Part shown: positions 1 through 64,000 of the stretch, piece after piece
Layout of the letters: every line of letters begins with the position of its first letter
How positions within the stretch are numbered: position 1 is the first letter of the stretch
Origin: Nitrospirota bacterium
Lineage (GTDB): Bacteria > Nitrospinota_A > UBA7883 > JACRGQ01
Assembly (NCBI GenBank): GCA_024275955.1
Contig: JAJRYD010000026.1
Coordinates: 1 to 64,000, forward strand
Direction of reading: 5' to 3'
DNA length: 64,000 nucleotides
Position numbers and translations under genes: made by a program
The notes under the pieces: generated by a model
Databases searched by the model: none
What the model saw: the letters and a program-made list of their open reading frames with translations, nothing else
Told to the model about the DNA's origin: nothing

Positions 1-219
1 GAATTGATTAGAACAATAAAAAGTATAAGTGGCAGAGAGATGTTTAAGCTATGCCCAGATCTGCGAGAGGAGCTGTGGGGCGGCGAATTGTGGGGAGATC
101 GGTTTTATGTCGCAACTGTAGGAGAGGGCGGCAGTCGAGATGTGATTTTGAAATATGTTGCAGGGCAAGGGAAGAAGGAGCGGAGCGAAGCCGGTCAATT
201 GAGGCTCTTCAAGCCCTGA
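1..219 (+). CDS. tnpA: IS200/IS605-family transposase TnpA, C-terminal part only (cut by window edge)
   Basis: The frame is open from base 1, so the N-terminal part, including the usual HUH motif, lies outside the window. About 72 residues remain. The stretch LWGGELWGDRFYVATVGEGG followed by a VILKYVAGQG-like segment and a terminal QLRLF is the usual end of Y1-type (HUH) single-strand transposases of IS200/IS605, where the loop bearing the tyrosine lies further upstream. These enzymes cut and join single-stranded DNA at subterminal hairpins, and a hairpin of this kind follows 10 bases after the stop codon. No tnpB/IscB-like gene follows, so this is an IS200-like or solo element. A REP-associated transposase relative is the alternative. 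Whether the gene is intact cannot be judged here. Confidence 0.8.
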   Translation, partial: ELIRTIKSISGREMFKLCPDLREELWGGELWGDRFYVATVGEGGSRDVILKYVAGQGKKERSEAGQLRLFKP

Positions 220-228
220 CCCCTGATA

Positions 229-248
229 CCTCGCGGCTTGCCGCGGGG
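229..248 (+). repeat. Hairpin of the transposase right end
   Basis: CGCGGC-TT-GCCGCG (232-245) forms a perfect 6-bp stem, extended by a T-G wobble and two C-G pairs (229-231 with 246-248). IS200/IS605 elements carry such a subterminal hairpin just outside the transposase stop as the recognition structure for TnpA. The cleavage site itself cannot be fixed from one copy. Confidence 0.6.
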
Positions 249-819
249 AGCTTCATTACAGACTATTTTTTATCGGCCTTTGGAAGTACGCCGTCATCAG
301 AGCTGGGCGCTGTGTCAACCAAGCAAACGCAATAAGACAAGAGGCGTCCCCTTTGCGTAGGTTGGCGCCTTGTGCCGAATCTATCGCTTTAATTTCGGCT
401 CTTTGATTTGCTCATTGTTATCTCTCTTGCGGCTACGTCGGCAAAGCTTGCTACAGAGCATTACAGGTTCTCTAAACACCGAATATTTTAAAAGCTGTTT
501 GATAGCGTAAGAAGTAAACAGCTTAACCTGCAAGTTCATTTTTTTGCTTGGATTTTTGTAACAAAATCTACAGGCTCCGGCCAAAGAGTTGATCTGATAT
601 TTTCACAGCTTGCGGTCAAGCACCCTTTTTCTTGCTTTGCAGGTTTAAATAAGCATGAATATTTTTCCGGCCTAGTATGGCCATTTAAGGCGCAACCTTT
701 TGCGTGGAGCTTTGCGCCAGCCTCAAGCGGCCGACGGCTATATTTATTGGAAGGTTTGCGTCGATTAAAAAAAAATAATATAATCACCCGATATCTAAGG
801 GAGAGTCTTCCAAAGTTGC
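249..819. other. Gene-free spacer
   Basis: I see no supportable gene on either strand. Short frames at 381-584 and 536-787 (minus) look like translated non-coding DNA: poor start context, no family resemblance and cysteine/lysine-rich low-quality peptides. A loose hairpin with AGGCG and CGCCT arms lies at about 340-372. The only useful signal is the ribosome-binding sequence AAGGGAG at 797-803 before the next gene. Confidence 0.5.
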
Positions 820-1485
820 GTGATAAAAATAATGTTTAAAAATATCTTTCTTTTCCTGCTGTTGGTCATCGTATGGACGATAGCCGGCACCTATAGCGGA
901 AAAGACAGTTCCCCCCAACATTCAGTAGATAGGCTGGTAGAAGCTATCAAACAGCGCAACATTCTGACAGTCAGAAAATATACCGACATCAATCTAATAA
1001 TCTCCGGTCTTGTGGACGATCTCCTTGATAAGACGGTTGCAGATTATCAGCCAAAATCAGATTTAGAGGCAGTCGGCAAAGCAATCGGGATTGGAATGCT
1101 TGATACCTTAAAACCGAGTATAATCGCGTCCGGCAAAGAGAGCGTTGTAAATTTAATTGAAAAAGGTGTTTTTGAACCTAAAACTACCCGCAAAGAATCA
1201 CAAGCAATATCTCTTGCCGAAACGTGGAGCCGGACCGAAGGTATATTCAAGAATTACCGTGGAATCGAATATACGAGAAAAGAAGGAAGCAGTGCGTTTG
1301 TTGGGTTAAAACTCTACCATCATCAGTATGACGAAAGCTTTACTCTAGAACTGGAAATGGTAGATATGGACGGCTACTGGAAAGCAGTAAAACTGGTCAA
1401 TTTTTTAGAATTGCATAACCGTCTAATAGAGCTACAAAAAGCTAAAGCGGCAAAGGAAAAACCGGCATCTGCCGGCTCTTCCTAG
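820..1485 (+). CDS. Membrane-anchored DUF2939-like protein of unknown function
   Basis: This is a 221-residue protein. Residues 5-24 form one hydrophobic segment (FKNIFLFLLLVIVWTIAGTY), which could be an uncleaved anchor or a signal peptide. After it, the pattern SVDRLVEAIKQRNILTVRKYTDINLI resembles the start of DUF2939 proteins, where a helix with alternating polar residues precedes a tyrosine/asp-valine-asp stretch. A mixed alpha/beta remainder and a lysine/alanine-rich tail follow. DUF2939 members have no known biochemical role; the placement is by pattern only. The start could be GTG 820, with AAGGGAG 16 bases upstream, or ATG 832. It stands alone between a transposon remnant and a tRNA gene, with no operon partner. 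Confidence 0.55.
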   Translation: MIKIMFKNIFLFLLLVIVWTIAGTYSGKDSSPQHSVDRLVEAIKQRNILTVRKYTDINLIISGLVDDLLDKTVADYQPKSDLEAVGKAIGIGMLDTLKPSIIASGKESVVNLIEKGVFEPKTTRKESQAISLAETWSRTEGIFKNYRGIEYTRKEGSSAFVGLKLYHHQYDESFTLELEMVDMDGYWKAVKLVNFLELHNRLIELQKAKAAKEKPASAGSS

Positions 1486-1603
1486 TTTACAGGCTCGCGT
1501 TCCACGCCGCACACCAGCATAAAGCTGGAAAGATATTTAGTGCTGTTTCAAGTATCTCTTATTTTCAATAGTACCGACGGATAGCTTAAAAACTAACCGG
1601 CGC

Positions 1604-1627
1604 GAGAAATTGGTAGCGGGGGCAGGT
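1604..1627. repeat. Second copy of the tRNA-fMet 3' end (att-like)
   Basis: The bases reading GAAATTGGTAGCGGGGGCAGG at about 1606-1626 repeat the sequence at 1776-1797, which covers the CCA end, acceptor arm and T-stem 3' half of the tRNA-fMet gene plus a few bases downstream of it. The copies differ by one A in the run. They are about 170 bp apart and stand in direct orientation, as do the two ends of an element that has inserted into a tRNA 3' end. The 150 bp between them holds no gene, so only a scar would remain. Confidence 0.55.
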
Positions 1628-1781
1628 CTGAGGGAATTTATATAACCGCCTTCTATCCCCAGCAAGCTTAGGGATACCCCTCCCTCCTCGGTTGGGTACG
1701 AAGGCTCTGCTTCAAATCCTGCTTGGGCGGTAAAAGGCTTTGTCTCACCAGAAAGGTTTTTAAAGATGATATAGAGAAAAT

Positions 1782-1858
<77 letters not shown>

Positions 1859-1968
1859 TCGTTTTGTAAGCTTGTACTCCACTAAACCTGAATTGATAAA
1901 AATAACAGGCAAAAGGACAGCCACCCTTTATAGCAAAAGAAACCAGTTATGGCAAGTGTAACTGTTAA

Positions 1969-3693
1969 TTAAATCGGCAAGCTTATGGTAAAAGTGGTTC
2001 CCCCACCGTCTTTGCCGGAAAGGTCTATCGTGCCGTGATGGCTCTCTATAACATTAAAAACGGCTGAAAGGCCAAGCCCTGTCCCCTTTTTCTTGGTGGT
2101 GAAGAACGGCTCAAAAATTTTCGTAATATCGCTTTCCGGTATTCCATCACCTGTATCAGAAAAGGTAATTATACATTCTTCAGCACCCGATTTTTTGTTA
2201 GTCTCTCTGAAAACTGAGATAGATATTTCTCCGCCATTTTCCATAGCCTGTCCAGAGTTTATTAGGAGGTTCCAGAAAACCTGCTTAAGAGCTTCCGAAT
2301 CGGCTTCCAGCTCTAATGATTCATCCATCTTTGTCGCCACATTTATGGTGTCGCAATATTTCTTATCGTTACAAAAAAGAAGAAGTGCGTCATTGATTAT
2401 TTTGGCAATATTTGCATGCTTTACTCTTTTTATTTCGATAGATGAAAAGGAAAGAAACCGGGTAATCGTACTGTTTAGTCTGTCTATTTCCAGCAGAATT
2501 ATAGACATAAGTTTTTGGGCTGATTCGCTTTTAATCGTACCGCTTTTAAGAAGCTCTACAGACCCGCTGATAGACCCAAGAGGGTTTCTGATTTCATGGG
2601 CCAGCCCTGCTGAAATTCTGCCGATAGAGGCAAGTTTCTCGGCTTTTGTTATCGTCTTTTTCATTTCGCTCAGTTCGGTAACATCCTGAAAGATTACTAT
2701 GTAGCCCATTACATTTTGCGTGGAGTCTTTGTAGAGCGAGCAGTTCATATTGAGCAGTCTCTTTTCGCCGTTTTGAGAGAGATATTCCACTTCGGCATTG
2801 ACTGTTCCAGTTTCTTTGCTTTTTATCTCCGGCAGAAGAGTGTTGTTTTGGTTGTTTGGAAAAAAGCGGTAGAAACTTGTATGTTTTAAATCCTGCATCG
2901 GCAGGGCCAATAGTTTTATCGCGGCGTTATTGGCAGACATTACCTCTTTTTTCATATTTAATGCCAGAAAACCGCTACCCATGTTTGCGATAACGTTTTC
3001 GTGAAAAGCCTGAAGGGAGCTGAGGTCGCGGCTTTTTGAAAGAAGTGCTAGAAACGTACGTCTTACCTTTTGCGATAGTATGTCGGAAAGATAGGCGATA
3101 AGAAAAAAGGCGGCTATATGGGAAAGAACAGTGAAGAATACAAAGCCTTGAGAAAGAGGTTTTTCTCCAAGGGCAAACAGCGCGGTAGGCTGTATGATTT
3201 CGTAATACTCTAGGTTGCCCATCACTCCGTACAGGATGCTCGCCACGGAGGCTATGACATAGGTTGAAGGGCGCGGCAAGACTATCGCTGACGCGATAAT
3301 CGTAAACATGTAAAGAAAAGTGAACGGGCTGGCGACACCGCCCGCGAAGAATATGATGGCTGTTTCGATAATAATATCTATTGCCAGCTGGGAAATTAGG
3401 AACAGCGGATACTTTGATACCATCTTTAGCATCATTAGGTAGACTATCGACACAAGGTAAGTGGCGGCGGCCAGTATCGAAAGCATAAAAGGGAACTGTA
3501 GTTCGCTGAATTCCCTTTGGAACAATACAAGAAGGCCTAGAAAAAAGGAGATGACAACCATCCTAAAGATGGTCAGAGCTTTCATAAGCTCAATTTGTTC
3601 TTCGCTTTGAGAGTCAGTTACATTGATATTCATAGCTACAAAAGCGGTACGGTTACTGTCTTGGCCGCACTCCTTTTTACATTTCTGAAACAA
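1969..3693 (-). CDS. pilS: Type IV pilus sensor histidine kinase PilS
   Basis: This is a sensor kinase of 574 residues from TTG 3693, or 554 from ATG 3633 (Met21). Neither start has a good ribosome-binding site. I favour the later start because residues 1-20 are polar and unlike PilS. Hydrophobic segments at about 41-60, 68-90, 97-117, 123-140, 143-160 and 183-203 form the six-helix PilS membrane domain. A PAS domain follows at about 228-345. The HisKA H-box AGLAHEIRNPL puts the phospho-acceptor at His366. The ATPase N-box is FWNLLINSGQAM (473-484), with later DTGDGIPE and GTGLGLS boxes. It should phosphorylate PilR (27241-28605, about 24 kb away) and so control sigma-54 transcription of pilin genes. 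It is the last gene of the pilT-pilC cluster. Confidence 0.88.
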   Translation of the reverse strand: MFQKCKKECGQDSNRTAFVAMNINVTDSQSEEQIELMKALTIFRMVVISFFLGLLVLFQREFSELQFPFMLSILAAATYLVSIVYLMMLKMVSKYPLFLISQLAIDIIIETAIIFFAGGVASPFTFLYMFTIIASAIVLPRPSTYVIASVASILYGVMGNLEYYEIIQPTALFALGEKPLSQGFVFFTVLSHIAAFFLIAYLSDILSQKVRRTFLALLSKSRDLSSLQAFHENVIANMGSGFLALNMKKEVMSANNAAIKLLALPMQDLKHTSFYRFFPNNQNNTLLPEIKSKETGTVNAEVEYLSQNGEKRLLNMNCSLYKDSTQNVMGYIVIFQDVTELSEMKKTITKAEKLASIGRISAGLAHEIRNPLGSISGSVELLKSGTIKSESAQKLMSIILLEIDRLNSTITRFLSFSSIEIKRVKHANIAKIINDALLLFCNDKKYCDTINVATKMDESLELEADSEALKQVFWNLLINSGQAMENGGEISISVFRETNKKSGAEECIITFSDTGDGIPESDITKIFEPFFTTKKKGTGLGLSAVFNVIESHHGTIDLSGKDGGGTTFTISLPI

Positions 3694-3706
3694 TCAAGGA
3701 GGAATG

Positions 3707-4903
3707 CTATACGCCGGAACCCATCTGGAATATCGGCATATACATAGCGATAACAACATAGCCGATGGTAATACCCAGAAACACCATCAACAAAGGCTCC
3801 ATCATAGATGTAAGAGCGTCGACGGCATCATCGACCTCGGCTTCGTAAAAGTCGGCTATTTTCGCCATCATCGTATCAAGCGCTCCGGTTTCCTCGCCGA
3901 CTGCTATCATGCTTATAACCATCATCGGGAACAGTCCTTGCGCTCTTAACGGGTCAGACAGCCCCTTACCCTGCTTAATATCGTCGATCAATTCCAGTAG
4001 CGCGCCCTCCAGCACCTTGTTGCCCGATGTTCTGGCGGTAATCTCCAGCCCTTCTATTATCGGCACGCCGGAAGCTATGAGGGTTCCCATAGTACGGCAG
4101 AACTTGGCGACAGAAACTTTTTGTACAAGCATTCCTATTACAGGAGCTTTTAGTATCAATCTATCCAGAGCGAGTTGCCCTTTTTCTGTGGCGTAAATCT
4201 TTTTAATAGCAAAAAAGAAAGCAATAGGCGCAAAAAGAAAAAGGTACCATTGCTGAACCATAAAATTGCTCAGGAACACGACAGACTGCGTAACTTTCGG
4301 CAGTTCCCTTCCGCCCATCTCTCCAAACATTTCCGCGAACTGGGGGATGATGAAAACAAGAAGAAAAGTTACCACGGTGCCGGCGATAACCATGATACTC
4401 GCGGGGTATACCATTGCCGATTTTATTTTGCTTTGCAGTGCCGCCGCTTTTTCTATATATTCTGCTAATCTCATGAAAATGGTGTCAAGGATACCGCCTA
4501 CCTCACCCGCTTCAACCATGTTGCAGAAAAGGTCGTCAAAAATCTTTGGGTGCCGTCTTAGTGCTTCCGCGAATGTTTCACCCTGTTCAAGACGCGATTT
4601 GACATCCGTGCAGGCTCTCATAAGCATTTTGTTTTCGCCGCCGGTACCGAGTATTTCGAGACATTTAACCAGCGGGAGACCGGCGTCAATCATTACGGAG
4701 AACTGTCTTACGAATACGACTATGTTTTTAAGAGTTGGAGCTGGGCCTTGCCCGCCGAAAAGATCTTTTGGTTTTTCTTTAAGGCCGATCGGGGTGATCC
4801 GCATTTTTTTGAGAATCGCCGTGGCATGTTCAAGCGAGTCTGCGTCCAGATCTCCCTTTTTTATGCCGAATTTCGTCTGGAACTTATAGGAAAATTCAGG
4901 CAT
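3707..4903 (-). CDS. pilC: Type IV pilus inner-membrane platform protein PilC
   Basis: The 398 residues have the usual length and layout of the PilC/GspF family. A soluble N-terminal domain opens with FSYKFQTKFGIKKGDLDADS and is followed by two repeated cytoplasmic T2SSF domains (about 65-190 and 270-395), each starting with a FVRQFSVMIDAGLPLVKCLE-type or FCRTMGTLIASGVPIIEGLE-type stretch. Transmembrane helices lie at about 165-190, 220-240 and 370-392. PilC sits beneath the pilus, binds the PilB/PilT hexamers and transmits their motion to pilin assembly and retraction. The start ATG overlaps the stop of the upstream cNMP-domain gene by one base, so translation is probably coupled. Confidence 0.93.
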   Translation of the reverse strand: MPEFSYKFQTKFGIKKGDLDADSLEHATAILKKMRITPIGLKEKPKDLFGGQGPAPTLKNIVVFVRQFSVMIDAGLPLVKCLEILGTGGENKMLMRACTDVKSRLEQGETFAEALRRHPKIFDDLFCNMVEAGEVGGILDTIFMRLAEYIEKAAALQSKIKSAMVYPASIMVIAGTVVTFLLVFIIPQFAEMFGEMGGRELPKVTQSVVFLSNFMVQQWYLFLFAPIAFFFAIKKIYATEKGQLALDRLILKAPVIGMLVQKVSVAKFCRTMGTLIASGVPIIEGLEITARTSGNKVLEGALLELIDDIKQGKGLSDPLRAQGLFPMMVISMIAVGEETGALDTMMAKIADFYEAEVDDAVDALTSMMEPLLMVFLGITIGYVVIAMYMPIFQMGSGV

Positions 4904-5322
4904 TATCTATCGGTCTCTTTTATGGAGAAAGAATCTATAGATCTTTTGGCCTGCTCAAGTTTAAGGCCGATATTAACCAGCTTGTTCGTTATATCTCTTA
5001 GCCGGTCTATAAGAGAGTTTATAATTATTTTCATGTCATCGGGGCATTGGTCGAGAAGGTCGTTAAAACTTTTTTTATCTATAATCCCGACTTCTACATC
5101 TCCAACAGCGGTAGCGGTGGCAGACCTGACAGTCTCCTGAAAGAGTCCCATTTCACCAAAAATATCTCCCTTTTTCAAAAGACCTATCCTCACGTTTCTT
5201 TTACCGACTTTTTTCGAGATAGATACTCCGCCGGAAATGACAATATACGCTTTTTGAGACATTATCCCTTCGGTTACTATCACTTCGCTATCGGCATAAC
5301 GCTCAATAACAGGCGTGTTCAC
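4903..5322 (-). CDS. Small cyclic-nucleotide-binding-domain protein in the pilus operon
   Basis: The 139 residues form one cNMP-binding (CAP-like) beta-roll and a helical tail, with no DNA-binding domain. The phosphate-binding cassette is visible as KGDIFGEMGLFQETVRSATA, with the conserved GEMG and RSATA motifs that in CRP-type proteins hold the cyclic nucleotide phosphate. The tail has a predicted amphipathic helix (about 92-130). It lies between a zinc-ribbon protein (4-base ATGA overlap) and pilC (1-base overlap), so it is co-translated with pilus motor parts. I infer a signal-reading subunit for pilus motility. The ligand could be cAMP, cGMP, c-di-GMP or none. Standalone domains like this are often annotated only as Crp/Fnr-type proteins. 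Confidence 0.85.
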   Translation of the reverse strand: MNTPVIERYADSEVIVTEGIMSQKAYIVISGGVSISKKVGKRNVRIGLLKKGDIFGEMGLFQETVRSATATAVGDVEVGIIDKKSFNDLLDQCPDDMKIIINSLIDRLRDITNKLVNIGLKLEQAKRSIDSFSIKETDR

Positions 5323-5930
5323 GCCGATTTACCGAGCTTTTCCATCTCTTCGAAGAAGACTTTATAGGAGATGCCGTATTCGTTTGTCAATCCGGTAATC
5401 GCCTCGGCAAGCTGCTCGCCTTTTTTCACGAAGTCGTCAGACGATATTACGGCGTTCACGCTCATTGCGAAAGCCTGCATGCTGTCGAACGATTTCACGT
5501 TGGAACCGATATAGAGAACAAAAATTTTTCTTCGCTTGTCCATCGTGGCGGCTTGCAGAGTTTCCAGTATGGAAGGCCCGTCGTGAGGCACTTTTTCAAA
5601 TTCTTCCGTTATTATTATCAGCCTGTAGGAATTAAACCTCAAGATACTGTTCGCCTCTTTATGGCTTGTTGGGGCGTGAAGCTGGTATCCCATTTTTTCA
5701 ACCATTCCTTTAAGTAGTTTCGATTCCGTATGGCATATCATCGCGCCTGGCTGTTTGGAGCCGGCGGAAAAAACCGCCGGCGCCGCCGCGTTTTTGGTAA
5801 TCGGATCTTTAGAGGAGATAGTGACCTTGCCTTTGCATGATGGGCAATTAAAGCTGAACGCTTTTCCTTTCGGGATTTTTTCGTCAGGGACATTGATTTT
5901 CGTATTACAGTTTTCGCATATTATTTCCAT
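5319..5930 (-). CDS. MJ0042-type zinc-ribbon protein with a receiver-like C-terminal domain
   Basis: The 203 residues start with a zinc ribbon of the MJ0042 family: IICENCNTKINVPDEKIP, then FNCPSCKGKV. This gives two CxxC pairs (Cys5, Cys8 and Cys29, Cys32 approximately) for one Zn ion. A proline/alanine linker follows, and then about 130 residues with alternating beta/alpha pattern (LLKGMVEKMGYQLH..., YRLIIITEEFEKVP..., KIFVLYIGSNV..., FAMSVNAVISSDDFVKK). These look like a response-regulator receiver fold that seems to lack the usual aspartate phosphorylation site. The gene sits 5 bases after pilT and overlaps the cNMP gene by 4, so it belongs to the motility operon. A regulatory or localisation role at the pilus motor is inference. 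Confidence 0.75.
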   Translation of the reverse strand: MEIICENCNTKINVPDEKIPKGKAFSFNCPSCKGKVTISSKDPITKNAAAPAVFSAGSKQPGAMICHTESKLLKGMVEKMGYQLHAPTSHKEANSILRFNSYRLIIITEEFEKVPHDGPSILETLQAATMDKRRKIFVLYIGSNVKSFDSMQAFAMSVNAVISSDDFVKKGEQLAEAITGLTNEYGISYKVFFEEMEKLGKSA

Positions 5931-5935
5931 CGTGC

Positions 5936-7141
5936 CTACCTCATCCTCTTTTTCATTTTCTTAATCTCCTTGTCTCTCTCGTCTGAGTAGTCGTCGTCAA
6001 TAGAGAGGTCAGCGCCGAGTTCGGAGGTCGACTCTCCACGCTCGTGTTTGACAAGGTCGATACCGCGTCCTACAGCCGCCTTCATCGAGGCGTATGCCGT
6101 CGCTGTCTCTTCGGTTATTTCGCCAGCCTTGTACGCCTCGATAAGCGAATTATCGAAAGTAGTCCAGCCGTAAGGCTTGGACTGCTCTATTATCTCGTAA
6201 TAGGTTTTTCCTTCCGATTCGCCGTTGAGTATTACATCCTGCACCCGCATATTACTGCCCATTATTTCTAGTATCGCTTTTCTTCCGCCGCCCACTTTTG
6301 GTACAAGCCTTTGACAGACTATCCATCTTACCGTTTCGGCAAGCCGTATCCTCATTTGTGTCTCTTCTTCTTTGTCAAACATACCTACGATACGGTTAAT
6401 CGTCTGCCCGGCGTTTACGGTGTGCAGGGTGCTTACGACAAGGTGGCCTGTCTCTGCCGCGCTTATGCCTATCTCTACCGTTTCCCTGTCGCGCATTTCG
6501 CCCACCAGTATTACTTTTGGGGCCTGCCTTAGTGCCGCTCTTAAGCCGGTAGCGAAAGAATCGAAGTCCTGTCCCAGCTCTCTTTGGTTGAATGTCGCCT
6601 GCTTGTGGGGGTGTACAAACTCGACAGGGTCCTCAAGCGTTACCACATGAACAGACTTGGTGTCGTTTATATGGTCAAGCATAGCGGCGAGTGATGTCGA
6701 TTTACCAGAGCCTGTCGCGCCGGTGACCAAAACGATACCGTTTTTCTCTTTTGCTATTTCGTAGAATACTTCCGGCAGTTTGAGTTCCTTTACTGTCGGT
6801 ATCCGTGTCTCTAGTTTTCTCATTACGATGGTGTAGCTTCCCTTTTGCGAAAAAGCGTTCACCCTAAACCTCGCCTTACCCTCAAGGAAGTAGGCGCAGT
6901 CGGCAGAGCCTTGGGCAAGAAGCGTATTGGTAAGCCTTCTATCCTGATTTATAAGTATCAGTGCTATCTGCTCTGTCTGGAACGGAGTAAGCTTTTTTAT
7001 CGCCGGTGCCATCCCTACTTCGGTCAGCTCGCCGGAGCTTTCGACCTGAAGCGGCTTGCCTACGGTAACATTAAGATCCGAGACGTTTGAAAACGACTCA
7101 AGCATGGTAGCAAGAATATAGTCAAGATCAGCCTGTTTCAT
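5936..7141 (-). CDS. pilT: Pilus retraction ATPase, PilT/PilU family
   Basis: A 401-residue secretion ATPase. An N-terminal PAS-like domain covers about 1-110. The RecA-like core has Walker A GATGSGKSTS (141-150), the Asp box VVTLEDPVEF (about 167-175), the Walker B segment KVILVGEMRDRET (209-221) and the His box TGHLVVSTLHT. PilT hexamers pull type IV pili back into the cell and drive twitching and DNA uptake. The C-terminal AIRNLIRE motif, needed for retraction in classical PilT, is not recognisable; the aligned stretch reads RVQDVILNGE. That makes a PilU-like or divergent PilT role possible. The tail after residue 370 is unusually acidic, then lysine/arginine-rich. It is the first gene of the minus-strand motility operon. 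Confidence 0.88.
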   Translation of the reverse strand: MKQADLDYILATMLESFSNVSDLNVTVGKPLQVESSGELTEVGMAPAIKKLTPFQTEQIALILINQDRRLTNTLLAQGSADCAYFLEGKARFRVNAFSQKGSYTIVMRKLETRIPTVKELKLPEVFYEIAKEKNGIVLVTGATGSGKSTSLAAMLDHINDTKSVHVVTLEDPVEFVHPHKQATFNQRELGQDFDSFATGLRAALRQAPKVILVGEMRDRETVEIGISAAETGHLVVSTLHTVNAGQTINRIVGMFDKEEETQMRIRLAETVRWIVCQRLVPKVGGGRKAILEIMGSNMRVQDVILNGESEGKTYYEIIEQSKPYGWTTFDNSLIEAYKAGEITEETATAYASMKAAVGRGIDLVKHERGESTSELGADLSIDDDYSDERDKEIKKMKKRMR

Positions 7142-7294
7142 TCAGATCCCCTCTTAAGTGGTAAAACGCTATACCATTTTCTACGGAAAACCCCACTAGA
7201 GTCAAGCCTTTGGAGCTTTTATTGCAGACTTTGCACAAGTAGGCTGTTGTTACTCTTCCCAAAACAGCTGGTTGTGTGCAGAAACCGACAGCAT

Positions 7295-7330
7295 AGGCAT
7301 TCTTGCCTGAGTCGCAGACAGGAATGTCTG
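7295..7330. repeat. Two adjacent small hairpins in the pilT-dnaJ spacer
   Basis: AGGCA-TTCT-TGCCT (7295-7308) and CAGACA-GGAA-TGTCTG (7315-7330) are perfect stems of 5 and 6 bp with four-base loops, 6 bases apart. There is no T-run, so they are not typical terminators. They look like short REP-type palindromes. The remaining spacer (7142-7376) shows no gene. Confidence 0.45.
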
Positions 7331-7376
7331 AGCTACTACGCAGGTGCCTCCCTTTTTGCGTACTCTGCGGTGAGTT

Positions 7377-8297
7377 TTATAACCCTGTACTTTGGAGTTT
7401 TGCCAGTAGTTCTTTTTGTTCTTTGGTCAGTTTTTTGGGGATTTGGTATCCGATTTCTATATAAAGGTCGCCCTTTTTGCCTGTTTTCATAGATTTCACC
7501 CCTCCGCCTTTGATGCGGATTTTCTGCCCCGGCCTGGTGCCTGCCGGCGCTTTTATCTTTTTTGGGCCGTCAAAAGTCTCCACCTCTAGCGGTCCGCCAA
7601 GAAGCCCTGTCGTAAGCTCTATCTCTTTTTGGATGATAAGGTCGTCCTTCTCCCGTTTGATGGTAGGGTGATGGTTAATCCTCACCTCGATAAAGAGGTC
7701 GCCCCTTCTATTTTGGTGTAGATTCCCTTTACCCGGAAGCCTTAGCTTTCCTCCATTTTGTATTCCAGCCGGTATTTTGACGTTTACCGACTCGTTTTTA
7801 CCGCCTGTCTGAAAACTTATCTGCCGTTCCCCCCCTTTTACCGACTCCTCCAGCGATATATCAAGTTGAGAGGTGACATCAAGATTTACCATCTGATGGC
7901 CGAATCCTCCGCCAAACGGGTCGCCCCCGCCCCCAAACCTGCTTCTTCCAGCTCTGCCGGCAGATGCCCCCCCACCCCTGCCGAACCCGCCGCCGAAGAT
8001 ATCACCCAGTCCAAAATCGCGTAATATGTCGTTTATATTGGTTCCGCGAAAGATATCGTCCTGAGAATACTTTTGGTGAAACTTTTCACTGCCGAACATA
8101 TCGTAGTTTTTTCGTTTTTTGGGGTCGGAGAGGACGGCGTATGCCTCGCTTACCTTTTTGAATTTATCTTCCGCGCTTTTTTTACCTTCGTTTCTATCCG
8201 GGTGGTACTTTTTGGCAAGTTTTCGGTATGCCGATTTAATTTCGCCGGCAGACGCTTTTTTGTCTATTCCTAGAGTTTTATAATAATCTTCAGCCAT
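7377..8297 (-). CDS. cbpA: DnaJ-class co-chaperone without zinc finger (CbpA type)
   Basis: The 306 residues follow the type II Hsp40 plan. The J-domain covers 1-70, with the catalytic His-Pro-Asp at 32-34 ([10 protein letters not shown]). A glycine/phenylalanine-rich linker lies at about 95-140 ([11 protein letters not shown] and further GGGG runs). Two beta-barrel substrate domains follow, from [20 protein letters not shown] onward. The CxxCxGxG zinc repeats of true DnaJ are absent, which points to CbpA/DnaJ2. The protein should stimulate DnaK's ATPase and hand over unfolded proteins in the cytoplasm. No dnaK or grpE is nearby. It is divergent from the cytochrome operon and separated from pilT by 235 bases. 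Confidence 0.9.
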
Positions 8298-8400
8298 ATT
8301 TTTTTAGTTTTGACAGTTTTTAAAAAGTGGGATGCTTTTTCCATAAGAGTTTTAAATATTTTATATAGAGTTGTTTTTTTCCTTTATCCTCTTAAAGCGG

Positions 8401-8406
8401 TATAAT
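8401..8406 (+). promoter_or_regulatory. Possible -10 box of the cytochrome bc operon
   Basis: A perfect TATAAT stands 10 bases before the ATG of the multihaem cytochrome gene. No matching -35 lies at 16-18 bases, and there is no Shine-Dalgarno sequence between it and the ATG. If it is real, transcription would start at or within a few bases of the start codon, giving a nearly leaderless mRNA. The region is AT-rich, so a chance match is possible. Confidence 0.3.
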
Positions 8407-8416
8407 TCTCAGCATA

Positions 8417-9556
8417 ATGTATCACAAACTTTTGGGGTTGGTTTGCTTTCTTCTTATAGGCTTTGGAAGCTCTCTGCCTGCCTCCGCCGCCCAACCGTCC
8501 AAGCCGCTGGAAGAAGGGGAGATCGTTTCCTCTAAGGATTGCAGAAGGTGCCACAAGGATATTCACGATATGTGGAGCGAGAGCATGCATTCGCACGCTG
8601 TTTCGGACCCGATATTCAGCGCCGCCTACATGGAAGCGTACCTGCGGACAAAAGGGGAAGCCAAGAAACTTTGTCTCGGGTGTCATGCTCCGGCAATGCT
8701 TATAAACGGTGATGAAGATATGGAAAACGATGTAACGGCTGAAGGAGTTACCTGTCACTTTTGTCATTCAATTAAAGATGTCAACCTCGATGCCGCTATC
8801 GACAGCGGCGAGCGGTTTGACCTTGATGTAGGCAAAACGATGTTTGGCCCAAATGGTAACGGCGGCAATCAAAAGTACCACGAGAGCGCGTTATCAAAAA
8901 TTTACGGCGAGTCGAAGTTTTGCGCAGGCTGTCACGAGTACAAAGCCAACGGCATAAATATAATGGAGACATATACCGAATGGCTGAAAGGGCCGTATCC
9001 TTCTAAAGGAGTTCATTGTCAGGATTGCCATATGAAGCGGCAGGGCATAGGAAAAAGCGGGAAAAAGGTTTTTAGTCATTACCTTGCCGGGGGTCATTCG
9101 GCGCTTCAGCTTAAAAAAGCTATTGATATCTCTATTACAGGCGTCAAACGTGGAAAAGACAGGATAACGGTTTTTATGGATTTGGAGAATGTCGGATCGG
9201 GGCATATGGTGCCTACCGGCATTCCATCGCGCAAACTTATTCTCACATGCAAAATAATTTTGGCGAACAATGTCACCCGAACCCGTTCGATAAAATACGA
9301 AAAGGTGATATTCGACGCTAACGGAAAAGAGCTTCTGGACGATAGCGATATAATGGCGGGGTTTGGTTCGCAGATAGTGAAGGACAACCGTCTGGCGCCG
9401 CTTGAGAGGAGAAAAGAAAAATTCGTCTTTTTTATCGAACCTAAAGGGGAGATACTGGTTTCTGTAAAGGTGGAGTATCTTTATCGGCCAAAGGTTCTTG
9501 AAGAAACAGAGATGAGAATTGAAATGGGTAACGCCGATATGGCGTTTCAACCGTAA
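8417..9556 (+). CDS. Secreted five-haem c-type cytochrome (c554-like), putative partner of the bc complex
   Basis: The 379 residues carry a signal peptide (hydrophobic 5-22, cleavage probably near ASAA-Q). Five CxxCH haem sites start at Cys42, 86, 113, 169 and 201 (CRRCH, CLGCH, CHFCH, CAGCH, CQDCH). The first 210 residues resemble the cytochrome c554/multihaem fold. The last 150 have no CxxCH and look like a beta-rich domain (VFMDLENVGSGHMVPTGIPS). It acts outside the inner membrane. The gene starts an operon with a Rieske protein, cytochrome b and subunit IV, and no cytochrome c1 or f gene is present, so I infer that this protein takes electrons from the Rieske centre. Some relatives act in hydroxylamine or nitrite chemistry. 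That role is not excluded. Confidence 0.85.
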   Translation: MYHKLLGLVCFLLIGFGSSLPASAAQPSKPLEEGEIVSSKDCRRCHKDIHDMWSESMHSHAVSDPIFSAAYMEAYLRTKGEAKKLCLGCHAPAMLINGDEDMENDVTAEGVTCHFCHSIKDVNLDAAIDSGERFDLDVGKTMFGPNGNGGNQKYHESALSKIYGESKFCAGCHEYKANGINIMETYTEWLKGPYPSKGVHCQDCHMKRQGIGKSGKKVFSHYLAGGHSALQLKKAIDISITGVKRGKDRITVFMDLENVGSGHMVPTGIPSRKLILTCKIILANNVTRTRSIKYEKVIFDANGKELLDDSDIMAGFGSQIVKDNRLAPLERRKEKFVFFIEPKGEILVSVKVEYLYRPKVLEETEMRIEMGNADMAFQP

Positions 9557-9578
9557 CACAATATCTGGGGATTGATGG

Positions 9579-10034
9579 ATGCCGGAACAAGCAGAGTGGG
9601 AAGATGAAAGCCTGACTAGAAGGGTTTTTATCATGGCTTCGCTTACGACCGCTTCCATCGTGGCGGCTGGCGGAACTGTTTATCCGTTATACCGTTACCT
9701 TTTTCCATCTGACAGCAAAGGCGGTGGCAAAGGAACATCGGTGACGATACCGGAAGCGGAGGTCGTTGTTGGCGGAGCTAGGTTTTTTAAGTTCAAAGGC
9801 AAGCCGGCAATCCTTATTCGCAAAAGCGAAAAGGAAGTGATAGCTATGTCGGCTGTCTGCACGCATTTGGGATGCGTAGTTAAATACTCCGAATCTGACC
9901 AGATAATCAAATGCCCATGTCACGGCGCAAAGTTTGACCTAAAGGGCAAGGTAATAGCCGGCCCCGCGCCGAAGCCGTTACAGCTGTTCTTGGTTTCCAG
10001 AGACGGCGGCAAATTCGTGATAGAAGAGGCATAA
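9579..10034 (+). CDS. petC: Rieske iron-sulfur protein of a bc-type complex
   Basis: The 151 residues begin with a twin-arginine-type anchor (LTRRVFIMASLTTASIVAAGG, 11-31), as in Rieske proteins exported folded by Tat. The cluster-binding boxes are CTHLGC and CPCHGAKF, giving two Cys and two His ligands for the [2Fe-2S] centre, plus the disulfide cysteines. After them comes GPAPKPL, the usual proline loop. The protein moves electrons from quinol at the cytochrome b Qo site to the c-type cytochrome. It starts 22 bases after the cytochrome gene, behind a TGGGG ribosome-binding sequence, and ends one base before the cytochrome b gene. Confidence 0.93.
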   Translation: MPEQAEWEDESLTRRVFIMASLTTASIVAAGGTVYPLYRYLFPSDSKGGGKGTSVTIPEAEVVVGGARFFKFKGKPAILIRKSEKEVIAMSAVCTHLGCVVKYSESDQIIKCPCHGAKFDLKGKVIAGPAPKPLQLFLVSRDGGKFVIEEA

Positions 10035-10035
10035 G

Positions 10036-10731
10036 ATGGAACAGCTTAAGTTCGGCCCTATAACAGTGAAAAACCGGCTGGCGGTAAAAGGGTTCAACTA
10101 TATCAACAAAAGACTTGGCCTAAAAGAGATATTGGATGACGAGGTCTTTACCAAAGTGGCGCCGACCCATCTTGGGTTCTTATCGTGCTTTGGCGGGATA
10201 ACCTTTTTCATATTCCTCATGCAGGTGGTTACCGGCCTTCTGTTGATGATCTACTACATCCCTGATGTTGACAAGGCTTACGCGTCGGTTGTGATGATTA
10301 CCAACGATATAGAATTTGGATGGGTGGTGCGTGGGCTTCATGCGTGGGGAGCCAACCTTATGGTAATAACCGTTATCATCCATATGGGCAAAATATATTT
10401 TAGCGGAATATATAAAGCTCCAAGAGAGTTTAACTGGGTAACAGGCATAGTACTGCTTAACCTTACTTTAGGGTTTTCTTTTACCGGCTACCTCCTTCCG
10501 TGGACACAGCTTTCATATTGGGCGACAGTGGTAGGAACCGAGGTGCCTTCCGCGGTTCCTCTGGTGGGCGATACTATAAAAATATTGATGAGGGGCGGAG
10601 AAGATATATCGCAGGTAACGCTAAGCCGGTTTTTTACCCTTCATGTAATCTTGTTGCCGATAGCTACGGTGGTTCTTCTTGTTCTGCATTTCATGCAGAT
10701 TAGGAGACAAGGTATTTCGGGGCCTATGTAA
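10036..10731 (+). CDS. petB: Cytochrome b N-terminal half (b6-like)
   Basis: The 231 residues hold four transmembrane helices and the haem-binding histidines. GLHAWGANLMVITVIIHMG carries the first pair and LHVILLPIATVVLLVLHFM the second pair, which is 14 residues apart as in b6 rather than 13 as in mitochondrial cytochrome b. The end reads MQIRRQGISGP, close to the RKQGISGP of b6 proteins. It is the quinol-oxidising core of the complex, with low- and high-potential haems across the inner membrane. Splitting into this protein and a separate subunit IV is the b6f-type arrangement, also seen in some deltaproteobacteria, Nitrospirota and Firmicutes. The stop codon overlaps the next start. Confidence 0.93.
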   Translation: MEQLKFGPITVKNRLAVKGFNYINKRLGLKEILDDEVFTKVAPTHLGFLSCFGGITFFIFLMQVVTGLLLMIYYIPDVDKAYASVVMITNDIEFGWVVRGLHAWGANLMVITVIIHMGKIYFSGIYKAPREFNWVTGIVLLNLTLGFSFTGYLLPWTQLSYWATVVGTEVPSAVPLVGDTIKILMRGGEDISQVTLSRFFTLHVILLPIATVVLLVLHFMQIRRQGISGPM

Positions 10732-11192
10732 TGAAAAAAGAGGTCGAAATAAAAAAAATTCCGATAGAGGAAAAGAAGCGCCTCATACGCGAAGGGAAAA
10801 TGAAATGGTTTTTCCCCGGGCATGTGGTAGAGCAGGTTGTAATCTGTCTCTTTATCTTTGTAATTATGATTACACTCGCGACGCTTTTTCCGCCGCATCT
10901 GGGAAGTATGGCAGATCCGTTCAACACGCCGGATCATATTAAACCTGAATGGTATTTCCTCGCCTCGTTCCAGTTGCTTATAATCGCCGAAAAGCTCGAC
11001 TTTCTCGGCGCGTGGGCGCCAAAGATACTTGGAGTAGGCATGCAGGGCGTGATTATAGGTATTCTTCTTATGGTGCCGTTTATAGACAGGAACCCGGACA
11101 GGAAGTATAAAAATAGAAAAATCGCCATCACACTCGGCATACTCTCTGTAATAATCGCAATATTCCTAACACTCTGGGCTCACTTCTCCTAA
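10731..11192 (+). CDS. petD: Cytochrome b C-terminal half (subunit IV-like)
   Basis: The 153 residues start with a charged, lysine-rich 35-residue cytoplasmic extension, unlike plant PetD. Three transmembrane helices follow (about 42-62, 97-122, 134-152). The Qo-site motif PEWYF is visible in HIKPEWYFLASFQLLI, where Glu is the proton carrier for quinol oxidation. The gene overlaps cytochrome b by one base (TAATG), so both halves are made in equal amounts. It closes the four-gene respiratory operon. No further cytochrome gene follows within 100 bases. Confidence 0.9.
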   Translation: MKKEVEIKKIPIEEKKRLIREGKMKWFFPGHVVEQVVICLFIFVIMITLATLFPPHLGSMADPFNTPDHIKPEWYFLASFQLLIIAEKLDFLGAWAPKILGVGMQGVIIGILLMVPFIDRNPDRKYKNRKIAITLGILSVIIAIFLTLWAHFS

Positions 11193-11332
11193 CTTTAGAG
11201 GTTTCGATTCTTTCACGCTGTTGCGTTAAAACTTGTTTAAAATCAATTGATTGCTGTGCATGTTGAAACTGCCGGCATTTCATAGGAAATAGATATGCCC
11301 CAAAACATCTATAAGTCGGTTAGAATGGTCGG

Positions 11333-12226
11333 ATGGAAGAGAGCAGAGGAGCAGTTCTTCTTGTAGAAGATAGCCGAATCTATTTATGCAAAATAACCAA
11401 GTTCCTGCATGACGCAGGTTTTGAGGTGGTTCAGGCTTCTGACGGGGAGGAAGCGGTTGTGTTGCTTGAGGGCGACAAGCAGGCCTTTACTGCTATTGTT
11501 ACCGACCTAACAATGCCCAAGTTTGGCGGCGCGGGAATTGCCGAGCTGAACCGTTCCAGATACCGTCTCCCTATCGTTGTCATTACCGGAACCGGAGATT
11601 CCAGAACATCACTGGAACTATTGGAATTCGGCGTGAGAGATTTTGTTTTAAAGCCGTTTGATGAAAAGATTTTTATTCAGGTTTTAAAGAATGCCATTAG
11701 CAGAAATTCAACCATTCAGGGGTTGTCAGGTGTCGAACAATACGACGGTAATGTAGGTCAAATCACTATATCGGCGAAAAAGAAGAATCTAACGCATGCG
11801 TCTGGATGGATTACAAAAAAGCTGGAAGGAAGTCTGGATAGAGGCGAAGTTGGCGTAATGGTTGGATACCTCGGCGAGTTTTTACAAAACGCGTATGAGC
11901 ATGGGAGCCTTAACATAACGGAAAAGACTAAGTGTCGTCTTCTCAACGACGGGGTTTACGAGATGGAGCTTACGAAGAGAGAAAAGTATTGTGGTGCCAG
12001 CATCAAGGTAGAACTTTCTATTCTTGACGGCGAGGTTGCCGTAAAGATTACGGATGAGGGTGTAGGGTTCGCCTTTCACAAGTACCTTAACTTTACACAG
12101 CGAGATATTCTCGAAAGGCTTTCCAAGCCTAACGGCCGTGGGATCTACATGGCTAAAAGCTATTTCGATTTAGTGAAGTACGACAGCGGCGGCTCCAGCG
12201 TACTCGTTACAAAAACACTGCATTAA
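11333..12226 (+). CDS. Response-regulator receiver fused to an anti-sigma-type histidine-kinase-like ATPase
   Basis: The 297 residues have two domains. Residues 7-125 form a CheY-like receiver: LLVEDSRIY acidic pocket, phospho-acceptor Asp in TAIVTDLTMPKFGG (about Asp62), Thr/Ser switch in VVITGTGDSR, and Lys in VLKPFDE. Residues about 160-295 look like a HATPase_c_2 (RsbW/SpoIIAB) domain, with the N-box EFLQNAYEHGS and the G-box VKITDEGVGFAF, then GRGIYMAKSYFD. No HisKA dimerisation domain is present. Such proteins usually switch a partner by kinase or partner-binding action under receiver control. No anti-anti-sigma (STAS) or PP2C gene is beside it. It is followed 63 bases later by a hemerythrin, so redox or oxygen-linked signalling is a guess. 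Confidence 0.82.
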   Translation: MEESRGAVLLVEDSRIYLCKITKFLHDAGFEVVQASDGEEAVVLLEGDKQAFTAIVTDLTMPKFGGAGIAELNRSRYRLPIVVITGTGDSRTSLELLEFGVRDFVLKPFDEKIFIQVLKNAISRNSTIQGLSGVEQYDGNVGQITISAKKKNLTHASGWITKKLEGSLDRGEVGVMVGYLGEFLQNAYEHGSLNITEKTKCRLLNDGVYEMELTKREKYCGASIKVELSILDGEVAVKITDEGVGFAFHKYLNFTQRDILERLSKPNGRGIYMAKSYFDLVKYDSGGSSVLVTKTLH

Positions 12227-12289
12227 CTTCGGCGGCATTTGGGCCGCGACACATATTTTTCTTTTGCCGGCACTTAGTTGCGCTAGGGA

Positions 12290-12706
12290 ATGCCTATGGA
12301 CAAAGATATAGACTGCGAGTGGAACGATGAACGCTTACTCGGCATAGAATCTATTGACAAGGAGCATGAACAGCTGTTCCTTATGGCCAAGGTCCTTCAC
12401 AGATACATGAAAGAGAAGGCAACCGTAAGCGTTATAAATATCTTTTTTGGTGAAGTTGTTAAATCTGCCGAGGCCCACTTCGAGAATGAAGAGCGGTTTA
12501 TGAAGGACAAAGGCTTTCCCATCCTTTTACTGGAACGGCATATTGTAGAGCATAAAAAACTTTTAGAAAGGCTTCTTGGCTTAAAAAAGAAATTCGAAAA
12601 AGGCGAGATAACGCTTACCGATGAGGTTGCACAGCTTCTTACATTTCTTTTAAGCGGTCATATGCAGGAGTACGACACAAGAATTGCCGAATTCGTCAAT
12701 AAGTAA
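12290..12706 (+). CDS. Bacteriohemerythrin
   Basis: The 138 residues match the single-domain hemerythrin family. All diiron ligands are visible: His26 in DKEHEQLF, His63 and Glu67 in HFENEERF, His84 and His88 in HIVEH, and His and Asp in the final GHMQEYD. Conserved Trp11 and the IESID stretch are also present. Such proteins bind O2 reversibly at a non-haem diiron site in the cytoplasm and serve as oxygen carriers or sensors. It has no fused signalling domain. It is in line with the receiver-ATPase gene just upstream and convergent with the peptide importer. Confidence 0.92.
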   Translation: MPMDKDIDCEWNDERLLGIESIDKEHEQLFLMAKVLHRYMKEKATVSVINIFFGEVVKSAEAHFENEERFMKDKGFPILLLERHIVEHKKLLERLLGLKKKFEKGEITLTDEVAQLLTFLLSGHMQEYDTRIAEFVNK

Positions 12707-12733
12707 AACCAAGAACAGTTGTCTTTTAAATTT

Positions 12734-13540
12734 CTAGCGTGTTGTTTTTGGGTCTAGCATATCCCTCAGCCCGTCGCCGGCGAGGTTTATTCCAAGCACA
12801 AGAAGCATAAGGCAAAGGCCGGGGAACGCGGTAAGGTGCGGCGCTATTAGAAGAAACGGTCTTCCTTCATTCAGCATCGCGCCCCAGCTTGGTTGCGGCG
12901 GCTGAACGCCAAGCCCCAAAAAGCTTAACCCTGCTTCGGCTACAATAACAGCCGCCATACCGAACGCGAATTCTATTATCAGCGGGGCTATCGAGTTCGG
13001 CAGGTAATGCTTGAAAATTAATCTTCCGGTTGAAGCGCCGGAGGCGTTTGCCGCCACCACATACTCCCTTTCTCTTAGCGAAAGTATCTGCCCTCTTGTA
13101 ATTCTTGCAAAACCTATCCAGCCGGTAAGGCAAAGAGCAAAAATTACGTTGGAAAGCCCGGGGCCGAGTATCGCCATTATAGATATCGCCAAAAGTATTC
13201 CGGGGAACGCCAGCAGGATATCTATTATCCGCATGATAAGCTCATCAGTACGCCCGCCGGCCGACCCGGCAATGCCGCCGATGAGAACTCCTATTACGGC
13301 GCTTACCGTAATAGTGATAACGCCTACAAAAAGGCTTACCCTAGAACCGTAAACGATACGGCTGAGTATGTCTCTTCCAAGCAGGTCCCGTCCCATCAGG
13401 TGCGAACCGTCCGAACCGGCAAGCCCGTAAAGAAGTTCTTGGCTGTACGGGTCGAAAGGGGCGATAAGCGGCGCCAGCAAGGCGGCCGACGCGAAAAACC
13501 CGATGATGGAAACACCGATTTTGAAATTAATATTTTTCAT
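12734..13540 (-). CDS. dppC: Peptide ABC importer, permease DppC/OppC type
   Basis: The 268 residues have an N-terminal helix and five further membrane segments. The binding-protein-dependent permease signature is seen around NASGASTGRLIFKHYLPNSIAP, the EAA loop that contacts the ATPases, with GLGVQPPQPSWGAML after it as in OppC/DppC proteins. It forms the inner-membrane channel together with the upstream dppB product. The start overlaps dppB's end by 4 bases (ATGA). No ATP-binding protein genes (dppD, dppF) follow: the next gene is convergent. The ATPases must come from another locus, or the substrate may be nickel or another small compound rather than peptides. Confidence 0.9.
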   Translation of the reverse strand: MKNINFKIGVSIIGFFASAALLAPLIAPFDPYSQELLYGLAGSDGSHLMGRDLLGRDILSRIVYGSRVSLFVGVITITVSAVIGVLIGGIAGSAGGRTDELIMRIIDILLAFPGILLAISIMAILGPGLSNVIFALCLTGWIGFARITRGQILSLREREYVVAANASGASTGRLIFKHYLPNSIAPLIIEFAFGMAAVIVAEAGLSFLGLGVQPPQPSWGAMLNEGRPFLLIAPHLTAFPGLCLMLLVLGINLAGDGLRDMLDPKTTR

Positions 13541-14460
13541 CGGTTAAGCCTTATCCTCGGGTCGAGCGACGCGTAAAGAAGGTCTGTCAAAAAATTTACA
13601 ACGACATAACATGTGGCGATGCTCAGCATGCACCCCTGCACCATCGGGTAGTCGCGCGCCTCTATGCTTTCTATCATCAGCCTGCCTATCCCCGGCCACG
13701 AGAATATTGTTTCGGTGATTACCGCGCCGGAAAGAAGCGCGCCTAGCTGAAGACCGACAATCGTTACCACAGGCAGTAGCGCGTTTGAGAGGGCATGCTT
13801 TGAGTAAACCAAAAATTCGTTTTGACCTCTTGCTCTCGCGGCGCGTATAAAGTCTTCGTCCGCCACTTCAAGTATAGACGAGCGGGTAAGCCTTAAGAGT
13901 ATCGCCGCCATCGCCGTGCCGAGTGTGATAGCCGGAAGGATAACGCTTAAAAAACCGCCGCGCCCAGAGACAGGAAACCAGCCGAGCCAAATGGAGAAAA
14001 CAATTATCAAAAGAGGGCCGAGCCAGAAATTCGGCATAGCTATCCCAAAAAGCGAGAGGAAGAGAGAACCTCTGTCGACAACGCTATCTTTTTTGGCGGC
14101 AGATAGAATGCCGAGCGGAACCGAAAAGAGTATGGCAAAAAAGAGCGCGGCAACGGCAAGCTCCGCTGTTGCCGGCCAGCGTGAAATTATTTCGTCAAAA
14201 ACAGGCTCCTGCGTATGGATGGAACTGCCGATGTCGCCTTTCAAAAGGTTTCCAAGATACAAGATGTATTGCGTGGCAATAGGTTTGTCCAGCCCAAGCT
14301 GGTGGCGAAGTAGCTCCTTGTCGGCCGCTACCGCCGTTTCGCCGAGCATTATCTCTACAGGATCCCCCGGTATAAGGTGAATCATAAGGAAAACGCAGGT
14401 AATAACTCCAAAAAGCGTGGGGAAAAGAAGAAAGAGTCTTCTAATAAGCCAGCTACGCAT
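13537..14460 (-). CDS. dppB: Peptide ABC importer, permease DppB/OppB type
   Basis: A 307-residue permease. It opens with the family-typical WLIRRLFLLFPTLFGVITCVF helix, then LIPGDPVEIMLGE in the large periplasmic loop, and later holds the EAA motif ARARGQNEFLVYSKHALSNAL. Six membrane helices are evident. The sequence near the end, YPMVQGCMLSIATCYVVVNFLTDLLYASLDPRIR, is the standard OppB/DppB C-terminus. It pairs with dppC in the inner membrane and follows the binding-protein gene by 2 bases. Confidence 0.92.
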   Translation of the reverse strand: MRSWLIRRLFLLFPTLFGVITCVFLMIHLIPGDPVEIMLGETAVAADKELLRHQLGLDKPIATQYILYLGNLLKGDIGSSIHTQEPVFDEIISRWPATAELAVAALFFAILFSVPLGILSAAKKDSVVDRGSLFLSLFGIAMPNFWLGPLLIIVFSIWLGWFPVSGRGGFLSVILPAITLGTAMAAILLRLTRSSILEVADEDFIRAARARGQNEFLVYSKHALSNALLPVVTIVGLQLGALLSGAVITETIFSWPGIGRLMIESIEARDYPMVQGCMLSIATCYVVVNFLTDLLYASLDPRIRLNR

Positions 14461-14462
14461 CT

Positions 14463-15974
14463 CTACCGCCCACCTTCAAGCGTAACCCTCTTTAGCGAGT
14501 CGAGGCTTTCATCGGGGTAGATTTCGAAACCTTTGACCTGTCTGCTCATGGCGGCAACGTTTACGGAGAGCCAGAGGTGGACGTATGGAAAATCTTCGGC
14601 AATTATGCTTTGCACCTCGTCGTATATTATTTTCCTTTTTCGCGGGTCCATCTCCCGCCGTCCGCTTTCAAGCAGTTGGTCAACGAGGTAGTTTTTGTAA
14701 TGCCCGCGGTTCGCGCCGTCTGGAGGTACGCTTTTTGAATGAAAGATGTAGTGGTATATATCCGGGTCGGCTATCCCTACCCATGTAAGAGAGTAGAGCT
14801 GAAAATTTCCGCTTTTAATGTCGGAGAAAAAAGTTCCCCATTCAAAGCTTTTAATTTCGAGTTCTATCCCTACCTGCCGTAGCTGTTCGCCGAATATTTC
14901 GGCAATCTTTTTTCTAGTCGGGTTTTTGCTTGTTTTGTAGACAAGCTTAAACCTCGGCTCTCCGTCTGCTTTTTTTGGGTAGCCTGCCTCATCAAGAAGT
15001 TTTCTGGATAAAGCAGGGTCGTACTTTAGTTTTTTTAGTTTGCCGTTAAAGTATTTATTGGAGGGCGTTATAAGGCTTTCTGTTTCGGATACCAAGTTCT
15101 TCATTATATGTTTTGCTATTGCGTGTCTATTTACCGCGTGTGCTATCGCTTTTCTTACCTTTAGGTTTTTTAATACAGGGTCGTTCATATTAAATCCTAT
15201 GTAGGAAACATTCGTTCCCTTCTCTTTTTCTATCTTAAGGCTTGCCTGTTTTTCAAGCCACGGTATTACGGACGGCGTTATAGGGTTTGATACAAGATGC
15301 ACATTGCCTTTTTTAAGTTCAAGGAGCCTTACCGTTTCATCGGGGAGGATTTTAAAAATCAGGCCGTCAAGTTTCGGCGCTCCGCCAAAGTAGTTTTCAT
15401 TTTTTTTAAGTGCAAGCATGGAGCCTCGCTTGTACGACACAAAGCGGAAAGGCCCCGCACCGATAGGTTTTTTTGTAAGTTCCTTAGAGCCTGCCGGTAT
15501 TATTCCGATAGTAAGGTTGGCGATAAAAGGCGCGTGCGGTTCTTTAAGTTTGATCGTTAGGGAATATTTTCTGTTGATTTCGATTTTGTCTATTTTTTCG
15601 AGCGCGCTTCTTTTTGGAGATTTAGAATCCGGCGATATGATTGACTGGTATGTATAAAGCACATCCATCGCGGTAAGCTCTTTGCCGTTGTGGAATTTTA
15701 CTCCTTCCTTCAATTTTATGAGGTAGGTTTTTTCATCAATAAGCTCCACGCTGGCGGCAAGGTTCGGCACAAGGCCGAGGTTTTTGTTTCTCTTAAAAAG
15801 GCCGGGGTATATAAGGCTTGTTATCTTCGATGAGATAGCATCGGTAGCAAAGCGCGGGTCGAGCAGTTTCGGGCCGCTTTCTATGCCGATTACCAGAGTG
15901 TTGGGCGGTATCGGTTTTGACGGCGAACACGAAGCTATGAAGACAGCAAGGAACAGAAGTTTTTTAAATTTCAA
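14463..15974 (-). CDS. Peptide-binding lipoprotein (SBP family 5)
   Basis: The 503 residues begin with a lipoprotein signal, with FIASC as lipobox (acylated Cys about residue 16). The body follows the DppA/OppA pattern: TLVIGIESGPKLLDPRFATD at the start, LVPNLAASVELIDEKTYLIKLKEGVKFHNG, and later the hinge segment YIGFNMNDPVLKNLKVRKAI with AHAVNR. It binds oligopeptides, or possibly nickel or other ligands, in the periplasm and delivers them to DppBC. It lies 14 bases after purD on the same strand. Operon membership with purD is possible but functionally unexpected. Confidence 0.9.
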   Translation of the reverse strand: MKFKKLLFLAVFIASCSPSKPIPPNTLVIGIESGPKLLDPRFATDAISSKITSLIYPGLFKRNKNLGLVPNLAASVELIDEKTYLIKLKEGVKFHNGKELTAMDVLYTYQSIISPDSKSPKRSALEKIDKIEINRKYSLTIKLKEPHAPFIANLTIGIIPAGSKELTKKPIGAGPFRFVSYKRGSMLALKKNENYFGGAPKLDGLIFKILPDETVRLLELKKGNVHLVSNPITPSVIPWLEKQASLKIEKEKGTNVSYIGFNMNDPVLKNLKVRKAIAHAVNRHAIAKHIMKNLVSETESLITPSNKYFNGKLKKLKYDPALSRKLLDEAGYPKKADGEPRFKLVYKTSKNPTRKKIAEIFGEQLRQVGIELEIKSFEWGTFFSDIKSGNFQLYSLTWVGIADPDIYHYIFHSKSVPPDGANRGHYKNYLVDQLLESGRREMDPRKRKIIYDEVQSIIAEDFPYVHLWLSVNVAAMSRQVKGFEIYPDESLDSLKRVTLEGGR

Positions 15975-15988
15975 CTAAAGAGCCTTTG

Positions 15989-17263
15989 TCATTTACGGTT
16001 GATAGCTTTAGCGGCGATATCCTTCCTGTCAAACGAGCCGTCCCACTTTATCGCCTCTGCCCTGCGGTACGCCAGCTTGGCCGCTTCTTTGATGGTAGGG
16101 GCTACGGCGGTAATGCCCAGCACCCGCCCGCCGGAGTTTACAACCTTGCCGTCCTTTTCTGCCGTACCTGCGTGAAAAACCTCCACACCTTTAATATCGT
16201 TCTCTAAGCCTTCTATCACTTTTCCTTTTTCGTAAGAGCCGGGGTAGCCGCCAGAGGCTATAACAACGCAAACCGATGCGTCGTCTTTCCATTGAGGCTG
16301 GCCGACGTTAGAAAGGTTGCCGTCTATAGCCGCTTCGAGCAGTTCCACAAGGTCTCCGTTGTATCTGCTGAGGATTGGCTGTGTCTCGGGGTCGCCGAAC
16401 CGTACGTTAAACTCAAGCAGATACGGCTCGCCGTTCGATATCATCAGTCCGGCATAGAGGAAACCTGTAAAAGGAGCGCCTCGTTTTTTCATCTCTTCCA
16501 GTAGAGGCGTTATTATCGATCTCTGTATTTTTTGGTCCATCTTAGGGGTGATAATCGGCGCGGGGGAGTATGCTCCCATTCCGCCGGTGTTGAGCCCTTT
16601 ATCGCCGTCGCCAACGCGCTTGTGGTCTTGCGAAGAGGCAAGCGGTACGAAGCACTCGCCGTCTGCCACAACTATGTATGATGCCTCCTCGCCTTCGAGA
16701 AACTCCTCTATTATTATCCGTAAACCAGAATCGCCGAAAACTTTTGACGACATAACATCGGTTACGAACTGTTTGGCCGATTCTCTATCTTCGGCCACCA
16801 GCACACCTTTGCCTGCCGCCAGCCCATCGGCCTTTACCACCTGAGGAAACTTTTCCACAGAGTCGAGATAGGCAAACGCGTCATCATGGTTTTCGAATAT
16901 TTTATATGCCGCGGTAGGAAGCCCTGCCGTTTTTAGAACATCTTTCATAAAGATTTTGCTTCCTTCAAGCTGTGCCGCGTTCGCAGAAGGGCCGAATACC
17001 CGCAGACCGTTTTTTGTAAAAAGATCTACTGCCCCCAGCACCAAAGGCACCTCAGGGCCTACTACAGTGAGGTCTATTTTTTCTTTAAGCGCGAAAGCAA
17101 GAAGTGCTTCTACTTTTTCCGCTCCGATATCTACATTTACAGCTATCCGCGCAGTTCCTGCGTTGCCCGGGGCGCAGAAGATATCTGTTACCTGAGGTGA
17201 TTGTTTTATTTTCCATGTAAGGGCATGCTCACGCCCGCCGCCGCCGATGATAAGGACTTTCAT
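15989..17263 (-). CDS. purD: Phosphoribosylamine-glycine ligase PurD (GARS)
   Basis: The gene starts at ATG 17263 (MKVLIIGGGGREHALTWKI), giving 424 residues, the family's usual length. The longer open frame to 17347 runs through a repeat and is not real. The N-terminal GGGGREHAL is the GARS signature. The ATP-grasp core shows VVKADGLAAGKGVLVAED and EEFLEGEEASYIVVADGE, and QDHKRVGDGDKGLNTGGMGAYSP is the phosphoribosylamine/glycine loop. It makes glycinamide ribonucleotide, step two of purine synthesis. There is no clear ribosome-binding sequence before the ATG. Upstream lies a tandem repeat and then an unknown secreted protein. hpt is nearby on the same strand. Confidence 0.95.
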   Translation of the reverse strand: MKVLIIGGGGREHALTWKIKQSPQVTDIFCAPGNAGTARIAVNVDIGAEKVEALLAFALKEKIDLTVVGPEVPLVLGAVDLFTKNGLRVFGPSANAAQLEGSKIFMKDVLKTAGLPTAAYKIFENHDDAFAYLDSVEKFPQVVKADGLAAGKGVLVAEDRESAKQFVTDVMSSKVFGDSGLRIIIEEFLEGEEASYIVVADGECFVPLASSQDHKRVGDGDKGLNTGGMGAYSPAPIITPKMDQKIQRSIITPLLEEMKKRGAPFTGFLYAGLMISNGEPYLLEFNVRFGDPETQPILSRYNGDLVELLEAAIDGNLSNVGQPQWKDDASVCVVIASGGYPGSYEKGKVIEGLENDIKGVEVFHAGTAEKDGKVVNSGGRVLGITAVAPTIKEAAKLAYRRAEAIKWDGSFDRKDIAAKAINRK

Positions 17264-17302
17264 ATGCATGAGAGTATAGCCTAGCCGGTATACGGCAAGC
17301 AA

Positions 17303-17452
17303 CGCCCGCACTGCGGGTTTGCCTTTCGCACGCGGCAGAATGGTCAACCGCCATTAATGAGAGTAGCCTTGCTGCCGGCACCCTCGCCCGCACTGCGGGT
17401 TTGCCTTTCGCAAGCGGCAGAATAGTCAACTGCCATTAATGAGAGTAGCCTT
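17303..17452. repeat. Tandem 68-bp repeat upstream of purD
   Basis: Two copies, 17303-17370 and 17385-17452, share 65 of 68 bases (period 82). Each contains the palindrome CCCGCA-C-TGCGGG and ends AATGAGAGTAGCCTT. A shortened relative of this end, ATGAGAGTATAGCCT, touches the purD start codon (17268-17282), and a more diverged GC-rich piece follows at 17456-17490. The copies therefore look like amplified purD leader sequence. Function is unknown. The spacer 17264-17571 has no gene. Confidence 0.75.
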
Positions 17453-17571
17453 ACCGCTAGTGCCTCGCCGCTCAGGCGGCAACGGTGCGTGGGCAAACTT
17501 TTTGGATAAAGATTGTCTCTACCGTGTGCAACTACTGTCTGCCGTGCTACGGCCTCCACGCTGTCGCGTGG

Positions 17572-18195
17572 CTATTCGGGAGGAGGCTGTACGAGGCGGT
17601 AGATGGAAAAAGTCAATCGCCCATCTTCAGAGTCTACATATATCACTTCAAGGAAGTATTCGGTCGCGTCTATTGAGAATTTGATGATGTCGCCTTTTTG
17701 GATTCTGGTTTTACCGTTTTTAGCTAATGTTCCTGTAACTGTGGCGTAGTTTTCCATATAATCATCGACGATTTCTTTTAGATAAAGGGAGACCTGCCGG
17801 TCAAACCCTTTCCATTCTTCGTCGATTTTTACCCCTATATTTTCGTATGCGTAGACTATTTTGGGCTTTGGCTTTCCGAGGAACCGGAAAAGCTTGAAGC
17901 CGGATTTTTTCTTTTTTACTGTCGGTAGAGCCGCTGTTGCCTTTGGCATTGGAGTGGCGGCTGGTATCGGAACGGCGGTCGCAGGCTTTGCCTCTGTTTT
18001 TGTGGTTTTCAGTTTTTCAATTTTCATGTTTACGTCGAAAAGTTCTTTTTGCAGACGGAAGATTTTTTTGGAGAGTCTATCTTTTTTAGCTTTTAAATTT
18101 TCCAGAGTCTCCTCAGCCGCCGGCAGGCTTGAACTAAAGACAGACAGAAAAAGAACGGTACCGCAAACGGTGATAGTTTTTTTGGAGATTTTCAT
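17572..18195 (-). CDS. Exported coiled-coil protein of unknown function
   Basis: The 207 residues start with a signal peptide (hydrophobic 9-24, then LPAAEE). Residues about 28-65 form a charged heptad-like coiled coil (LENLKAKKDRLSKKIFRLQK). An alanine/proline-rich linker (70-95) and a basic stretch KKKKSGFKLFRFLGKPKP follow. The C-terminal 100 residues alternate short strands and helices and hold no motif I recognise. The body resembles periplasmic or envelope-associated proteins only in layout. It lies 24 bases after hpt, so it is probably in the comEC-hpt transcript. No homologue name can be given. Confidence 0.7.
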   Translation of the reverse strand: MKISKKTITVCGTVLFLSVFSSSLPAAEETLENLKAKKDRLSKKIFRLQKELFDVNMKIEKLKTTKTEAKPATAVPIPAATPMPKATAALPTVKKKKSGFKLFRFLGKPKPKIVYAYENIGVKIDEEWKGFDRQVSLYLKEIVDDYMENYATVTGTLAKNGKTRIQKGDIIKFSIDATEYFLEVIYVDSEDGRLTFSIYRLVQPPPE

Positions 18196-18219
18196 AGTTA
18201 TAACAAGGTACCAGAATAG

Positions 18220-18810
18220 TTATTCACTGTTAATAGTAATTTCGGATATATCTTCTTTTTCTCTTCCTTTGCCGTCGATATCCATGCCGTAGCCGAAAAG
18301 CCATTTCTCTCTGGCTTCCTTTTGGCTGTAGCCAAGCTCAAAGCAGGCGAAGCCTATAAAGCTGTCTGTAGCTATATTCGATTTCTTGACAATTACTACA
18401 GATAGAAGATGGGCCGGATTGAAATCTTTAATAGTTTTATAAGCTAGCTTTAGTGTTTCCCCTTCATCGACGAGGTCGTCTATTATGACGACGAACTTTC
18501 CGTTAAAATCGGCTTTTGTTTGTCTAAAGTCTATTAATCTCGGCTTAAGCAGTTCTGTTCCGTTAGACCTTTTTATCGTTATCGGTTTTTCTAAAATTGT
18601 CGGCCCTCCTACGCAAGGCCCGCATCCTCCGAAATGTTCCTCCACAAACATTCTAAACCTGCGGCACGCCGGCATAGCTCCATCCATTATCGGCACAAGT
18701 ATAATTTCGGTAGCGGTGGAAGGGATCTTGGGGATGATTATTGCGGCTATTTCGCCGAGCCTTTTTTCTATCTCCTCGGCGCTAAAAAGCATTCTTGCAT
18801 TTTTAAACAT
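18220..18810 (-). CDS. hpt: Hypoxanthine phosphoribosyltransferase-like protein
   Basis: The 196 residues fit the class I phosphoribosyltransferase fold. The PRPP-binding loop is VVIIDDLVDEGETL (13-residue signature with the two acidic residues), and ILVPIMDGAMPACRRF is the pyrophosphate loop region, as in HPRT. A SVVIVKKSN stretch after the PRPP loop matches the HPRT purine-binding lysine. It recycles hypoxanthine and guanine to IMP and GMP. There is an insertion with two cysteines at about 61-66 (GGCGPCVGG) that I do not know from HPRTs. The gene overlaps the end of comEC by one base and so is translation-coupled with it. Confidence 0.82.
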   Translation of the reverse strand: MFKNARMLFSAEEIEKRLGEIAAIIIPKIPSTATEIILVPIMDGAMPACRRFRMFVEEHFGGCGPCVGGPTILEKPITIKRSNGTELLKPRLIDFRQTKADFNGKFVVIIDDLVDEGETLKLAYKTIKDFNPAHLLSVVIVKKSNIATDSFIGFACFELGYSQKEAREKWLFGYGMDIDGKGREKEDISEITINSE

Positions 18811-21263
18811 TATTCCAAGTTTATCTTTTCTGGAACCCTGTTTACAAATGAAAACGATGACGCGTTTCCATTGTTTATGACGATGATAATTTCACCTTCA
18901 TCATCCGTCGCTTTTATTCTTATTCCGCGTTTTTTAAGCTGTCTTATCACCTCTATCGACGGGTGCCGCCAACGGTTTACCTTGGCTACACTTATGACGG
19001 CGACTTTGGGAGATACGGCGTTAAGGAATCTTGCTGTTGTGCCTGTTCGGCTTCCGTGGTGCGCCACCTTGATAATATCGGCAGAGAGCTTCGTGTTTTT
19101 AGCGAGGAGATACTTTTCGGCCTCTTTTTCTATGTCGGACATAAAGAGGACTTTTACTTTATTGGTCTCCAGCATAAGCGCCAGCGAGCTGTTGTTTATG
19201 CTTACCCCCAGCTTTTCCGCGTACTTTTCGTCGGGGTGGATAGTTCTAATACTGCTTTCGCCAAAAGGTATTTCTATTCCTTCGCGCAATCTGGCGGTAG
19301 CTATACCTTTTTCCGCGCATATCTGCCTTAGTTCTTTTTGCGTTGCTTCCATCCTGTTTGTACTGTCTACCCCGTTATCGTAATACTGTTTTGTCTTTAT
19401 TCTTTTTAAAATTGTTGCCAGCCCGCCCGCGTGGTCGTTATGGTCGTGCGTTGCTATTACAGCGTCGATGGTTCTTACCTTCAGCCGGTTTAGCGCCGGC
19501 GCTGTTACATAACTGCCTATGTCCATCTGTCCGAGAGCAACCCCTCCGTCGATTAGTATGTTCTCTCCGCTTTTAAGCATTACCAATGCCGAGTCTCCCT
19601 GCCCTACATCGAAGAAGTGAACCTCCGTCGCGTCTCTCGGCCAGTTTATATAGTAGAGCGTAAGGCATACTGTTAGTAAAATAGCGGCATAATAGCGCAG
19701 TTGGCTTCTAGTGAACCACAAGGCAAGAGTAGCGTAGTAGAACGCTATGAGGAGTGGGGGCATAGGCGGGCCGGTGAAGGAAAAAACGTTTATTTTTGAA
19801 AAAAGTTCTGCGGTAAACTTTATTCCGCCAAACGCTAAGATTGCCGGCGATGCCGCTATAGCTCCGGCTGTTTCGGAAAATGAGCCCAAAGATGCCGCTA
19901 TAAGTGTAGACGGCACCGCGACTGACGCGAGCGGTACCGCTACGATATTAGCTAAAAATCCGCCTAGATGAACTTCGGAGAAATGCGCCATTACTATAGG
20001 CGCCACCGCGAGACCGACAACGATAGATATTTTGACTGTTGATTCTAACGAGAGTTTGAGCCATTCGAGTTTTCCTTTTGGCTTGAGCTGTAGAAGTTCG
20101 TCTTCTTCTTCGTCTTTCTGGGCAAAAAGAATTACGATAGCGAGTACGGCGCCAAATGACATCTGAAACGACGCGGAGAAGAGTGCCATCGGGTCGAAAA
20201 GAAGAATCAATAATGCCGATATTGCCAGCGCGTTTAGCGGCTCTTTTTCTCTGTCGATAATAGCCGAGAGCAGGTAGATGGCGACCATTATTCCAGCTCT
20301 TACGGCCGATACTCTTGTGCCTGTAGAGAGTACGAATATCAATCCGGTAAAAAGAGCAAGCATGACAGCCGGTTTTCTGAAAAAACCGCTAAAGCTCCAT
20401 AACGGTTTTAGCTTCGAGCTTATAGCGTAGGAGAACCAATAAAAGGCAAAATAAGAAAAGGCGGTTACGAAACCGACATGTAGCCCCGAAATAGCAAGAA
20501 AATGGGCAAGGCCGGAAACGGCAAAACTTCTCCGCAAATCAGAGTCAATTCCGCTGGTTATCCCTATAGACATAGCCGAGGCTACCTCTACAACGCTAGG
20601 CGGAAACCTATCTTCAATAAACTTTTTCGCGGCTCGTCGTAATATTTCGCCTCCCCTTTTCGGGTTTGCCGAGTAGCTGGCGGTAGTTATTTCCATCATT
20701 TTTTCGTCGCGGAGGTTTATAGTTACCCCTATTCCACGATCTTTCATAAACTGTCTGTAATCGAAACCGCCAAAATTGCGGAAAGAAGATACAGCTTTTA
20801 TTCGGACATTCTTGATAGTTATAGAATCTCCTGGTAGCGGAGGGTTTTCTCCATCGTAGACAGAGACCCTTATTAACCCGTTTGTCTTTGATTCGATCGT
20901 TTCGCCTCTTATATTTTCGGCCTCCATATGGAACCTGTATCCGCCGGGGAAATATTTGAACCCTGTTTTAACTTTGCCGGATACCCAAACCTTCTTAAGA
21001 GAGACAAAAGAGGTGATATGACCCTGTTTGTTGAAAATGTTCTGCGCGTTTATCGTAATGGCAAAGCCGGTGATAAGGAAAAGAGCCGGTAGCAGGCGAA
21101 ACTTTTTTTGCGGCATACGCGAAACGGTGTAAAGCAGAGCAGATAAAAGTGCTAAAATAATCGCACCGTGTGTAGTGAAGCCAGAAAATTTACCGACCAA
21201 TATTCCGGCTATTAGTGCGATGGAGAGGTCGAGCGACGGGGTGCGAAGAAGTTTGAATTTCAA
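18810..21263 (-). CDS. comEC: DNA uptake channel protein ComEC/Rec2
   Basis: The 817 residues show the full three-part ComEC layout. An N-terminal OB-like domain follows two helices (about 40-190). The competence domain follows, with many helices (LAHFLAISGLHVGFVTAFSYF, typical HxISGxHxG box). The C-terminal metallo-beta-lactamase-like domain carries the metal ligands in THDHNDHAGGL (about residue 607). The protein carries single-stranded DNA across the inner membrane during transformation, and the C-terminal part may degrade the other strand. With the type IV pilus genes in this window it suggests natural competence. No comEA or comF is visible here. Confidence 0.93.
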   Translation of the reverse strand: MKFKLLRTPSLDLSIALIAGILVGKFSGFTTHGAIILALLSALLYTVSRMPQKKFRLLPALFLITGFAITINAQNIFNKQGHITSFVSLKKVWVSGKVKTGFKYFPGGYRFHMEAENIRGETIESKTNGLIRVSVYDGENPPLPGDSITIKNVRIKAVSSFRNFGGFDYRQFMKDRGIGVTINLRDEKMMEITTASYSANPKRGGEILRRAAKKFIEDRFPPSVVEVASAMSIGITSGIDSDLRRSFAVSGLAHFLAISGLHVGFVTAFSYFAFYWFSYAISSKLKPLWSFSGFFRKPAVMLALFTGLIFVLSTGTRVSAVRAGIMVAIYLLSAIIDREKEPLNALAISALLILLFDPMALFSASFQMSFGAVLAIVILFAQKDEEEDELLQLKPKGKLEWLKLSLESTVKISIVVGLAVAPIVMAHFSEVHLGGFLANIVAVPLASVAVPSTLIAASLGSFSETAGAIAASPAILAFGGIKFTAELFSKINVFSFTGPPMPPLLIAFYYATLALWFTRSQLRYYAAILLTVCLTLYYINWPRDATEVHFFDVGQGDSALVMLKSGENILIDGGVALGQMDIGSYVTAPALNRLKVRTIDAVIATHDHNDHAGGLATILKRIKTKQYYDNGVDSTNRMEATQKELRQICAEKGIATARLREGIEIPFGESSIRTIHPDEKYAEKLGVSINNSSLALMLETNKVKVLFMSDIEKEAEKYLLAKNTKLSADIIKVAHHGSRTGTTARFLNAVSPKVAVISVAKVNRWRHPSIEVIRQLKKRGIRIKATDDEGEIIIVINNGNASSFSFVNRVPEKINLE

Positions 21264-21303
21264 TCTGTCTAGTCTCCCGCATGAATGATTGAAGCCATAA
21301 TGG

Positions 21304-21333
21304 TTGACTATATACTACAGACGGTAATATAAA
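21304..21333 (+). promoter_or_regulatory. Sigma-70-type promoter of gap-pgk
   Basis: TTGACT (21304-21309) and TATAAA (21328-21333) are separated by 18 bases, close to consensus on both sides. Transcription would start near 21340, giving a leader of about 45 bases with the strong ribosome-binding sequence AGGGGG just before the gap ATG. The spacer divides gap from comEC, which points the other way. Confidence 0.5.
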
Positions 21334-21387
21334 GGTTGAAGGTTTTAAACTGGTCAGATAATAAGTCCTTATTTTATAGGGGGTTGC

Positions 21388-22395
21388 ATGGCAATCAAAG
21401 TAGGAATAAACGGGTTTGGTCGCATTGGTCGTAATGTTTTCCGTGCGGCGCTTAACAATGGCGATATAGATTTTGTAGCGGTTAACGACCTTACGAGCCC
21501 CGAGACGCTTGGGCATCTTTTAAAGTACGACTCGATTTTGGGCAACCTTTCTGAGGATGTTTTAGTTGACGGAGATACCATAAAGGTAGCCGGCCGTTCT
21601 GTTAAGGTTTTAAGTGAGCGAGACCCTGCTATGCTCCCGTGGGGCGATCTTGGCGTTGATATAGTGGTGGAGTCGACAGGCTTTTTTACGAACGGCGATG
21701 ATGCCAAAAAACATCTGGCTGCCGGAGCGAAGAAGGTTATCATTTCTGCTCCCGCAAAGAATGAGGATATTACGCTGGTTCTTGGCGTAAACGATGAGAA
21801 ATACGACCCGAAAAGCCACAATATAATCTCCAACGCCTCGTGTACCACGAACTGTCTTGCCCCTGTGGTGAAGGTGATGATTGAGAATTTTGGTTTTAAA
21901 GGCGGGCAGATGACTACCATTCATTCCTATACCAACGATCAGAGCATACTAGACTTGCCTCATAAAGATTTAAGACGGGCAAGGGCGGCGGCTGTTTCGA
22001 TGATCCCTACCACCACAGGCGCGGCTAAAGCTGTCGGCCTTGTATTGCCGGAGGTTGCGGGAAAACTTGACGGAATGGCTATAAGAGTTCCAACACCGAA
22101 TGTTTCTCTGGTAGACCTTGTCTTTACGTCGGGTAACGATACCGATGCGAAAGCGGTAAACAGCGCCTTGCAAAAAGCGGCAGACGGCCCTTTAAGGGGA
22201 GTGCTTGAATACTGCACCTTACCGCTTGTCTCCAAAGATTTTGCCGGAAACCCAGCGTCGTCCGTTATTGATGCTCTTTCGACAAAAGTTGTCGATAAAA
22301 GGCTTGTGAAGGTTCTATCTTGGTACGACAACGAATGGGGCTACTCAAACCGTGTTGTAGATCTTGTAAAGTTTATTTCTGGCAAAGAGGTTTAA
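21388..22395 (+). CDS. gap: Glyceraldehyde-3-phosphate dehydrogenase, type I
   Basis: The 335 residues are of standard length. The NAD-binding fold opens with [19 protein letters not shown]. The catalytic cysteine sits in [12 protein letters not shown], and the histidine in the expected downstream [21 protein letters not shown] region. The enzyme converts glyceraldehyde 3-phosphate to 1,3-bisphosphoglycerate with NAD+. It is followed by pgk after one base, so consecutive glycolytic steps are co-transcribed. The ATG is preceded by the ribosome-binding sequence AGGGGG. Confidence 0.97.
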
Positions 22396-22396
22396 A

Positions 22397-23593
22397 TTGA
22401 AAGGCAAACTCTCCATAGCCGACCTAGATGTTAAGGGAAAGTGCTGTCTGCTTAGAACCGACTTTAACGTGCCGTTGGATGAGTTTCAAAATATTACGGA
22501 CGACACCCGCATAAGGTCGGCTTTGCCGACCATTAACGACCTTATAGACCGTGAGGCTAAGATTGTCGTTCTCTCCCATCTCGGCAGGCCGGAAGGGAAG
22601 AAAAGCCACAAAATGAGCTTAAAGCCTGTGCAGGTTCGCCTTTCGAGGCTTTTAAAGCAGGATGTCAAGTTTGTCGAAGATTGTATCGGTTCCGATGTGG
22701 AAGAGGCGGTCTCTACGCTTAAAGAAGGGGAGATTCTGCTCTTGGAAAACCTCCGTTTTTACAAAGAGGAGACCGATAACGACCCAGATTTCGCGAAAAA
22801 ACTTGCTTCATTGGGAGAACTGTTCATCAACGATGCTTTTGGGTCGGCCCATAGGGCACACGCGTCTACCACTGGGATTACCAAATTTTTGGAACAATCG
22901 GCTTGTGGCTATTTGATGAAAAAAGAGATAGATTATTTTAACCGAGCGGTTGCCAACCCTATCCGACCTGTAGTTTCCATCGTAGGCGGCGGAAAGGCTT
23001 CCAGTAAACTGCAGGTACTAGAAAAGCTTCTCGATAGGGTAGATAAGCTTATAGTCGGCGGCGGTCTTGCCTTTACATTCTTAAAAGCGAGGGGGCGGGA
23101 GATAGGCAACAATATGCTTGAAGAGGATCTTCTTCCCAATGTAAGAAAGATAATGGATAAAGCTACGGAAAAAGGGGTTAAGTTCTACCTGCCTGTCGAT
23201 TTTGTCGTAGCGGAATCTATGGATCCGACTGCCCAGACAAAAGTGGTGCCGGCACAGGAGATACCAAAAGGATGGGTCGCCCCGGATATAGGGCCGGCAA
23301 GCGTAAAGCTTTTTGCGGAAGTGCTTCACGATGCCAAAACCATTATATGGAATGGGCCTATGGGCGTGTTTGAAGTCGATGCTTTTTCGAGGGGAACTAT
23401 GGCTATGGTATCGGCCGTTTCCGACGCGTACGCCCTTACTATTGTCGGCGGCGGAGATACCGATGTGGCGGTACACCGCGCAGGCGCGGAGAGCAACATA
23501 TCGTTTATCTCGACAGGTGGCGGGGCGTTTCTCGAACTTCTTGAAGGCAAAGAACTGCCTGCCTTTGCCGCGCTTTCCGACATTCCTGACTAA
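22397..23593 (+). CDS. pgk: Phosphoglycerate kinase
   Basis: The 398 residues have the complete PGK signature: LRTDFNVPLDE near the N-terminus, VVLSHLGRPEGKK, ILLLENLRFYKEE, and the C-terminal nucleotide site with VGGGDTDVAVHRAG and STGGGAFLELLEGKELPA. The start codon is TTG at 22397, one base after the gap stop TAA, and no other start fits. It makes ATP from 1,3-bisphosphoglycerate (lower glycolysis, or the reverse in gluconeogenesis). After the stop, AACCT-TTTTT-AGGTT gives a weak hairpin. Confidence 0.97.
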   Translation: MKGKLSIADLDVKGKCCLLRTDFNVPLDEFQNITDDTRIRSALPTINDLIDREAKIVVLSHLGRPEGKKSHKMSLKPVQVRLSRLLKQDVKFVEDCIGSDVEEAVSTLKEGEILLLENLRFYKEETDNDPDFAKKLASLGELFINDAFGSAHRAHASTTGITKFLEQSACGYLMKKEIDYFNRAVANPIRPVVSIVGGGKASSKLQVLEKLLDRVDKLIVGGGLAFTFLKARGREIGNNMLEEDLLPNVRKIMDKATEKGVKFYLPVDFVVAESMDPTAQTKVVPAQEIPKGWVAPDIGPASVKLFAEVLHDAKTIIWNGPMGVFEVDAFSRGTMAMVSAVSDAYALTIVGGGDTDVAVHRAGAESNISFISTGGGAFLELLEGKELPAFAALSDIPD

Positions 23594-23761
23594 CCTTTTT
23601 TAGGTTACATGCTCCCAAATAAAGGCGTTTGCCGTAAAAACAGATAATTTCGCAGAATACTCCTATAAATACAGCAGGATTTGCCCGAAATTATGGTTTG
23701 TGTAACAATAGGCGTTAGCGATGCTGAGAGTCTTATAACTTTGTAATTATGAGGGTATTCA

Positions 23762-25447
23762 ATGAGTAAGCCTAGCGATGCCGGAGCAGACAACGCTCTT
23801 TTGGGAGAGGAAGGATCTTCAGGTATCCCCAAAGGGATAGCATCTATCACCGAGCTTAATGATTATTACAAAGCGGAGCTTAAACGGCTTTTTGATATAG
23901 GCATAGCCCTTTCCGCGGAAAAGGACCTTGAAAAGCTTCTCGAAATGATTGTCGATGAAGCGAGGCATGGAACCAATGCCGACGCAGGCACCCTCTATAT
24001 ACTCGAAGATGATAAACTGCATTTTAAAATCCTTCAAAACGAATCTCTCAATACGCGGATGGGAGGCTCATCCGGCCATGAGATAACTTTTTCGCCTGTC
24101 GTACTTAAAAAGGAAAATGTTTCGGCCTATTCCGCTCTCAGCAAGCAGACGGTAAATATCCCTGATGTTTACGAAGCGGAGGAGTTCGATTTTACCGGCC
24201 CGAGAAAATTTGATAAAGCTACCGGCTACCGTTCCAAATCTATGCTTGTGGTTCCTATGCTAGATCAGGAAAACGAAGTGATAGGCGTTCTACAGCTTAT
24301 AAACTCCACCGATGCCAAAACCGGCGAAGTAGGCCCTTTCCAAAAAGAGGTTGTGCAGGCAACGCAGTCGCTCGCTTCGCAGGCGGCGGTCGCTATTACT
24401 ACGGCTAATCTCATCAAAGATATGGAAATTCTGTTCGATTCGTTCGTGCAGGTAATGGCTACCGCGATCGACGAAAGGTCGCCTTATACCGGCGGTCATA
24501 TTCAGCGCGTCGCGGAGCTTGGTGTTCTTATGTGCGAGGCGATGAACGAAGTTACAGAAGGCCCTTTCGCGGATGTTACCTTTTCTAAAGATAAAATAAA
24601 AGAGATGCATATAGCAGGGTGGATGCACGATATAGGCAAGGTTACTACCCCGGTACATATAATGGACAAGTCAACGAAGCTTGAAACTATCGTGGATAGG
24701 GTCGAGTTTATCAAAGACAGATTCATGCTCATAGAAGCGACTATGGATAACCGATGGCTGACACGAAAAATCGAACTGATTAAAAGCGGTGCTGACGAAG
24801 AGGAAATAAAGAGAGAAGAAGAAGAGCATTCTAAAAAAATTGACGCTCACCGTTCCGATCTGGAACTTCTTGTAGTCTCTAACACCGGCGGCGAATTTAT
24901 GGACCCTGAAAAGCAAAAAAGGGTAAGGGATATAGGTGCCAAAAGTTATAAGCTAAACGGCCAAGTAAAGCGTTACCTTACGGATGATGAAATGGATAAC
25001 CTCTGCATACCTAAGGGGACGCTTCTCGAATCGGAGAGAAAGCTTATGCAGGATCATATTGTGGTGACGATAAAGATGCTGGATAAAATTCCGTTTCCAA
25101 AACATCTTTCAAAGGTTGTGGAATACGCCGGCGGTCACCATGAGTGCTTAAACGGTGCAGGTTACCCAAACGGCTTAAAGGGCGACGAACTCTCGCTTGG
25201 AGCCCAGATTCTTAATCTTGTAGATTTTTATGAGGCTTTAACAGCGACCGACCGTCCGTATAAAAAACCGATGCCGTTTGAGAAGGCTATGCAGATTCTT
25301 GGGTTTGAGGTTAAGGATGGAAAAATCGACAAAGAGCTTTTCGACCTTTTTGTGAAGCTGGATATCCCCGGGCGTTTTAATAAAATGAACGATGAAAGAA
25401 AGAAGGCTGAGGCACTAAAAGCGCTTGAGGCAGAGGCTGATTCCTGA
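23762..25447 (+). CDS. GAF-domain HD-GYP phosphodiesterase (cyclic-di-GMP type)
   Basis: The 561 residues have a GAF domain at about 40-210 (sensor-type, with GTNADAGTLYILEDDKLHFK). A helical linker leads to an HD-GYP domain from about 225, with the metal-binding AGWMHDIGKVTTPVHIMDK near residue 288 and HHECLNGAGYPNGLKG near residue 459. The long stretch between (310-420, including charged helices) is larger than in the minimal HD-GYP fold. The GYP region keeps HHE..GxGYP, so it should be an active c-di-GMP or cGAMP phosphodiesterase, breaking a second messenger to promote motility. It stands alone, upstream of plsC by 54 bases. Confidence 0.88.
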   Translation: MSKPSDAGADNALLGEEGSSGIPKGIASITELNDYYKAELKRLFDIGIALSAEKDLEKLLEMIVDEARHGTNADAGTLYILEDDKLHFKILQNESLNTRMGGSSGHEITFSPVVLKKENVSAYSALSKQTVNIPDVYEAEEFDFTGPRKFDKATGYRSKSMLVVPMLDQENEVIGVLQLINSTDAKTGEVGPFQKEVVQATQSLASQAAVAITTANLIKDMEILFDSFVQVMATAIDERSPYTGGHIQRVAELGVLMCEAMNEVTEGPFADVTFSKDKIKEMHIAGWMHDIGKVTTPVHIMDKSTKLETIVDRVEFIKDRFMLIEATMDNRWLTRKIELIKSGADEEEIKREEEEHSKKIDAHRSDLELLVVSNTGGEFMDPEKQKRVRDIGAKSYKLNGQVKRYLTDDEMDNLCIPKGTLLESERKLMQDHIVVTIKMLDKIPFPKHLSKVVEYAGGHHECLNGAGYPNGLKGDELSLGAQILNLVDFYEALTATDRPYKKPMPFEKAMQILGFEVKDGKIDKELFDLFVKLDIPGRFNKMNDERKKAEALKALEAEADS

Positions 25448-25501
25448 GTACAGCTTGCTTGCGCTAGACTTATCGGCAAATAGTTTTCCGGGGGGGAAAG
25501 A

Positions 25502-26248
25502 GTGGTAGATTTTTTTCTGAACCTTTTTAGGTTTTTTATCTTCTTTCTCGTAGATATTGTCTACAAGGTTTTGTTCCGCTCGAGCGCGGTGGGGCCTGAA
25601 AATATTCCAAAAGATGGAGGCGTAATGATAGCGTCCAATCATAAATCTGCTTGGGATGTGTTTCTTATACCGTATTTTGCCGTTTCCCGTTTTTCATCCC
25701 GCCGTATATCGCTCGCGGCAAAGGAGGAGCTTTTCCGCTTTTTCCCTGTCGGAATAGCTTTGCGGATGATGAGGGTTATCCCTGTTAAAAGAAGAACAGT
25801 CAACTCTAAACAGATGAGCAGGCTCAACGAGATACTAAAGAAGCATATTCTTATAGTGTTTCCAGAAGGCACAAGAACCAAGACAGGCAGGCTTGGGAAA
25901 GGAAGCTCCGGCGTAGGCAAGATGATATGGGAGTGCAGGCCAACAGTGATTCCGACAGCTGTTATTAATACTAATTACTGCTCTCCGGGCGGGTCGTGGT
26001 TTTCCTTAAATTTTTTTCAAAAGCTTTATGTCGTCTACGGCGAGCCTATTGATATGGAAAAGTATTACGCGATGGAAGGCGACAGGAAGACGTTTCGGAT
26101 GATTACCGGCTGTGTGATGGATGAGATAGCCAAGCTTATAGAGAAGCATAAGGAGCTTGACACCGCTCCGGCGAAGATTTTCCAAAAGGTGAATGCCGGA
26201 TATAAAAATCGGTTGCGTGAACTTGAGGAAAAGGGGAAAAGCTTATGA
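25502..26248 (+). CDS. plsC: 1-acyl-sn-glycerol-3-phosphate acyltransferase (PlsC-like)
   Basis: The 248 residues begin with GTG 25502, preceded by a G-rich ribosome-binding sequence. A hydrophobic N-terminal helix anchors the enzyme in the inner membrane. The acyltransferase boxes are SNHKSAWDVF (catalytic His and Asp, about 43-52) and FPEGTRTKTGRLGKGSSG (box III, glycerol-phosphate binding). It adds the second acyl chain to lysophosphatidic acid. The gene's last bases overlap rnhB by ATGA. Confidence 0.92.
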   Translation: MVDFFLNLFRFFIFFLVDIVYKVLFRSSAVGPENIPKDGGVMIASNHKSAWDVFLIPYFAVSRFSSRRISLAAKEELFRFFPVGIALRMMRVIPVKRRTVNSKQMSRLNEILKKHILIVFPEGTRTKTGRLGKGSSGVGKMIWECRPTVIPTAVINTNYCSPGGSWFSLNFFQKLYVVYGEPIDMEKYYAMEGDRKTFRMITGCVMDEIAKLIEKHKELDTAPAKIFQKVNAGYKNRLRELEEKGKSL

Positions 26249-26814
26249 CGAGAGTAGCCGGTGTGGATGAGGCAGGGCGCGGCCCGCTGGCAGGGCCGGT
26301 GGTCGCCGCCGCCGTAATTCTCAATTTTGGCAGTAAAGCTGTAAAGCCGCCCTTTCCACTTGTCGATTCCAAAACGATTGACGAGAAAAAACGCGAGCTT
26401 CTTTATGACTGGCTTTACAAAAGCGGAGCCGAAATAGGAGTAGGGCAGGTAGAGCATGACGAGATTGATACGATTAATATACACAACGCTTCGCTTCTTG
26501 CGATGAAAAAGGCGGTAATGGCTATAAGGCCGCTCCCTGAAAGGCTTGTGGTAGACGGCAGGTTTACCATTGATATGGCGATAACCCAAAAAGCTATCAT
26601 TAAAGGGGATAGCAAGGTTGAATCTATTTCCGCCGCTTCTATCGTCGCTAAGGTAACTAGGGATAGAATAATGAAACGGTACCACGAGGACTTTCCGGAA
26701 TACGGGTTTTCGTCTCACAAGGGGTACCCTACTAAATCGCATAAAAAAGCGGTTTTAGAATTCGGCCCCACTCCGGTTCATCGTCTGACGTTTAGGGGAG
26801 TGAGAGGGGTATAG
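26245..26814 (+). CDS. rnhB: Ribonuclease HII
   Basis: The 189 residues carry the RNase HII signature VAGVDEAGRGPLAGPVVAAAV, with Asp and Glu of the catalytic set, then further acidic residues in VDGRFTIDMAIT. The C-terminal SHKGYPTKSHKKAVLEFGPTPVHR segment is typical. It removes ribonucleotides and RNA primers from RNA-DNA hybrids. It overlaps plsC by 4 bases and is followed by yraN, a common pair. Confidence 0.95.
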   Translation: MTRVAGVDEAGRGPLAGPVVAAAVILNFGSKAVKPPFPLVDSKTIDEKKRELLYDWLYKSGAEIGVGQVEHDEIDTINIHNASLLAMKKAVMAIRPLPERLVVDGRFTIDMAITQKAIIKGDSKVESISAASIVAKVTRDRIMKRYHEDFPEYGFSSHKGYPTKSHKKAVLEFGPTPVHRLTFRGVRGV

Positions 26815-26816
26815 CG

Positions 26817-27188
26817 GTGTCTTCCATTTTTTCTAGGCTGGCGGCGCTTGCTTTTGGCAGGTATGGCGAGGCTTTGGCCGAAAGCAGTCTGAAGGAAAAA
26901 GGCTATAGTATTTTGCAAAAAAACTTTAGGTGCAAGGAAGGGGAGATAGATATAATCGCCCGTGACGGCGATACGCTTGTTTTTTGCGAAGTGAAGGCTA
27001 GACGGTCAAAAGCTTTTGGTTCTGCTCTTGAGGGGATTACGCCGCAGAAAATAAAAAAAATAAAAAAAGCGGCACAAGTTTTTTTATTGAGAAACGGCAT
27101 AACAGATAGTGATTGCCGTTTTGATGTTGTTACAATAGACGAAGATGGAGAAAAACGGGAGATTGAGGTTATTCCCAATGCTTTCTAA
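26817..27188 (+). CDS. yraN: UPF0102 family protein YraN (endonuclease-like fold)
   Basis: The 123 residues start at GTG 26817, two bases after rnhB. The restriction-endonuclease-like core is recognised by FGRYGEALAESSLKEKGYSIL, then KEGEIDIIARDGDTLVFCEVKAR, giving the acidic-Asp and ExK-like metal site of the family. The neighbour pair rnhB-yraN is widely conserved. The biological role of UPF0102 remains unsettled, but it probably handles branched or damaged DNA. Confidence 0.93.
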   Translation: MSSIFSRLAALAFGRYGEALAESSLKEKGYSILQKNFRCKEGEIDIIARDGDTLVFCEVKARRSKAFGSALEGITPQKIKKIKKAAQVFLLRNGITDSDCRFDVVTIDEDGEKREIEVIPNAF

Positions 27189-27240
27189 CTCCTCTCGTAT
27201 ATTTTAGATATTAATTCTTAATTATTAGGGAGACTCTCTT

Positions 27241-28605
27241 TTGAGTTCTATTTTGATAGCCGACGATGAAAAAAGCATGAGGGAGATGCTTGAGATTATG
27301 CTCACGGATAAAGGGTACCGCATCTTTACCGCTTCCAGCTCTAAAGAGGCGAGTGAGGTTTTGAACAATAACGATATTGACCTTTTAATTTCCGATATGA
27401 AAATGCCGTCCGATGGCGGTATAGGCTTGCTGAAGAACTCTCTTAGGCTGGACAAAGCCCGTCCGGTGATAATGATTACCGCTTATGCTTCTGCCGGAAG
27501 CGCGGTCGAGGCGATGAAGCTTGGCGCTTTTGACTATCTTACAAAACCTTTTAAGCTGGATGAAATTGAACTGGTAGTGAGGAACGCCTTAGAGCGCAGA
27601 AATCTTATACTCGAAAACAAAAATCTTAAAAGCGAGCTTGAAAAAAGTCGCGGCAAGCGGGACATGATAGGAAAGTCGAGAGAGATGAATGAAATCAGGG
27701 CTGTGGTAGACCGTGTCGCGGATAGCAGTGCTACGGTGCTTATAACCGGCGAGAGCGGTACCGGCAAGGAGCTTATAGCGCAATCTCTTCATACCAGCTC
27801 TTCAAGGCGCGCCAAGCCGTTTCTTTCTATCAACTGCGGGGCGATGCCGGAGCATCTTTTGGAGAGCGAGCTTTTTGGCCATGTAAAAGGAGCCTTTACC
27901 GGCGCGTCAGAAGATAAGAAAGGTTTATTGAAGGCGGCAAACGGGGGAACTTTCTTTTTCGATGAAATTGCCGAGATGTCTACGACTCTGCAAGTCAAAC
28001 TGGTTAGAGTTATACAAGAGCGTGAAATAAGGCAGGTAGGCGGAATAAATGATATAAAGCTCGATGTAAGGTTTATTGCCGCCACCAACCGTGAGATCGA
28101 AGAAGCTGTCAGGGACGGTAGTTTTAGAGAAGATCTTTATTACCGCCTTAATGTTGTTTCTATAAAGGCACCAAGCCTGCGCCAGAGACGGGAAGATATT
28201 CCACTGCTGGCAAAACATTTTCTTAGTAGGTTTAATATGGAAAACAATTCCCTTATACAGGGCTTTACTCCTGAGGCGATGAAGCTTATGGAGGAGTACC
28301 AGTGGCGTGGTAACATACGGGAGCTGGAAAATGTAGTGGAGCGTGCCGTTGTACTGGAAACCGATAAATGGATAACGCCGGAAAATCTTCCAGATAATTT
28401 GAGGTATCCTGTTTCCAGCTCTGATAATATAGTAATTCCGCAACAAGGAATCGACCTTGAAAAGAAGCTTAGTGAGATAGAAAAGGGTATAATCACCACT
28501 GCTCTCAAAAAAAGTTTGGGTTCAAGGAAGGTTGCGGCAAAACTTTTAAATATGAATTTAAGATCTCTGCGTTATAAAATCGGCAAATATGATATTTCAC
28601 TTTAG
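27241..28605 (+). CDS. pilR: Sigma-54 response regulator PilR (NtrC family)
   Basis: The 454 residues start at TTG 27241. The receiver domain (1-120) has phospho-acceptor Asp52 in LLISDMKMP and Lys in YLTKPFK. The AAA+ domain has Walker A GESGTGKE (170-177) and the sigma-54-contacting GAFTGA loop (217-222). The C-terminal helix-turn-helix reads ITTALKKSLGSRKVAAKLLNMNLRSLRYKIGKY, close to PilR. With PilS it activates sigma-54 promoters such as that of pilA. No such promoter is evident in this window. The stop overlaps the start of the downstream lipoprotein gene by 17 bases. Confidence 0.88.
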   Translation: MSSILIADDEKSMREMLEIMLTDKGYRIFTASSSKEASEVLNNNDIDLLISDMKMPSDGGIGLLKNSLRLDKARPVIMITAYASAGSAVEAMKLGAFDYLTKPFKLDEIELVVRNALERRNLILENKNLKSELEKSRGKRDMIGKSREMNEIRAVVDRVADSSATVLITGESGTGKELIAQSLHTSSSRRAKPFLSINCGAMPEHLLESELFGHVKGAFTGASEDKKGLLKAANGGTFFFDEIAEMSTTLQVKLVRVIQEREIRQVGGINDIKLDVRFIAATNREIEEAVRDGSFREDLYYRLNVVSIKAPSLRQRREDIPLLAKHFLSRFNMENNSLIQGFTPEAMKLMEEYQWRGNIRELENVVERAVVLETDKWITPENLPDNLRYPVSSSDNIVIPQQGIDLEKKLSEIEKGIITTALKKSLGSRKVAAKLLNMNLRSLRYKIGKYDISL

Positions 28606-30640
28606 GCTTTTTTCTATCGCGTTTTTGATAACCGCGTTTTTTGCGGCAGGTTGCGCCACCACCGCGCCTGTGCCAAAGCCTAAAAAAAAGGTGCAGTCTC
28701 CAAAAGAATATAAAAAGAGTGGTGCTGGGCCGGACGAGTCGGCGAGGCTTCGTGATGATGCCCAAAGAGCCAGAAATCAGCAAAAGCTTATAAAGGCCTA
28801 CAAGGAAATGACCGAGGAGTTTCCCCGAGGTAAAGATTCTGGTTTCGCGTGGTTTAGGCTTGGTCAGCACTACATGAACATTAGAGACTACAGATCGGCG
28901 TTAAACGCCTTCGAAAAGGTCGTTACCTATTTTTCGGATGAACCATACTATTTCGAATCGTATATCAACGTCGGCATAAGCCTTGTTTATCTTAAAAGGC
29001 ATTCGCAGGCGGAAGATGTCCTTAGAAAGGCGTACGCAAAGGCAAGTAGTAAAAGGGGGATGTCGACAATCCTTTACCATCTTGGAGAGAACGCCTACCT
29101 GCTAAGCGATTTTAAAAAGGCGGTTAGATGGTTTATCGCGGCGATTGATATCAACGGAAGCTTTCGACGGCAGGCTGAAAGGCGGATAAGGCTGATTTTC
29201 CATAATTTTCTTTCGGAGGAAGATTTATACCTTTTCGCGATGCGGTATAAAACTAAGTTTCCGGCAGATGTCGCGTATCTTGAGCTTATCCAGATATACA
29301 AAAGAAACGCGGACTATATAAGCCTTGACGATATACGAAAAGAGGCGAATGCGGCGTTCCCAGGCTTAGAGGCCGAGAAAAAGGAGCTTGAGGTGACAGC
29401 CGCTCCAGAAGGGGCTATTACCATCGGGGGGATTTTTCCGCTTACAGGCAAAGACGCGGGGAAAGGGAGTGACGCTTTGCGTGGGGTTCAGCTCGCGTTT
29501 TCGATTAATGACACCGTTGTAAGTAAGAACAACGTAAGGCTCTCAATAAAGGATTCGCAAAGTCTGCTTTCCGGTGCCGCTAAAGTGGCAAAAGAGTTTG
29601 GACAGGACAGCTCGGTGGTATCGGTGGTTGGTCCTTTTTCTGGCGACAGGTTGCTCGCCGTGTCAAGGGAACTGAGTAGGCACGGGATACCTGTTTTCTC
29701 TCAGGGGGAATTAAGTGGAATTCAAGGGAATACCGTTTTTCCAATAGGGGTTTCCGGAAAGCATCAAGCTGAAATTATAAGCGAGCTTGCGGTAGATAAC
29801 TTTGGTTTTTACCGCGTAGCAATCCTCTACCCGCAGGATGAGTACGGCAGAAGCATAATGAGATCATTTCAGGAAAGCATGAATCTTCTTGGAGCCAAAG
29901 TTGTTGTATCCGAGTCATATCACCCAGAGGCGACGGACTTTGGCGCGCAGATAAAAAAAATGGGTGGTATCAGCGATTCTAAAATAAGGGATATCATTTA
30001 CAAAATGGTGGAGGAAAACGAGGAGATTACGCCCGAAGAGATAAATGAAACACTTGAGATGAAATACCAGAACGGCTTGACGATTCCATATATAGTGAAG
30101 TATAGAGAGCTTCCGCTTACACCGGATAATTTTTCTATCGGCCTAAGGGTAAGCTATGATGCTCTCTACATTCCGGGGAAATACAATGTTGCAGGTCTCA
30201 TCCTGCCGGAATTAGCTTTTTACAATATCTCTGCCCCCCAAGTGTTTGGTAGCGACCTTTATCTTTCGCAATCTCTGCTTTCAATAGCCAAGAGGCATGC
30301 CGAGGGGGTTATTTTTCCGGTTGAATTTTATGTAGGTTCGGAACGGTTTTTTGTTAGGAGATTTGTCGAAAACTTTGAAAACGCGTTCGGGGTAAAGCCG
30401 GGGCTAGAGGCGGCTAGAGCGTTTGACGCTGTCAGCCTTATTTTATCCGCGATAGGAAACGGAGCTTACAACAGGGCCAAAATAGCCGAACGCATCGGAA
30501 ATATGGAAACCTACCTTGGTGTCAGCGGCGGATACAGCGGGGCTGGCGGCGGAGTTTTAGAAAAATCTCCCTTTTTTATGACAGTTAAAAAAGGGAAATT
30601 GATAGAATATAATCCTCTTAAGGCTGAGCTTAGGCAATAA
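28589..30640 (+). CDS. TPR and periplasmic-binding-domain lipoprotein (LpoA / Peripla_BP_6-like)
   Basis: The 683 residues begin with a lipobox FFAAGC (Cys22). Residues about 45-260 hold TPR-like helix pairs (SGFAWFRLGQHYMNIRDYRSALNAFEKV). From about 270 a branched-chain amino-acid-type binding domain (Peripla_BP_6) starts with TIGGIFPLTGKDAGKGSDALRGVQLAF and runs to about 660. The layout resembles LpoA, an outer-membrane activator of penicillin-binding proteins, but LpoA proteins differ in detail. A loop at about 465-510, rich in Glu (MVEENEEITPEEINETLE), is inserted in the binding domain. It overlaps pilR by 17 bases, suggesting co-expression, but no functional link to pili is shown. Confidence 0.8.
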   Translation: MIFHFRLFSIAFLITAFFAAGCATTAPVPKPKKKVQSPKEYKKSGAGPDESARLRDDAQRARNQQKLIKAYKEMTEEFPRGKDSGFAWFRLGQHYMNIRDYRSALNAFEKVVTYFSDEPYYFESYINVGISLVYLKRHSQAEDVLRKAYAKASSKRGMSTILYHLGENAYLLSDFKKAVRWFIAAIDINGSFRRQAERRIRLIFHNFLSEEDLYLFAMRYKTKFPADVAYLELIQIYKRNADYISLDDIRKEANAAFPGLEAEKKELEVTAAPEGAITIGGIFPLTGKDAGKGSDALRGVQLAFSINDTVVSKNNVRLSIKDSQSLLSGAAKVAKEFGQDSSVVSVVGPFSGDRLLAVSRELSRHGIPVFSQGELSGIQGNTVFPIGVSGKHQAEIISELAVDNFGFYRVAILYPQDEYGRSIMRSFQESMNLLGAKVVVSESYHPEATDFGAQIKKMGGISDSKIRDIIYKMVEENEEITPEEINETLEMKYQNGLTIPYIVKYRELPLTPDNFSIGLRVSYDALYIPGKYNVAGLILPELAFYNISAPQVFGSDLYLSQSLLSIAKRHAEGVIFPVEFYVGSERFFVRRFVENFENAFGVKPGLEAARAFDAVSLILSAIGNGAYNRAKIAERIGNMETYLGVSGGYSGAGGGVLEKSPFFMTVKKGKLIEYNPLKAELRQ

Positions 30641-30659
30641 TTTAAAATCTTCCTTAGAA

Positions 30660-31199
30660 CTACTTGTTTGCCTCGTCGTACAGCTTTATTACCTCTTTGG
30701 TAATATCTATCGAATCGTCGAAGTAAACGATAGAGCCTGGTGCCGTCGGTTTTTTGCTTCCTTCAAAAACTATGGTGTACCCTTCCTTTTTCGCGTAATC
30801 TTCGATAACTTTCATTATGCCGATGTAGATTTTTTCCGTAGCCGCTTTTTGCGTCGCGACAAATTCAGCTCTGCGGTCTTCGCTATATCTTTCCAGCTCT
30901 TTGCCGAGCTTTCGGAATTTTGTTTCTTTTTCCACTCTTGCCTGTTCGCTAAGCATAAATCCTTGAGTTTTTAATTCATCACGCAGTTTTTTTACCTCTT
31001 CGGCTTTTTGCATAATGATGTCTTGCTGTTTTTGCATCCGCTTTTTCATTTTATCAACGGTCTCCCGTCCTTTTTTTGTTTCATTAAGGGCCATTTGAAG
31101 GTCTACAATGCCGATTTTGCCAGATTCGACAGCCTCCAACGGCAGGTAGCTTATCAGCAGGGTCAGTCCCGCAAAAATAGCGACTAAATTTTTTTTCAT
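30660..31199 (-). CDS. skp: Periplasmic chaperone OmpH/Skp
   Basis: The 179 residues start at ATG 31199 (MKKNLVAIFAGLTLLISYLP), 6 bases after AAAAAGGAGAG. Earlier in-frame starts lack a signal peptide. The mature part shows the long charged coiled coil of the family (about 45-130: MKKRMQKQQDIIMQKAEEVK and onward) and the closing VYFDDSIDITKEVIKLYDE. Skp binds outer-membrane proteins as they cross the periplasm. It follows bamA with about 25 bases between, the usual bamA-skp order. lpxD and fabZ, often next, are absent. Confidence 0.9.
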   Translation of the reverse strand: MKKNLVAIFAGLTLLISYLPLEAVESGKIGIVDLQMALNETKKGRETVDKMKKRMQKQQDIIMQKAEEVKKLRDELKTQGFMLSEQARVEKETKFRKLGKELERYSEDRRAEFVATQKAATEKIYIGIMKVIEDYAKKEGYTIVFEGSKKPTAPGSIVYFDDSIDITKEVIKLYDEANK

Positions 31200-31224
31200 T
31201 CCACTCTCTCCTTTTTCAATTTTA

Positions 31225-33531
31225 TTAGAAACCAAGTCTACCAATATTCAGGTTGAACTGCGTGGGCGCCTCACCATCTTTTCTATCCAGCTTAAAGCCC
31301 CATGTCATCACTATAGGTCCCATAGGGGTTAAGAAGCGAAGCCCGAACCCGTATGAATGTCTCATCTTGCCAAAGTCGTACCGTTTGTTGGTAGTTTTGG
31401 AGAGGTTTCCAATCTCTCCGTAAATCTGTCCACGATCATAAAAGAGCATAGCACTAATCATTTTTGAAAAAGGATAGTTTATTTCGGTAGAAAGAAGAAG
31501 CGAAGAATCGCCGCCGATTGAATCGCCGATATTGTCTACAGGCCCGATATCATCGAACGTAAAGCCCCGCAGTGAGCTACCACTGAGGAAGTAGTTTTCA
31601 AATAACGGCAGTGTCTGGTTGCCGTAGCCCCTTGCATGTTTTACATCGCCCTTGAGCCGGAGAACGAATTCATAAGGCAGGGCATAATACCTATTGCCCG
31701 ACAGTTCGGCCTTATAGAAATTAAGAGCGCCTCCAAACGGTCCGCCGGCAACTTCCATAGAACTTACTACCTTGAAACCGCTGGTAGGGAAATAGATGTT
31801 GTCTACGGTATTGATGGTGTAGATAGGCGTAAGCGAGCTTGTGAGGTTGTTTCCTTCCAGCGAGAGGAGATAAGTGCCGCTTGAGGCTAAGTCGTTCAGG
31901 CTGACTTTGACTTTCTGAATTTTGTATTGCAGTTTTACAGAGCTATATTCTCCTAAGGCTCTTCCTATCGTCGCGTCTCCACCTTTTGTCCTTGTCGTAT
32001 ATGTAATCCAGTTGTTCTTTTTTGAGAACGCGCTGAAGCGGAGGAAGATATCTCTGTTTCTGAATTTTGGTTCGGTAAGGCTTAAGGAGTACTCTTCTCG
32101 CAGATTAGAGTTGCTAACTATTAAAGAGAGCTGTTTTCCGGTGCCGAATAGGTTTTTTTCCGTTATGCCAAGGTTGAGGGATATATTTTCGACACTGTTG
32201 TAAGAAAACCCTACTTGGAAGTTTCCCGTAGTTTGCTCAATTACGGCAACATTTAGATCCATCTGGTCAGGACGGTCCCCGCTCTTTTGCTCTATGTTAA
32301 TACCTCCAAAAAAGCCGGTATTGTTTAACCTCTGCCTTGTCCTGCGCATTTTAGAGCCTTTAAAAAGCTCGCCTTCGTGAAACCGGAACTCGCGTCTTAT
32401 GACATTCCCATGGGTTTTATCGTTTCCCGAAATAGTTATCTTCCCGATGTAGACCATATCGCCGGGGCTTACTTTCAGATGAATATCTACCATCTTGGCC
32501 TCTTCGTCTTCTGTGATATTCGGCATGACATTAGCGTAGGCGTACCCTTTGTCGGAATACATCTCTGTAACTTTAAATATATTTTCACGAAATGTTGACT
32601 GGTTGAACGGGTCTCCCTCTTTGAGGGTTACTTTTTCCAATATCTCCTCGGCGGTAAATACCGCGTCTCCTTCGGCGGTTATCTTTCTTACAAAATACTG
32701 ACTCCCTTCATTAACAAAGAAGTTGACCATTATTCGTCCCTTTTCCTGGTCTACTTCGATTCTTGGTTCTTCAATTCTTGACTTTATATAGCCAAAGTCA
32801 CGGTATTTTGATTCAATCCTAAGCCTATCGGTTTTGATTGACTCTTTTTCGTAGTTGCCGCCGCTTCCCAGAAAAGACCAAAATCCGACAGGCTTTGTTT
32901 GCATGCTTTTGCCAAGTACAAAATCTTCTATCGCTTTATTTCCATAGAAATTAACTTCCGAAATTTTGATTTTCTGATTTTCCTTGATGGCGTATGTAAT
33001 GTCGACCTGACGGTTGCCTGCATCTGCTACTATCGGAGTTATCTTGGTAAAGTAAAACCCTTTTTTCCTGTACCTCTCTTTTATTTTGTTAATATCTTTT
33101 TGAAGCACATGCTTTTGGAAGTAGGTTCCTTTTTTCATTTTAAGAAAAATCTTTAAATCTTTTTTCGGAATTTCTTTTAAGCCTTTGAACGCGACCGATT
33201 TGACAAAAGGTTTTTCTTTTACCCTAAAGGTCAGGATAATGCCGTCTATCTCCTCGTCCGTTTCCAGCTGAATGTCGTCAAAATATTTGAGCGCGAATAT
33301 GCGCCTTATATCTTCTCTAGTTTTGGTTACGGAATATCTTTCGCCTGTTTTCGAGTGGATGTAAAACCGTATGGTGTTGTTGTTGGCCCGCTGGTTCCCT
33401 GTTATTTTTATTTCCTTGATTTTTTTGGAAAAATCGAGCGCGGTGGAATAAGCGGGAAAAAGGAAAATAGATATTACGCAAAAAAGCGCAAGCCACAAAC
33501 GGCTATGTTTATATTCCCTCATCCCCTGCAC
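31225..33531 (-). CDS. bamA: Outer-membrane protein assembly factor BamA
   Basis: The 768 residues begin at GTG 33531 (AAAGGG 7 bases upstream) or ATG 33522. A signal peptide (about 10-30) precedes five POTRA domains (about 35-440: FSKKIKEIKITGNQRANNNTI, FVKSVAFKGLKEIP, IKISEVNFYGNKAI, YFVRKITAEGDAVF, VYIGKITISGNDKT). The C-terminal half is a beta barrel of 16 strands, ending near FNLNIGRLGF, where the final Phe is the usual outer-membrane insertion signal. It folds and inserts beta-barrel proteins in the outer membrane. skp follows on the same strand. Confidence 0.95.
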   Translation of the reverse strand: MQGMREYKHSRLWLALFCVISIFLFPAYSTALDFSKKIKEIKITGNQRANNNTIRFYIHSKTGERYSVTKTREDIRRIFALKYFDDIQLETDEEIDGIILTFRVKEKPFVKSVAFKGLKEIPKKDLKIFLKMKKGTYFQKHVLQKDINKIKERYRKKGFYFTKITPIVADAGNRQVDITYAIKENQKIKISEVNFYGNKAIEDFVLGKSMQTKPVGFWSFLGSGGNYEKESIKTDRLRIESKYRDFGYIKSRIEEPRIEVDQEKGRIMVNFFVNEGSQYFVRKITAEGDAVFTAEEILEKVTLKEGDPFNQSTFRENIFKVTEMYSDKGYAYANVMPNITEDEEAKMVDIHLKVSPGDMVYIGKITISGNDKTHGNVIRREFRFHEGELFKGSKMRRTRQRLNNTGFFGGINIEQKSGDRPDQMDLNVAVIEQTTGNFQVGFSYNSVENISLNLGITEKNLFGTGKQLSLIVSNSNLREEYSLSLTEPKFRNRDIFLRFSAFSKKNNWITYTTRTKGGDATIGRALGEYSSVKLQYKIQKVKVSLNDLASSGTYLLSLEGNNLTSSLTPIYTINTVDNIYFPTSGFKVVSSMEVAGGPFGGALNFYKAELSGNRYYALPYEFVLRLKGDVKHARGYGNQTLPLFENYFLSGSSLRGFTFDDIGPVDNIGDSIGGDSSLLLSTEINYPFSKMISAMLFYDRGQIYGEIGNLSKTTNKRYDFGKMRHSYGFGLRFLTPMGPIVMTWGFKLDRKDGEAPTQFNLNIGRLGF

Positions 33532-33592
33532 GGAAAAACCCTTTAGATATGTTTTTGGTCTGTTTTAGAAGATTGCCAATTGAATGACCACG

Positions 33593-36022
33593 CTACAGGC
33601 TTTCAACTGTGGTTTTTTCTTCCAGAAAAATGGCATCGTCTTTTAAGGAAACAATCGCCGTTCCGCCCGGAAGAAGCTCGCCGTAAAGGATTTTGTCCGA
33701 AAGCGGGTTCTCAAGATACTTCTGTATTGATCGCTTAATAGGCCTTGCCCCATTGGACTGGTCGTACCCCTTGTCCATGAGCCATTTTTTGGCATCGTCG
33801 CTTATTTCTATTTCAATTTTCTCTTCCCTTAGCCGTTCGGCCAGTTTTTCCAGCTGGAGGTCTACAATTTTAGAAATAGAATTACGGTTAAGCTTGTTGA
33901 ATACTACGACTTCGTCAACCCTGTTTAGAAACTCAGGGCTGAATGTCCGTTTTAACTCGCCTCGTATTTCGTCCGACATCTTTTTGTAGCCGAACTCCTC
34001 TGCCTCGGATTGGAAACCGAGAGAGACACTTTTTTCGATAGCTCTTGCGGAAAGGTTAGATGTCATTATAAGTATTACATTTCTAAAGCTTACCTGCCTG
34101 CCGTAGCTGTCGGTCAAAATGCCTTCATCCATAATTTGAAGAAGCATCTGGTAAATATCGGGATGTCCCTTTTCTATCTCATCAAGCAGTACCACAGAGT
34201 AAGGTTTGCGGCGCACCCGTTCCGTAAGCTGGCCACCTTCTTCGTAGCCGACGTAGCCGGGAGGCGCTCCGGTAAGCTTGGAGGCGGTAAACTTTTCGTT
34301 AAATTCCGACATATCAAGCCTTATAATCGCTTTTCTGTCGCCAAAGAGGTGTTCTGCTACCACGTTGGCGAGTTCGGTTTTCCCAACGCCGGTCGGCCCT
34401 AGAAACAGGAAACTCCCCATAGGCTTAGAGTGGTCCTTAAGGCCGGCGCGCGACCTGCGCACCGCCTCGCATACGATATCGACAGCTTTATCCTGCCCGA
34501 ATACTTTTTGTCGGATATCAAAGGCCATTTCTTTTAAACGCTCAGTCTCTTCTTTGGCGATTCGGCTCAAAGGTATTCCGGTAATCGCGGAGACAACCTC
34601 TGCTATATCGGCTTCAGTCACTTCCGGTATCGCGTCGTTCGACTCATTGTCCCACTGGTCTTTGAGCGACTCCAGATCTTTTCGGAGCTTTTCCTCCTTA
34701 TCGCGCAGTTCTACAGCTTTGTCAAAATCTTGCCGTTCGATATTTTCCTTTTTGTCGCGCACGGCACCGTCTATCTTTCTTTGCATATCACGGACAACCG
34801 GAGGGTATGTAACCTGCCTGAGGCGCACTCTAGAGCCTGCTTCATCGACGAGGTCTATCGCCTTGTCCGGCAGAAACCTGTCGTTTATATATTTATCTGA
34901 AAGCGTTGCCGCCGCCTTTATAGCTTCGTCGAGTATTGTCGCGTGATGGTGGGTTTCATATTCTGCCTTTAGGCCCCGGATAATCTGAATTGTCTCATCG
35001 ACAGATGGAGCGGCGACCATTATCGGCTGGAACCGCCTTTCGAGTGCGCCGTTTTTTTCTATGTACTTGCGGTATTCATCGGTGGTCGTCGCTCCTATGC
35101 ACTGTATGTCACCGCGAGAAAGAGCAGGCTTTAGCATGTTGGAAGCATCCACAGAGCCTTCCGCCGCGCCGGCCCCTACCAGTGTGTGAATTTCATCTAT
35201 AAAGAGAATAACTTTCGATGAGGCGAGAATCTCTTTCATTATCGCTTTTATTCTTTGTTCAAACTGTCCGCGATATTTGGTGCCGGCTATTATCGCGCCG
35301 AGGTCCAGCGAGATTACCTGTTTATCGTAAAGAAGTTGCGGAACTTCTCTCTCTATAATTCTCTGCGCGAGCCCTTCCACGATTGCGGTTTTGCCTACAC
35401 CGGGTTCTCCAATCAGGATGGGGTTGTTTTTAGTCCTTCTAGCTAAAATCTGTATAAGCCGTTCTATTTCGCCTTCGCGTCCTATAACTGGGTCGAGTTT
35501 CTTTTTGGCGGCTAGTTCCGTAAGGTCCCTGCCGAATTCATCCAGAGCTGGAGTTTTTGTTTTTTCTTTTTCTTGCGGAGAGGCAGGCTCGCGAAGGAGG
35601 TTGATAGTCTGCTCCCGTATATCTATATAATTGATATTCACACCGATAAGTACGCGCGCGGCGACACCTTCTTTTTCCCTCATAAGGCCTAGAAGCAGAT
35701 GCTCAGTGCCTATGTAGGTGTGTCCCATAGAACGGGCTTCCTCTACCGAAAATTCTAAAACCTTTTTTGCCCGCGCGGTGAATGGAATGTCGCCGATTAC
35801 AAGAGAGCTGGAGCTTGGCGGCATCAGCCTTACTATTTCCAGATTGATATGGCTGGTGTCTACTCCCAGCCTTTTGAGCACGGCGATCGCCACACCTCCG
35901 CCATCGCGTAGAATTCCGAGTAACAGATGTTCGGTGCCTAGATATTCATGCTGATTTTTTTCTGCTTCTTCCCGGGCTAGAATGACTACTTTTCTTGCCC
36001 GTTCTGTAAATCGTTTAAACAT
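33593..36022 (-). CDS. clpC: ATP-dependent protease ATPase subunit ClpC
   Basis: The 809 residues match ClpC rather than ClpB or ClpA. Two Clp-N repeats (1-145) are visible as [20 protein letters not shown] and [20 protein letters not shown]. The first AAA+ domain has [17 protein letters not shown]-like middle segment ([20 protein letters not shown], about 418-437) is the ClpC mark. The second AAA+ domain has [19 protein letters not shown]. It unfolds substrates and feeds ClpP. No mcsA/mcsB or ctsR genes adjoin it, so the Gram-positive stress operon is not present. A minus-strand promoter candidate lies over the start of the RND gene. Confidence 0.93.
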
Positions 36023-36123
36023 TGTTGTCTCCTACATTCATACATCTGGCTATTCCAGCCAGCTTTGCGGCAACATCCCACCGCCATATCGGCCTAATAC
36101 TCTTATCGGATGAGAGGCTAATA

Positions 36124-36137
36124 TTGATTATAATCAA
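36124..36137. promoter_or_regulatory. Perfect 14-bp palindrome between clpC and the RND gene
   Basis: TTGATTATAATCAA is identical to its reverse complement and ends 5 bases before the ATG of the RND transporter gene. It also contains overlapping TATAAT boxes on both strands. It could be an operator for a regulator acting on the divergent pair. The AT-rich content makes a chance palindrome possible. Confidence 0.4.
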
Positions 36138-36168
36138 ATTCTATGAATATAGCCCGATTTTCTGTCAA
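36138..36168 (-). promoter_or_regulatory. Possible promoter of clpC
   Basis: On the minus strand TTGACA (36168-36163) and TAGAAT (36143-36138) are 19 bases apart, which is long but tolerated for sigma-70. The -35 would lie inside the first codons of the divergent RND gene. Transcription would run towards clpC with a leader of about 110 bases. Confidence 0.35.
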
Positions 36169-39100
36169 AAATCCTGTCTTTGCCAATCTCCTCCTAATGG
36201 TGATGCTTGTTGGTGGTGCAATTTCATACCATGCGATGCCGCGGGAGGTGTTCCCCGAGGTGCCTCTTGATATGATTATTGTAACCTCTGAGTATGTAGG
36301 GGCACCGCCTGAAGAGGTTGAAAAGCTTATTACTATCCCTATAGAAAATGCTCTTGAAGCTGTTGAAAACATAGAATATATCTCATCTCAGAGCTATGAA
36401 AACATCTCGGTTGTGGAGGTGAAAATCCAGCAGGGGACTAAAGATGTTAGGAAAATGATTGACGCGATTAAAGACGAGCTAGCACAGGTGGAAAACTTCC
36501 CTGACGATGTTAAAGAGCCTAGGGTAATACTGATAGAGAGTGAAATCCCTGTAATAAATGTCGCGGTAGCCGGGGCCGCGCCGGAGACTGTCCGGCGGGA
36601 GGCGGCGAAAGAGCTTAAACGCCGCTTGATGATGATAAAGGGTGTGGCAAGAATCCAAACGAGCGGGGAGAGGGACCTTGAGATATGGGCAGAGGTAGAC
36701 CCTTTTCGGATGTCGGCTCTCGGCATTTCTATAGACAAGGTTGTTTCGGCTATATCTTCAGCCAATGCCAATCTTCCGGCGGGAGAGATATCTTCCGGCA
36801 GGCATCAGTTTTCCCTTAGAACCAGCGACGAGATAAAAACCGTGGAAGATGTTTCCGATGTTGTTATTTTCCGCGATAACGCCGGCCGTAGCGTGAAGGT
36901 TGGGGATATTGCGGAAGTTTCTGAGCAGTTCGAGGGAAGGCAAACAGCCGGAAGAGTCGACGGCGACGACGCTATAACGATGTACGTTATGAAATCAAGA
37001 ACCGGCTCGACTATAGAGATAGCAAATGGGGTAAGGGAGGAGCTGGAAAGGTTTGGCAAGGAGCTTCCTGGCTCTATAGAGCTAAAGCTGAGCCAAGATT
37101 CGAGCAGATATATAAAGCAAAGGCTCAAGACCCTGTATACAAGCGGTGGAATAGGTCTTTTTATGGTCTGCCTTGTGCTTTTCTTTTTTCTTAACTGGCG
37201 GATGGCATTTTGGACAGCTTTGGGGATACCTGCCTCTTTTGCCGGCGCTATTTTGGTAATGGACAGCATAGGTATAACCATCAATATGATGACACTTTTT
37301 TCCCTTATTCTGGTTTTGGGCATGGTGGTTGACGACGCGATAATAGTTACGGAAAATGTGTTTCGTTATCTTCAGCTTGGCTACTCTTCCGCTAAAGCGG
37401 CGGTTGTCGGCACCCAGCAGGTTTTCTGGCCGATAATTGCCGCCACCGCCACCACTATGGCGGCGTTTTTGCCGATGCTCTTGATGGATGGCGTTATGGG
37501 TAAATTCATATCGACTATTCCGATAGTGGTAAGTATTACTCTTTTTGCCTCTTTTGTGGAAGCGTTTCTCGTTCTTCCTTCGCATCTGGCAGATTACGCG
37601 AAACCGTACGACAGATCCGCAAAGAGCGAGAGAGATTGGTTCCAAAGCGCAAGGAGAAGGTACCGGACGTTGATCAAAATATTGTTAAGGAGAAGATATC
37701 GGACTTTGGCGGTCGTATTAATTGTTTTTGCCGGAACGGTATACTATGCCAAAACGGAAATGAAATTTGTTTTGTTTCATTCTAAAGATCTTGTAGGGGT
37801 TGTAGTCGAGATCGAGATGCCGGTCGGCACCAGCCTGGAGGAGACAGGGGCGGCACTCGCCAAAGTAGAGGAGATAGCGAAGTCGCTTCCAGAGGAAGAT
37901 ATAAAGGCTACCGTTTCAACAGTCGGCATGCACCTTGATTATGATAATGGAAGGTCGAGCTTTGGGAGCAACCTTGGGCAGACATTATTCGAGTCGACCG
38001 AGTTCGATACTCCCGGCCGGCGCAACGCTATAATCGTCCTTGAAGAGATAAGGGAAAAAGTAAAACTGCTTACCGGAATTTCATCCATAGAGGTAAAACC
38101 GCATGGCGGAGGGCCTCCGGTCGGGAGGGCGCTTGAAGCGAGGGTAAGCGGCGAGGAGTATAAAATTTTAAGAGAGATAGTCCGCGAGGTAAAAAAAGAG
38201 ATAGCATCTATCCCCGGTGTTAAAGAGATAAGGGACGATTTTAGCCACGGGAAAAGTGAAATACGGATAAAGCCTGCCCAAGACAAGCTTTCACTTTTCG
38301 GCCTTTCCAAGAGAGCGGTAGCCTCTGCGGTAAGAGCCGGTTTTGACGGGGAGGTAGCGGCTACGGTGAAGAGAGGGAGAGATAATATTGATGTGCGGGT
38401 TATGTTTGCGGAACCATATAGAAACGATATTGATTTTATAACGGAGCTTTCGGTTCCTCTGCCACTTGAAGAAGGGCAGGTAAGGCTTTCCTCCGTGGCA
38501 GAACTGGAATGGAAAGAAGGGTTCGCAACCATAAACCGCTATAACCGTCAAAGAACGATAAAGGTTTTTGCCGATGTCGATAAGAAAATTATCACATCTT
38601 CCGAACTTGCCGAAATTGTCTCCAAACGGTTTGAAAACCTCTCAAAGGAATTTCCCGGCTATTCTCTGGGCTTTGGGGGAGAAAAGGAGGAACAGGAAAA
38701 ATCAATCAAGTCGCTCATAGATGCAAGCATCCTCGGCCTTATGATTATCTATCTTATCCTCGGTACGCTTTTTAAATCGTTCCTCCAGCCTTTTGTAGTG
38801 ATAGCGGCGATTCCGTTTTCTTTTATCGGCGTTGTGCTGGGACACGAGATAATGGGCGAGCCGATAGGCTTTCTATCTCTTATAGGCTTAGCGGCACTCA
38901 CGGGGATTGTTGTAAATGACTCGCTGGTAATGGTCGATTTTATCAACAACGCGCGGAGGGGAGGGGCATCGAGATGGCTTTCGATACTTCGTTCTGCGTT
39001 TGTCCGCTTTAGGGCTGTAATACTTACATCGCTCACGACGATTCTTGGGCTTTCCACCTTGGCGTTTAAAACGACAGGTCAGGCGGCGTTTCTTGCCCCG

Positions 39101-39247
39101 ATGGCTATATCAATCGTCTTTGGTCTCGTTTTCTCGACTGTTCTCACGCTGATGGTTATTCCCTGCTCCTACGCGGTGCTGGATGATATTATGCTGTTCC
39201 TGTACGGCAAGAGAGGCGTTGAAGGAAGGGAAGATGATACCGTGTAA
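36143..39247 (+). CDS. RND-family efflux pump inner-membrane transporter (AcrB-like)
   Basis: The 1034 residues have the size and twelve-helix layout of the HAE1/AcrB group. Residues 8-30 are the first helix. The long periplasmic loops follow, and VLGMVVDDAIIVTENVF carries the paired aspartates of the proton pathway in helix 4. It starts IARFSVKNPVFANLLLMVM. The pump would expel hydrophobic or amphiphilic compounds using the proton gradient. There is no membrane-fusion protein or TolC-type gene beside it, so it is either an orphan or works with partners elsewhere. The next gene is a chemoreceptor. The substrate is unknown. Confidence 0.92.
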   Translation: MNIARFSVKNPVFANLLLMVMLVGGAISYHAMPREVFPEVPLDMIIVTSEYVGAPPEEVEKLITIPIENALEAVENIEYISSQSYENISVVEVKIQQGTKDVRKMIDAIKDELAQVENFPDDVKEPRVILIESEIPVINVAVAGAAPETVRREAAKELKRRLMMIKGVARIQTSGERDLEIWAEVDPFRMSALGISIDKVVSAISSANANLPAGEISSGRHQFSLRTSDEIKTVEDVSDVVIFRDNAGRSVKVGDIAEVSEQFEGRQTAGRVDGDDAITMYVMKSRTGSTIEIANGVREELERFGKELPGSIELKLSQDSSRYIKQRLKTLYTSGGIGLFMVCLVLFFFLNWRMAFWTALGIPASFAGAILVMDSIGITINMMTLFSLILVLGMVVDDAIIVTENVFRYLQLGYSSAKAAVVGTQQVFWPIIAATATTMAAFLPMLLMDGVMGKFISTIPIVVSITLFASFVEAFLVLPSHLADYAKPYDRSAKSERDWFQSARRRYRTLIKILLRRRYRTLAVVLIVFAGTVYYAKTEMKFVLFHSKDLVGVVVEIEMPVGTSLEETGAALAKVEEIAKSLPEEDIKATVSTVGMHLDYDNGRSSFGSNLGQTLFESTEFDTPGRRNAIIVLEEIREKVKLLTGISSIEVKPHGGGPPVGRALEARVSGEEYKILREIVREVKKEIASIPGVKEIRDDFSHGKSEIRIKPAQDKLSLFGLSKRAVASAVRAGFDGEVAATVKRGRDNIDVRVMFAEPYRNDIDFITELSVPLPLEEGQVRLSSVAELEWKEGFATINRYNRQRTIKVFADVDKKIITSSELAEIVSKRFENLSKEFPGYSLGFGGEKEEQEKSIKSLIDASILGLMIIYLILGTLFKSFLQPFVVIAAIPFSFIGVVLGHEIMGEPIGFLSLIGLAALTGIVVNDSLVMVDFINNARRGGASRWLSILRSAFVRFRAVILTSLTTILGLSTLAFKTTGQAAFLAPMAISIVFGLVFSTVLTLMVIPCSYAVLDDIMLFLYGKRGVEGREDDTV

Positions 39248-39347
39248 GAGGGCATTACCCTGTACTGTTTTTTGTCAGGCTTGAAGTGGTGTGCTGTATA
39301 AAAATAGTGTTACAATCACCTGCTATACAAGGAGGTAGAGTTCGACA

Positions 39348-41336
39348 ATGAAAAATCTTTCGATGAAGTATAAGCTTGGACTGATGCTTCTTATTCCTGT
39401 GGTGGCACTTCTTCTTTATTCCATCTCTGTCGTTCTTGAAAAGAAAAACATAGTGCTTGAGATGGAGGATATGCTTTCCCTTTCTAGGCTGGCGGTCGCG
39501 GTAAGCGGCGTTGTGCATGAAACCCAAAAGGAGAGGGGAGTTACCGCTGGTTTTCTTGGTTCTGGAGGGAGAGAATTTATTGACGAGGTTCCCGCGCAAA
39601 GACTTAATACCGATAGCAAGGTAGAGGAATTAACCGTTTTGCTGGAAACCTTTGACAAAGATAAATTCGGCCAAAAATTCGTATCTTCACTCAACTCGGT
39701 GATGGGAGAACTGGAAGGCATAGATGCCAAAAGAGAAAAGATGAGTGAGATGAAGATGCCTGTTAAGGATGCTATAGCGTATTACAGCGGGATGAACGCC
39801 AGATTTTTGGATATTATTTCGATGATGGGCGCCACGCTTTGCAAAGACCCTGAAGTTACCGTGTCGTTTCTTACTTATTACTCTCTTGAGCAGGAAAAAG
39901 AGAGAGCTGGAATAGAAAGGGCGGTTTTAAGCAATACTTTTGCCGCCGATATGTTTGCTCCGGGAATGTATAAAAAATTCGTGGAGCTTGTCGCATTGCA
40001 GACAGCTTTTGGCAAACAGTTTCTTTTGATGGCAAAGGAAGATGAAAAAGATTATTACCATGAGCAGATGAGCGGTTCGGCTGTTGACGAAACAATCCGC
40101 ATTAGAAATGTGGCGTTCAGCCGCGCGGTGGAAGGCGGTTTTGGAATAGAGGCGAAATACTGGTTCCAAAAGCAGACGGAAAAAATAAACAGAATGAAGA
40201 ATGTGGAGACGTTTCTTTCCAAAAAGCTTGTAGCGCTTGCCGAGAAAAAGAAGAGAACGGCCAAAACTGCTCTTATAACCGACATAATAATGACAGCCTC
40301 GGCACTTATGGCAACCGTTGTAATGTCGATACTTCTTAGCCGGAATATTGTAGCTTCTCTCAAAAATGTTATCGACGGTATGCGTGTAATGGCTGATAAT
40401 AGCGATCTTACCCACCGTATTTCCGCCGAGCGTAAGGACGAAATGGGCGAACTTGCGAAATGGTTTAACATTTCTGTCTCGACGCTTCATGAGGTTATCT
40501 CCAAACTTGCCACGGCGACCGAAAAAATTTCTGGTTCCGTTGAAGCGCTTACTTCCGACGCCAGGCGCTCCCTTGACGGAAGCAGAGAGCAGACACATCA
40601 TACGGAAGGGATAGCGACGGCAACGATGGAGATGAGCGCCACCATAAATAGTCTTGCCGAAAGCACATCACATATGGGCAAGCTTTCTAAAAAGGCAAAA
40701 GATGTCGCAAGAAACGGATCCCAAATGCTTTCGGAATCTCTCAGCGGAATCAAAGAGATAGAGGGAAGCATAAAAGACTCTGCCGAGGTTATTAAAAAAC
40801 TTGGGAAAAGTTCGCAGAAAATCGGCGAGATAGCAGGCGTTATTACCGATATTGCCGACCAGACGAACCTCCTTGCCCTTAATGCCGCGATAGAGGCGGC
40901 AAGAGCGGGAGAGCATGGCAGGGGGTTTGCCGTGGTTGCAGACGAAGTGAGAAAGCTTGCCGAGAGAACCGCGAAAGCTACGGAAGAGATAAGCATGATG
41001 ATTTCCGATATCCAGTCGCAATCGGTTGAGGCGGTAGACTCTATGGGTAAAGGAACTGCCGAGTTTTCTACATGGGTAGAAAAAATAAGCGGTGCGGAAA
41101 CTGTTTTTAACGAGATAGTCGATACGGTCGATATTGTTTCGGAAAGGGTGGAAGGTGTAGCTACGGCGGTGGAAGAACAGGCTACTACTTCTGACCAAAT
41201 CTCGAAAAACAGCACAACAATGTCCGATCTGGCGAAAGACCTTACAAGATCAGCGGAAAATACCGCCGGTTCCGCCAAGGAGCTTGGCGCGCTTGCGGCC
41301 GATTTGAGCGCTACCGTTAAGCTTTTCAAAATTTAG
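39348..41336 (+). CDS. Methyl-accepting chemotaxis protein with NIT-type sensor domain
   Basis: The 662 residues begin with one helix at 9-27. The periplasmic part, about 45-300, fits the NIT family (nitrate/nitrite-responsive helical bundle): [20 protein letters not shown], then [17 protein letters not shown], with the arginine/glutamate-rich helices. A second helix (about 309-331) leads to a HAMP domain (about 332-390) and the MCP signalling hairpin near 500 ([20 protein letters not shown]), with the conserved tip. It would report nitrate, nitrite or a related ligand to CheA. No che genes are in this window. Confidence 0.9.
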
Positions 41337-41523
41337 GTAGCAGATGAAACCAACGTTCCAGCGTTCCGCTAAGACCTTTTGTTGTTAAAGGCCCATAGAG
41401 TTGCCGGCAGTAGGCCATTCGGCCGTATTTGGGTAATCTGCCGATGGGGGTATACTCCCTTCGATTTTCTAATCAGCCCCATCTTACCCGCAGGGTGCCA
41501 GCCGCAATGCTCGTCGGCTGTTG

Positions 41524-41640
41524 CCGAAATAGTTTTTGGAGTGTTTGAAGGAGAAGTTCATTTTCTAACTTCTCAAAAATAGATGCTTTAGCGATTGGCG
41601 ATTTGTGGAAAAATCGAATTTATGCCATTCGGCAACAGCC
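41524..41640. repeat. Degenerate spacer repeat, copy A
   Basis: This copy reads CCGAAATAGTTTTTGGAG at its start, then TTTTCTAACTTCTCAAAAAT, AGATGCTTTAGCG and ends CATTCGGCAACAGCC. It matches copy C (42118-42240) over about 115 bases, with the stretch TTTTCTAACTTCTCAAAAAT plus AGATGCTTTAGCG identical. The spacer 41337-42270 that holds these copies has no supportable gene. Confidence 0.75.
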
Positions 41641-41734
41641 CCCTTTAGGGTTCCTCTAAAAATAAGTGATTTTCTTCATCGGTTTCGGCAATAGTACTAA
41701 ATCCCCATCTATAATTCGACCAACCAAAAGTCAG

Positions 41735-41820
41735 AACTTTAAAAATAGATTTTTAGAGGTTCCCTGTAGAGATTGGCAATTTTAAGCAAAATCAAATTTA
41801 TAGGATTTGGCAATAGTTCC
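41735..41820. repeat. Degenerate spacer repeat, copy B
   Basis: This partial copy is in the same orientation as copies A and C. It shows AACTTTAAAAATAGATTTT, then GATTGGCAATTTTAAGCAAA and ATCAAATTTA, and ends GGCAATAGTTCC. Its TTTTTAGAGGTTCCC (41750-41764) is also the near-reverse of AGGGTTCCTCTAAAAA (41647-41662), so an inverted repeat of about 16 bp spans 41647-41766. Confidence 0.6.
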
Positions 41821-41975
41821 ATCTGAAAGTAATCTTTTAAGGTACCTAGTCGTCCATAATAAAGCTGTTTAATACTGCGAACAAAGGTTAATATCGGTTT
41901 TTAACTCTTTGAAAATTTCAAGAAAAATGAAGAAGCAATCAAAAACATGGTTATTTAGCTCAAGGTTATTTACAA

Positions 41976-42090
41976 AAACCTCCTCCTTAGCGAAGAGGAA
42001 AGAGGGGTCGCCCGAAGGGCGTGGGTGGTTCTTATTAGTAACCTTTCCGGCGTTTTGCGGTGCCTTCCCTTCTTAAAAAGGGAAAGGTTG
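41976..42090. repeat. Palindrome-rich MITE-like element
   Basis: This 115-bp piece has three hairpins: CCTC-C-TT/AAGAGG (41982-41998), CGCCC-GAA-GGGCG (42009-42021) and CCTTCCCTT/AAGGGAAAGG (42063-42087). Its outer ends, AACCTCCTCC and the closing GGAAAGGTT, are imperfect inverted repeats. It holds no gene. Short elements of this type, with the phrase CCTCCTTAGCGAAG, are common in many bacterial spacers. Mobility is inferred only. Confidence 0.5.
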
Positions 42091-42117
42091 TTATAATCGT
42101 TTAAACAATAAGGGACT

Positions 42118-42240
42118 GTTTCCAAAAGAGTTTTTTGAGCGTTTTAAGGGGAGGTTTATTTTCTAACTTCTCAAAAATAGATGCTTTAGCGGTTAGCAAT
42201 TTCAAACAAAATCAAATTTATCTCATTCGGCAACAGCCCC
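42118..42240. repeat. Degenerate spacer repeat, copy C
   Basis: The third copy matches A and B: AAGAGTTTTTTGAGCGTTTT, GGAGGTTTATTTTCTAACTT, CTCAAAAATAGATGCTTTAG and final CTCATTCGGCAACAGCC. It ends 30 bases before dinB. Part of it may act as the leader of dinB, but no promoter is clear. Confidence 0.75.
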
Positions 42241-42270
42241 AATAAACGACTTTTTTGGTGATAACTATCT

Positions 42271-43404
42271 ATGCTTAAAAGCGTAAAAAAACCGAAAATA
42301 TGCTATCCTGCAATTGTAGTGGAGAGCTTGGGTGAGAGCATAAGGAAAATTATTCATGTCGATATGGATTCCTTTTACGCCTCTATAGAGGTTAGGGATA
42401 GCAGTTCTCTTGCCGGCAGGCCTATAGCAGTCGGCGGCGATCCGTCAAAAAGGGGGGTTATCGCGACAGCTAGTTATGAGGCGAGAAAGTTCGGGGTTCG
42501 TTCTGCCATATCTTCTGCTAAGGCAAAAGCTATCTGCCCAAAGCTTATAATTCTCAAACCAGATATGAAGAAGTATCAAGAGGAGTCGAGGAAGATTCAT
42601 TCCGTTTTTCGTCATTTTACTGACCTTGTGGAGCCGTTATCGCTCGACGAGGCGTATCTTGATGTAAGCCGGCTTAAATGTTTTGGGGGGAGCGCGACGC
42701 TTATTGCCGCCGAAATACGCAAAATGATTTTTCGCGAAACTTCGCTTACCGCGTCTGCCGGCATAGCCCCCAATAAATTTTTGGCCAAAGTCGCCAGCGA
42801 CTGGAACAAGCCTAACCGGCAGTTTGTTATTACCCCTGATATGGTGAACGGTTTTGTTTTGAAGCTTCCTGTTGAAAAAATATCGGGAGTAGGCAGGGTA
42901 ACTGCGCAAAAGATGGCTCGGTTTGGGATAAGAACCTGTGCCGACCTCCAGAAACAGCCTAAAACAAAGCTCGAAACGATGTTCGGCAGTTTTGGGAAAC
43001 AGCTTTACCTTATATGCAGAGGAATTGACGACACCGCTGTTGTAACTTCCAGGGTGCCGAAGTCGGTAAGCGTTGAGAAAACTTTTGAGAGAGATCTTTT
43101 CTCGTTTGAGGAATGCGAAGCGGTTTTGCCGGAACTGTACGGAAGGTTTTGCGAAAGGTTCCGCAAGAGCGCCAAGAAAGGCAGAGAGCTGAAAACGCTT
43201 TTTGTCAAAGTTAAGTTTAGTGATTTTAAGTCAACTACCGTCGAAGAGAGCTTCGACAGCATAGATATCGAGAACTTCCGTAAATTGCTAAAAGAAGGTT
43301 ATAGCAGAGGTACGCTTTCGGTGAGACTGCTTGGTCTTGGGGTTCGCTTTCGCGGCGGGAAAAACGGTTCTGAAAAAGAGGCACAGCTAGCTCTCTTTAG
43401 CTGA
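42271..43404 (+). CDS. dinB: DNA polymerase IV (DinB, Y-family)
   Basis: The 377 residues follow the Y-family plan. The catalytic palm has IIHVDMDSFYASIEV and PLSLDEAYLDV, giving the metal-binding acidic residues. The HhH thumb is ISGVGRVTAQKMARFGIRTC. The little-finger domain follows. The first 26 residues are an unusual extension; translation could begin at a later internal codon. It carries out error-prone bypass synthesis. The C-terminal ending AQLALFS resembles the beta-clamp-binding QL(A/S)LF motif. No LexA box was recognised. Confidence 0.93.
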   Translation: MLKSVKKPKICYPAIVVESLGESIRKIIHVDMDSFYASIEVRDSSSLAGRPIAVGGDPSKRGVIATASYEARKFGVRSAISSAKAKAICPKLIILKPDMKKYQEESRKIHSVFRHFTDLVEPLSLDEAYLDVSRLKCFGGSATLIAAEIRKMIFRETSLTASAGIAPNKFLAKVASDWNKPNRQFVITPDMVNGFVLKLPVEKISGVGRVTAQKMARFGIRTCADLQKQPKTKLETMFGSFGKQLYLICRGIDDTAVVTSRVPKSVSVEKTFERDLFSFEECEAVLPELYGRFCERFRKSAKKGRELKTLFVKVKFSDFKSTTVEESFDSIDIENFRKLLKEGYSRGTLSVRLLGLGVRFRGGKNGSEKEAQLALFS

Positions 43405-43518
43405 CTGGCAAAGATGTTAATCAGCCTGTAAGTAGCTGTTTTTCAGAGCTTTCTTATTTTAGGAAGTGGTGATATCATAACCGCTTAGAGAAATAGGTTT
43501 TATAAGGGAGTTATTGTA

Positions 43519-44184
43519 TTGAGGGTCGCGTCGTTACTGTTTTTGACTCTTTTCATCTCTGCTTGCGGTGGCGGAAGCTCTCACTATTACGTCAGCGGCG
43601 AGTCGGATTCAGGGTCGGTAAATGTTAGCATCAAAAATGAGGGTCTCCTTTCCGCAATGGAAGACGGGATGTTTGGCACCTTTGCTACTGGCGGGAATTG
43701 CGATCTTTCAAAGGCCGAATATCTCGGCAAAGCTAAAAGCGTTGTCGACGATATAAACGCGAATCTCGATATCCTTTCTGCTTTTTCTCCGCCAGTCTAT
43801 TCTGTCGTCGCCAAAAGAGCGCCGCCGCGCGAAGATGGAGAAATTGCCGTCTATCTTTGCGACGAGATAGGTTTTAGGGCTTTTACGCTTTACCGTTCGG
43901 TTTTTATATCCAACAGGTTTATGGAGGAGATGGAAGAGGCGGCCCTTGAGTGGGGCGATATTTCGATTTTGGATTCAGCTATCGCGTATGTCATCTACCA
44001 CGAGGTGGGGCATGCCGCGATGAACCATTCGGCGGTGAAGATGCCGTTTGGCACTGATGACGGCGGTTATCATTTTGACATGCCGCAAGAGGTCGACGCG
44101 GACCGTTTTGCCTACGAGATGATGACGCTTACCGGCAAAAACATGCTCGGCATGGTGATGGTGCAGTCGCTTGACGGACTCTAG
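43519..44184 (+). CDS. Lipoprotein with an HExxH metalloprotease motif
   Basis: The 221 residues start at TTG 43519, 7 bases after AAGGGAG. The lipobox is FISAC (Cys about 16), so the mature protein is membrane-anchored on the periplasmic side. VIYHEVGHAAMNHSAV carries a HExxH zinc site. Further on, PQEVDADRFAYEMM supplies a Glu-x-x-x-Asp-type third ligand, as in M48-like and related gluzincin or minigluzincin proteases. Its other half has no recognisable domain. The substrate is not known. It stands between dinB and a Trm112-like gene. Confidence 0.72.
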   Translation: MRVASLLFLTLFISACGGGSSHYYVSGESDSGSVNVSIKNEGLLSAMEDGMFGTFATGGNCDLSKAEYLGKAKSVVDDINANLDILSAFSPPVYSVVAKRAPPREDGEIAVYLCDEIGFRAFTLYRSVFISNRFMEEMEEAALEWGDISILDSAIAYVIYHEVGHAAMNHSAVKMPFGTDDGGYHFDMPQEVDADRFAYEMMTLTGKNMLGMVMVQSLDGL

Positions 44185-44263
44185 AATTAAACGATTTTAA
44201 TTTGTTTTTTTTGGCATTGTTGCGTAACATTCATTTTTGAACCTGTAATTCAAAGGAAAGAAA

Positions 44264-44458
44264 ATGGCTATTGACAAGCAGTTACTTGAGATTCTTGCCT
44301 GCCCCAAATGCAAGGGCGACCTAGCACTGACAGAAAAGCAAGACGGGCTCGTTTGCGGCTCGTGCCGGCTTTTGTACGAAATTAAAGATGAAATCCCGAT
44401 AATGCTGATAGACGAAGCGGTTAAACTTGGCGAAGATCTTAAACCTATTTCTTCCTGA
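44264..44458 (+). CDS. Trm112-like / UPF0434 zinc-binding protein
   Basis: The 64 residues fit UPF0434 (YcaR). LEILACPKCKGDL and GLVCGSCRLLYEIKDEIPIML give two CxxC pairs and the usual hydrophobic end. In eukaryotes Trm112 activates methyltransferases. In bacteria the role is unclear. It is often near lpxK and kdsB. Here a glycosyltransferase follows 4 bases later, fitting an envelope context. Confidence 0.9.
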   Translation: MAIDKQLLEILACPKCKGDLALTEKQDGLVCGSCRLLYEIKDEIPIMLIDEAVKLGEDLKPISS

Positions 44459-44462
44459 ACAG

Positions 44463-45215
44463 ATGACTCTCCCTCTCTCCGTTGCCATTATCTCATTTAA
44501 CGAAGAGAAAAAAATAGAAGATTGCCTCAAGTCTGTCTGGTGGGCCGATGAAAAGATTGTTGTCGATTCCAATAGCGTTGACAGAACAAGAGAGGTTGCA
44601 AAGAGGGAGGGCGCAAAGGTTATTAAGCGGGATTGGCAGGGGTATATAGACCAAAAAAATTTTGCCTTAGAGAGTTGCAGGAACGAATGGGTTCTCTCTA
44701 TCGACGCTGATGAGAGAGTCTCCAGAAAACTGTATGAGGAAATATCGCAGGTTTTAGGAAAACCGTCTGCCGACGGATATTCAATGCCGCGTAAAGTTTT
44801 CTACATAAATAGGTGGATAGAGCATTGCGGCTGGTACCCTGCGAATAAGGTGAGGCTGGTTAGAAAATCGAAAGCGAAGTGGGGAGGCGTCGACCCCCAT
44901 GACAGCCTGTTGGTGGATGGAAAGGTAGAAAAGCTTAAAGGAGATATCTACCATCTTTCGTTCGACTCTATCCACGATCATTTTAAAACGATTGATAGTT
45001 TCACAAAGGTAGGCGCCGAGGAGGCTTTTAAAATGGGTAAACGGGCGAACATGCTTGATATTACAGTTAGGCCTTGTTTTACTTTTGTTAAAATGTATTT
45101 TTTGAAGCTCGGTTTTCTGGACGGCATCCCTGGCCTGATTATCTGCCTGCTTTCAGCTTTTCATACTTTTACTAAGTATCAAAGGCTCTATTTCTTGGCG
45201 GAGCATGGCAGATAA
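44463..45215 (+). CDS. Family 2 glycosyltransferase, LPS core type (WaaE-like)
   Basis: From ATG 44463 the protein has 250 residues. A longer open frame (44427) overlaps the upstream gene and is unlikely. SVAIISFNEEKKIEDCLKSV is the GT2 start. The donor site shows SIDADERVS, and the DxD-like acidic pair is in SIDADE. The C-terminal region with a hydrophobic helix (about 210-245) fits the WaaE/KdtX group of beta-glucosyltransferases of lipopolysaccharide core. The gene is 4 bases after the Trm112-like gene, so the two are co-translated. The donor sugar is not known. Confidence 0.85.
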   Translation: MTLPLSVAIISFNEEKKIEDCLKSVWWADEKIVVDSNSVDRTREVAKREGAKVIKRDWQGYIDQKNFALESCRNEWVLSIDADERVSRKLYEEISQVLGKPSADGYSMPRKVFYINRWIEHCGWYPANKVRLVRKSKAKWGGVDPHDSLLVDGKVEKLKGDIYHLSFDSIHDHFKTIDSFTKVGAEEAFKMGKRANMLDITVRPCFTFVKMYFLKLGFLDGIPGLIICLLSAFHTFTKYQRLYFLAEHGR

Positions 45216-45379
45216 TCCTCTGATGGCTGACTGTAGTTTTATTGTTGCTAGGTTCACTCTGTAAGCGTTAATCGGCCTTGCGCGGTTCTAAAGCTTAGAG
45301 CCGGATTAAAGATGGTTCGCCGACCTCTAGTTATGCCGCGGGGAGTCTTCATTTTTTTGTCTGCCGCTTATCGCTTATA

Positions 45380-45418
45380 CTAACTTCTCTTCTTAAACAA
45401 TAATGCTTTAGAGGTGCC
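45380..45418. repeat. Possible fourth copy of the spacer repeat
   Basis: CTAACTTCTC (45380-45389) and ATGCTTTAG (45403-45411) repeat two blocks of copies A and C in the same order, with 13 bases between instead of 8. The rest of the spacer 45216-45458 shows nothing. Two short matches could be chance. Confidence 0.3.
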
Positions 45419-45458
45419 TATAAAATTAGGGGCGGTTCAAAATAGTTTAGAGAGCCAG

Positions 45459-46406
45459 CTAGACCGAGAGAGATATCAGTTGCGCGGTATCTTTAGTTTT
45501 TAGGTCGTGGGCTTCTTGCGCTTGCTGACTGCTTTCGGGACGCAGGACTTTTGTAAAGTCTATATCAAGCTCTTGGGCGATAGCCTTGACAGCTTCGTTG
45601 CTTAATGTTTTTTCCGCTACCGCTTTAGGCTCGGTGTCAACCTCGCTTTCGCCAAGCAGTTTATCTGGGGTGAGAGGCTTTAACGGCTCCACAGCTCCTT
45701 CGACTTTTTGTCCCAGAAGTTTTATGTCGATAGGCTCTACCCCGATTCCCGACTTTACTAACGGTTTTAGCTGGTTTGGGTCGGTTGGAACTATTTCCCT
45801 TTCGTCCAGCTTTACAGGCGCGCTACCTTTGTTTATATATGTCAACGCCTCTTTGGAAGAAGCTACATTTTGTTCAAACCTTATTTGGCTTGTTTTCTGT
45901 ATATACTTGGTTGCCGCGAAATCGTAAGGCTCTCTTGAGAAACCTATTCTGGGCCTGCCGTACGAATCGTACTGCATACTAAAGTGCGTGGTATTGGCAC
46001 GGTTTGTCTGCCTGCCCTCTTCCTGCGTCGGGGTGAAGCTGAAGTCTTTCTCAGGAGTATGGTCGATTGTCATCTCGACTCTTGGTGTTTCCCCGCCGTA
46101 TCTCTCCCTTGTTATGGTAGCGGTAACGCCGTCTTTACCAAGAGAGCCGTATTGTATATTCCTGCCGTTGATATCTTCCGGCGATACCTTGCCAGAACCT
46201 GGTAGCGGGATATCTTTGCCTGCAGAGGAACCGCTTCCAGGCAACGGCGTGCCGGTATCGCTACCGGTGACTATCTCGAAGCTTACCCTGTCTAGAGGTT
46301 TTGTGATAAACTTGGCATCCTCGGCTATGCTTGGGCGCGCAGGTTTTACCCTAAACGTCGGGCCTCCCTGTCCCGCAAGCCTCTGATTAACAAGTCCTAT
46401 TCCCAT
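45459..46406 (-). CDS. Protein of unknown function with PLPGSG repeats
   Basis: The 315 residues have no signal peptide, no membrane helix and no domain I recognise. Two copies of PLPGSG (about 54-59 and 67-72) are separated by a short linker. The middle holds beta-type, polar stretches (ATITRERYGGETPRVEMTID). The C-terminal third is charged and helical (TLSNEAVKAIAQELDIDFTK). A start at ATG 46406 fits the GNTGNG-like context weakly. Codon use is like its neighbours. Low-complexity, disordered content suggests a linker or surface-related protein, but that is guesswork. It faces apt on the opposite strand. Confidence 0.55.
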   Translation of the reverse strand: MGIGLVNQRLAGQGGPTFRVKPARPSIAEDAKFITKPLDRVSFEIVTGSDTGTPLPGSGSSAGKDIPLPGSGKVSPEDINGRNIQYGSLGKDGVTATITRERYGGETPRVEMTIDHTPEKDFSFTPTQEEGRQTNRANTTHFSMQYDSYGRPRIGFSREPYDFAATKYIQKTSQIRFEQNVASSKEALTYINKGSAPVKLDEREIVPTDPNQLKPLVKSGIGVEPIDIKLLGQKVEGAVEPLKPLTPDKLLGESEVDTEPKAVAEKTLSNEAVKAIAQELDIDFTKVLRPESSQQAQEAHDLKTKDTAQLISLSV

Positions 46407-46593
46407 TTAATTACTTTCTATCCTTACAATTTCTATAACTAGACATATTCCTACATCTGCACTATCGGCATAAAAATATATCTCTTTAGCGAAATTTTAT
46501 AGAAATTTATTTGAAGTTTCTAACTTGTTGTTTTTATATCTTTTTGTGCTAAACTCAGCACCCAATCGAGAATTTTATAAAAAGGGGGGATTT

Positions 46594-47127
46594 ATGTCAT
46601 TAGAGGCTGGTAACGATTTGGAATCATTGATAAGGATTATTCCAGACTTCCCTAAAAAGGGAATACAGTTTTTAGACCTTACAACGCTTTTCAAAGATCC
46701 AGCCGGCCTTCGTAAGGTGATAGACCTCTTTTACGATAAGTACAAAGGTAAAGAGATTAGTCAGGTAGTAGGGATTGAGGCGAGGGGATTTGTGGTTGCC
46801 TCCGCACTTGCCTACAGGCTTGGGTGCGGCGTATCTCTAATAAGGAAGCCGGGAAAGCTTCCAGCCGAAACAATATCCAAGTCGTATGCCCTAGAATACG
46901 GAACCAACGAGATACATATCCATAAAGATGCCGTAGATAAAGGTGAAAAAGTACTACTGATTGACGACCTGCTTGCGACAGGCGGAACTATGGCGGCGGC
47001 TGTGGAACTGCTTGAGAGGCTCGAAGCAGAAATAGTCGGTATTGCGTTCATAGTCGAGCTTGGTTTCCTAAACGGCAGTGAGAAGCTCGGTAAATATCCT
47101 ATACATACCTTGATACATAAAGATTAG
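46594..47127 (+). CDS. apt: Adenine phosphoribosyltransferase
   Basis: The gene starts at ATG 46594 after AAAAGGGGGGA; a longer frame at 46525 has no homologous residues. The 177-residue protein has IRIIPDFPKKGIQFLDLTTLF near the start, the APRT hood motif GIEARGFVVASALAYRL, and the PRPP loop VLLIDDLLATGGTM. It converts adenine and PRPP to AMP. It stands alone, and the pur/hpt genes lie elsewhere in the window. A weak hairpin follows (GCCTT-TCCGC-AAGGC, 47132-47146). Confidence 0.95.
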   Translation: MSLEAGNDLESLIRIIPDFPKKGIQFLDLTTLFKDPAGLRKVIDLFYDKYKGKEISQVVGIEARGFVVASALAYRLGCGVSLIRKPGKLPAETISKSYALEYGTNEIHIHKDAVDKGEKVLLIDDLLATGGTMAAAVELLERLEAEIVGIAFIVELGFLNGSEKLGKYPIHTLIHKD

Positions 47128-47220
47128 GGTAGCCTTTCCGCAAGGCACGACTTATTCTCTTTTGGCGTTGCCCACTCTTTAGTTTGTTGGAGAAATTCTC
47201 TTTTTTGCCGGAATTAGGTT

Positions 47221-47226
47221 TATAAT
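47221..47226 (+). promoter_or_regulatory. Possible -10 box before the 81-residue protein
   Basis: A perfect TATAAT lies 35 bases upstream of the start at 47262. No good -35 is seen at 16-18 bases. The message would carry a strong AAAGGAGG ribosome-binding sequence at 47249-47256. Confidence 0.3.
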
Positions 47227-47261
47227 GGGGGTGAGAGCTACAGATTGAAAGGAGGTCTGGC

Positions 47262-47507
47262 ATGGTCGATATCGATGCACGAAGACAAGAGATGCTCGGC
47301 TGGTTTTACTCCAATTTTATGAAACCGTCGGAATGCGACCCGCCGATGAGCAAGGAACATGGCTCCCAGTATGTCTGCGGCGGCCCTTATTATGCCGAGG
47401 ATCTGCTCAATAAGCATTTTGGGACAAAATACCCCCAACATCTTATCAAAGAAGTGGTTGCCATTCTTGAAAAGGATGAAAGTGACTGGGTAAAGAAAGA
47501 CCATTAA
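47262..47507 (+). CDS. Small soluble protein of unknown function
   Basis: The 81 residues start at ATG 47262 after AAAGGAGG, an excellent ribosome-binding site, so the gene is probably expressed. No membrane helix, no signal. The two cysteines, in PSECDPPMSK and QYVCGGPYY, are only 18 residues apart, and the C-terminal half is helical and charged (HLIKEVVAILEKDESDWVKK). I do not recognise the family. It could be a small partner of the complex I operon that begins 317 bases later, but nothing shows this. Confidence 0.65.
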   Translation: MVDIDARRQEMLGWFYSNFMKPSECDPPMSKEHGSQYVCGGPYYAEDLLNKHFGTKYPQHLIKEVVAILEKDESDWVKKDH

Positions 47508-47823
47508 ATCAAAGAGTTTAGGTAAACTTTTTCGAAAGCTGGAGGAACAGGGAAGTTTGCGGTGGTGAAATTGTGTTTATCTTCCAATTAGCGTTAGTTT
47601 GACGCTTTTATCTTCTTGATTTTAGAGTTTTGTTAGACAATAATTCCGGTTCAGGCGTTTATTGAAATTTTTAGAAACGTTGCATGGAGATGGGGGATTT
47701 AAGCGGGGTAGCTTCGGTCTTTTTGTGGGGAAAGCTTGTGTCTGTCGGTATCGTTTTCACAAAGCTTTGAGCTGGTCTTAAACTGAGGCGTGTCGCTATA
47801 GAATCCAGTATAGATATAAAACT
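47508..47823. other. Spacer before the complex I operon
   Basis: No gene is seen. There is an imperfect inverted repeat AAAGCTTGTG/CACAAAGCTTT (47731-47769) with a 17-base loop. No convincing -35/-10 pair precedes the first gene, and no Shine-Dalgarno sequence lies just before its ATG at 47824. Confidence 0.4.
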
Positions 47824-49809
47824 ATGAAGGTACTTTTCAGTTCTTGGAAGGGCAAGCTTGTCGATAACCGTGGCAAGCCGGAACCCGACTGGGAAGAATC
47901 TCCAAACATAAAACTGCCGGACACTTTTGGCGGTTCGCTTTCCGGCTTCATCGGCTGGGACGGCATTATCCTTTTAGACGAAAAGGCCGACGCGGTAGAG
48001 ATGACCGCCAACTACACAGCCTCGCTTCAGAGCAGTTCCTGCGGCAGATGCTTTCCATGCAGGGTCGGTACCAAGGTTGCCGAAGATATTATTAAGCGTA
48101 TTCTAAGCGGCAACGGCAAGAGTTCCGACCTAGAAGAGCTGTCAGACCTTTGCGATTCGATATCAAAAAACTCCAAGTGCGGCATAGGCCAGCTTGGGAC
48201 AGTAGCGATAACCGATTCTCTAAAGTATTTCAGGAGCGACTACGAAGATTACATAAGCGGAAAAAGAAAAGCCCCAAACCTTTCCTACCCGTACAAGATG
48301 ACAGCTCCCTGCATCTCTGCCTGTCCAACAGGTATGGATATACCGCAGTATATTGAATATATAAAAGATGCCGATTTCGCAGGCTCATTAGCGAATATAC
48401 GGGAGGCAAGCCCGATGGCCAACACGCTTGGGAGGGCATGCTTCCACCCTTGCGAAAACAGCTGTAGACGGGCAAATGTAGACGAGCCGATAGCTATCTG
48501 CAAGCTCAAAAGGTATGCGTGGGATTGGGAAGACCAGCACGCGGTGGAAAGCCCTAAAAACCTTAATATGCATACCAGAAAAGAGAAGATAGCGGTCGTA
48601 GGTGCCGGCCCGTCCGGCCTTTCCGCCGCTTACTATCTCGCTTTGCAAGGTTTTCATGTAACGGTCTATGAAAAACTTATGGGGCCTGGCGGTGCCGCAT
48701 GGACAGGTATCCCGCAGTACCGCATACCAAAAGAGATACTCCTCCGCGAAGCGGAGCAGGTAAAGGATGTCGGCGTAGATATAAAATACGGCGTAGAGTT
48801 TGGAAAAGACGAAACCTTTAAAAGCCTTAGAGATGCCGGATACGGAGCGTTCTATCTGGCTACCGGCGGCGACCTTTCCAAAAAGGCGCGCGTCGAAGGC
48901 GAGTTCGAAGGTTACGAAGGTTTTGTCGGCGGTATAGGCGTACTTAAAGATGTAGTGCTTAAAACAATGCCGAACCCTCCGATGAAAGGCAACGAACTGC
49001 CGAAGCCTAAAAGAATATTTGTGATAGGCGGTGGAAACACGGCGATGGACTGCGTGAGAACTTTCCGCCGTCTTGGTTGCGAAGATGTAAGTATCGTTTA
49101 CCGCAGAACGATGAAGGAACTGCCGGCCGACCCTCACGAGATACATGAAGCCGAGGAAGAAGGGGTTCTGTTTAAATTTCTTCTAGCTCCAACAAAAATA
49201 GTCGCAAAGAATAACAAGGTGGTAGGGCTTGAATGTCAGAAGATGGAGCTTGGCGAGCCGGACGAATCTGGACGAAGAAGGCCGCAGGCTGTCAAAGGCT
49301 CCGAGCATATACTCGATTGCGACCTTATCATCTCCGCGATAGGGCAGGATTGCGATATCAGATACCTCGCGGAAGAGCCGACTATAAAAAAGAGTGATTG
49401 GGATACCATAATTACGGATGAAGATACGATGCAGACCGAAGTGGCAGATATCTTCGCTGGCGGCGATGTACAGACAGGGCCGCTTACGCTGGTAACGGCG
49501 GTCGGGCAGGCTAGGCGGGCGGCGCAGTCTATAGGCCAATTTCTCCGTGGTGAAAAGGTAGAGATAACCGATGAACAAAAGGTTGAAAATATGATTGCCA
49601 AGCTTGGCGCTTACGATAAGAACGAAGTGGTGCCGGAAGCTGGCGGATGGGATAGAAAAGCGATGCCTATCTGCGGTATCGAGGAAAAAAACAACAGCTT
49701 TACGGAAGTCGAGCTTGGCTACAGCCAAGAAGACGCGATGGAAGAGGCCTCAAGGTGCATGCGTTGCTACATAGTAGGTATGGCCGCCGTAAACGGAGGC
49801 GGAAAATGA
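47824..49809 (+). CDS. Fusion of the NuoF iron-sulfur domain to a GltD-like FAD/NAD(P)H oxidoreductase
   Basis: The 661 residues join two known modules. At 60-140 sits the C-terminal NADH_4Fe-4S domain of NuoF: Cys73, Cys76 and Cys79 in SSSCGRCFPCRVGT plus Cys119 are the N3 cluster ligands. The FMN- and NADH-binding part of NuoF is missing. From about 160 to 640 it resembles the small subunit of glutamate synthase and NfnB-type proteins: Fer4_20-type cysteines (Cys163, 167, 206, 210, 214), the FAD motif VVGAGPSGLSAAYYL (258-272), and a second Rossmann motif GGGNTAMDC with SIVYRR (402-428), which by analogy favours NADPH. It begins the complex I operon, overlapping nuoG by ATGA. I infer electron input from NAD(P)H or a ferredoxin. 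The start is poorly supported by a ribosome-binding site. Confidence 0.88.
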   Translation: MKVLFSSWKGKLVDNRGKPEPDWEESPNIKLPDTFGGSLSGFIGWDGIILLDEKADAVEMTANYTASLQSSSCGRCFPCRVGTKVAEDIIKRILSGNGKSSDLEELSDLCDSISKNSKCGIGQLGTVAITDSLKYFRSDYEDYISGKRKAPNLSYPYKMTAPCISACPTGMDIPQYIEYIKDADFAGSLANIREASPMANTLGRACFHPCENSCRRANVDEPIAICKLKRYAWDWEDQHAVESPKNLNMHTRKEKIAVVGAGPSGLSAAYYLALQGFHVTVYEKLMGPGGAAWTGIPQYRIPKEILLREAEQVKDVGVDIKYGVEFGKDETFKSLRDAGYGAFYLATGGDLSKKARVEGEFEGYEGFVGGIGVLKDVVLKTMPNPPMKGNELPKPKRIFVIGGGNTAMDCVRTFRRLGCEDVSIVYRRTMKELPADPHEIHEAEEEGVLFKFLLAPTKIVAKNNKVVGLECQKMELGEPDESGRRRPQAVKGSEHILDCDLIISAIGQDCDIRYLAEEPTIKKSDWDTIITDEDTMQTEVADIFAGGDVQTGPLTLVTAVGQARRAAQSIGQFLRGEKVEITDEQKVENMIAKLGAYDKNEVVPEAGGWDRKAMPICGIEEKNNSFTEVELGYSQEDAMEEASRCMRCYIVGMAAVNGGGK

Positions 49810-52049
49810 GCGTCGATGCCAAAAAGAAAATGGTAACGCTTACCATCAACGACAAGCCGGTAGAGGTTCAAAAAGGAACCACCATACTTGAAGCGTCCAG
49901 AGCGAACGGGTTCGATATACCTACTCTTTGCTATCTTAAAAAACTAAAGCCTATAGGTTCCTGCCGTCTTTGCTCCGTCGAGCTGGAAGGAGTAGCCTCT
50001 CCCGTTATGTCGTGCGAAACACCGGCGGCACAAGGAATGAACGTAACTACCGATAGCGAATCTCTCAAAAAGTACCGGCAGGATATGATGAGAATGATTC
50101 TCGTTGAGCATCCAAGAGATTGCCCCGTTTGCGAACGGTCCGGCGAATGCTCTTTGCAGGATAGAACTTTCGAGCTTAATGTTCTCGGCCATAAATGGAC
50201 GACGCAAGGCCACACAAGAAAACCTATCGTCGATTGGGGATTGATAAAGTACGACCAGAACCTATGTATCATGTGCGAAAGATGTATAAAGGTCTGCCGT
50301 GAGGTTCAAGGGGTTGCCGCCTACAAAATCGACGGGACAGGCTACAAGTCGAAAATAAATACCGTAACAGGTGAAAAGCTCGATTGCGATTTTTGCGGAC
50401 AATGTATTTCCGTCTGTCCTGTAGGCGCTCTTTCGAGCGGTATCGGCTTTGCCGGACGCGCGTGGGAAATGAAAAGAACAGCTACTATCTGCCCGCATTG
50501 CGGTGTCGGCTGTACTCTCGACATCAATGTCAAAAAAGATAAAGTAATAAGAGTTACCTCTAACCATAAAGCAGGTATTAACGATGGCAACCTTTGCGCT
50601 AGAGGGCGGTTTGGGTATCAGTTTATCCAGAGCGACGAGAGAGTTACCGCGCCGCTTATAAAATCGGACGCAGGCATGGAAAACGCGAAATGGAACGACG
50701 CGCTAGAGGCAGTTGCCCAAAAGCTTAAAAGCTATAAAGACAAATTTGGCGGTAAAGCTTTTGTCGGCATAGGTTCCGAGCGTAGTACAAACGAAGACAA
50801 CTATGTTTTTCAGAAATTTTTCCGTGAAGTGCTTGGAAGCGGAAACCTCGATAATGTCGCTAATATGAATAACGGAGATATCTGCTCAAAAGCTTTCGAG
50901 ACTTTTGGCGATGTATCGCTTACAGCTTCCTACGAAAGTTTTGATTCTGCTGATCTTTTTGTGCTTATAGGCGCGGACGGAAGCGTGGAAAACCCTGTGG
51001 TAGGCAACCTTATAAGAAGGGCGACCATCAATCACGGCGCAGATACCGCCATAGCCTACTCAAGAAAAGCTGTTTTTTTGCCGGAGCCCAAAGTGGCGCT
51101 TACTTACGACTATAAAGATATGAACAGTTTTATGCTGAACCTTCTTGGCCGAACGATAGAAAACGGCGGCTATGACGTAGACTCTGCTTTTACCAAGTCG
51201 GTAGGAAAAGGCTCCGCCGATTTAGCGATAGACGAGCTTGTAGCGTTTACAAAAAAACGCGGCAACCCTATATATATAGTAGGGCAGGAAGCGCAAAAGC
51301 ATCCGCAGGCTAACGCCATCATAAGAAATATAGCGAACCTCGCTAAAATCTGCGGCGGAAAAGTGCTGATGCTCAAAGAATACTGCAACACGCAAGGGGT
51401 AAACGATATAGGCGTGTCGCCGAATGTTCTTCCCGGGCGCAAACCAGAATATAGGCCGGAGCTTATCTGCGGTTCATCGGTTATAGACCAGATGAAAAGT
51501 GGAACGGCTAAAGTGCTTATTGTTTTTGATGAAGATGTTTTGGGCAGGCTTTCTGGTTCTGAAAGTTTTAGAGATGCCTGCGGCAATGTCGAATATATAG
51601 TTGTGGTAGACCAGTTTAAAAGCGAGACTGCTAAGCTTGCCGATGTCTTTTTAGCGTCTAGTACGTCGGCCGAGAAAGACGGCACATTTACCGACATGGA
51701 GGGGCGTTGCCAAGCAGTTTTCCGCGCGGTTTCTCCTATCGGCAAACCTGCGTGGCAGATATTTACGGAACTTGCTTCCAAACTCGGCAAAGATTTCGGC
51801 TTCAAGTCGGTCGCCGACATACAGGCGGAGATAGCGAAAGATGTGCCGCTTTACTCCGGCATAGCTAGCGGCGACTTTCTTGTCGACTACGGCCCGCTTT
51901 TAAAAAGTTCTAGCGAGCTTAAACTTGTAGAGCCTGCAAAAGTTGAAGGGGAGCTTAATCCATCGTATGATCAGTCTCTCTTTAGCCTTGGCCTATACAC
52001 AGATTACTGCCCGGCTCTCAAACCGTATCAGGGGGGTAAAGCGCAGTGA
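49806..52049 (+). CDS. nuoG: Complex I subunit NuoG-like protein with four iron-sulfur sites and a molybdopterin-type fold
   Basis: The protein has 747 residues from ATG 49806, which overlaps the previous stop. Ligand sets: [2Fe-2S] at Cys42, 53, 56, 70; the His-Cys3 cluster at His102, Cys106, 109, 115; two [4Fe-4S] at Cys154/157/160/164 and Cys194/197/200/204; and an N7-type cluster at Cys229, 232, 236, 264 in CPHCGVGC and GNLCARG. The rest follows the FdhA/NuoG large-subunit fold. A formate dehydrogenase is less likely because no Sec/Cys active-site context is evident. It carries electrons towards NuoI and NuoB. Its place before nuoA is unusual. Confidence 0.9.
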   Translation: MSVDAKKKMVTLTINDKPVEVQKGTTILEASRANGFDIPTLCYLKKLKPIGSCRLCSVELEGVASPVMSCETPAAQGMNVTTDSESLKKYRQDMMRMILVEHPRDCPVCERSGECSLQDRTFELNVLGHKWTTQGHTRKPIVDWGLIKYDQNLCIMCERCIKVCREVQGVAAYKIDGTGYKSKINTVTGEKLDCDFCGQCISVCPVGALSSGIGFAGRAWEMKRTATICPHCGVGCTLDINVKKDKVIRVTSNHKAGINDGNLCARGRFGYQFIQSDERVTAPLIKSDAGMENAKWNDALEAVAQKLKSYKDKFGGKAFVGIGSERSTNEDNYVFQKFFREVLGSGNLDNVANMNNGDICSKAFETFGDVSLTASYESFDSADLFVLIGADGSVENPVVGNLIRRATINHGADTAIAYSRKAVFLPEPKVALTYDYKDMNSFMLNLLGRTIENGGYDVDSAFTKSVGKGSADLAIDELVAFTKKRGNPIYIVGQEAQKHPQANAIIRNIANLAKICGGKVLMLKEYCNTQGVNDIGVSPNVLPGRKPEYRPELICGSSVIDQMKSGTAKVLIVFDEDVLGRLSGSESFRDACGNVEYIVVVDQFKSETAKLADVFLASSTSAEKDGTFTDMEGRCQAVFRAVSPIGKPAWQIFTELASKLGKDFGFKSVADIQAEIAKDVPLYSGIASGDFLVDYGPLLKSSSELKLVEPAKVEGELNPSYDQSLFSLGLYTDYCPALKPYQGGKAQ

Positions 52050-52074
52050 CGATAAATGAGAGAAGGGGGAATAA

Positions 52075-52431
52075 ATGCTTAATCAGTATCTGCCGATTAT
52101 CGTTATGATAGTTGCCGCCGCCGGTACGGCAATAGGGATGATAGTTGCCACCACCCTTATCGGCCCTAAGAAAAGTTTTCCCGATAAGGACGAGCCGTTC
52201 GAGTGCGGTGTCTCTCCCGTGCACAACCCTAAGTCACGCTTCTCTATAAGTTTTTATGTTATCGCTATGCTTTTTATCATTTTCGACATCGAAGCGGTTT
52301 TTCTTTTTCCCTGGGCGGTTATCTTTCAAAAGCTCGGGATGTTCGGTTTTATAGAGATGCTTCTTTTTATTTTTGTTCTGGCGGTTGGGCTTGTATATGT
52401 TTGGCGGAAAGGAGCGCTTGAATGGGAGTAG
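52075..52431 (+). CDS. nuoA: Complex I subunit NuoA
   Basis: The 118 residues have three helices (about 5-28, 60-82, 88-108). The conserved loop segment FECGVSPVHNPKSRFSISFYVIAMLFIIFDIE and the following VFLFPWA are the NuoA signature. It lies at the membrane-arm junction. It begins 25 bases after nuoG, behind AGAAGGGGG, and overlaps nuoB by about 10 bases. Confidence 0.95.
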   Translation: MLNQYLPIIVMIVAAAGTAIGMIVATTLIGPKKSFPDKDEPFECGVSPVHNPKSRFSISFYVIAMLFIIFDIEAVFLFPWAVIFQKLGMFGFIEMLLFIFVLAVGLVYVWRKGALEWE

Positions 52432-52958
52432 AGAACGAAGAACAAGGTTTCGAGCATGTTCTTGGCGACAGCGTTATCCTTACTACTGTCGAACAGGTTG
52501 TCGGCTGGGGGAGAAAGTTTTCCTTCTTTCTCTATCCGTTTATTACCGCCTGTTGCGGTATGGAGTTTATGTCGGTAGCGGGGCCAAGATACGATATAGA
52601 CAGATTCGGGGCGGCGCTTCCGAGGTTTTCCCCAAGACAGGCAGACCTGCTTATAGTGGTAGGCACGATAAGCCACAAACAGTTGCCGATACTTAACAAA
52701 GTTTACAACCAGATGGCGGAGCCGAAGTGGGTGTTCGCCTACGGCGCCTGCGTTGTTTCCGGCGGCATGTACGACAACTATTCCACAGCGCAGGGGATAG
52801 ATACGATACTCCCTGTAGACGTATATGTTCCCGGCTGTCCGCCGAGACCGGAGATGGTCTTCGATGGATTGATGAAACTGCAGGATATCGTGCAGAACGA
52901 AAAGTTCAGCAAATGGCCCCGCGGCGCTGGCAAATACACCGCAGAGGAGCTTAAGTAA
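52422..52958 (+). CDS. nuoB: Complex I subunit NuoB
   Basis: The 178 residues hold the ligands of cluster N2, the final electron donor to quinone: adjacent cysteines in FITACCGMEFMSVAG, a third in GACVVSGGMYDNYS and a fourth in VPGCPPRPEMV. The RYDIDRFGAALPRFSPRQAD stretch is typical. It overlaps nuoA and is 7 bases from nuoC. The protein sits at the base of the peripheral arm. Confidence 0.96.
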   Translation: MGVENEEQGFEHVLGDSVILTTVEQVVGWGRKFSFFLYPFITACCGMEFMSVAGPRYDIDRFGAALPRFSPRQADLLIVVGTISHKQLPILNKVYNQMAEPKWVFAYGACVVSGGMYDNYSTAQGIDTILPVDVYVPGCPPRPEMVFDGLMKLQDIVQNEKFSKWPRGAGKYTAEELK

Positions 52959-52965
52959 AAAACGT

Positions 52966-53454
52966 ATGGGAAAGCTTATAGATATCGTTAAACAAAAGTT
53001 CGCGAGCGAATGTATCTCCTCGCACGAACAGCACGGCGATGAAACCGTTATAGTAAAAAAAGAGAAGATAAGAGAGATAATGGCTTGGCTTAAAAGTGAC
53101 GAATCTACCAAGTTCAATTTTCTTATCGATCTTACAGCTGTCGACTACAGCGAGTATGAAGGCAGAGGAGCGCCGCGTTTCGAAGTTGTCTACCATCTTT
53201 ATTCCCTTTCGCTCAACCACCGGCTAAGGGTGAAGGTTGGTGTCGATGAAAAAGATTGTATCGTCGATTCTCTCGTTCCTGTATGGATAGGGGCCGATTG
53301 GTACGAACGCGAAGTTTGGGATATGTATGGAATAAAATTTGATGGGCACCCAAATCTCAAGCGTCTTCTTTTGTACGAAGAGTTTGAGGGGCATCCATTG
53401 CGCAAAGATTATCCTATCAATAAACGACAACCGCTTATAGGGCCGGAGAACTGA
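52966..53454 (+). CDS. nuoC: Complex I subunit NuoC
   Basis: The 162 residues have the 30-kDa subunit signature EREVWDMYGIKFDGHPNLKR with LYEEFEGHPLRKDYP near the end. It is a separate gene, not a NuoCD fusion as in Escherichia coli. The end of the gene carries GCCGGAG, which can act as ribosome-binding site for the TTG start of the nuoD frame. Confidence 0.95.
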   Translation: MGKLIDIVKQKFASECISSHEQHGDETVIVKKEKIREIMAWLKSDESTKFNFLIDLTAVDYSEYEGRGAPRFEVVYHLYSLSLNHRLRVKVGVDEKDCIVDSLVPVWIGADWYEREVWDMYGIKFDGHPNLKRLLLYEEFEGHPLRKDYPINKRQPLIGPEN

Positions 53455-53456
53455 TT

Positions 53457-53501
53457 TTGCAGGAAAACGAAGTAAAAAAGCCAGACCTCCAGACGGATTA
53501 A
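53457..53501 (+). pseudogene. Fourteen-codon start of the nuoD frame ending in TAA
   Basis: TTG at 53457 lies 8 bases behind GGAG and opens a frame that is the same as nuoD's (LQENEVKKPDLQTD), but TAA at 53499-53501 stops it. The next codons, VFLNMGPSHPATHG, continue the family pattern. If TAA were GAA, the junction would read QTDEVFLNMGP, close to the usual NuoD N-terminus. A point mutation, a sequencing error or an upstream leader peptide are possible. Confidence 0.5.
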
Positions 53502-54662
53502 GTGTTCCTTAATATGGGGCCGTCCCACCCTGCCACGCATGGAACGGTCAGGTTTTTGCTTAGGCTTGAGGGTGAGCGCATTATCAATATGGAAACGGAG
53601 ATAGGCTATCTTCACCGCGCTTTTGAAAAGCATTGCGAAAACGGAAAATGGACTCAGGCGTTTCCGTACACAGACAGGCTTAACTACAACTCTGCGATGC
53701 AAAACAACGTAGCTTTTGCTTTAGGCGTTGAAAAACTTTTTGGTGTAGTAGATAAACTGCCGGAGCGTTGCCGGTACATAAGGGTAATCGTCTGCGAGCT
53801 GTCGAGGCTTTGCGATCATTACACCAACCTAGGCGCGGCGGCGCTGGAGCTTGGAGCGTTGACGGCTTTCCTTTATTTCGTCGAAGCAAGAGAGCTTACT
53901 TGGGACCTTATGGAATCAATCTGCGGAGCGAGGCTTACGTCTAACTATATCCGTATAGGCGGAGTAACCGCCGACCTGCCGGAAAACTTTAAAGAGCATG
54001 TTAAAGAGGTTTTTGACCGGAACCGCGAGTTTTACGACGATTTCGACAAACTCCTCACGCACAACAGAATTTTCCTAGATAGAATGAGAGAGGTAGGAAC
54101 TATTTCCGCCGAAGACGCTATAGCGTTTGGGTTTACCGGCCCATGCCTTAGGGCCGCTGGAGTGGAGTATGACGTAAGAAAGGCGAACCCGTACCTTGTG
54201 TATGACGAGCTTGATTTCGACGTGCCTGTAGGCTTCACTGGAGATAACTTCGATATTTATCTTATAAGAATGGAAGAGGTTAAGCAGTCGATTAGAATAA
54301 TAGAGCAGGCGCTTGAAAAAATACCGGAAGGGCCTGTTAATATCGACGACCCGAACATAAGACAACATTCAAAAGAAAGAATCCATGACGATATGGAATC
54401 TATGATATTTCATTTCAAAAACCAGATAGAGGGGATACAGGTTCCAAAAGGCGAGTCGTATTTCCCTACGGAAGGCTCTAACGGCGAGGTAGGTTTTTAT
54501 CTTGTAAGCGACGGCGGTGGCAAGCCGTACAAGTGCCGTGTCCGCCCTCCATGCATACCGCTTACGCAGGCTATGGGCTTTCGCGTTAAGGGGCTGTTTC
54601 TTGCCGACATAATACCTACGTTCGACATGATTAACCTTATAGGCGGAGAGTGCGACAGGTAA
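53502..54662 (+). CDS. nuoD: Complex I subunit NuoD
   Basis: The 386 residues from GTG 53502 carry the 49-kDa subunit signature LNMGPSHPATHGTVRF near the start, where His contacts the quinone, and later YLHRAFEKHCENGKWTQAFPYTDRLNY and GECDR at the end. It binds quinone with NuoB at cluster N2. The start shown follows an in-frame stop and has only a weak ribosome-binding sequence, so translation may use reinitiation or may be damaged. Its last codons overlap nuoH by TAATG. Confidence 0.93.
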   Translation: MFLNMGPSHPATHGTVRFLLRLEGERIINMETEIGYLHRAFEKHCENGKWTQAFPYTDRLNYNSAMQNNVAFALGVEKLFGVVDKLPERCRYIRVIVCELSRLCDHYTNLGAAALELGALTAFLYFVEARELTWDLMESICGARLTSNYIRIGGVTADLPENFKEHVKEVFDRNREFYDDFDKLLTHNRIFLDRMREVGTISAEDAIAFGFTGPCLRAAGVEYDVRKANPYLVYDELDFDVPVGFTGDNFDIYLIRMEEVKQSIRIIEQALEKIPEGPVNIDDPNIRQHSKERIHDDMESMIFHFKNQIEGIQVPKGESYFPTEGSNGEVGFYLVSDGGGKPYKCRVRPPCIPLTQAMGFRVKGLFLADIIPTFDMINLIGGECDR

Positions 54663-55771
54663 TGGACATAACACTCATCCCCGGGTATCAGTACATGCCC
54701 GAACTGGTAGAGATGATGCTCAAAATTGTCTTCATCTTTACCATGAATGTCGGTGTTTTTGCTCCGCTACTTGGATATGTCGAAAGAAAACAGTCTGCCC
54801 TTATGCAGGATAGGATAGGTGCAAACAGAGCGGCGATACTAGGGTTTACCATTTTTGGTTTGTGGCACACGATGACAGACGCAATAAAGCTGATAGCAAA
54901 AGAGGACTTCATACCAGAAGGCGCCGACAAGCCTTTGCATTTTTTAGCGCCTTTTGTAGCGGTAGTGCCGGCGCTTATAGCGTTTGCCGTAATACCGTTC
55001 GGCGGAACATACTACCTTTGGGGGCATGAGGCGCACCTTATTATTGCCGACCTTGACGTAGGAATACTCTTTATATTCGCTGTCGCCGGCATCGGCACTT
55101 ACGGCGCCGTTATAGCGGCGTGGGCTTCCAATAATAACTGGTCTTTGCTCGGCGGTGTTCGTACCGCCGCGCAGATGGTCTCTTACGAAGTAGCTATGGG
55201 CCTTACTATCGTCGGCGTTCTTATGGTTTACGAATCTCTAAAGCTTACGGAAATCGCTCTTATACAGGAAGATTTTTTCATGTGGGGTATATTCCTCCAG
55301 CCTGTCGGCTTCCTGCTTTTCCTCGCCTGCGCTTTGGCCGAGAACAAAAGAGTGCCGTTTGATATACCGGAAGCAGAGTCGGAGCTTATTGCCGGTTACT
55401 TTACCGAGTATTCCGGCTTGAAGTTTGCGATGTTCTGGATGGCGGAGTTTGTAGAGATTGTAACCATCTCGGCTATCCTTACCGTTCTCTTTTTCGGGGC
55501 GTGGCATATACCGTTCGTAACGCATGACGGCTTGCTTTCGCTTCTGACAAGTGTCGTAGGTGCCGATATCGGCAATCTTTTGCTGATGTTTATTCATCTT
55601 GCGGTTTTTTGGGGCAAGGTCTGCTTCCTTATAGTGTTCCTTATGCTTATCCGCTGGTCGCTTCCGCGCTTTAGGTACGACCAGATAATGAAACTCGGCT
55701 GGAAGATAATTCTTCCCCTGGCGCTAGTGAACATACTTGCAACAGGCGTAATACTTTTGGTGGTGAAATAA
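54662..55771 (+). CDS. nuoH: Complex I subunit NuoH
   Basis: The protein has 369 residues from ATG 54662, overlapping the nuoD stop. It has eight helices, with the quinone-channel segments DRIGANRAAILGFTIFGLWH and LAENKRVPFDIPEAESELIAGYFTEYSG, the latter the most conserved part of NuoH. It forms the junction between the arm with NuoB/D and the membrane pumps. The end TAATG couples to nuoI. Confidence 0.95.
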   Translation: MDITLIPGYQYMPELVEMMLKIVFIFTMNVGVFAPLLGYVERKQSALMQDRIGANRAAILGFTIFGLWHTMTDAIKLIAKEDFIPEGADKPLHFLAPFVAVVPALIAFAVIPFGGTYYLWGHEAHLIIADLDVGILFIFAVAGIGTYGAVIAAWASNNNWSLLGGVRTAAQMVSYEVAMGLTIVGVLMVYESLKLTEIALIQEDFFMWGIFLQPVGFLLFLACALAENKRVPFDIPEAESELIAGYFTEYSGLKFAMFWMAEFVEIVTISAILTVLFFGAWHIPFVTHDGLLSLLTSVVGADIGNLLLMFIHLAVFWGKVCFLIVFLMLIRWSLPRFRYDQIMKLGWKIILPLALVNILATGVILLVVK

Positions 55772-56346
55772 TGGCCGGCGGTTATTACAAAATTAAAAGA
55801 GGCGAGAGCTTGACCTTTTGGGAGAGGCTTTACCTGCCGGAAATTTTTAGAGGGTTATCGGTTACGACAAGGCATTTTATCCCGAACTGGATATCGACAA
55901 TAATAGCTTATATTACCCGTACCCCTGAAAAGCGAAAGATAATGACTATCTACTATCCTGAAGAGTTGCCGGAAATTCCCGATTCATACAGAGGCAAGCC
56001 GGTACTCGTGCGGGCCGGTAACGGCGCTACAAAGTGCGTCGCCTGCGGGCTTTGCGAAGTGGCATGTCCGCCAAAATGTATTTCGATAGTCGGCGGTAAC
56101 AGAAGTGACGGCACAAGATACCCGGAAACGTACACGCTTGACGGCAGTCGCTGTATTTTCTGCGGGCTTTGCGAGGAGGCTTGCCCCGTCGAAGCTATCG
56201 TAATGAGCCACAGGTATCAAGACCTATGCGAGCATGACCGAAGCAAAATGATTTACAGCAAAGAGGATCTGCTTGTTCCCGAAAAAGATTTACAATCGCG
56301 GCTCGATTTTATAAGAAGGAGGGCCTACGGTAAATGCAACTACTGA
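55771..56346 (+). CDS. nuoI: Complex I subunit NuoI
   Basis: The 191 residues have two ferredoxin-type motifs, CVACGLCEVACPPKCI and CIFCGLCEEACPVEAI, for the N6a and N6b clusters, which pass electrons from NuoG to NuoB. It is directly coupled to nuoH by TAATG and overlaps nuoJ by 13 bases. Confidence 0.96.
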   Translation: MAGGYYKIKRGESLTFWERLYLPEIFRGLSVTTRHFIPNWISTIIAYITRTPEKRKIMTIYYPEELPEIPDSYRGKPVLVRAGNGATKCVACGLCEVACPPKCISIVGGNRSDGTRYPETYTLDGSRCIFCGLCEEACPVEAIVMSHRYQDLCEHDRSKMIYSKEDLLVPEKDLQSRLDFIRRRAYGKCNY

Positions 56347-56831
56347 TGTTTTATCTGATAGGGTTCTTCGCCGTTCTTTCGGCTGTTTCGATGATAGTAG
56401 TAAGGAAGCCTCTTAACTCGGCGCTTTTCCTTATATTAAACATGATATGCCTTGCCGGTCTTTTTGCGCTTCTTAACGCGCATCTTATAGCCGTTTTGCA
56501 GATTATAGTTTACGCTGGCGCCATTATGGTGCTGGTTCTTTTTGTGATTATGGTTTTGAACCTGCGTGAAAAGGATGGAGATATAACTGTCCGAAAGGTT
56601 GCCGCGCAGTTTGTCGGCATTATCGTTGTTTCGGTGGTTATGGTGATGGTAGGAGCATCTGTAGATCCAAGCGCTATCTCTGCTTTGGGGTCTGCTTCGC
56701 CGGAGTTCGGCACTGTTGTCGGAGTTGGAAAAACTCTTTTTACAGATTACATACTGCCGTTCGAGATTGTCTCTGTGCTTTTGCTCGCGGCGATTATCGG
56801 GGCGGTTATTTTGAGTAAGTCGAAGGTGTAG
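56334..56831 (+). CDS. nuoJ: Complex I subunit NuoJ
   Basis: The 165 residues have five helices. [26 protein letters not shown] and [29 protein letters not shown], the latter with the helix-3 pi-bulge region, are the family marks. The start overlaps nuoI's end. An alternative start at ATG 56346 is less likely. Confidence 0.93.
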
Positions 56832-56833
56832 AG

Positions 56834-57142
56834 ATGGCAGAACTTACTTTAAACCATTACCTTATTTTAAGCGGAGTGCTTTTCTCCATCGGTGTCATAG
56901 GGGTGCTTACAAGGCGCAACGTAATAGTTGTCTATATGTGCATCGAGCTTATGTTCAACGCGGCGAACCTTATGATAATAGCTTTCTCAAACAGTCTTGG
57001 AGATATGACCGGCCATGTTTTTGTTTTCATGGTTATGGCGGTAGCGGCGGCGGAGGCGGCTGTCGGCTTGGCAATAATAATAGCTTTATATAGAAACAAA
57101 AAGACGGTTGACGTGGACGAAGTCAACCTTTTGAAAGGGTAG
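56834..57142 (+). CDS. nuoK: Complex I subunit NuoK
   Basis: The 102 residues have three helices. [18 protein letters not shown] and [31 protein letters not shown] are the NuoK signatures, including the two membrane glutamates important for proton transfer. It begins 3 bases after nuoJ. Confidence 0.96.
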
Positions 57143-57149
57143 AGGTTTA

Positions 57150-59081
57150 ATGGGCGATTTCTTGTGGGTTATCGTTTTACTGCCGCTTATAGGCGCTATC
57201 GCTACAGGCCTCTTCGGCCAGAAGATGAGCAAGGCTGGCGTCAACTTTTGGGCGCTTGGCTCTACAGGTCTCTCGTTCCTCCTTGCGGTAATAGCTTTTA
57301 TTGAGCTTGTTTTGCGTCCGGCCAGCGAGAGGGTTATAGTCAACACTGTTTACAGCTGGATAGCGGCTGGGGACTTAAACGTAAACGCAGGCTTTCTGCT
57401 CGACCCGCTTTCCGGCATATGGCTTTTAATAGTTACAGGTGTCGGGTTTCTCATACATATCTACTCGACAGGCTACATGAGCCACGACCATTCATACTGG
57501 CGGTTCTTTTGCTACCTTAACCTTTTTATGTTCTCAATGCTTATGCTCGTTATGGGCGACAACTACCTGCTTATGTTCATAGGGTGGGAAGGCGTGGGGC
57601 TTTGCTCGTATCTGCTTATAGGATACGACTATCACCGCGATGCCGCCGCGACTGCCGGCAAGAAGGCGTTCGTGATGAACAGAATCGGCGATTTTGGTTT
57701 TATGCTCGGTATGTTCCTTATCTTCGTAACTTTTGGGACGCTTGATTACCAGACAGTTTTTAATAACGCCCACGACAAGCTTGCCGTAGGCGGAGCGGTT
57801 GCCACCGCCATTACGCTTTTGCTTTTTGTAGGGGCTGTCGGCAAGTCGGCGCAGATTCCTCTCTACACTTGGCTACCAGACGCTATGGAAGGCCCAACGC
57901 CAGTGTCTGCGCTTATCCACGCGGCGACGATGGTAACGGCAGGCGTTTATATGGTTTGCCGTTCTTCGGTTCTTTTCGATATGGCTCCGACATCTATGGC
58001 GGTTGTCGCCGTGATAGGCGCCGCTACCGCTATCTTTGCCGCCACTATAGGTCTCTTTCAAAAAGATATTAAAAAGGTACTCGCCTATTCTACGGTATCT
58101 CAGCTTGGCTATATGTTTATGGCTTGCGGTGTCGGGGCTTATGTCGCCGCCGCGTTTCATGTAATGACGCATGCGTTTTTCAAAGCTTGCCTGTTCCTCG
58201 GTTCCGGCTCGGTTATACATGCTATGTCTGGCGAGCAGAACATGGAAAAGATGGGCGGCCTAAAGAAGCATATGCCAAAAACCTACTGGACATTTCTTAT
58301 CTCTACATTGGCGATAGCTGGCATATTTCCGTTTGCCGGTTTTTTTAGTAAAGATGAAATTCTTTACAAAACATACGCCTCCGGCAACATAGTGCTTTGG
58401 GGTATAGGCGCAGTTGCCGCCGGCATTACCGCTTTCTATATGTTTCGCGCCGTCTTTATGACATTTCACGGAACCAGCAGGGTAGAGCCGGAAGCTATGA
58501 AGCATCTGCACGAATCGCCAAATGTTATGACAACACCGTTGATAATTCTTGCCGGCCTTGCCGCCGTCGGCGGGTTCCTCGGCGTGCCTATTATCGAGGG
58601 TTGGAATATTCTTCACAACTTTTTAGGCCCGGTGTTTGAGCATGGCGGTACGGCTCACGGCCCGGCGGAGCATGGCGAACACCACCTTACGACGGAGCTT
58701 ATGCTTATGGGAGTGTCGATAGGCATAGCTGTTGTAGGTATAGCCAAAGCATACATTGCGTATATCAAACACCCAGAGATTACCGAAAAACTTTACAAGA
58801 TGTTCAAGCCTATACATACCGTCATATACAATAAATATTATGTAGACGAGCTTTACGATATCCTTATAGTAAAGCCGACTGTGGCGACAAGCAGATGGGT
58901 GCTTCACAAGCTTGTGGACGAGATAATAATAGATGGCATAGTGAACGGCGTTGGCGATTTCTTTGTGACGCTAAGCTCAATGGTAAAAAAGTTCCAGTCC
59001 GGCCTTTTGCGCGATTATGCTCTTACGATGATGCTTGGCGCGCTTCTCTTCGTTAGCTTCTATCTGTGGGGTGGTAAATGA
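57150..59081 (+). CDS. nuoL: Complex I antiporter-like subunit NuoL
   Basis: The 643 residues are of standard size, with 16 helices. VGLCSYLLIGYDYHRDAAATAG, KSAQIPLYTWLPDAMEGPTPVSALIHAATMV and the conserved Lys/His residues of the proton channel are visible. The long lateral helix at the end (about 540-600) includes EITEKLYKMFKPIHTVIYN and is followed by the final helix. A ribosome-binding sequence AGAGG precedes the ATG. It overlaps nuoM by ATGA. Confidence 0.96.
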   Translation: MGDFLWVIVLLPLIGAIATGLFGQKMSKAGVNFWALGSTGLSFLLAVIAFIELVLRPASERVIVNTVYSWIAAGDLNVNAGFLLDPLSGIWLLIVTGVGFLIHIYSTGYMSHDHSYWRFFCYLNLFMFSMLMLVMGDNYLLMFIGWEGVGLCSYLLIGYDYHRDAAATAGKKAFVMNRIGDFGFMLGMFLIFVTFGTLDYQTVFNNAHDKLAVGGAVATAITLLLFVGAVGKSAQIPLYTWLPDAMEGPTPVSALIHAATMVTAGVYMVCRSSVLFDMAPTSMAVVAVIGAATAIFAATIGLFQKDIKKVLAYSTVSQLGYMFMACGVGAYVAAAFHVMTHAFFKACLFLGSGSVIHAMSGEQNMEKMGGLKKHMPKTYWTFLISTLAIAGIFPFAGFFSKDEILYKTYASGNIVLWGIGAVAAGITAFYMFRAVFMTFHGTSRVEPEAMKHLHESPNVMTTPLIILAGLAAVGGFLGVPIIEGWNILHNFLGPVFEHGGTAHGPAEHGEHHLTTELMLMGVSIGIAVVGIAKAYIAYIKHPEITEKLYKMFKPIHTVIYNKYYVDELYDILIVKPTVATSRWVLHKLVDEIIIDGIVNGVGDFFVTLSSMVKKFQSGLLRDYALTMMLGALLFVSFYLWGGK

Positions 59082-60631
59082 GTATCCCCTGGCTTTCAAT
59101 AGTTACGTTTGTGCCTCTTGTAGGTGCGGCTGTCATCCTTATGGTCGACCGTGATAACAAAAGCCTTATAAACGGGATTACCTTCGCTACCGGAGTTATA
59201 GATTTCATTCTCTCCGTGCCTCTCTTTTTTATGTTTCGCGAAGGTACCGCAGATATGCAGTTTGTAGAGCGGTTCGACTGGGTTAAGAGCATCGGTATCG
59301 AGTACCATATGGGTATCGACGGTATCTCTCTTTTTATGGTTTTACTTACCACTTTTATCTGCATGATTTGCTATCTCTCCACATGGACGGCTATTACCGA
59401 GAACGTGAAAGAGTTTAATATCCTGATGCTTGTTTTGCAGACGGCGATGATAGGCGTTTTCTGCTCGCTCGATTTTATTCTCTTCTTTGTTTTCTGGGAA
59501 TTAATGCTTATCCCTATGTACATTCTTATAGGCGTATGGGGCGGAAAGCGGAAGATATACGCTACGGTAAAATTTTTCCTTTATACAATGGCCGGCTCGG
59601 TGCTTATGCTTCTTGCTATCATTGTGCTTTATATCGAAAACCACGCGCAAACAGGCATCTACACGTTCGATATACTTAAGTATCACGGCATGTCGCTTAC
59701 GCATGTTGCGCAGTTCTGGATGTTCCTTGCGTTCTTCGTGGCGTTTGCCATCAAGGTGCCGGTATGGCCGTTCCATACATGGCTACCGGACGCGCATGTG
59801 GAAGCGCCTACCGCAGGTTCTGTTATTCTGGCCGGAATCCTTCTAAAGATGGGAACATACGGTTTCCTTAGGTTTGCTATTCCTATATTTCCAGAGGCGG
59901 CGCAGTCTGCCGCATGGTGGATTTGCGGTATAGCGATAATAGGCATAATCTACGGCGCGTTGGTTGCTATGGTACAGGAAGATGTAAAAAAGCTTGTCGC
60001 CTACTCGTCTGTAAGCCATCTCGGTTTCGTCGTGCTTGGCACATTTGTGTTTACTCTTAGAGGCATAGAAGGCGCGATAATGCAGATGATAAATCACGGC
60101 ATCTCTACCGGCGCGCTTTTTCTTCTGGTCGGCATTCTTTACGAAAGAAGAGGCACAAGGGAAATATCGGAGTTCGGCGGGTTGACTAAGGTTATGCCGA
60201 GGTTCGCTGTCGTCTTTATGATAGTAACACTTTCATCTATAGCCTTGCCTATGACCAACGGGTTTGTCGGCGAATTTTTAATTCTGCTCGGCGTTTTCGA
60301 GGCTAACGTATGGTACGCGGTGCTTGCCTCCACAGGTATAATACTTGGGGCTGTTTATATGCTTTGGATGTTCCAGCGTGTGATGTTTGGCGAGATAACA
60401 AACGAGAAAAATAAAAACCTGCCAGACCTTACCAAACGGGAGATGACATATCTGGCACCGTTGGTTTTCTTTATCTTCCTTTTGGGCGTTTACCCGAACC
60501 CTGTGATAAAGAAAATGGAAGCATCGGTTGAACACCTGCTTATAAAAATCGACAAAAGCGGGCAGAACGCCTATGTGAGAGGCTCTAAGGTTGTGAACCC
60601 TGTTCCAGAGACAAAAGGCGGGGGAGACTAG
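59078..60631 (+). CDS. nuoM: Complex I antiporter-like subunit NuoM
   Basis: The 517 residues have 14 helices and the MrpD-type core. FVFWELMLIPMYILIGVWGG with the conserved Glu, then KVPVWPFHTWLPDAHVEAPTAGSVILAGILLKMGTYG and LVAYSSVSHLGFVVLG, show the proton pathway Lys and His. It is coupled to nuoL by ATGA and ends next to nuoN. Confidence 0.96.
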   Translation: MSIPWLSIVTFVPLVGAAVILMVDRDNKSLINGITFATGVIDFILSVPLFFMFREGTADMQFVERFDWVKSIGIEYHMGIDGISLFMVLLTTFICMICYLSTWTAITENVKEFNILMLVLQTAMIGVFCSLDFILFFVFWELMLIPMYILIGVWGGKRKIYATVKFFLYTMAGSVLMLLAIIVLYIENHAQTGIYTFDILKYHGMSLTHVAQFWMFLAFFVAFAIKVPVWPFHTWLPDAHVEAPTAGSVILAGILLKMGTYGFLRFAIPIFPEAAQSAAWWICGIAIIGIIYGALVAMVQEDVKKLVAYSSVSHLGFVVLGTFVFTLRGIEGAIMQMINHGISTGALFLLVGILYERRGTREISEFGGLTKVMPRFAVVFMIVTLSSIALPMTNGFVGEFLILLGVFEANVWYAVLASTGIILGAVYMLWMFQRVMFGEITNEKNKNLPDLTKREMTYLAPLVFFIFLLGVYPNPVIKKMEASVEHLLIKIDKSGQNAYVRGSKVVNPVPETKGGGD

Positions 60632-62077
60632 ATGGATATTGTTATACCGTCTATAAGTTTTTCGGCTATTATGCCGGAGCTGGTTCTCCTAGCTGTCGGC
60701 ATTCTTATACTTTTGCTTGATGTCTTTTCCGAGAAACATAGCGGGAAGCTGGCATACATAGCAGTTGGCGGTGTTGCTACCGCCCTTTTCTTTGCGATGA
60801 CACCGATAACCGACCCCTCCACCACCTTCGCGGGGCTTTACTCTGCGGACAGGTTTACGCAGTTCTTTAAGGTAATATTCCTTATAGGAACAGGCCTCAC
60901 ACTGCTTATCTCCGAAAAATATGCCAAAGAAAACAACATAAACCACGGTGAATATTATTCGCTGATACTTTTCGCCACTGTCGGCATGATGTTTATGGCG
61001 GGAGGGGCCGACCTCATTACCATCTTTATGGGTGTCGAGCTGATGTCTATCTGCCTTTACATATTGGCAGGCTACACCCGCGCAAGAATGGCATCGAACG
61101 AAGCTTCGATGAAATATTTTCTGCTTGGAGCGTTTGCCAGCGGTTTTCTCCTTTACGGCATGGGGCTTATATACGGTATCACGGGGCAGACTAAGCTGGT
61201 TAAGATAGCCGGAGCGATTTCCGCTAACTCGGATAACATGATGGTACTGGTGATAGGAGCAGGCTTGATGATAGTCGGTTTTGCTTTTAAGCTTGCGGCG
61301 GTTCCGTTTCACCAGTGGACACCAGACGTATATCAGGGCGCGCCGATTCCTGTTACCGCGTTTATGTCTTCCGGCCCTAAAGCGGCGGCACTCGCGGCTA
61401 TTCTCAGGGTGCTTGTCGAGGCTATGAACTTCATACAGGTCGATTGGATAATGTGGGTTTCGGTGCTGGCGATAATGACGATGACCGTTGGCAATATAGC
61501 GGCGCTTGTCCAGTCCGACATTAAGAGGATGCTCGCGTTTTCTTCCATATCGCATGCCGGTTACGCGCTTGTAGGCGTTTCCGCGGCAACTTCTGACGGA
61601 GTTTCCGCCGTCATGTTCTATATGCTTGTTTACACATTTATGAATATAGCGGCATTCGGCATTCTCGCGCTGGTCGCAAAGGCAAACGAACAAAATACAA
61701 GCATAGATGCCTTTAAAGGGCTGTTTAGAACCAATCCGGTATTAGCCGCCGTGATGACTATTATGCTTTTCTCACTCGCCGGAATACCGCCGATGGGTGG
61801 CTTTATGGCAAAGTTCTATATTTTCATGTCGGCAGTTAATGCTGGGCATTTGGGGCTTGTTCTCGTAGCGGTTATCAACTCCGCTATAGGCGCCTATTAC
61901 TACATCAAGGTTATAGTCGCTATTTACTTTCAAGAAAACCCTGAAAAGCCGGAGCCGGTAAAAGCGGGGCCATCGCTTGTTTTCGCGTTGCTTGTTTCGG
62001 TGATAGCGGTTTTCGTTTTGGGGCTTATGCCGGACTGCTACCTAACGATTGCCGGCAAAGCGTTACTGCCGTTCTAG
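60632..62077 (+). CDS. nuoN: Complex I antiporter-like subunit NuoN
   Basis: The 481 residues have 14 helices. GVELMSICLYILAGYTRARMASNEASMKYFLLGAFASG and FKLAAVPFHQWTPDVYQGAPIPVTAFMS are the family signatures. It ends the operon: 58 bases later comes a tRNA-Leu remnant. No terminator hairpin is obvious after the stop. Confidence 0.96.
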   Translation: MDIVIPSISFSAIMPELVLLAVGILILLLDVFSEKHSGKLAYIAVGGVATALFFAMTPITDPSTTFAGLYSADRFTQFFKVIFLIGTGLTLLISEKYAKENNINHGEYYSLILFATVGMMFMAGGADLITIFMGVELMSICLYILAGYTRARMASNEASMKYFLLGAFASGFLLYGMGLIYGITGQTKLVKIAGAISANSDNMMVLVIGAGLMIVGFAFKLAAVPFHQWTPDVYQGAPIPVTAFMSSGPKAAALAAILRVLVEAMNFIQVDWIMWVSVLAIMTMTVGNIAALVQSDIKRMLAFSSISHAGYALVGVSAATSDGVSAVMFYMLVYTFMNIAAFGILALVAKANEQNTSIDAFKGLFRTNPVLAAVMTIMLFSLAGIPPMGGFMAKFYIFMSAVNAGHLGLVLVAVINSAIGAYYYIKVIVAIYFQENPEKPEPVKAGPSLVFALLVSVIAVFVLGLMPDCYLTIAGKALLPF

Positions 62078-62078
62078 C

Positions 62079-62161
62079 TTTTCCTGTTTTTATTTTAGCC
62101 AAAGCGTGTAGAATCTTCTCTGGCCTTTCTTTCATGCCGGAGTGGTGAAATTGGTAGACGC
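62079..62161. repeat. 83-bp perfect direct repeat, first copy
   Basis: Bases 62079-62161 are identical to 62298-62380. Each begins TTTTCCTGTTTTTATTTTAG and ends with tRNA-Leu bases GGTAGACGC. The copies are offset by 219 bases. The repeat covers the 57 bases in front of the tRNA genes, which may be their promoter, and the 5' 26 bases of the tRNA. Confidence 0.9.
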
Positions 62162-62284
62162 TTGGGGACTCTCAAAACCATGCGTAGGTAATCGGTGCCG
62201 GTTCGAAAACGAGGCGAAGCCGAGTTTCTGCGAGCCTTCCTTAAAGTTTTTCAATAAATGGCTTTAGCTAATCCGGCCTCCGAC
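62136..62284 (+). pseudogene. Broken tRNA-Leu with a 64-nt insertion in the T-loop
   Basis: The 5' part GCCGGAG...GGTAGACGC is identical to the intact gene at 62355. The anticodon arm is distorted (TTGGGGACTCTCAAAACCA) and cannot form a normal five-bp stem. The T-stem is kept as GCCGG (62197-62201) and CCGGC (62273-62277), but the loop holds TTCGA, then 64 extra bases (62207-62270), then AT. The acceptor end is CTCCGAC, one mismatch to the 5' strand, and CCA is replaced by TGCC. It would not be a working tRNA. It resembles a tRNA gene damaged by an integration event at the T-loop. Confidence 0.6.
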
Positions 62285-62297
62285 TGCCGTGAGGCAG

Positions 62298-62380
62298 TTT
62301 TCCTGTTTTTATTTTAGCCAAAGCGTGTAGAATCTTCTCTGGCCTTTCTTTCATGCCGGAGTGGTGAAATTGGTAGACGC
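62298..62380. repeat. 83-bp perfect direct repeat, second copy
   Basis: This copy lies in front of, and continues into, the intact tRNA-Leu gene. It is identical over 83 bases to 62079-62161, after which the two sequences diverge strongly. Confidence 0.9.
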
Positions 62381-62441
62381 ACGGGACTCAAAATCCCGCG
62401 GGGGCAACCTCGTGCCGGTTCGATTCCGGCCTCCGGCACCA
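62355..62441 (+). tRNA. tRNA-Leu (CAA)
   Basis: The 87-nt gene starts GCCGGAGTGGTGAAATTGG and ends CTCCGGCACCA, with the CCA encoded. The anticodon stem-loop CGGGA-CTCAAAA-TCCCG gives the anticodon CAA. A long variable arm (CGGGGGCAACCTCG) and the T-arm GCCGGTTCGATTCCGGC are type II features. The integrase of an inserted element follows 335 bases later, so this gene's 3' end is the probable attachment site. Confidence 0.95.
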
Positions 62442-62500
62442 AGCATTCCAGCTAGTTAGGCCTAAATACCTGAGGGGTTATTTTACCCTATACCTTCAAT

Positions 62501-62645
62501 GGTGCACTCATGGTGCACTTCTGCCTAGATATTTTTTAGTTCCAAACATGATTCGTGAGCCACCGTAACCAGCTAAAAGTATAACTATCTAGAATAATAG
62601 GATTTATGCTTTAGGTTTTGCAATTAATTGCACTAAAAGTGCACT
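62501..62645. promoter_or_regulatory. GTGCACT repeats: probable integrase arm sites
   Basis: GTGCACT occurs at 62502-62508 and 62513-62519 (11-base period, about one helical turn), and again at 62639-62645. TGCACT (62629-62634) forms a perfect inverted repeat with AGTGCA (62638-62643) across AAA. Such short repeats between an attachment site and an integrase gene commonly bind the N-terminal domain of tyrosine integrases. The whole spacer 62442-62775 is AT-rich and has no gene. Confidence 0.55.
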
Positions 62646-62649
62646 ATTT

Positions 62650-62671
62650 AATCTTTACAAATGTAAAGATT
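62650..62671. promoter_or_regulatory. Inverted repeat upstream of the integrase gene
   Basis: AATCTTTACA-AA-TGTAAAGATT is a perfect 10-bp inverted repeat, 104 bases before the integrase ATG. It may be an operator or a further integrase/excisionase site. Confidence 0.5.
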
Positions 62672-62775
62672 ACTGTATTTAAAAAGATTATACGTATTAT
62701 GCAAGTGATACTAAATCCCCTGTTGTATTATGTTGCCCAATGCTGTAGTCTGTTTTTGTTACTTAAGGAGTTGTA

Positions 62776-63855
62776 ATGGCTACTATTGAAAAGCGAAGAA
62801 CAAAGAATGGTTCAATTCACTATCGAGCGTTGGTACGTTTAAAGGGATACCCCCAGCAGAGTGGGACGTTTGAGCGAAAGACTGATGCTAAAAAGTGGGT
62901 ACAAAATACCGAATCTGCAATTCGTGATGGGAGGTATTTTAAGACATCGGAATCCAAGAAACATACGCTTGATGAAATGATTGAAAGGTATATTGAGAAT
63001 GTCCTTCCCCTAAAACCGAAGAGCCAGAAAAAACAAACTCAACAACTGCTTTGGTGGAAAGAGCAGATAGGGGATTATACCATTGCAGATGTTACACCTG
63101 CTCTAATCTCTGAATGTCGTGACAGGCTTTTGAAGCCAGATTCTAAATCCGGAAAAGCAAAAGGCCCTGCAACGGTTGTTAGGTATATGGCAGCCCTTTC
63201 TCATGCTTTCACAATAGCAATGAGAGAATGGGGTTGGGTTGAGGATTCACCTATGCGTAAAGTAGAAAGACCAAAAGAACCGAAAGGCCGTGTACGCTTT
63301 TTATCAGATGAGGAGCGAGGACGATTACTAAATGAGTGCAGATTAAGCAAAAATCCTTTTTTGTATACAATAGTAGTTCTTGCTCTTTCTACAGGCGCAA
63401 GAAAAAGTGAATTACTAAATGCTACTTGGAAAAACATAGACCTGAAGAAGGGAGTCCTCTTGCTTCTGGATACAAAAAATGATGAAACCCGCAATCTTCA
63501 TCTTACAGGTCACGCCCTTGAGCTTCTTAAAGCGCAACAGAAGGTAAGGCGAATTGACACAGATTATTTATTTCCAAGCAAAAATTTAAAAAAACCGATT
63601 GATATTCGTGATGCTTGGGAAAGAGCCATTGCGAAGTCAAAATTACAGGATTTCCATTTTCATGATTTGCGCCACAGTGCAGCATCTTACCTCGCAATGA
63701 ACGGGGCTACCCCAAATGAGTTAGCTGAGGTGCTGGGTCATAAAACTCTAGAGATGGTCAAAAGGTATGCGCACCTTTCCGAGCAACATACGGCTACTGT
63801 CGTTTCCAGTATGAATGAAAAGATTTTTAAAGGAATTGCAGATGGATTGGCGTGA
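62776..63855 (+). CDS. int: Tyrosine integrase of an integrated element
   Basis: The 359 residues have an N-terminal arm-binding domain with the pattern RRTKNGSIHYRALVRLKGYP (7-26), a core-binding domain (about 60-165) and a catalytic domain. The catalytic residues are Arg209 in TGARKSELLNA, Lys234, His296 and Arg299 in HDLRH, His322 in LGHKTLEMVKRY and the nucleophile Tyr331. It inserts and excises DNA at the tRNA-Leu site beside it. The base composition (AT-rich codons, AAA, ATT) differs from the housekeeping genes before it, which suggests recent arrival. The start follows AAGGAG at 62764-62769. The class is the Int/XerC-like genomic-island type. Confidence 0.94.
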   Translation: MATIEKRRTKNGSIHYRALVRLKGYPQQSGTFERKTDAKKWVQNTESAIRDGRYFKTSESKKHTLDEMIERYIENVLPLKPKSQKKQTQQLLWWKEQIGDYTIADVTPALISECRDRLLKPDSKSGKAKGPATVVRYMAALSHAFTIAMREWGWVEDSPMRKVERPKEPKGRVRFLSDEERGRLLNECRLSKNPFLYTIVVLALSTGARKSELLNATWKNIDLKKGVLLLLDTKNDETRNLHLTGHALELLKAQQKVRRIDTDYLFPSKNLKKPIDIRDAWERAIAKSKLQDFHFHDLRHSAASYLAMNGATPNELAEVLGHKTLEMVKRYAHLSEQHTATVVSSMNEKIFKGIADGLA

Positions 63856-64000
63856 AGAAAAAGACTATGAGTATACAGCGGAGCTTTCTGATGAGGGTTG
63901 GGCATGGGAATTTCTCCGCAGGAATACTGAGTACAAAGAAGATTATAAGAGAGTTAGCTCTGTTCTGTTGGGTTGTAATCCTGAGTACAGCAACCTTCCC
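63842..64000 (+). CDS. DUF6499-like protein of an integrated element, N-terminal part (cut by window edge)
   Basis: This frame starts at ATG 63842 inside the end of the integrase gene, behind AAAGGA, and is open to the last base (53 residues). The pattern DWREEKDYEY...GWAWEFLRRNTEYKEDY is the DUF6499-type segment often annotated as part of DUF2285 or transcriptional-regulator proteins in integrative and conjugative elements. It supports a mobile element, not merely a prophage integrase. The role is unknown. Overlap with the integrase gene suggests co-translation. Confidence 0.72.
   Translation, partial: MDWREEKDYEYTAELSDEGWAWEFLRRNTEYKEDYKRVSSVLLGCNPEYSNLP

Follow-up and report, generated by a model that had tools for sequence, protein, structure and literature searches.

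The nuo operon and its first gene

Within the window, by which we mean the whole 64,000-nucleotide stretch of Nitrospinota DNA that was analyzed, we identified an operon on one strand with the gene order fusion-G-A-B-C-D-H-I-J-K-L-M-N (Table 1). This one operon holds the seven membrane subunits of complex I (A, H, J, K, L, M, and N) and NuoB, C, D, and I, together with ligands for clusters N1b, N5, N4, N6a/b, and N2. A sequence-only reading of the same DNA had listed these genes along with a NuoG carrying an N7 site, all of which our searches confirmed; it had also described the first gene as encoding a 661-residue fusion of the N3 domain of NuoF (Cys73/76/79/119) to a GltD-like FAD unit with a YRR motif, and here Pfam and alignment both agreed. 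The stop codon of the fusion gene overlaps the nuoG start by ATGA (49806), and due to this overlap we prefer 49806 to the start of the longest nuoG frame (49755), which is not the likely one. The ligands of N1b, N5, the N4-type cluster, and N7 in NuoG are invariant in 12 homologs, and likewise invariant is an additional complete CxxCxxCxxxC motif, that of the second [4Fe-4S] of the ferredoxin-like domain, which the sequence-only reading had left unmentioned.

Pfam searches of the 661-residue fusion found no Complex1_51K, SLBB, or 2Fe-2S_thioredx domain, i.e., no FMN/NADH, SLBB, or NuoE-like part. The proteins nearest to its N3 domain were of the HydB/BfuB type, and its Fer4_20 domain lacks the N-terminal (first) CxxC of GltD. 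Seven cysteines (Cys163, 167, 206, 210, 214, 645, and 648) are invariant in all 50 aligned sequences, and we propose Cys645 and Cys648 as putative ligands of the distal [4Fe-4S] cluster. Cys226 occurs in all 17 complex-I-linked copies, with Lys or Arg instead in most other short fusions. The N-terminal MKxLFSSW..xVDNRG motif is found in most short fusions and is absent or degenerate in two; the part compared in the long FMN-bearing fusions described below does not include this region. An AlphaFold2 model built from the 50-row alignment had a pLDDT of 92.3 and a pTM of 0.90, superseding a model from 15 close relatives only that was too weak (pLDDT 73). The best annotation-model matches of the fusion gene carry glutamate-synthase-type names, so metabolic reconstructions could miss it.

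Table 1. Coordinates of the fusion gene, its domains and motifs, and the nuo genes in the window.
Feature	Position	Strand	Evidence
N3-GltD fusion, putative electron-input subunit replacing NuoE/NuoF, 661 aa	47824..49809	+	Pfam, alignment, AlphaFold2 model
N-terminal motif MKxLFSSW..xVDNRG	47824..47874	+	alignment of fusions
N3 [4Fe-4S] domain of NuoF, residues 60-142, Cys73/76/79/119	48001..48249	+	NADH_4Fe-4S PF10589, 1e-22
Fer4_20 domain, Pfam residues 160-239, Cys163/167/206/210/214 and Lys229	48301..48540	+	Pfam, alignment
FAD and NAD(P)H Rossmann domains, Pyr_redox_2, residues 255-563, Arg300, YRR 426-428	48586..49512	+	Pfam, alignment
C-terminal Cys645-x2-Cys648	49756..49767	+	invariant in 50 relatives
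nuoG, ligands N1b, N5, N4-type, extra [4Fe-4S], N7	49806..52049	+	Pfam, alignment
nuoA	52075..52431	+	window genes; homologs in same order
nuoB, N2 cysteines 44, 45, 110, 139	52422..52958	+	domain search, motif reading
nuoC	52966..53454	+	domain search
nuoD	53502..54662	+	domain search, annotation models
nuoH	54650..55771	+	window genes; homologous loci
nuoI, N6a/N6b motifs	55771..56346	+	domain search, motif reading
nuoJ	56334..56831	+	window genes; homologous loci
nuoK	56834..57142	+	window genes; homologous loci
nuoL	57150..59081	+	window genes; homologous loci
nuoM	59078..60631	+	window genes; homologous loci
nuoN	60632..62077	+	window genes

Other redox genes of the genome

The genome from which the window derives is 98.4% complete. 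A search for NuoE (PF01257) gave no match in it and was positive in seven control genomes, and searches of the same genome gave no match to Nqr, Rnf, or PntB. Its sole FMN-domain match was a 438-residue protein adjoining another gene; from our reading of the sequences the protein appears PduS/RnfC-like and its neighbor appears to be an aldehyde dehydrogenase. These two genes lie together with a BMC-shell-like gene (L001:7-3350), which suggests that this Nitrospinota genome encodes a bacterial microcompartment. The NuoE and the NuoF with an FMN/NADH site that characterize the canonical NADH-type complex I were thus not found here, in accord with the earlier statement that both NuoE and the NuoF FMN/NADH domain are missing from the operon; a nuoEF pair at another site of the genome had been named beforehand as the finding that would count against the proposal, and our search turned up none.

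The citrate-binding domain of ATP-citrate lyase was present in 24/24 Nitrospinota genomes, including that of the window, and RuBisCO was found in none of the 24, a combination that agrees with a reductive TCA cycle in need of reductant. For DsrA, 18 of the 24 genomes scored above the cut-off, and the window's genome had no full-scoring match.

Type of flavin module

The closest solved relatives of the flavin module were the GltD parts of NfnABC and StnABC, with NfnAB, glutamate synthase, and dihydropyrimidine dehydrogenase ranking behind them. By alignment, Lys229 and Arg300 of the fusion correspond to Lys170 and Arg239 of StnC (StnC numbering), and both are conserved in every complex-I-linked copy. 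Lys170 of StnC coordinates the FAD-adjacent cluster, and Arg239 is needed for activity; the StnC flavin is not bifurcating, and electrons pass linearly from NADPH and FAD via two [4Fe-4S] clusters to NuoG-like clusters and then to cluster B1 of StnB, the counterpart of N3 (PMC10482914). As the fusion has the Lys ligand, the equivalent of Arg239, the reduced N-terminal Cys set, and the C-terminal CxxC of the Stn and NfnABC modules, we assign its GltD module, on these residues, to the StnC/NfnABC type. The partners of the module in the Stn/NfnABC complex are missing: we found neither StnA (NuoE-like) nor StnB (NuoF-like with FMN). Of the parts that define the bifurcating Bfu family (PMC9304861), there is no BfuC and no BfuB with an FMN domain and extra clusters. 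At the proximal cluster the fusion has Lys229, not the Glu that serves as ligand in NfnB, the GltD-like protein that bifurcates in NfnAB (PMC10482914).

The YRR motif of the nucleotide site is common to the fusion, StnC, NfnA, and the Nfn large subunits and occurs in all 17 complex-I-linked copies; some relatives have CLE instead, among them the long fusions of L088 and L128. As YRR is shared with NADPH enzymes, a preference of the fusion for NADPH is plausible, although GltD-like modules can also serve NADH, as do those of glutamate synthases from eukaryotes and some cyanobacteria (PMC8097209).

Distribution and phylogeny of the fusion

We identified the fusion in 17/24 Nitrospinota genomes, with 63–74% identity in the 16 besides the window's own. 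It stands immediately before nuoG in 15/15 loci that were readable, and nuoA-B-C follow in the 13 with enough flank; given this identity and the fixed operon position the fusion is not a chance arrangement. The claim that the FMN-based module has been replaced by N3 plus a GltD-like FAD unit is supported by the domains, by the lack of NuoE and NuoF, and by the conserved operon position. Strong NuoE matches were not found in several further fusion carriers (G008, G010, G011, G013, G016, and G021), and were present in five of the seven Nitrospinota genomes without the fusion. The three of these five that were examined each have a long NuoF-like gene followed by NuoG, the arrangement of NUO-2 in Nitrospina gracilis (PMC3578206). 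Several relatives of the window's genome have a separate NuoE-NuoF-like gene, which is absent from the window's genome. Apparently solitary fused NuoE-NuoF genes (~620–670 residues) occur in several Nitrospinota (L024, L026, L027, L029, and L030), with no nuo genes in the short flanks covered. A complex-I-linked fusion in one MAG (L060:1707-3659, + strand) has Gly for the third N3 cysteine (SCGKCYSGR), which is either a real change or a MAG error. In some carriers of the N3-GltD module (L061:19398-21999 and L112:1-3102) the antiporter genes after nuoK are only ~26–30% identical to the window's NuoL/M/N, and thus the distal part of the membrane arm seems to vary from one carrier to another.

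Outside the Nitrospinota, the N3-GltD junction was found in 65/192 genomes of the class to which Desulfonema magnum (Desulfobacterota) belongs, so we rejected a restriction of the fusion to the window's lineage. The sequence-only reading had considered a physical N3 fusion unfamiliar; the fusion as such is evidently widespread in this class, where most carriers have the junction away from complex I and some have a full FMN domain in front of it. Among the Desulfobacterota loci fetched, L110 and L111 repeat the order fusion-G-A-B-C-D-H-I-J-K (~51% identity), and in L112:7949-10397 (− strand) the fusion lies directly before nuoA with no nuoG between.

Other N3-GltD genes have different neighbors. 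In L127:6154-9988 (− strand) a short fusion directly precedes an [FeFe]-hydrogenase with a NuoG-type N-terminus, possibly forming a two-subunit NADPH-dependent hydrogenase. L121 has the fusion near a split NuoG-like gene, and adjoining both is a single gene (L121:5222-7261, − strand) that combines an RnfB-like Fe-S N-terminus with a GltD-like module. In L118:2834-10416 (+ strand) the fusion lies downstream of HdrA/FlpD-like and Hdr-type Fe-S genes. The module is thus a wider plug-in found beside [FeFe]-hydrogenase, Hdr-like, and NuoG-like genes and is not unique to complex I; its places beside the L127 hydrogenase and the split L121 gene fit a plug for NuoG-type partners. The first match outside the Nitrospinota, from a Myxococcota (L062), seemed to be the same but proved to be a 1017-residue FMN-bearing HydB-GltD protein by an [FeFe]-hydrogenase-like HydA. 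It and a second such protein (L062:2756-5809 and L129:8076-11198; ~1020–1040 residues) combine an FMN domain, N3, and a GltD-like module in a single polypeptide, and a HydA/NuoG-type gene comes next.

In a maximum-likelihood tree of 50 sequences, a limited sample, all short fusions grouped together in a single clade (100/99), apart from the long FMN-bearing NuoF-N3-GltD proteins. The complex-I-linked fusions formed a subclade (100/100) of 19 rows, 17 of them linked and two (L113 and L114) unlinked. Read from this limited sample, a single origin of the short fusion is probable, as is a single recruitment to complex I, after which some copies lost the linkage.

Proposed mechanism and alternatives

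We consider it likely, from the sequences compared here, that the product of the operon is a complex I that pumps protons and is linked to quinone, and that its N-module consists of NuoG and the N3-GltD fusion, with a linear NADPH-type FAD route and no bifurcation. These two proteins would stand in for NuoE, NuoF, and NuoG, the helical N3 domain docking to NuoG as that of NuoF does and bringing the GltD-like unit along. NAD(P)H, most likely NADPH and less likely NADH, would exchange hydride with the FAD, and single electrons would pass between FAD, the proximal [4Fe-4S] (Cys and Lys229 ligands), the distal [4Fe-4S] (including the C-terminal CxxC), and N3, and from N3 to N1b in NuoG and along the usual chain to N2 and quinone, with protons pumped by the membrane arm. 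With no NuoE, FMN, PntB, Nqr, or Rnf present, the complex could directly couple NADPH with the quinone pool and with the proton gradient, in both directions. In reverse it would carry electrons from quinol to NADP+ and make NADPH, and such reverse flow is attractive in a genome with ATP-citrate lyase, as a reductive TCA cycle would need reductant. Against this scheme stand the incomplete N3 site of L060, the L112 operon without nuoG between fusion and nuoA, and the separate NuoE-NuoF-like gene of several relatives. Electrons may also pass from the GltD clusters directly to NuoG, as within StnC, with N3 off the path as an anchor.

The same architecture might have NADH as its physiological partner and act as an FAD-based NADH:quinone oxidoreductase. 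The NADH-using glutamate synthase modules set a precedent for this (PMC8097209), and the window's genome has no other NADH dehydrogenase of the NuoE/F, Nqr, or Rnf type; nevertheless we think NADH unlikely, as YRR is kept in all 17 linked copies and is shared with the NADPH-using StnC, NfnA, and Nfn large subunits. A different role for the fusion follows if ferredoxin or another one-electron donor feeds NuoG, leaving the fusion as an NADP+-reducing exit (an FNR-like branch) or a structural cap. Complexes I of 11 subunits function without NuoEFG (PMC11238625), NUO-2 of Nitrospina was proposed to be ferredoxin-linked (PMC3578206), and the extra NuoG cluster fits such a donor. The FAD, nucleotide, and cluster residues are, however, strictly conserved, which argues for an active nucleotide site, and the main route is favored by the translational overlap with nuoG and by the joining to N3; we regard this alternative as improbable.

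The suggestion that the complex is perhaps bifurcating fared worse. In a bifurcating or confurcating complex the FAD would split electrons between quinone and ferredoxin as a third partner, and this could be envisaged because NfnB bifurcates in NfnAB (PMC10482914), because NuoG has the extra [4Fe-4S] seen in HydA/Bfu-type proteins, and because confurcation was proposed for Nuo-Bfu complexes (PMC9304861). The fusion instead resembles StnC, which lost bifurcation (PMC10482914), in its Lys in place of the NfnB Glu ligand and in its C-terminal CxxC, and the system has no second flavin, NuoE/BfuC, FMN, or BfuB C-terminal ferredoxin domain. From the Stn-type ligands and the single flavin we infer a non-bifurcating route, and regard the alternative as very unlikely. 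Largely refuted, and hardly credible, is an ordinary NADH complex I with nuoE and nuoF elsewhere and an unrelated glutamate-synthase-like gene upstream by accident. Some relatives do retain the separate NuoE-NuoF-like gene, and the 98.4% complete genome could hide a small gap, but the window's genome has no NuoE, the six fusion carriers named above have no strong match, the operon position is fixed across the phylum and in Desulfobacterota, and the N3 domain has been retained.

Returning to the NADPH-linked complex, we see about an even chance of a broader picture in which it is a reversible NADPH:quinone complex I, FAD and two [4Fe-4S] clusters replacing FMN and NuoE, and in which N3-GltD serves to connect NADPH with NuoG-type partners in general (complex I, [FeFe]-hydrogenase, and perhaps others). 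Complex I is usually taught with a single NADH-FMN entrance, and ferredoxin, F420, or truncated versions are treated as exceptions. If our proposal is true, the N-module can be exchanged at one defined joint (N3), here in a conserved phylum-wide version, and the direct coupling of NADPH to the proton gradient would account for Nitrospinota life without Pnt, Rnf, and Nqr, the gradient driving NADP+ reduction directly from quinol with no transhydrogenase. The uncultured Nitrospinota and some sulfate-reducer relatives would then have a complex I re-plumbed for another fuel, probably NADPH.

Comparison with known systems

We rate the system as a new pairing of two known parts, the GltD-like module and the pump; our literature searches, with most subscription papers outside their scope, found no published description of an N3-GltD complex I. 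It has NuoG, B, C, D, and I, the full membrane arm, and the N3 domain in common with the canonical complex I (NuoA-N), but lacks NuoE, retains none of the FMN, NADH, and SLBB parts of NuoF, and has an FAD module instead. NuoE and NuoF are also missing from the 11-subunit and Fpo/NDH-1-type complexes I, which are in addition without NuoG and N3 and receive their electrons from ferredoxin or F420H2.

Nuo-Bfu and NUO-2 of Nitrospina gracilis, the latter from the same phylum, likewise combine a modified N-module with a NuoG that has an additional [4Fe-4S] (PMC9304861, PMC3578206), but NuoE is retained in both, together with a long NuoF-like subunit that includes a ferredoxin domain, and neither has an N3-fused GltD module. 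SfrAB of Geobacter, an NADPH:Fe(III) oxidoreductase, pairs a GltD-like NADPH subunit with a NuoG-like subunit as here, whereas an N3 domain and a complex I partner are not described there (PMC7483475). The long NuoF-N3-GltD fusions (L062 and L129, and the related L088 and L128) share the N3-GltD junction; those near HydA differ in keeping the FMN domain (tested for L062 and L129), in having no link to complex I, and in their separate tree branch. StnABC of Sporomusa ovata and NfnABC (PDB 8oh5, 9bov, and 9n5u) have the same GltD-like NADPH/FAD module (32–38% identity in fold alignments), and like the fusion they have the Lys-type proximal cluster, the Arg239 equivalent, the C-terminal CxxC, and coupling, predicted for the fusion, to NuoG-like clusters and N3 (B1). 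In those enzymes, however, the GltD part lies within the NuoG-like chain and the route ends at the FMN bifurcation site of StnB, whereas in the window's system GltD is joined to N3 with no FMN site left, and its partner would be a quinone-linked proton pump.
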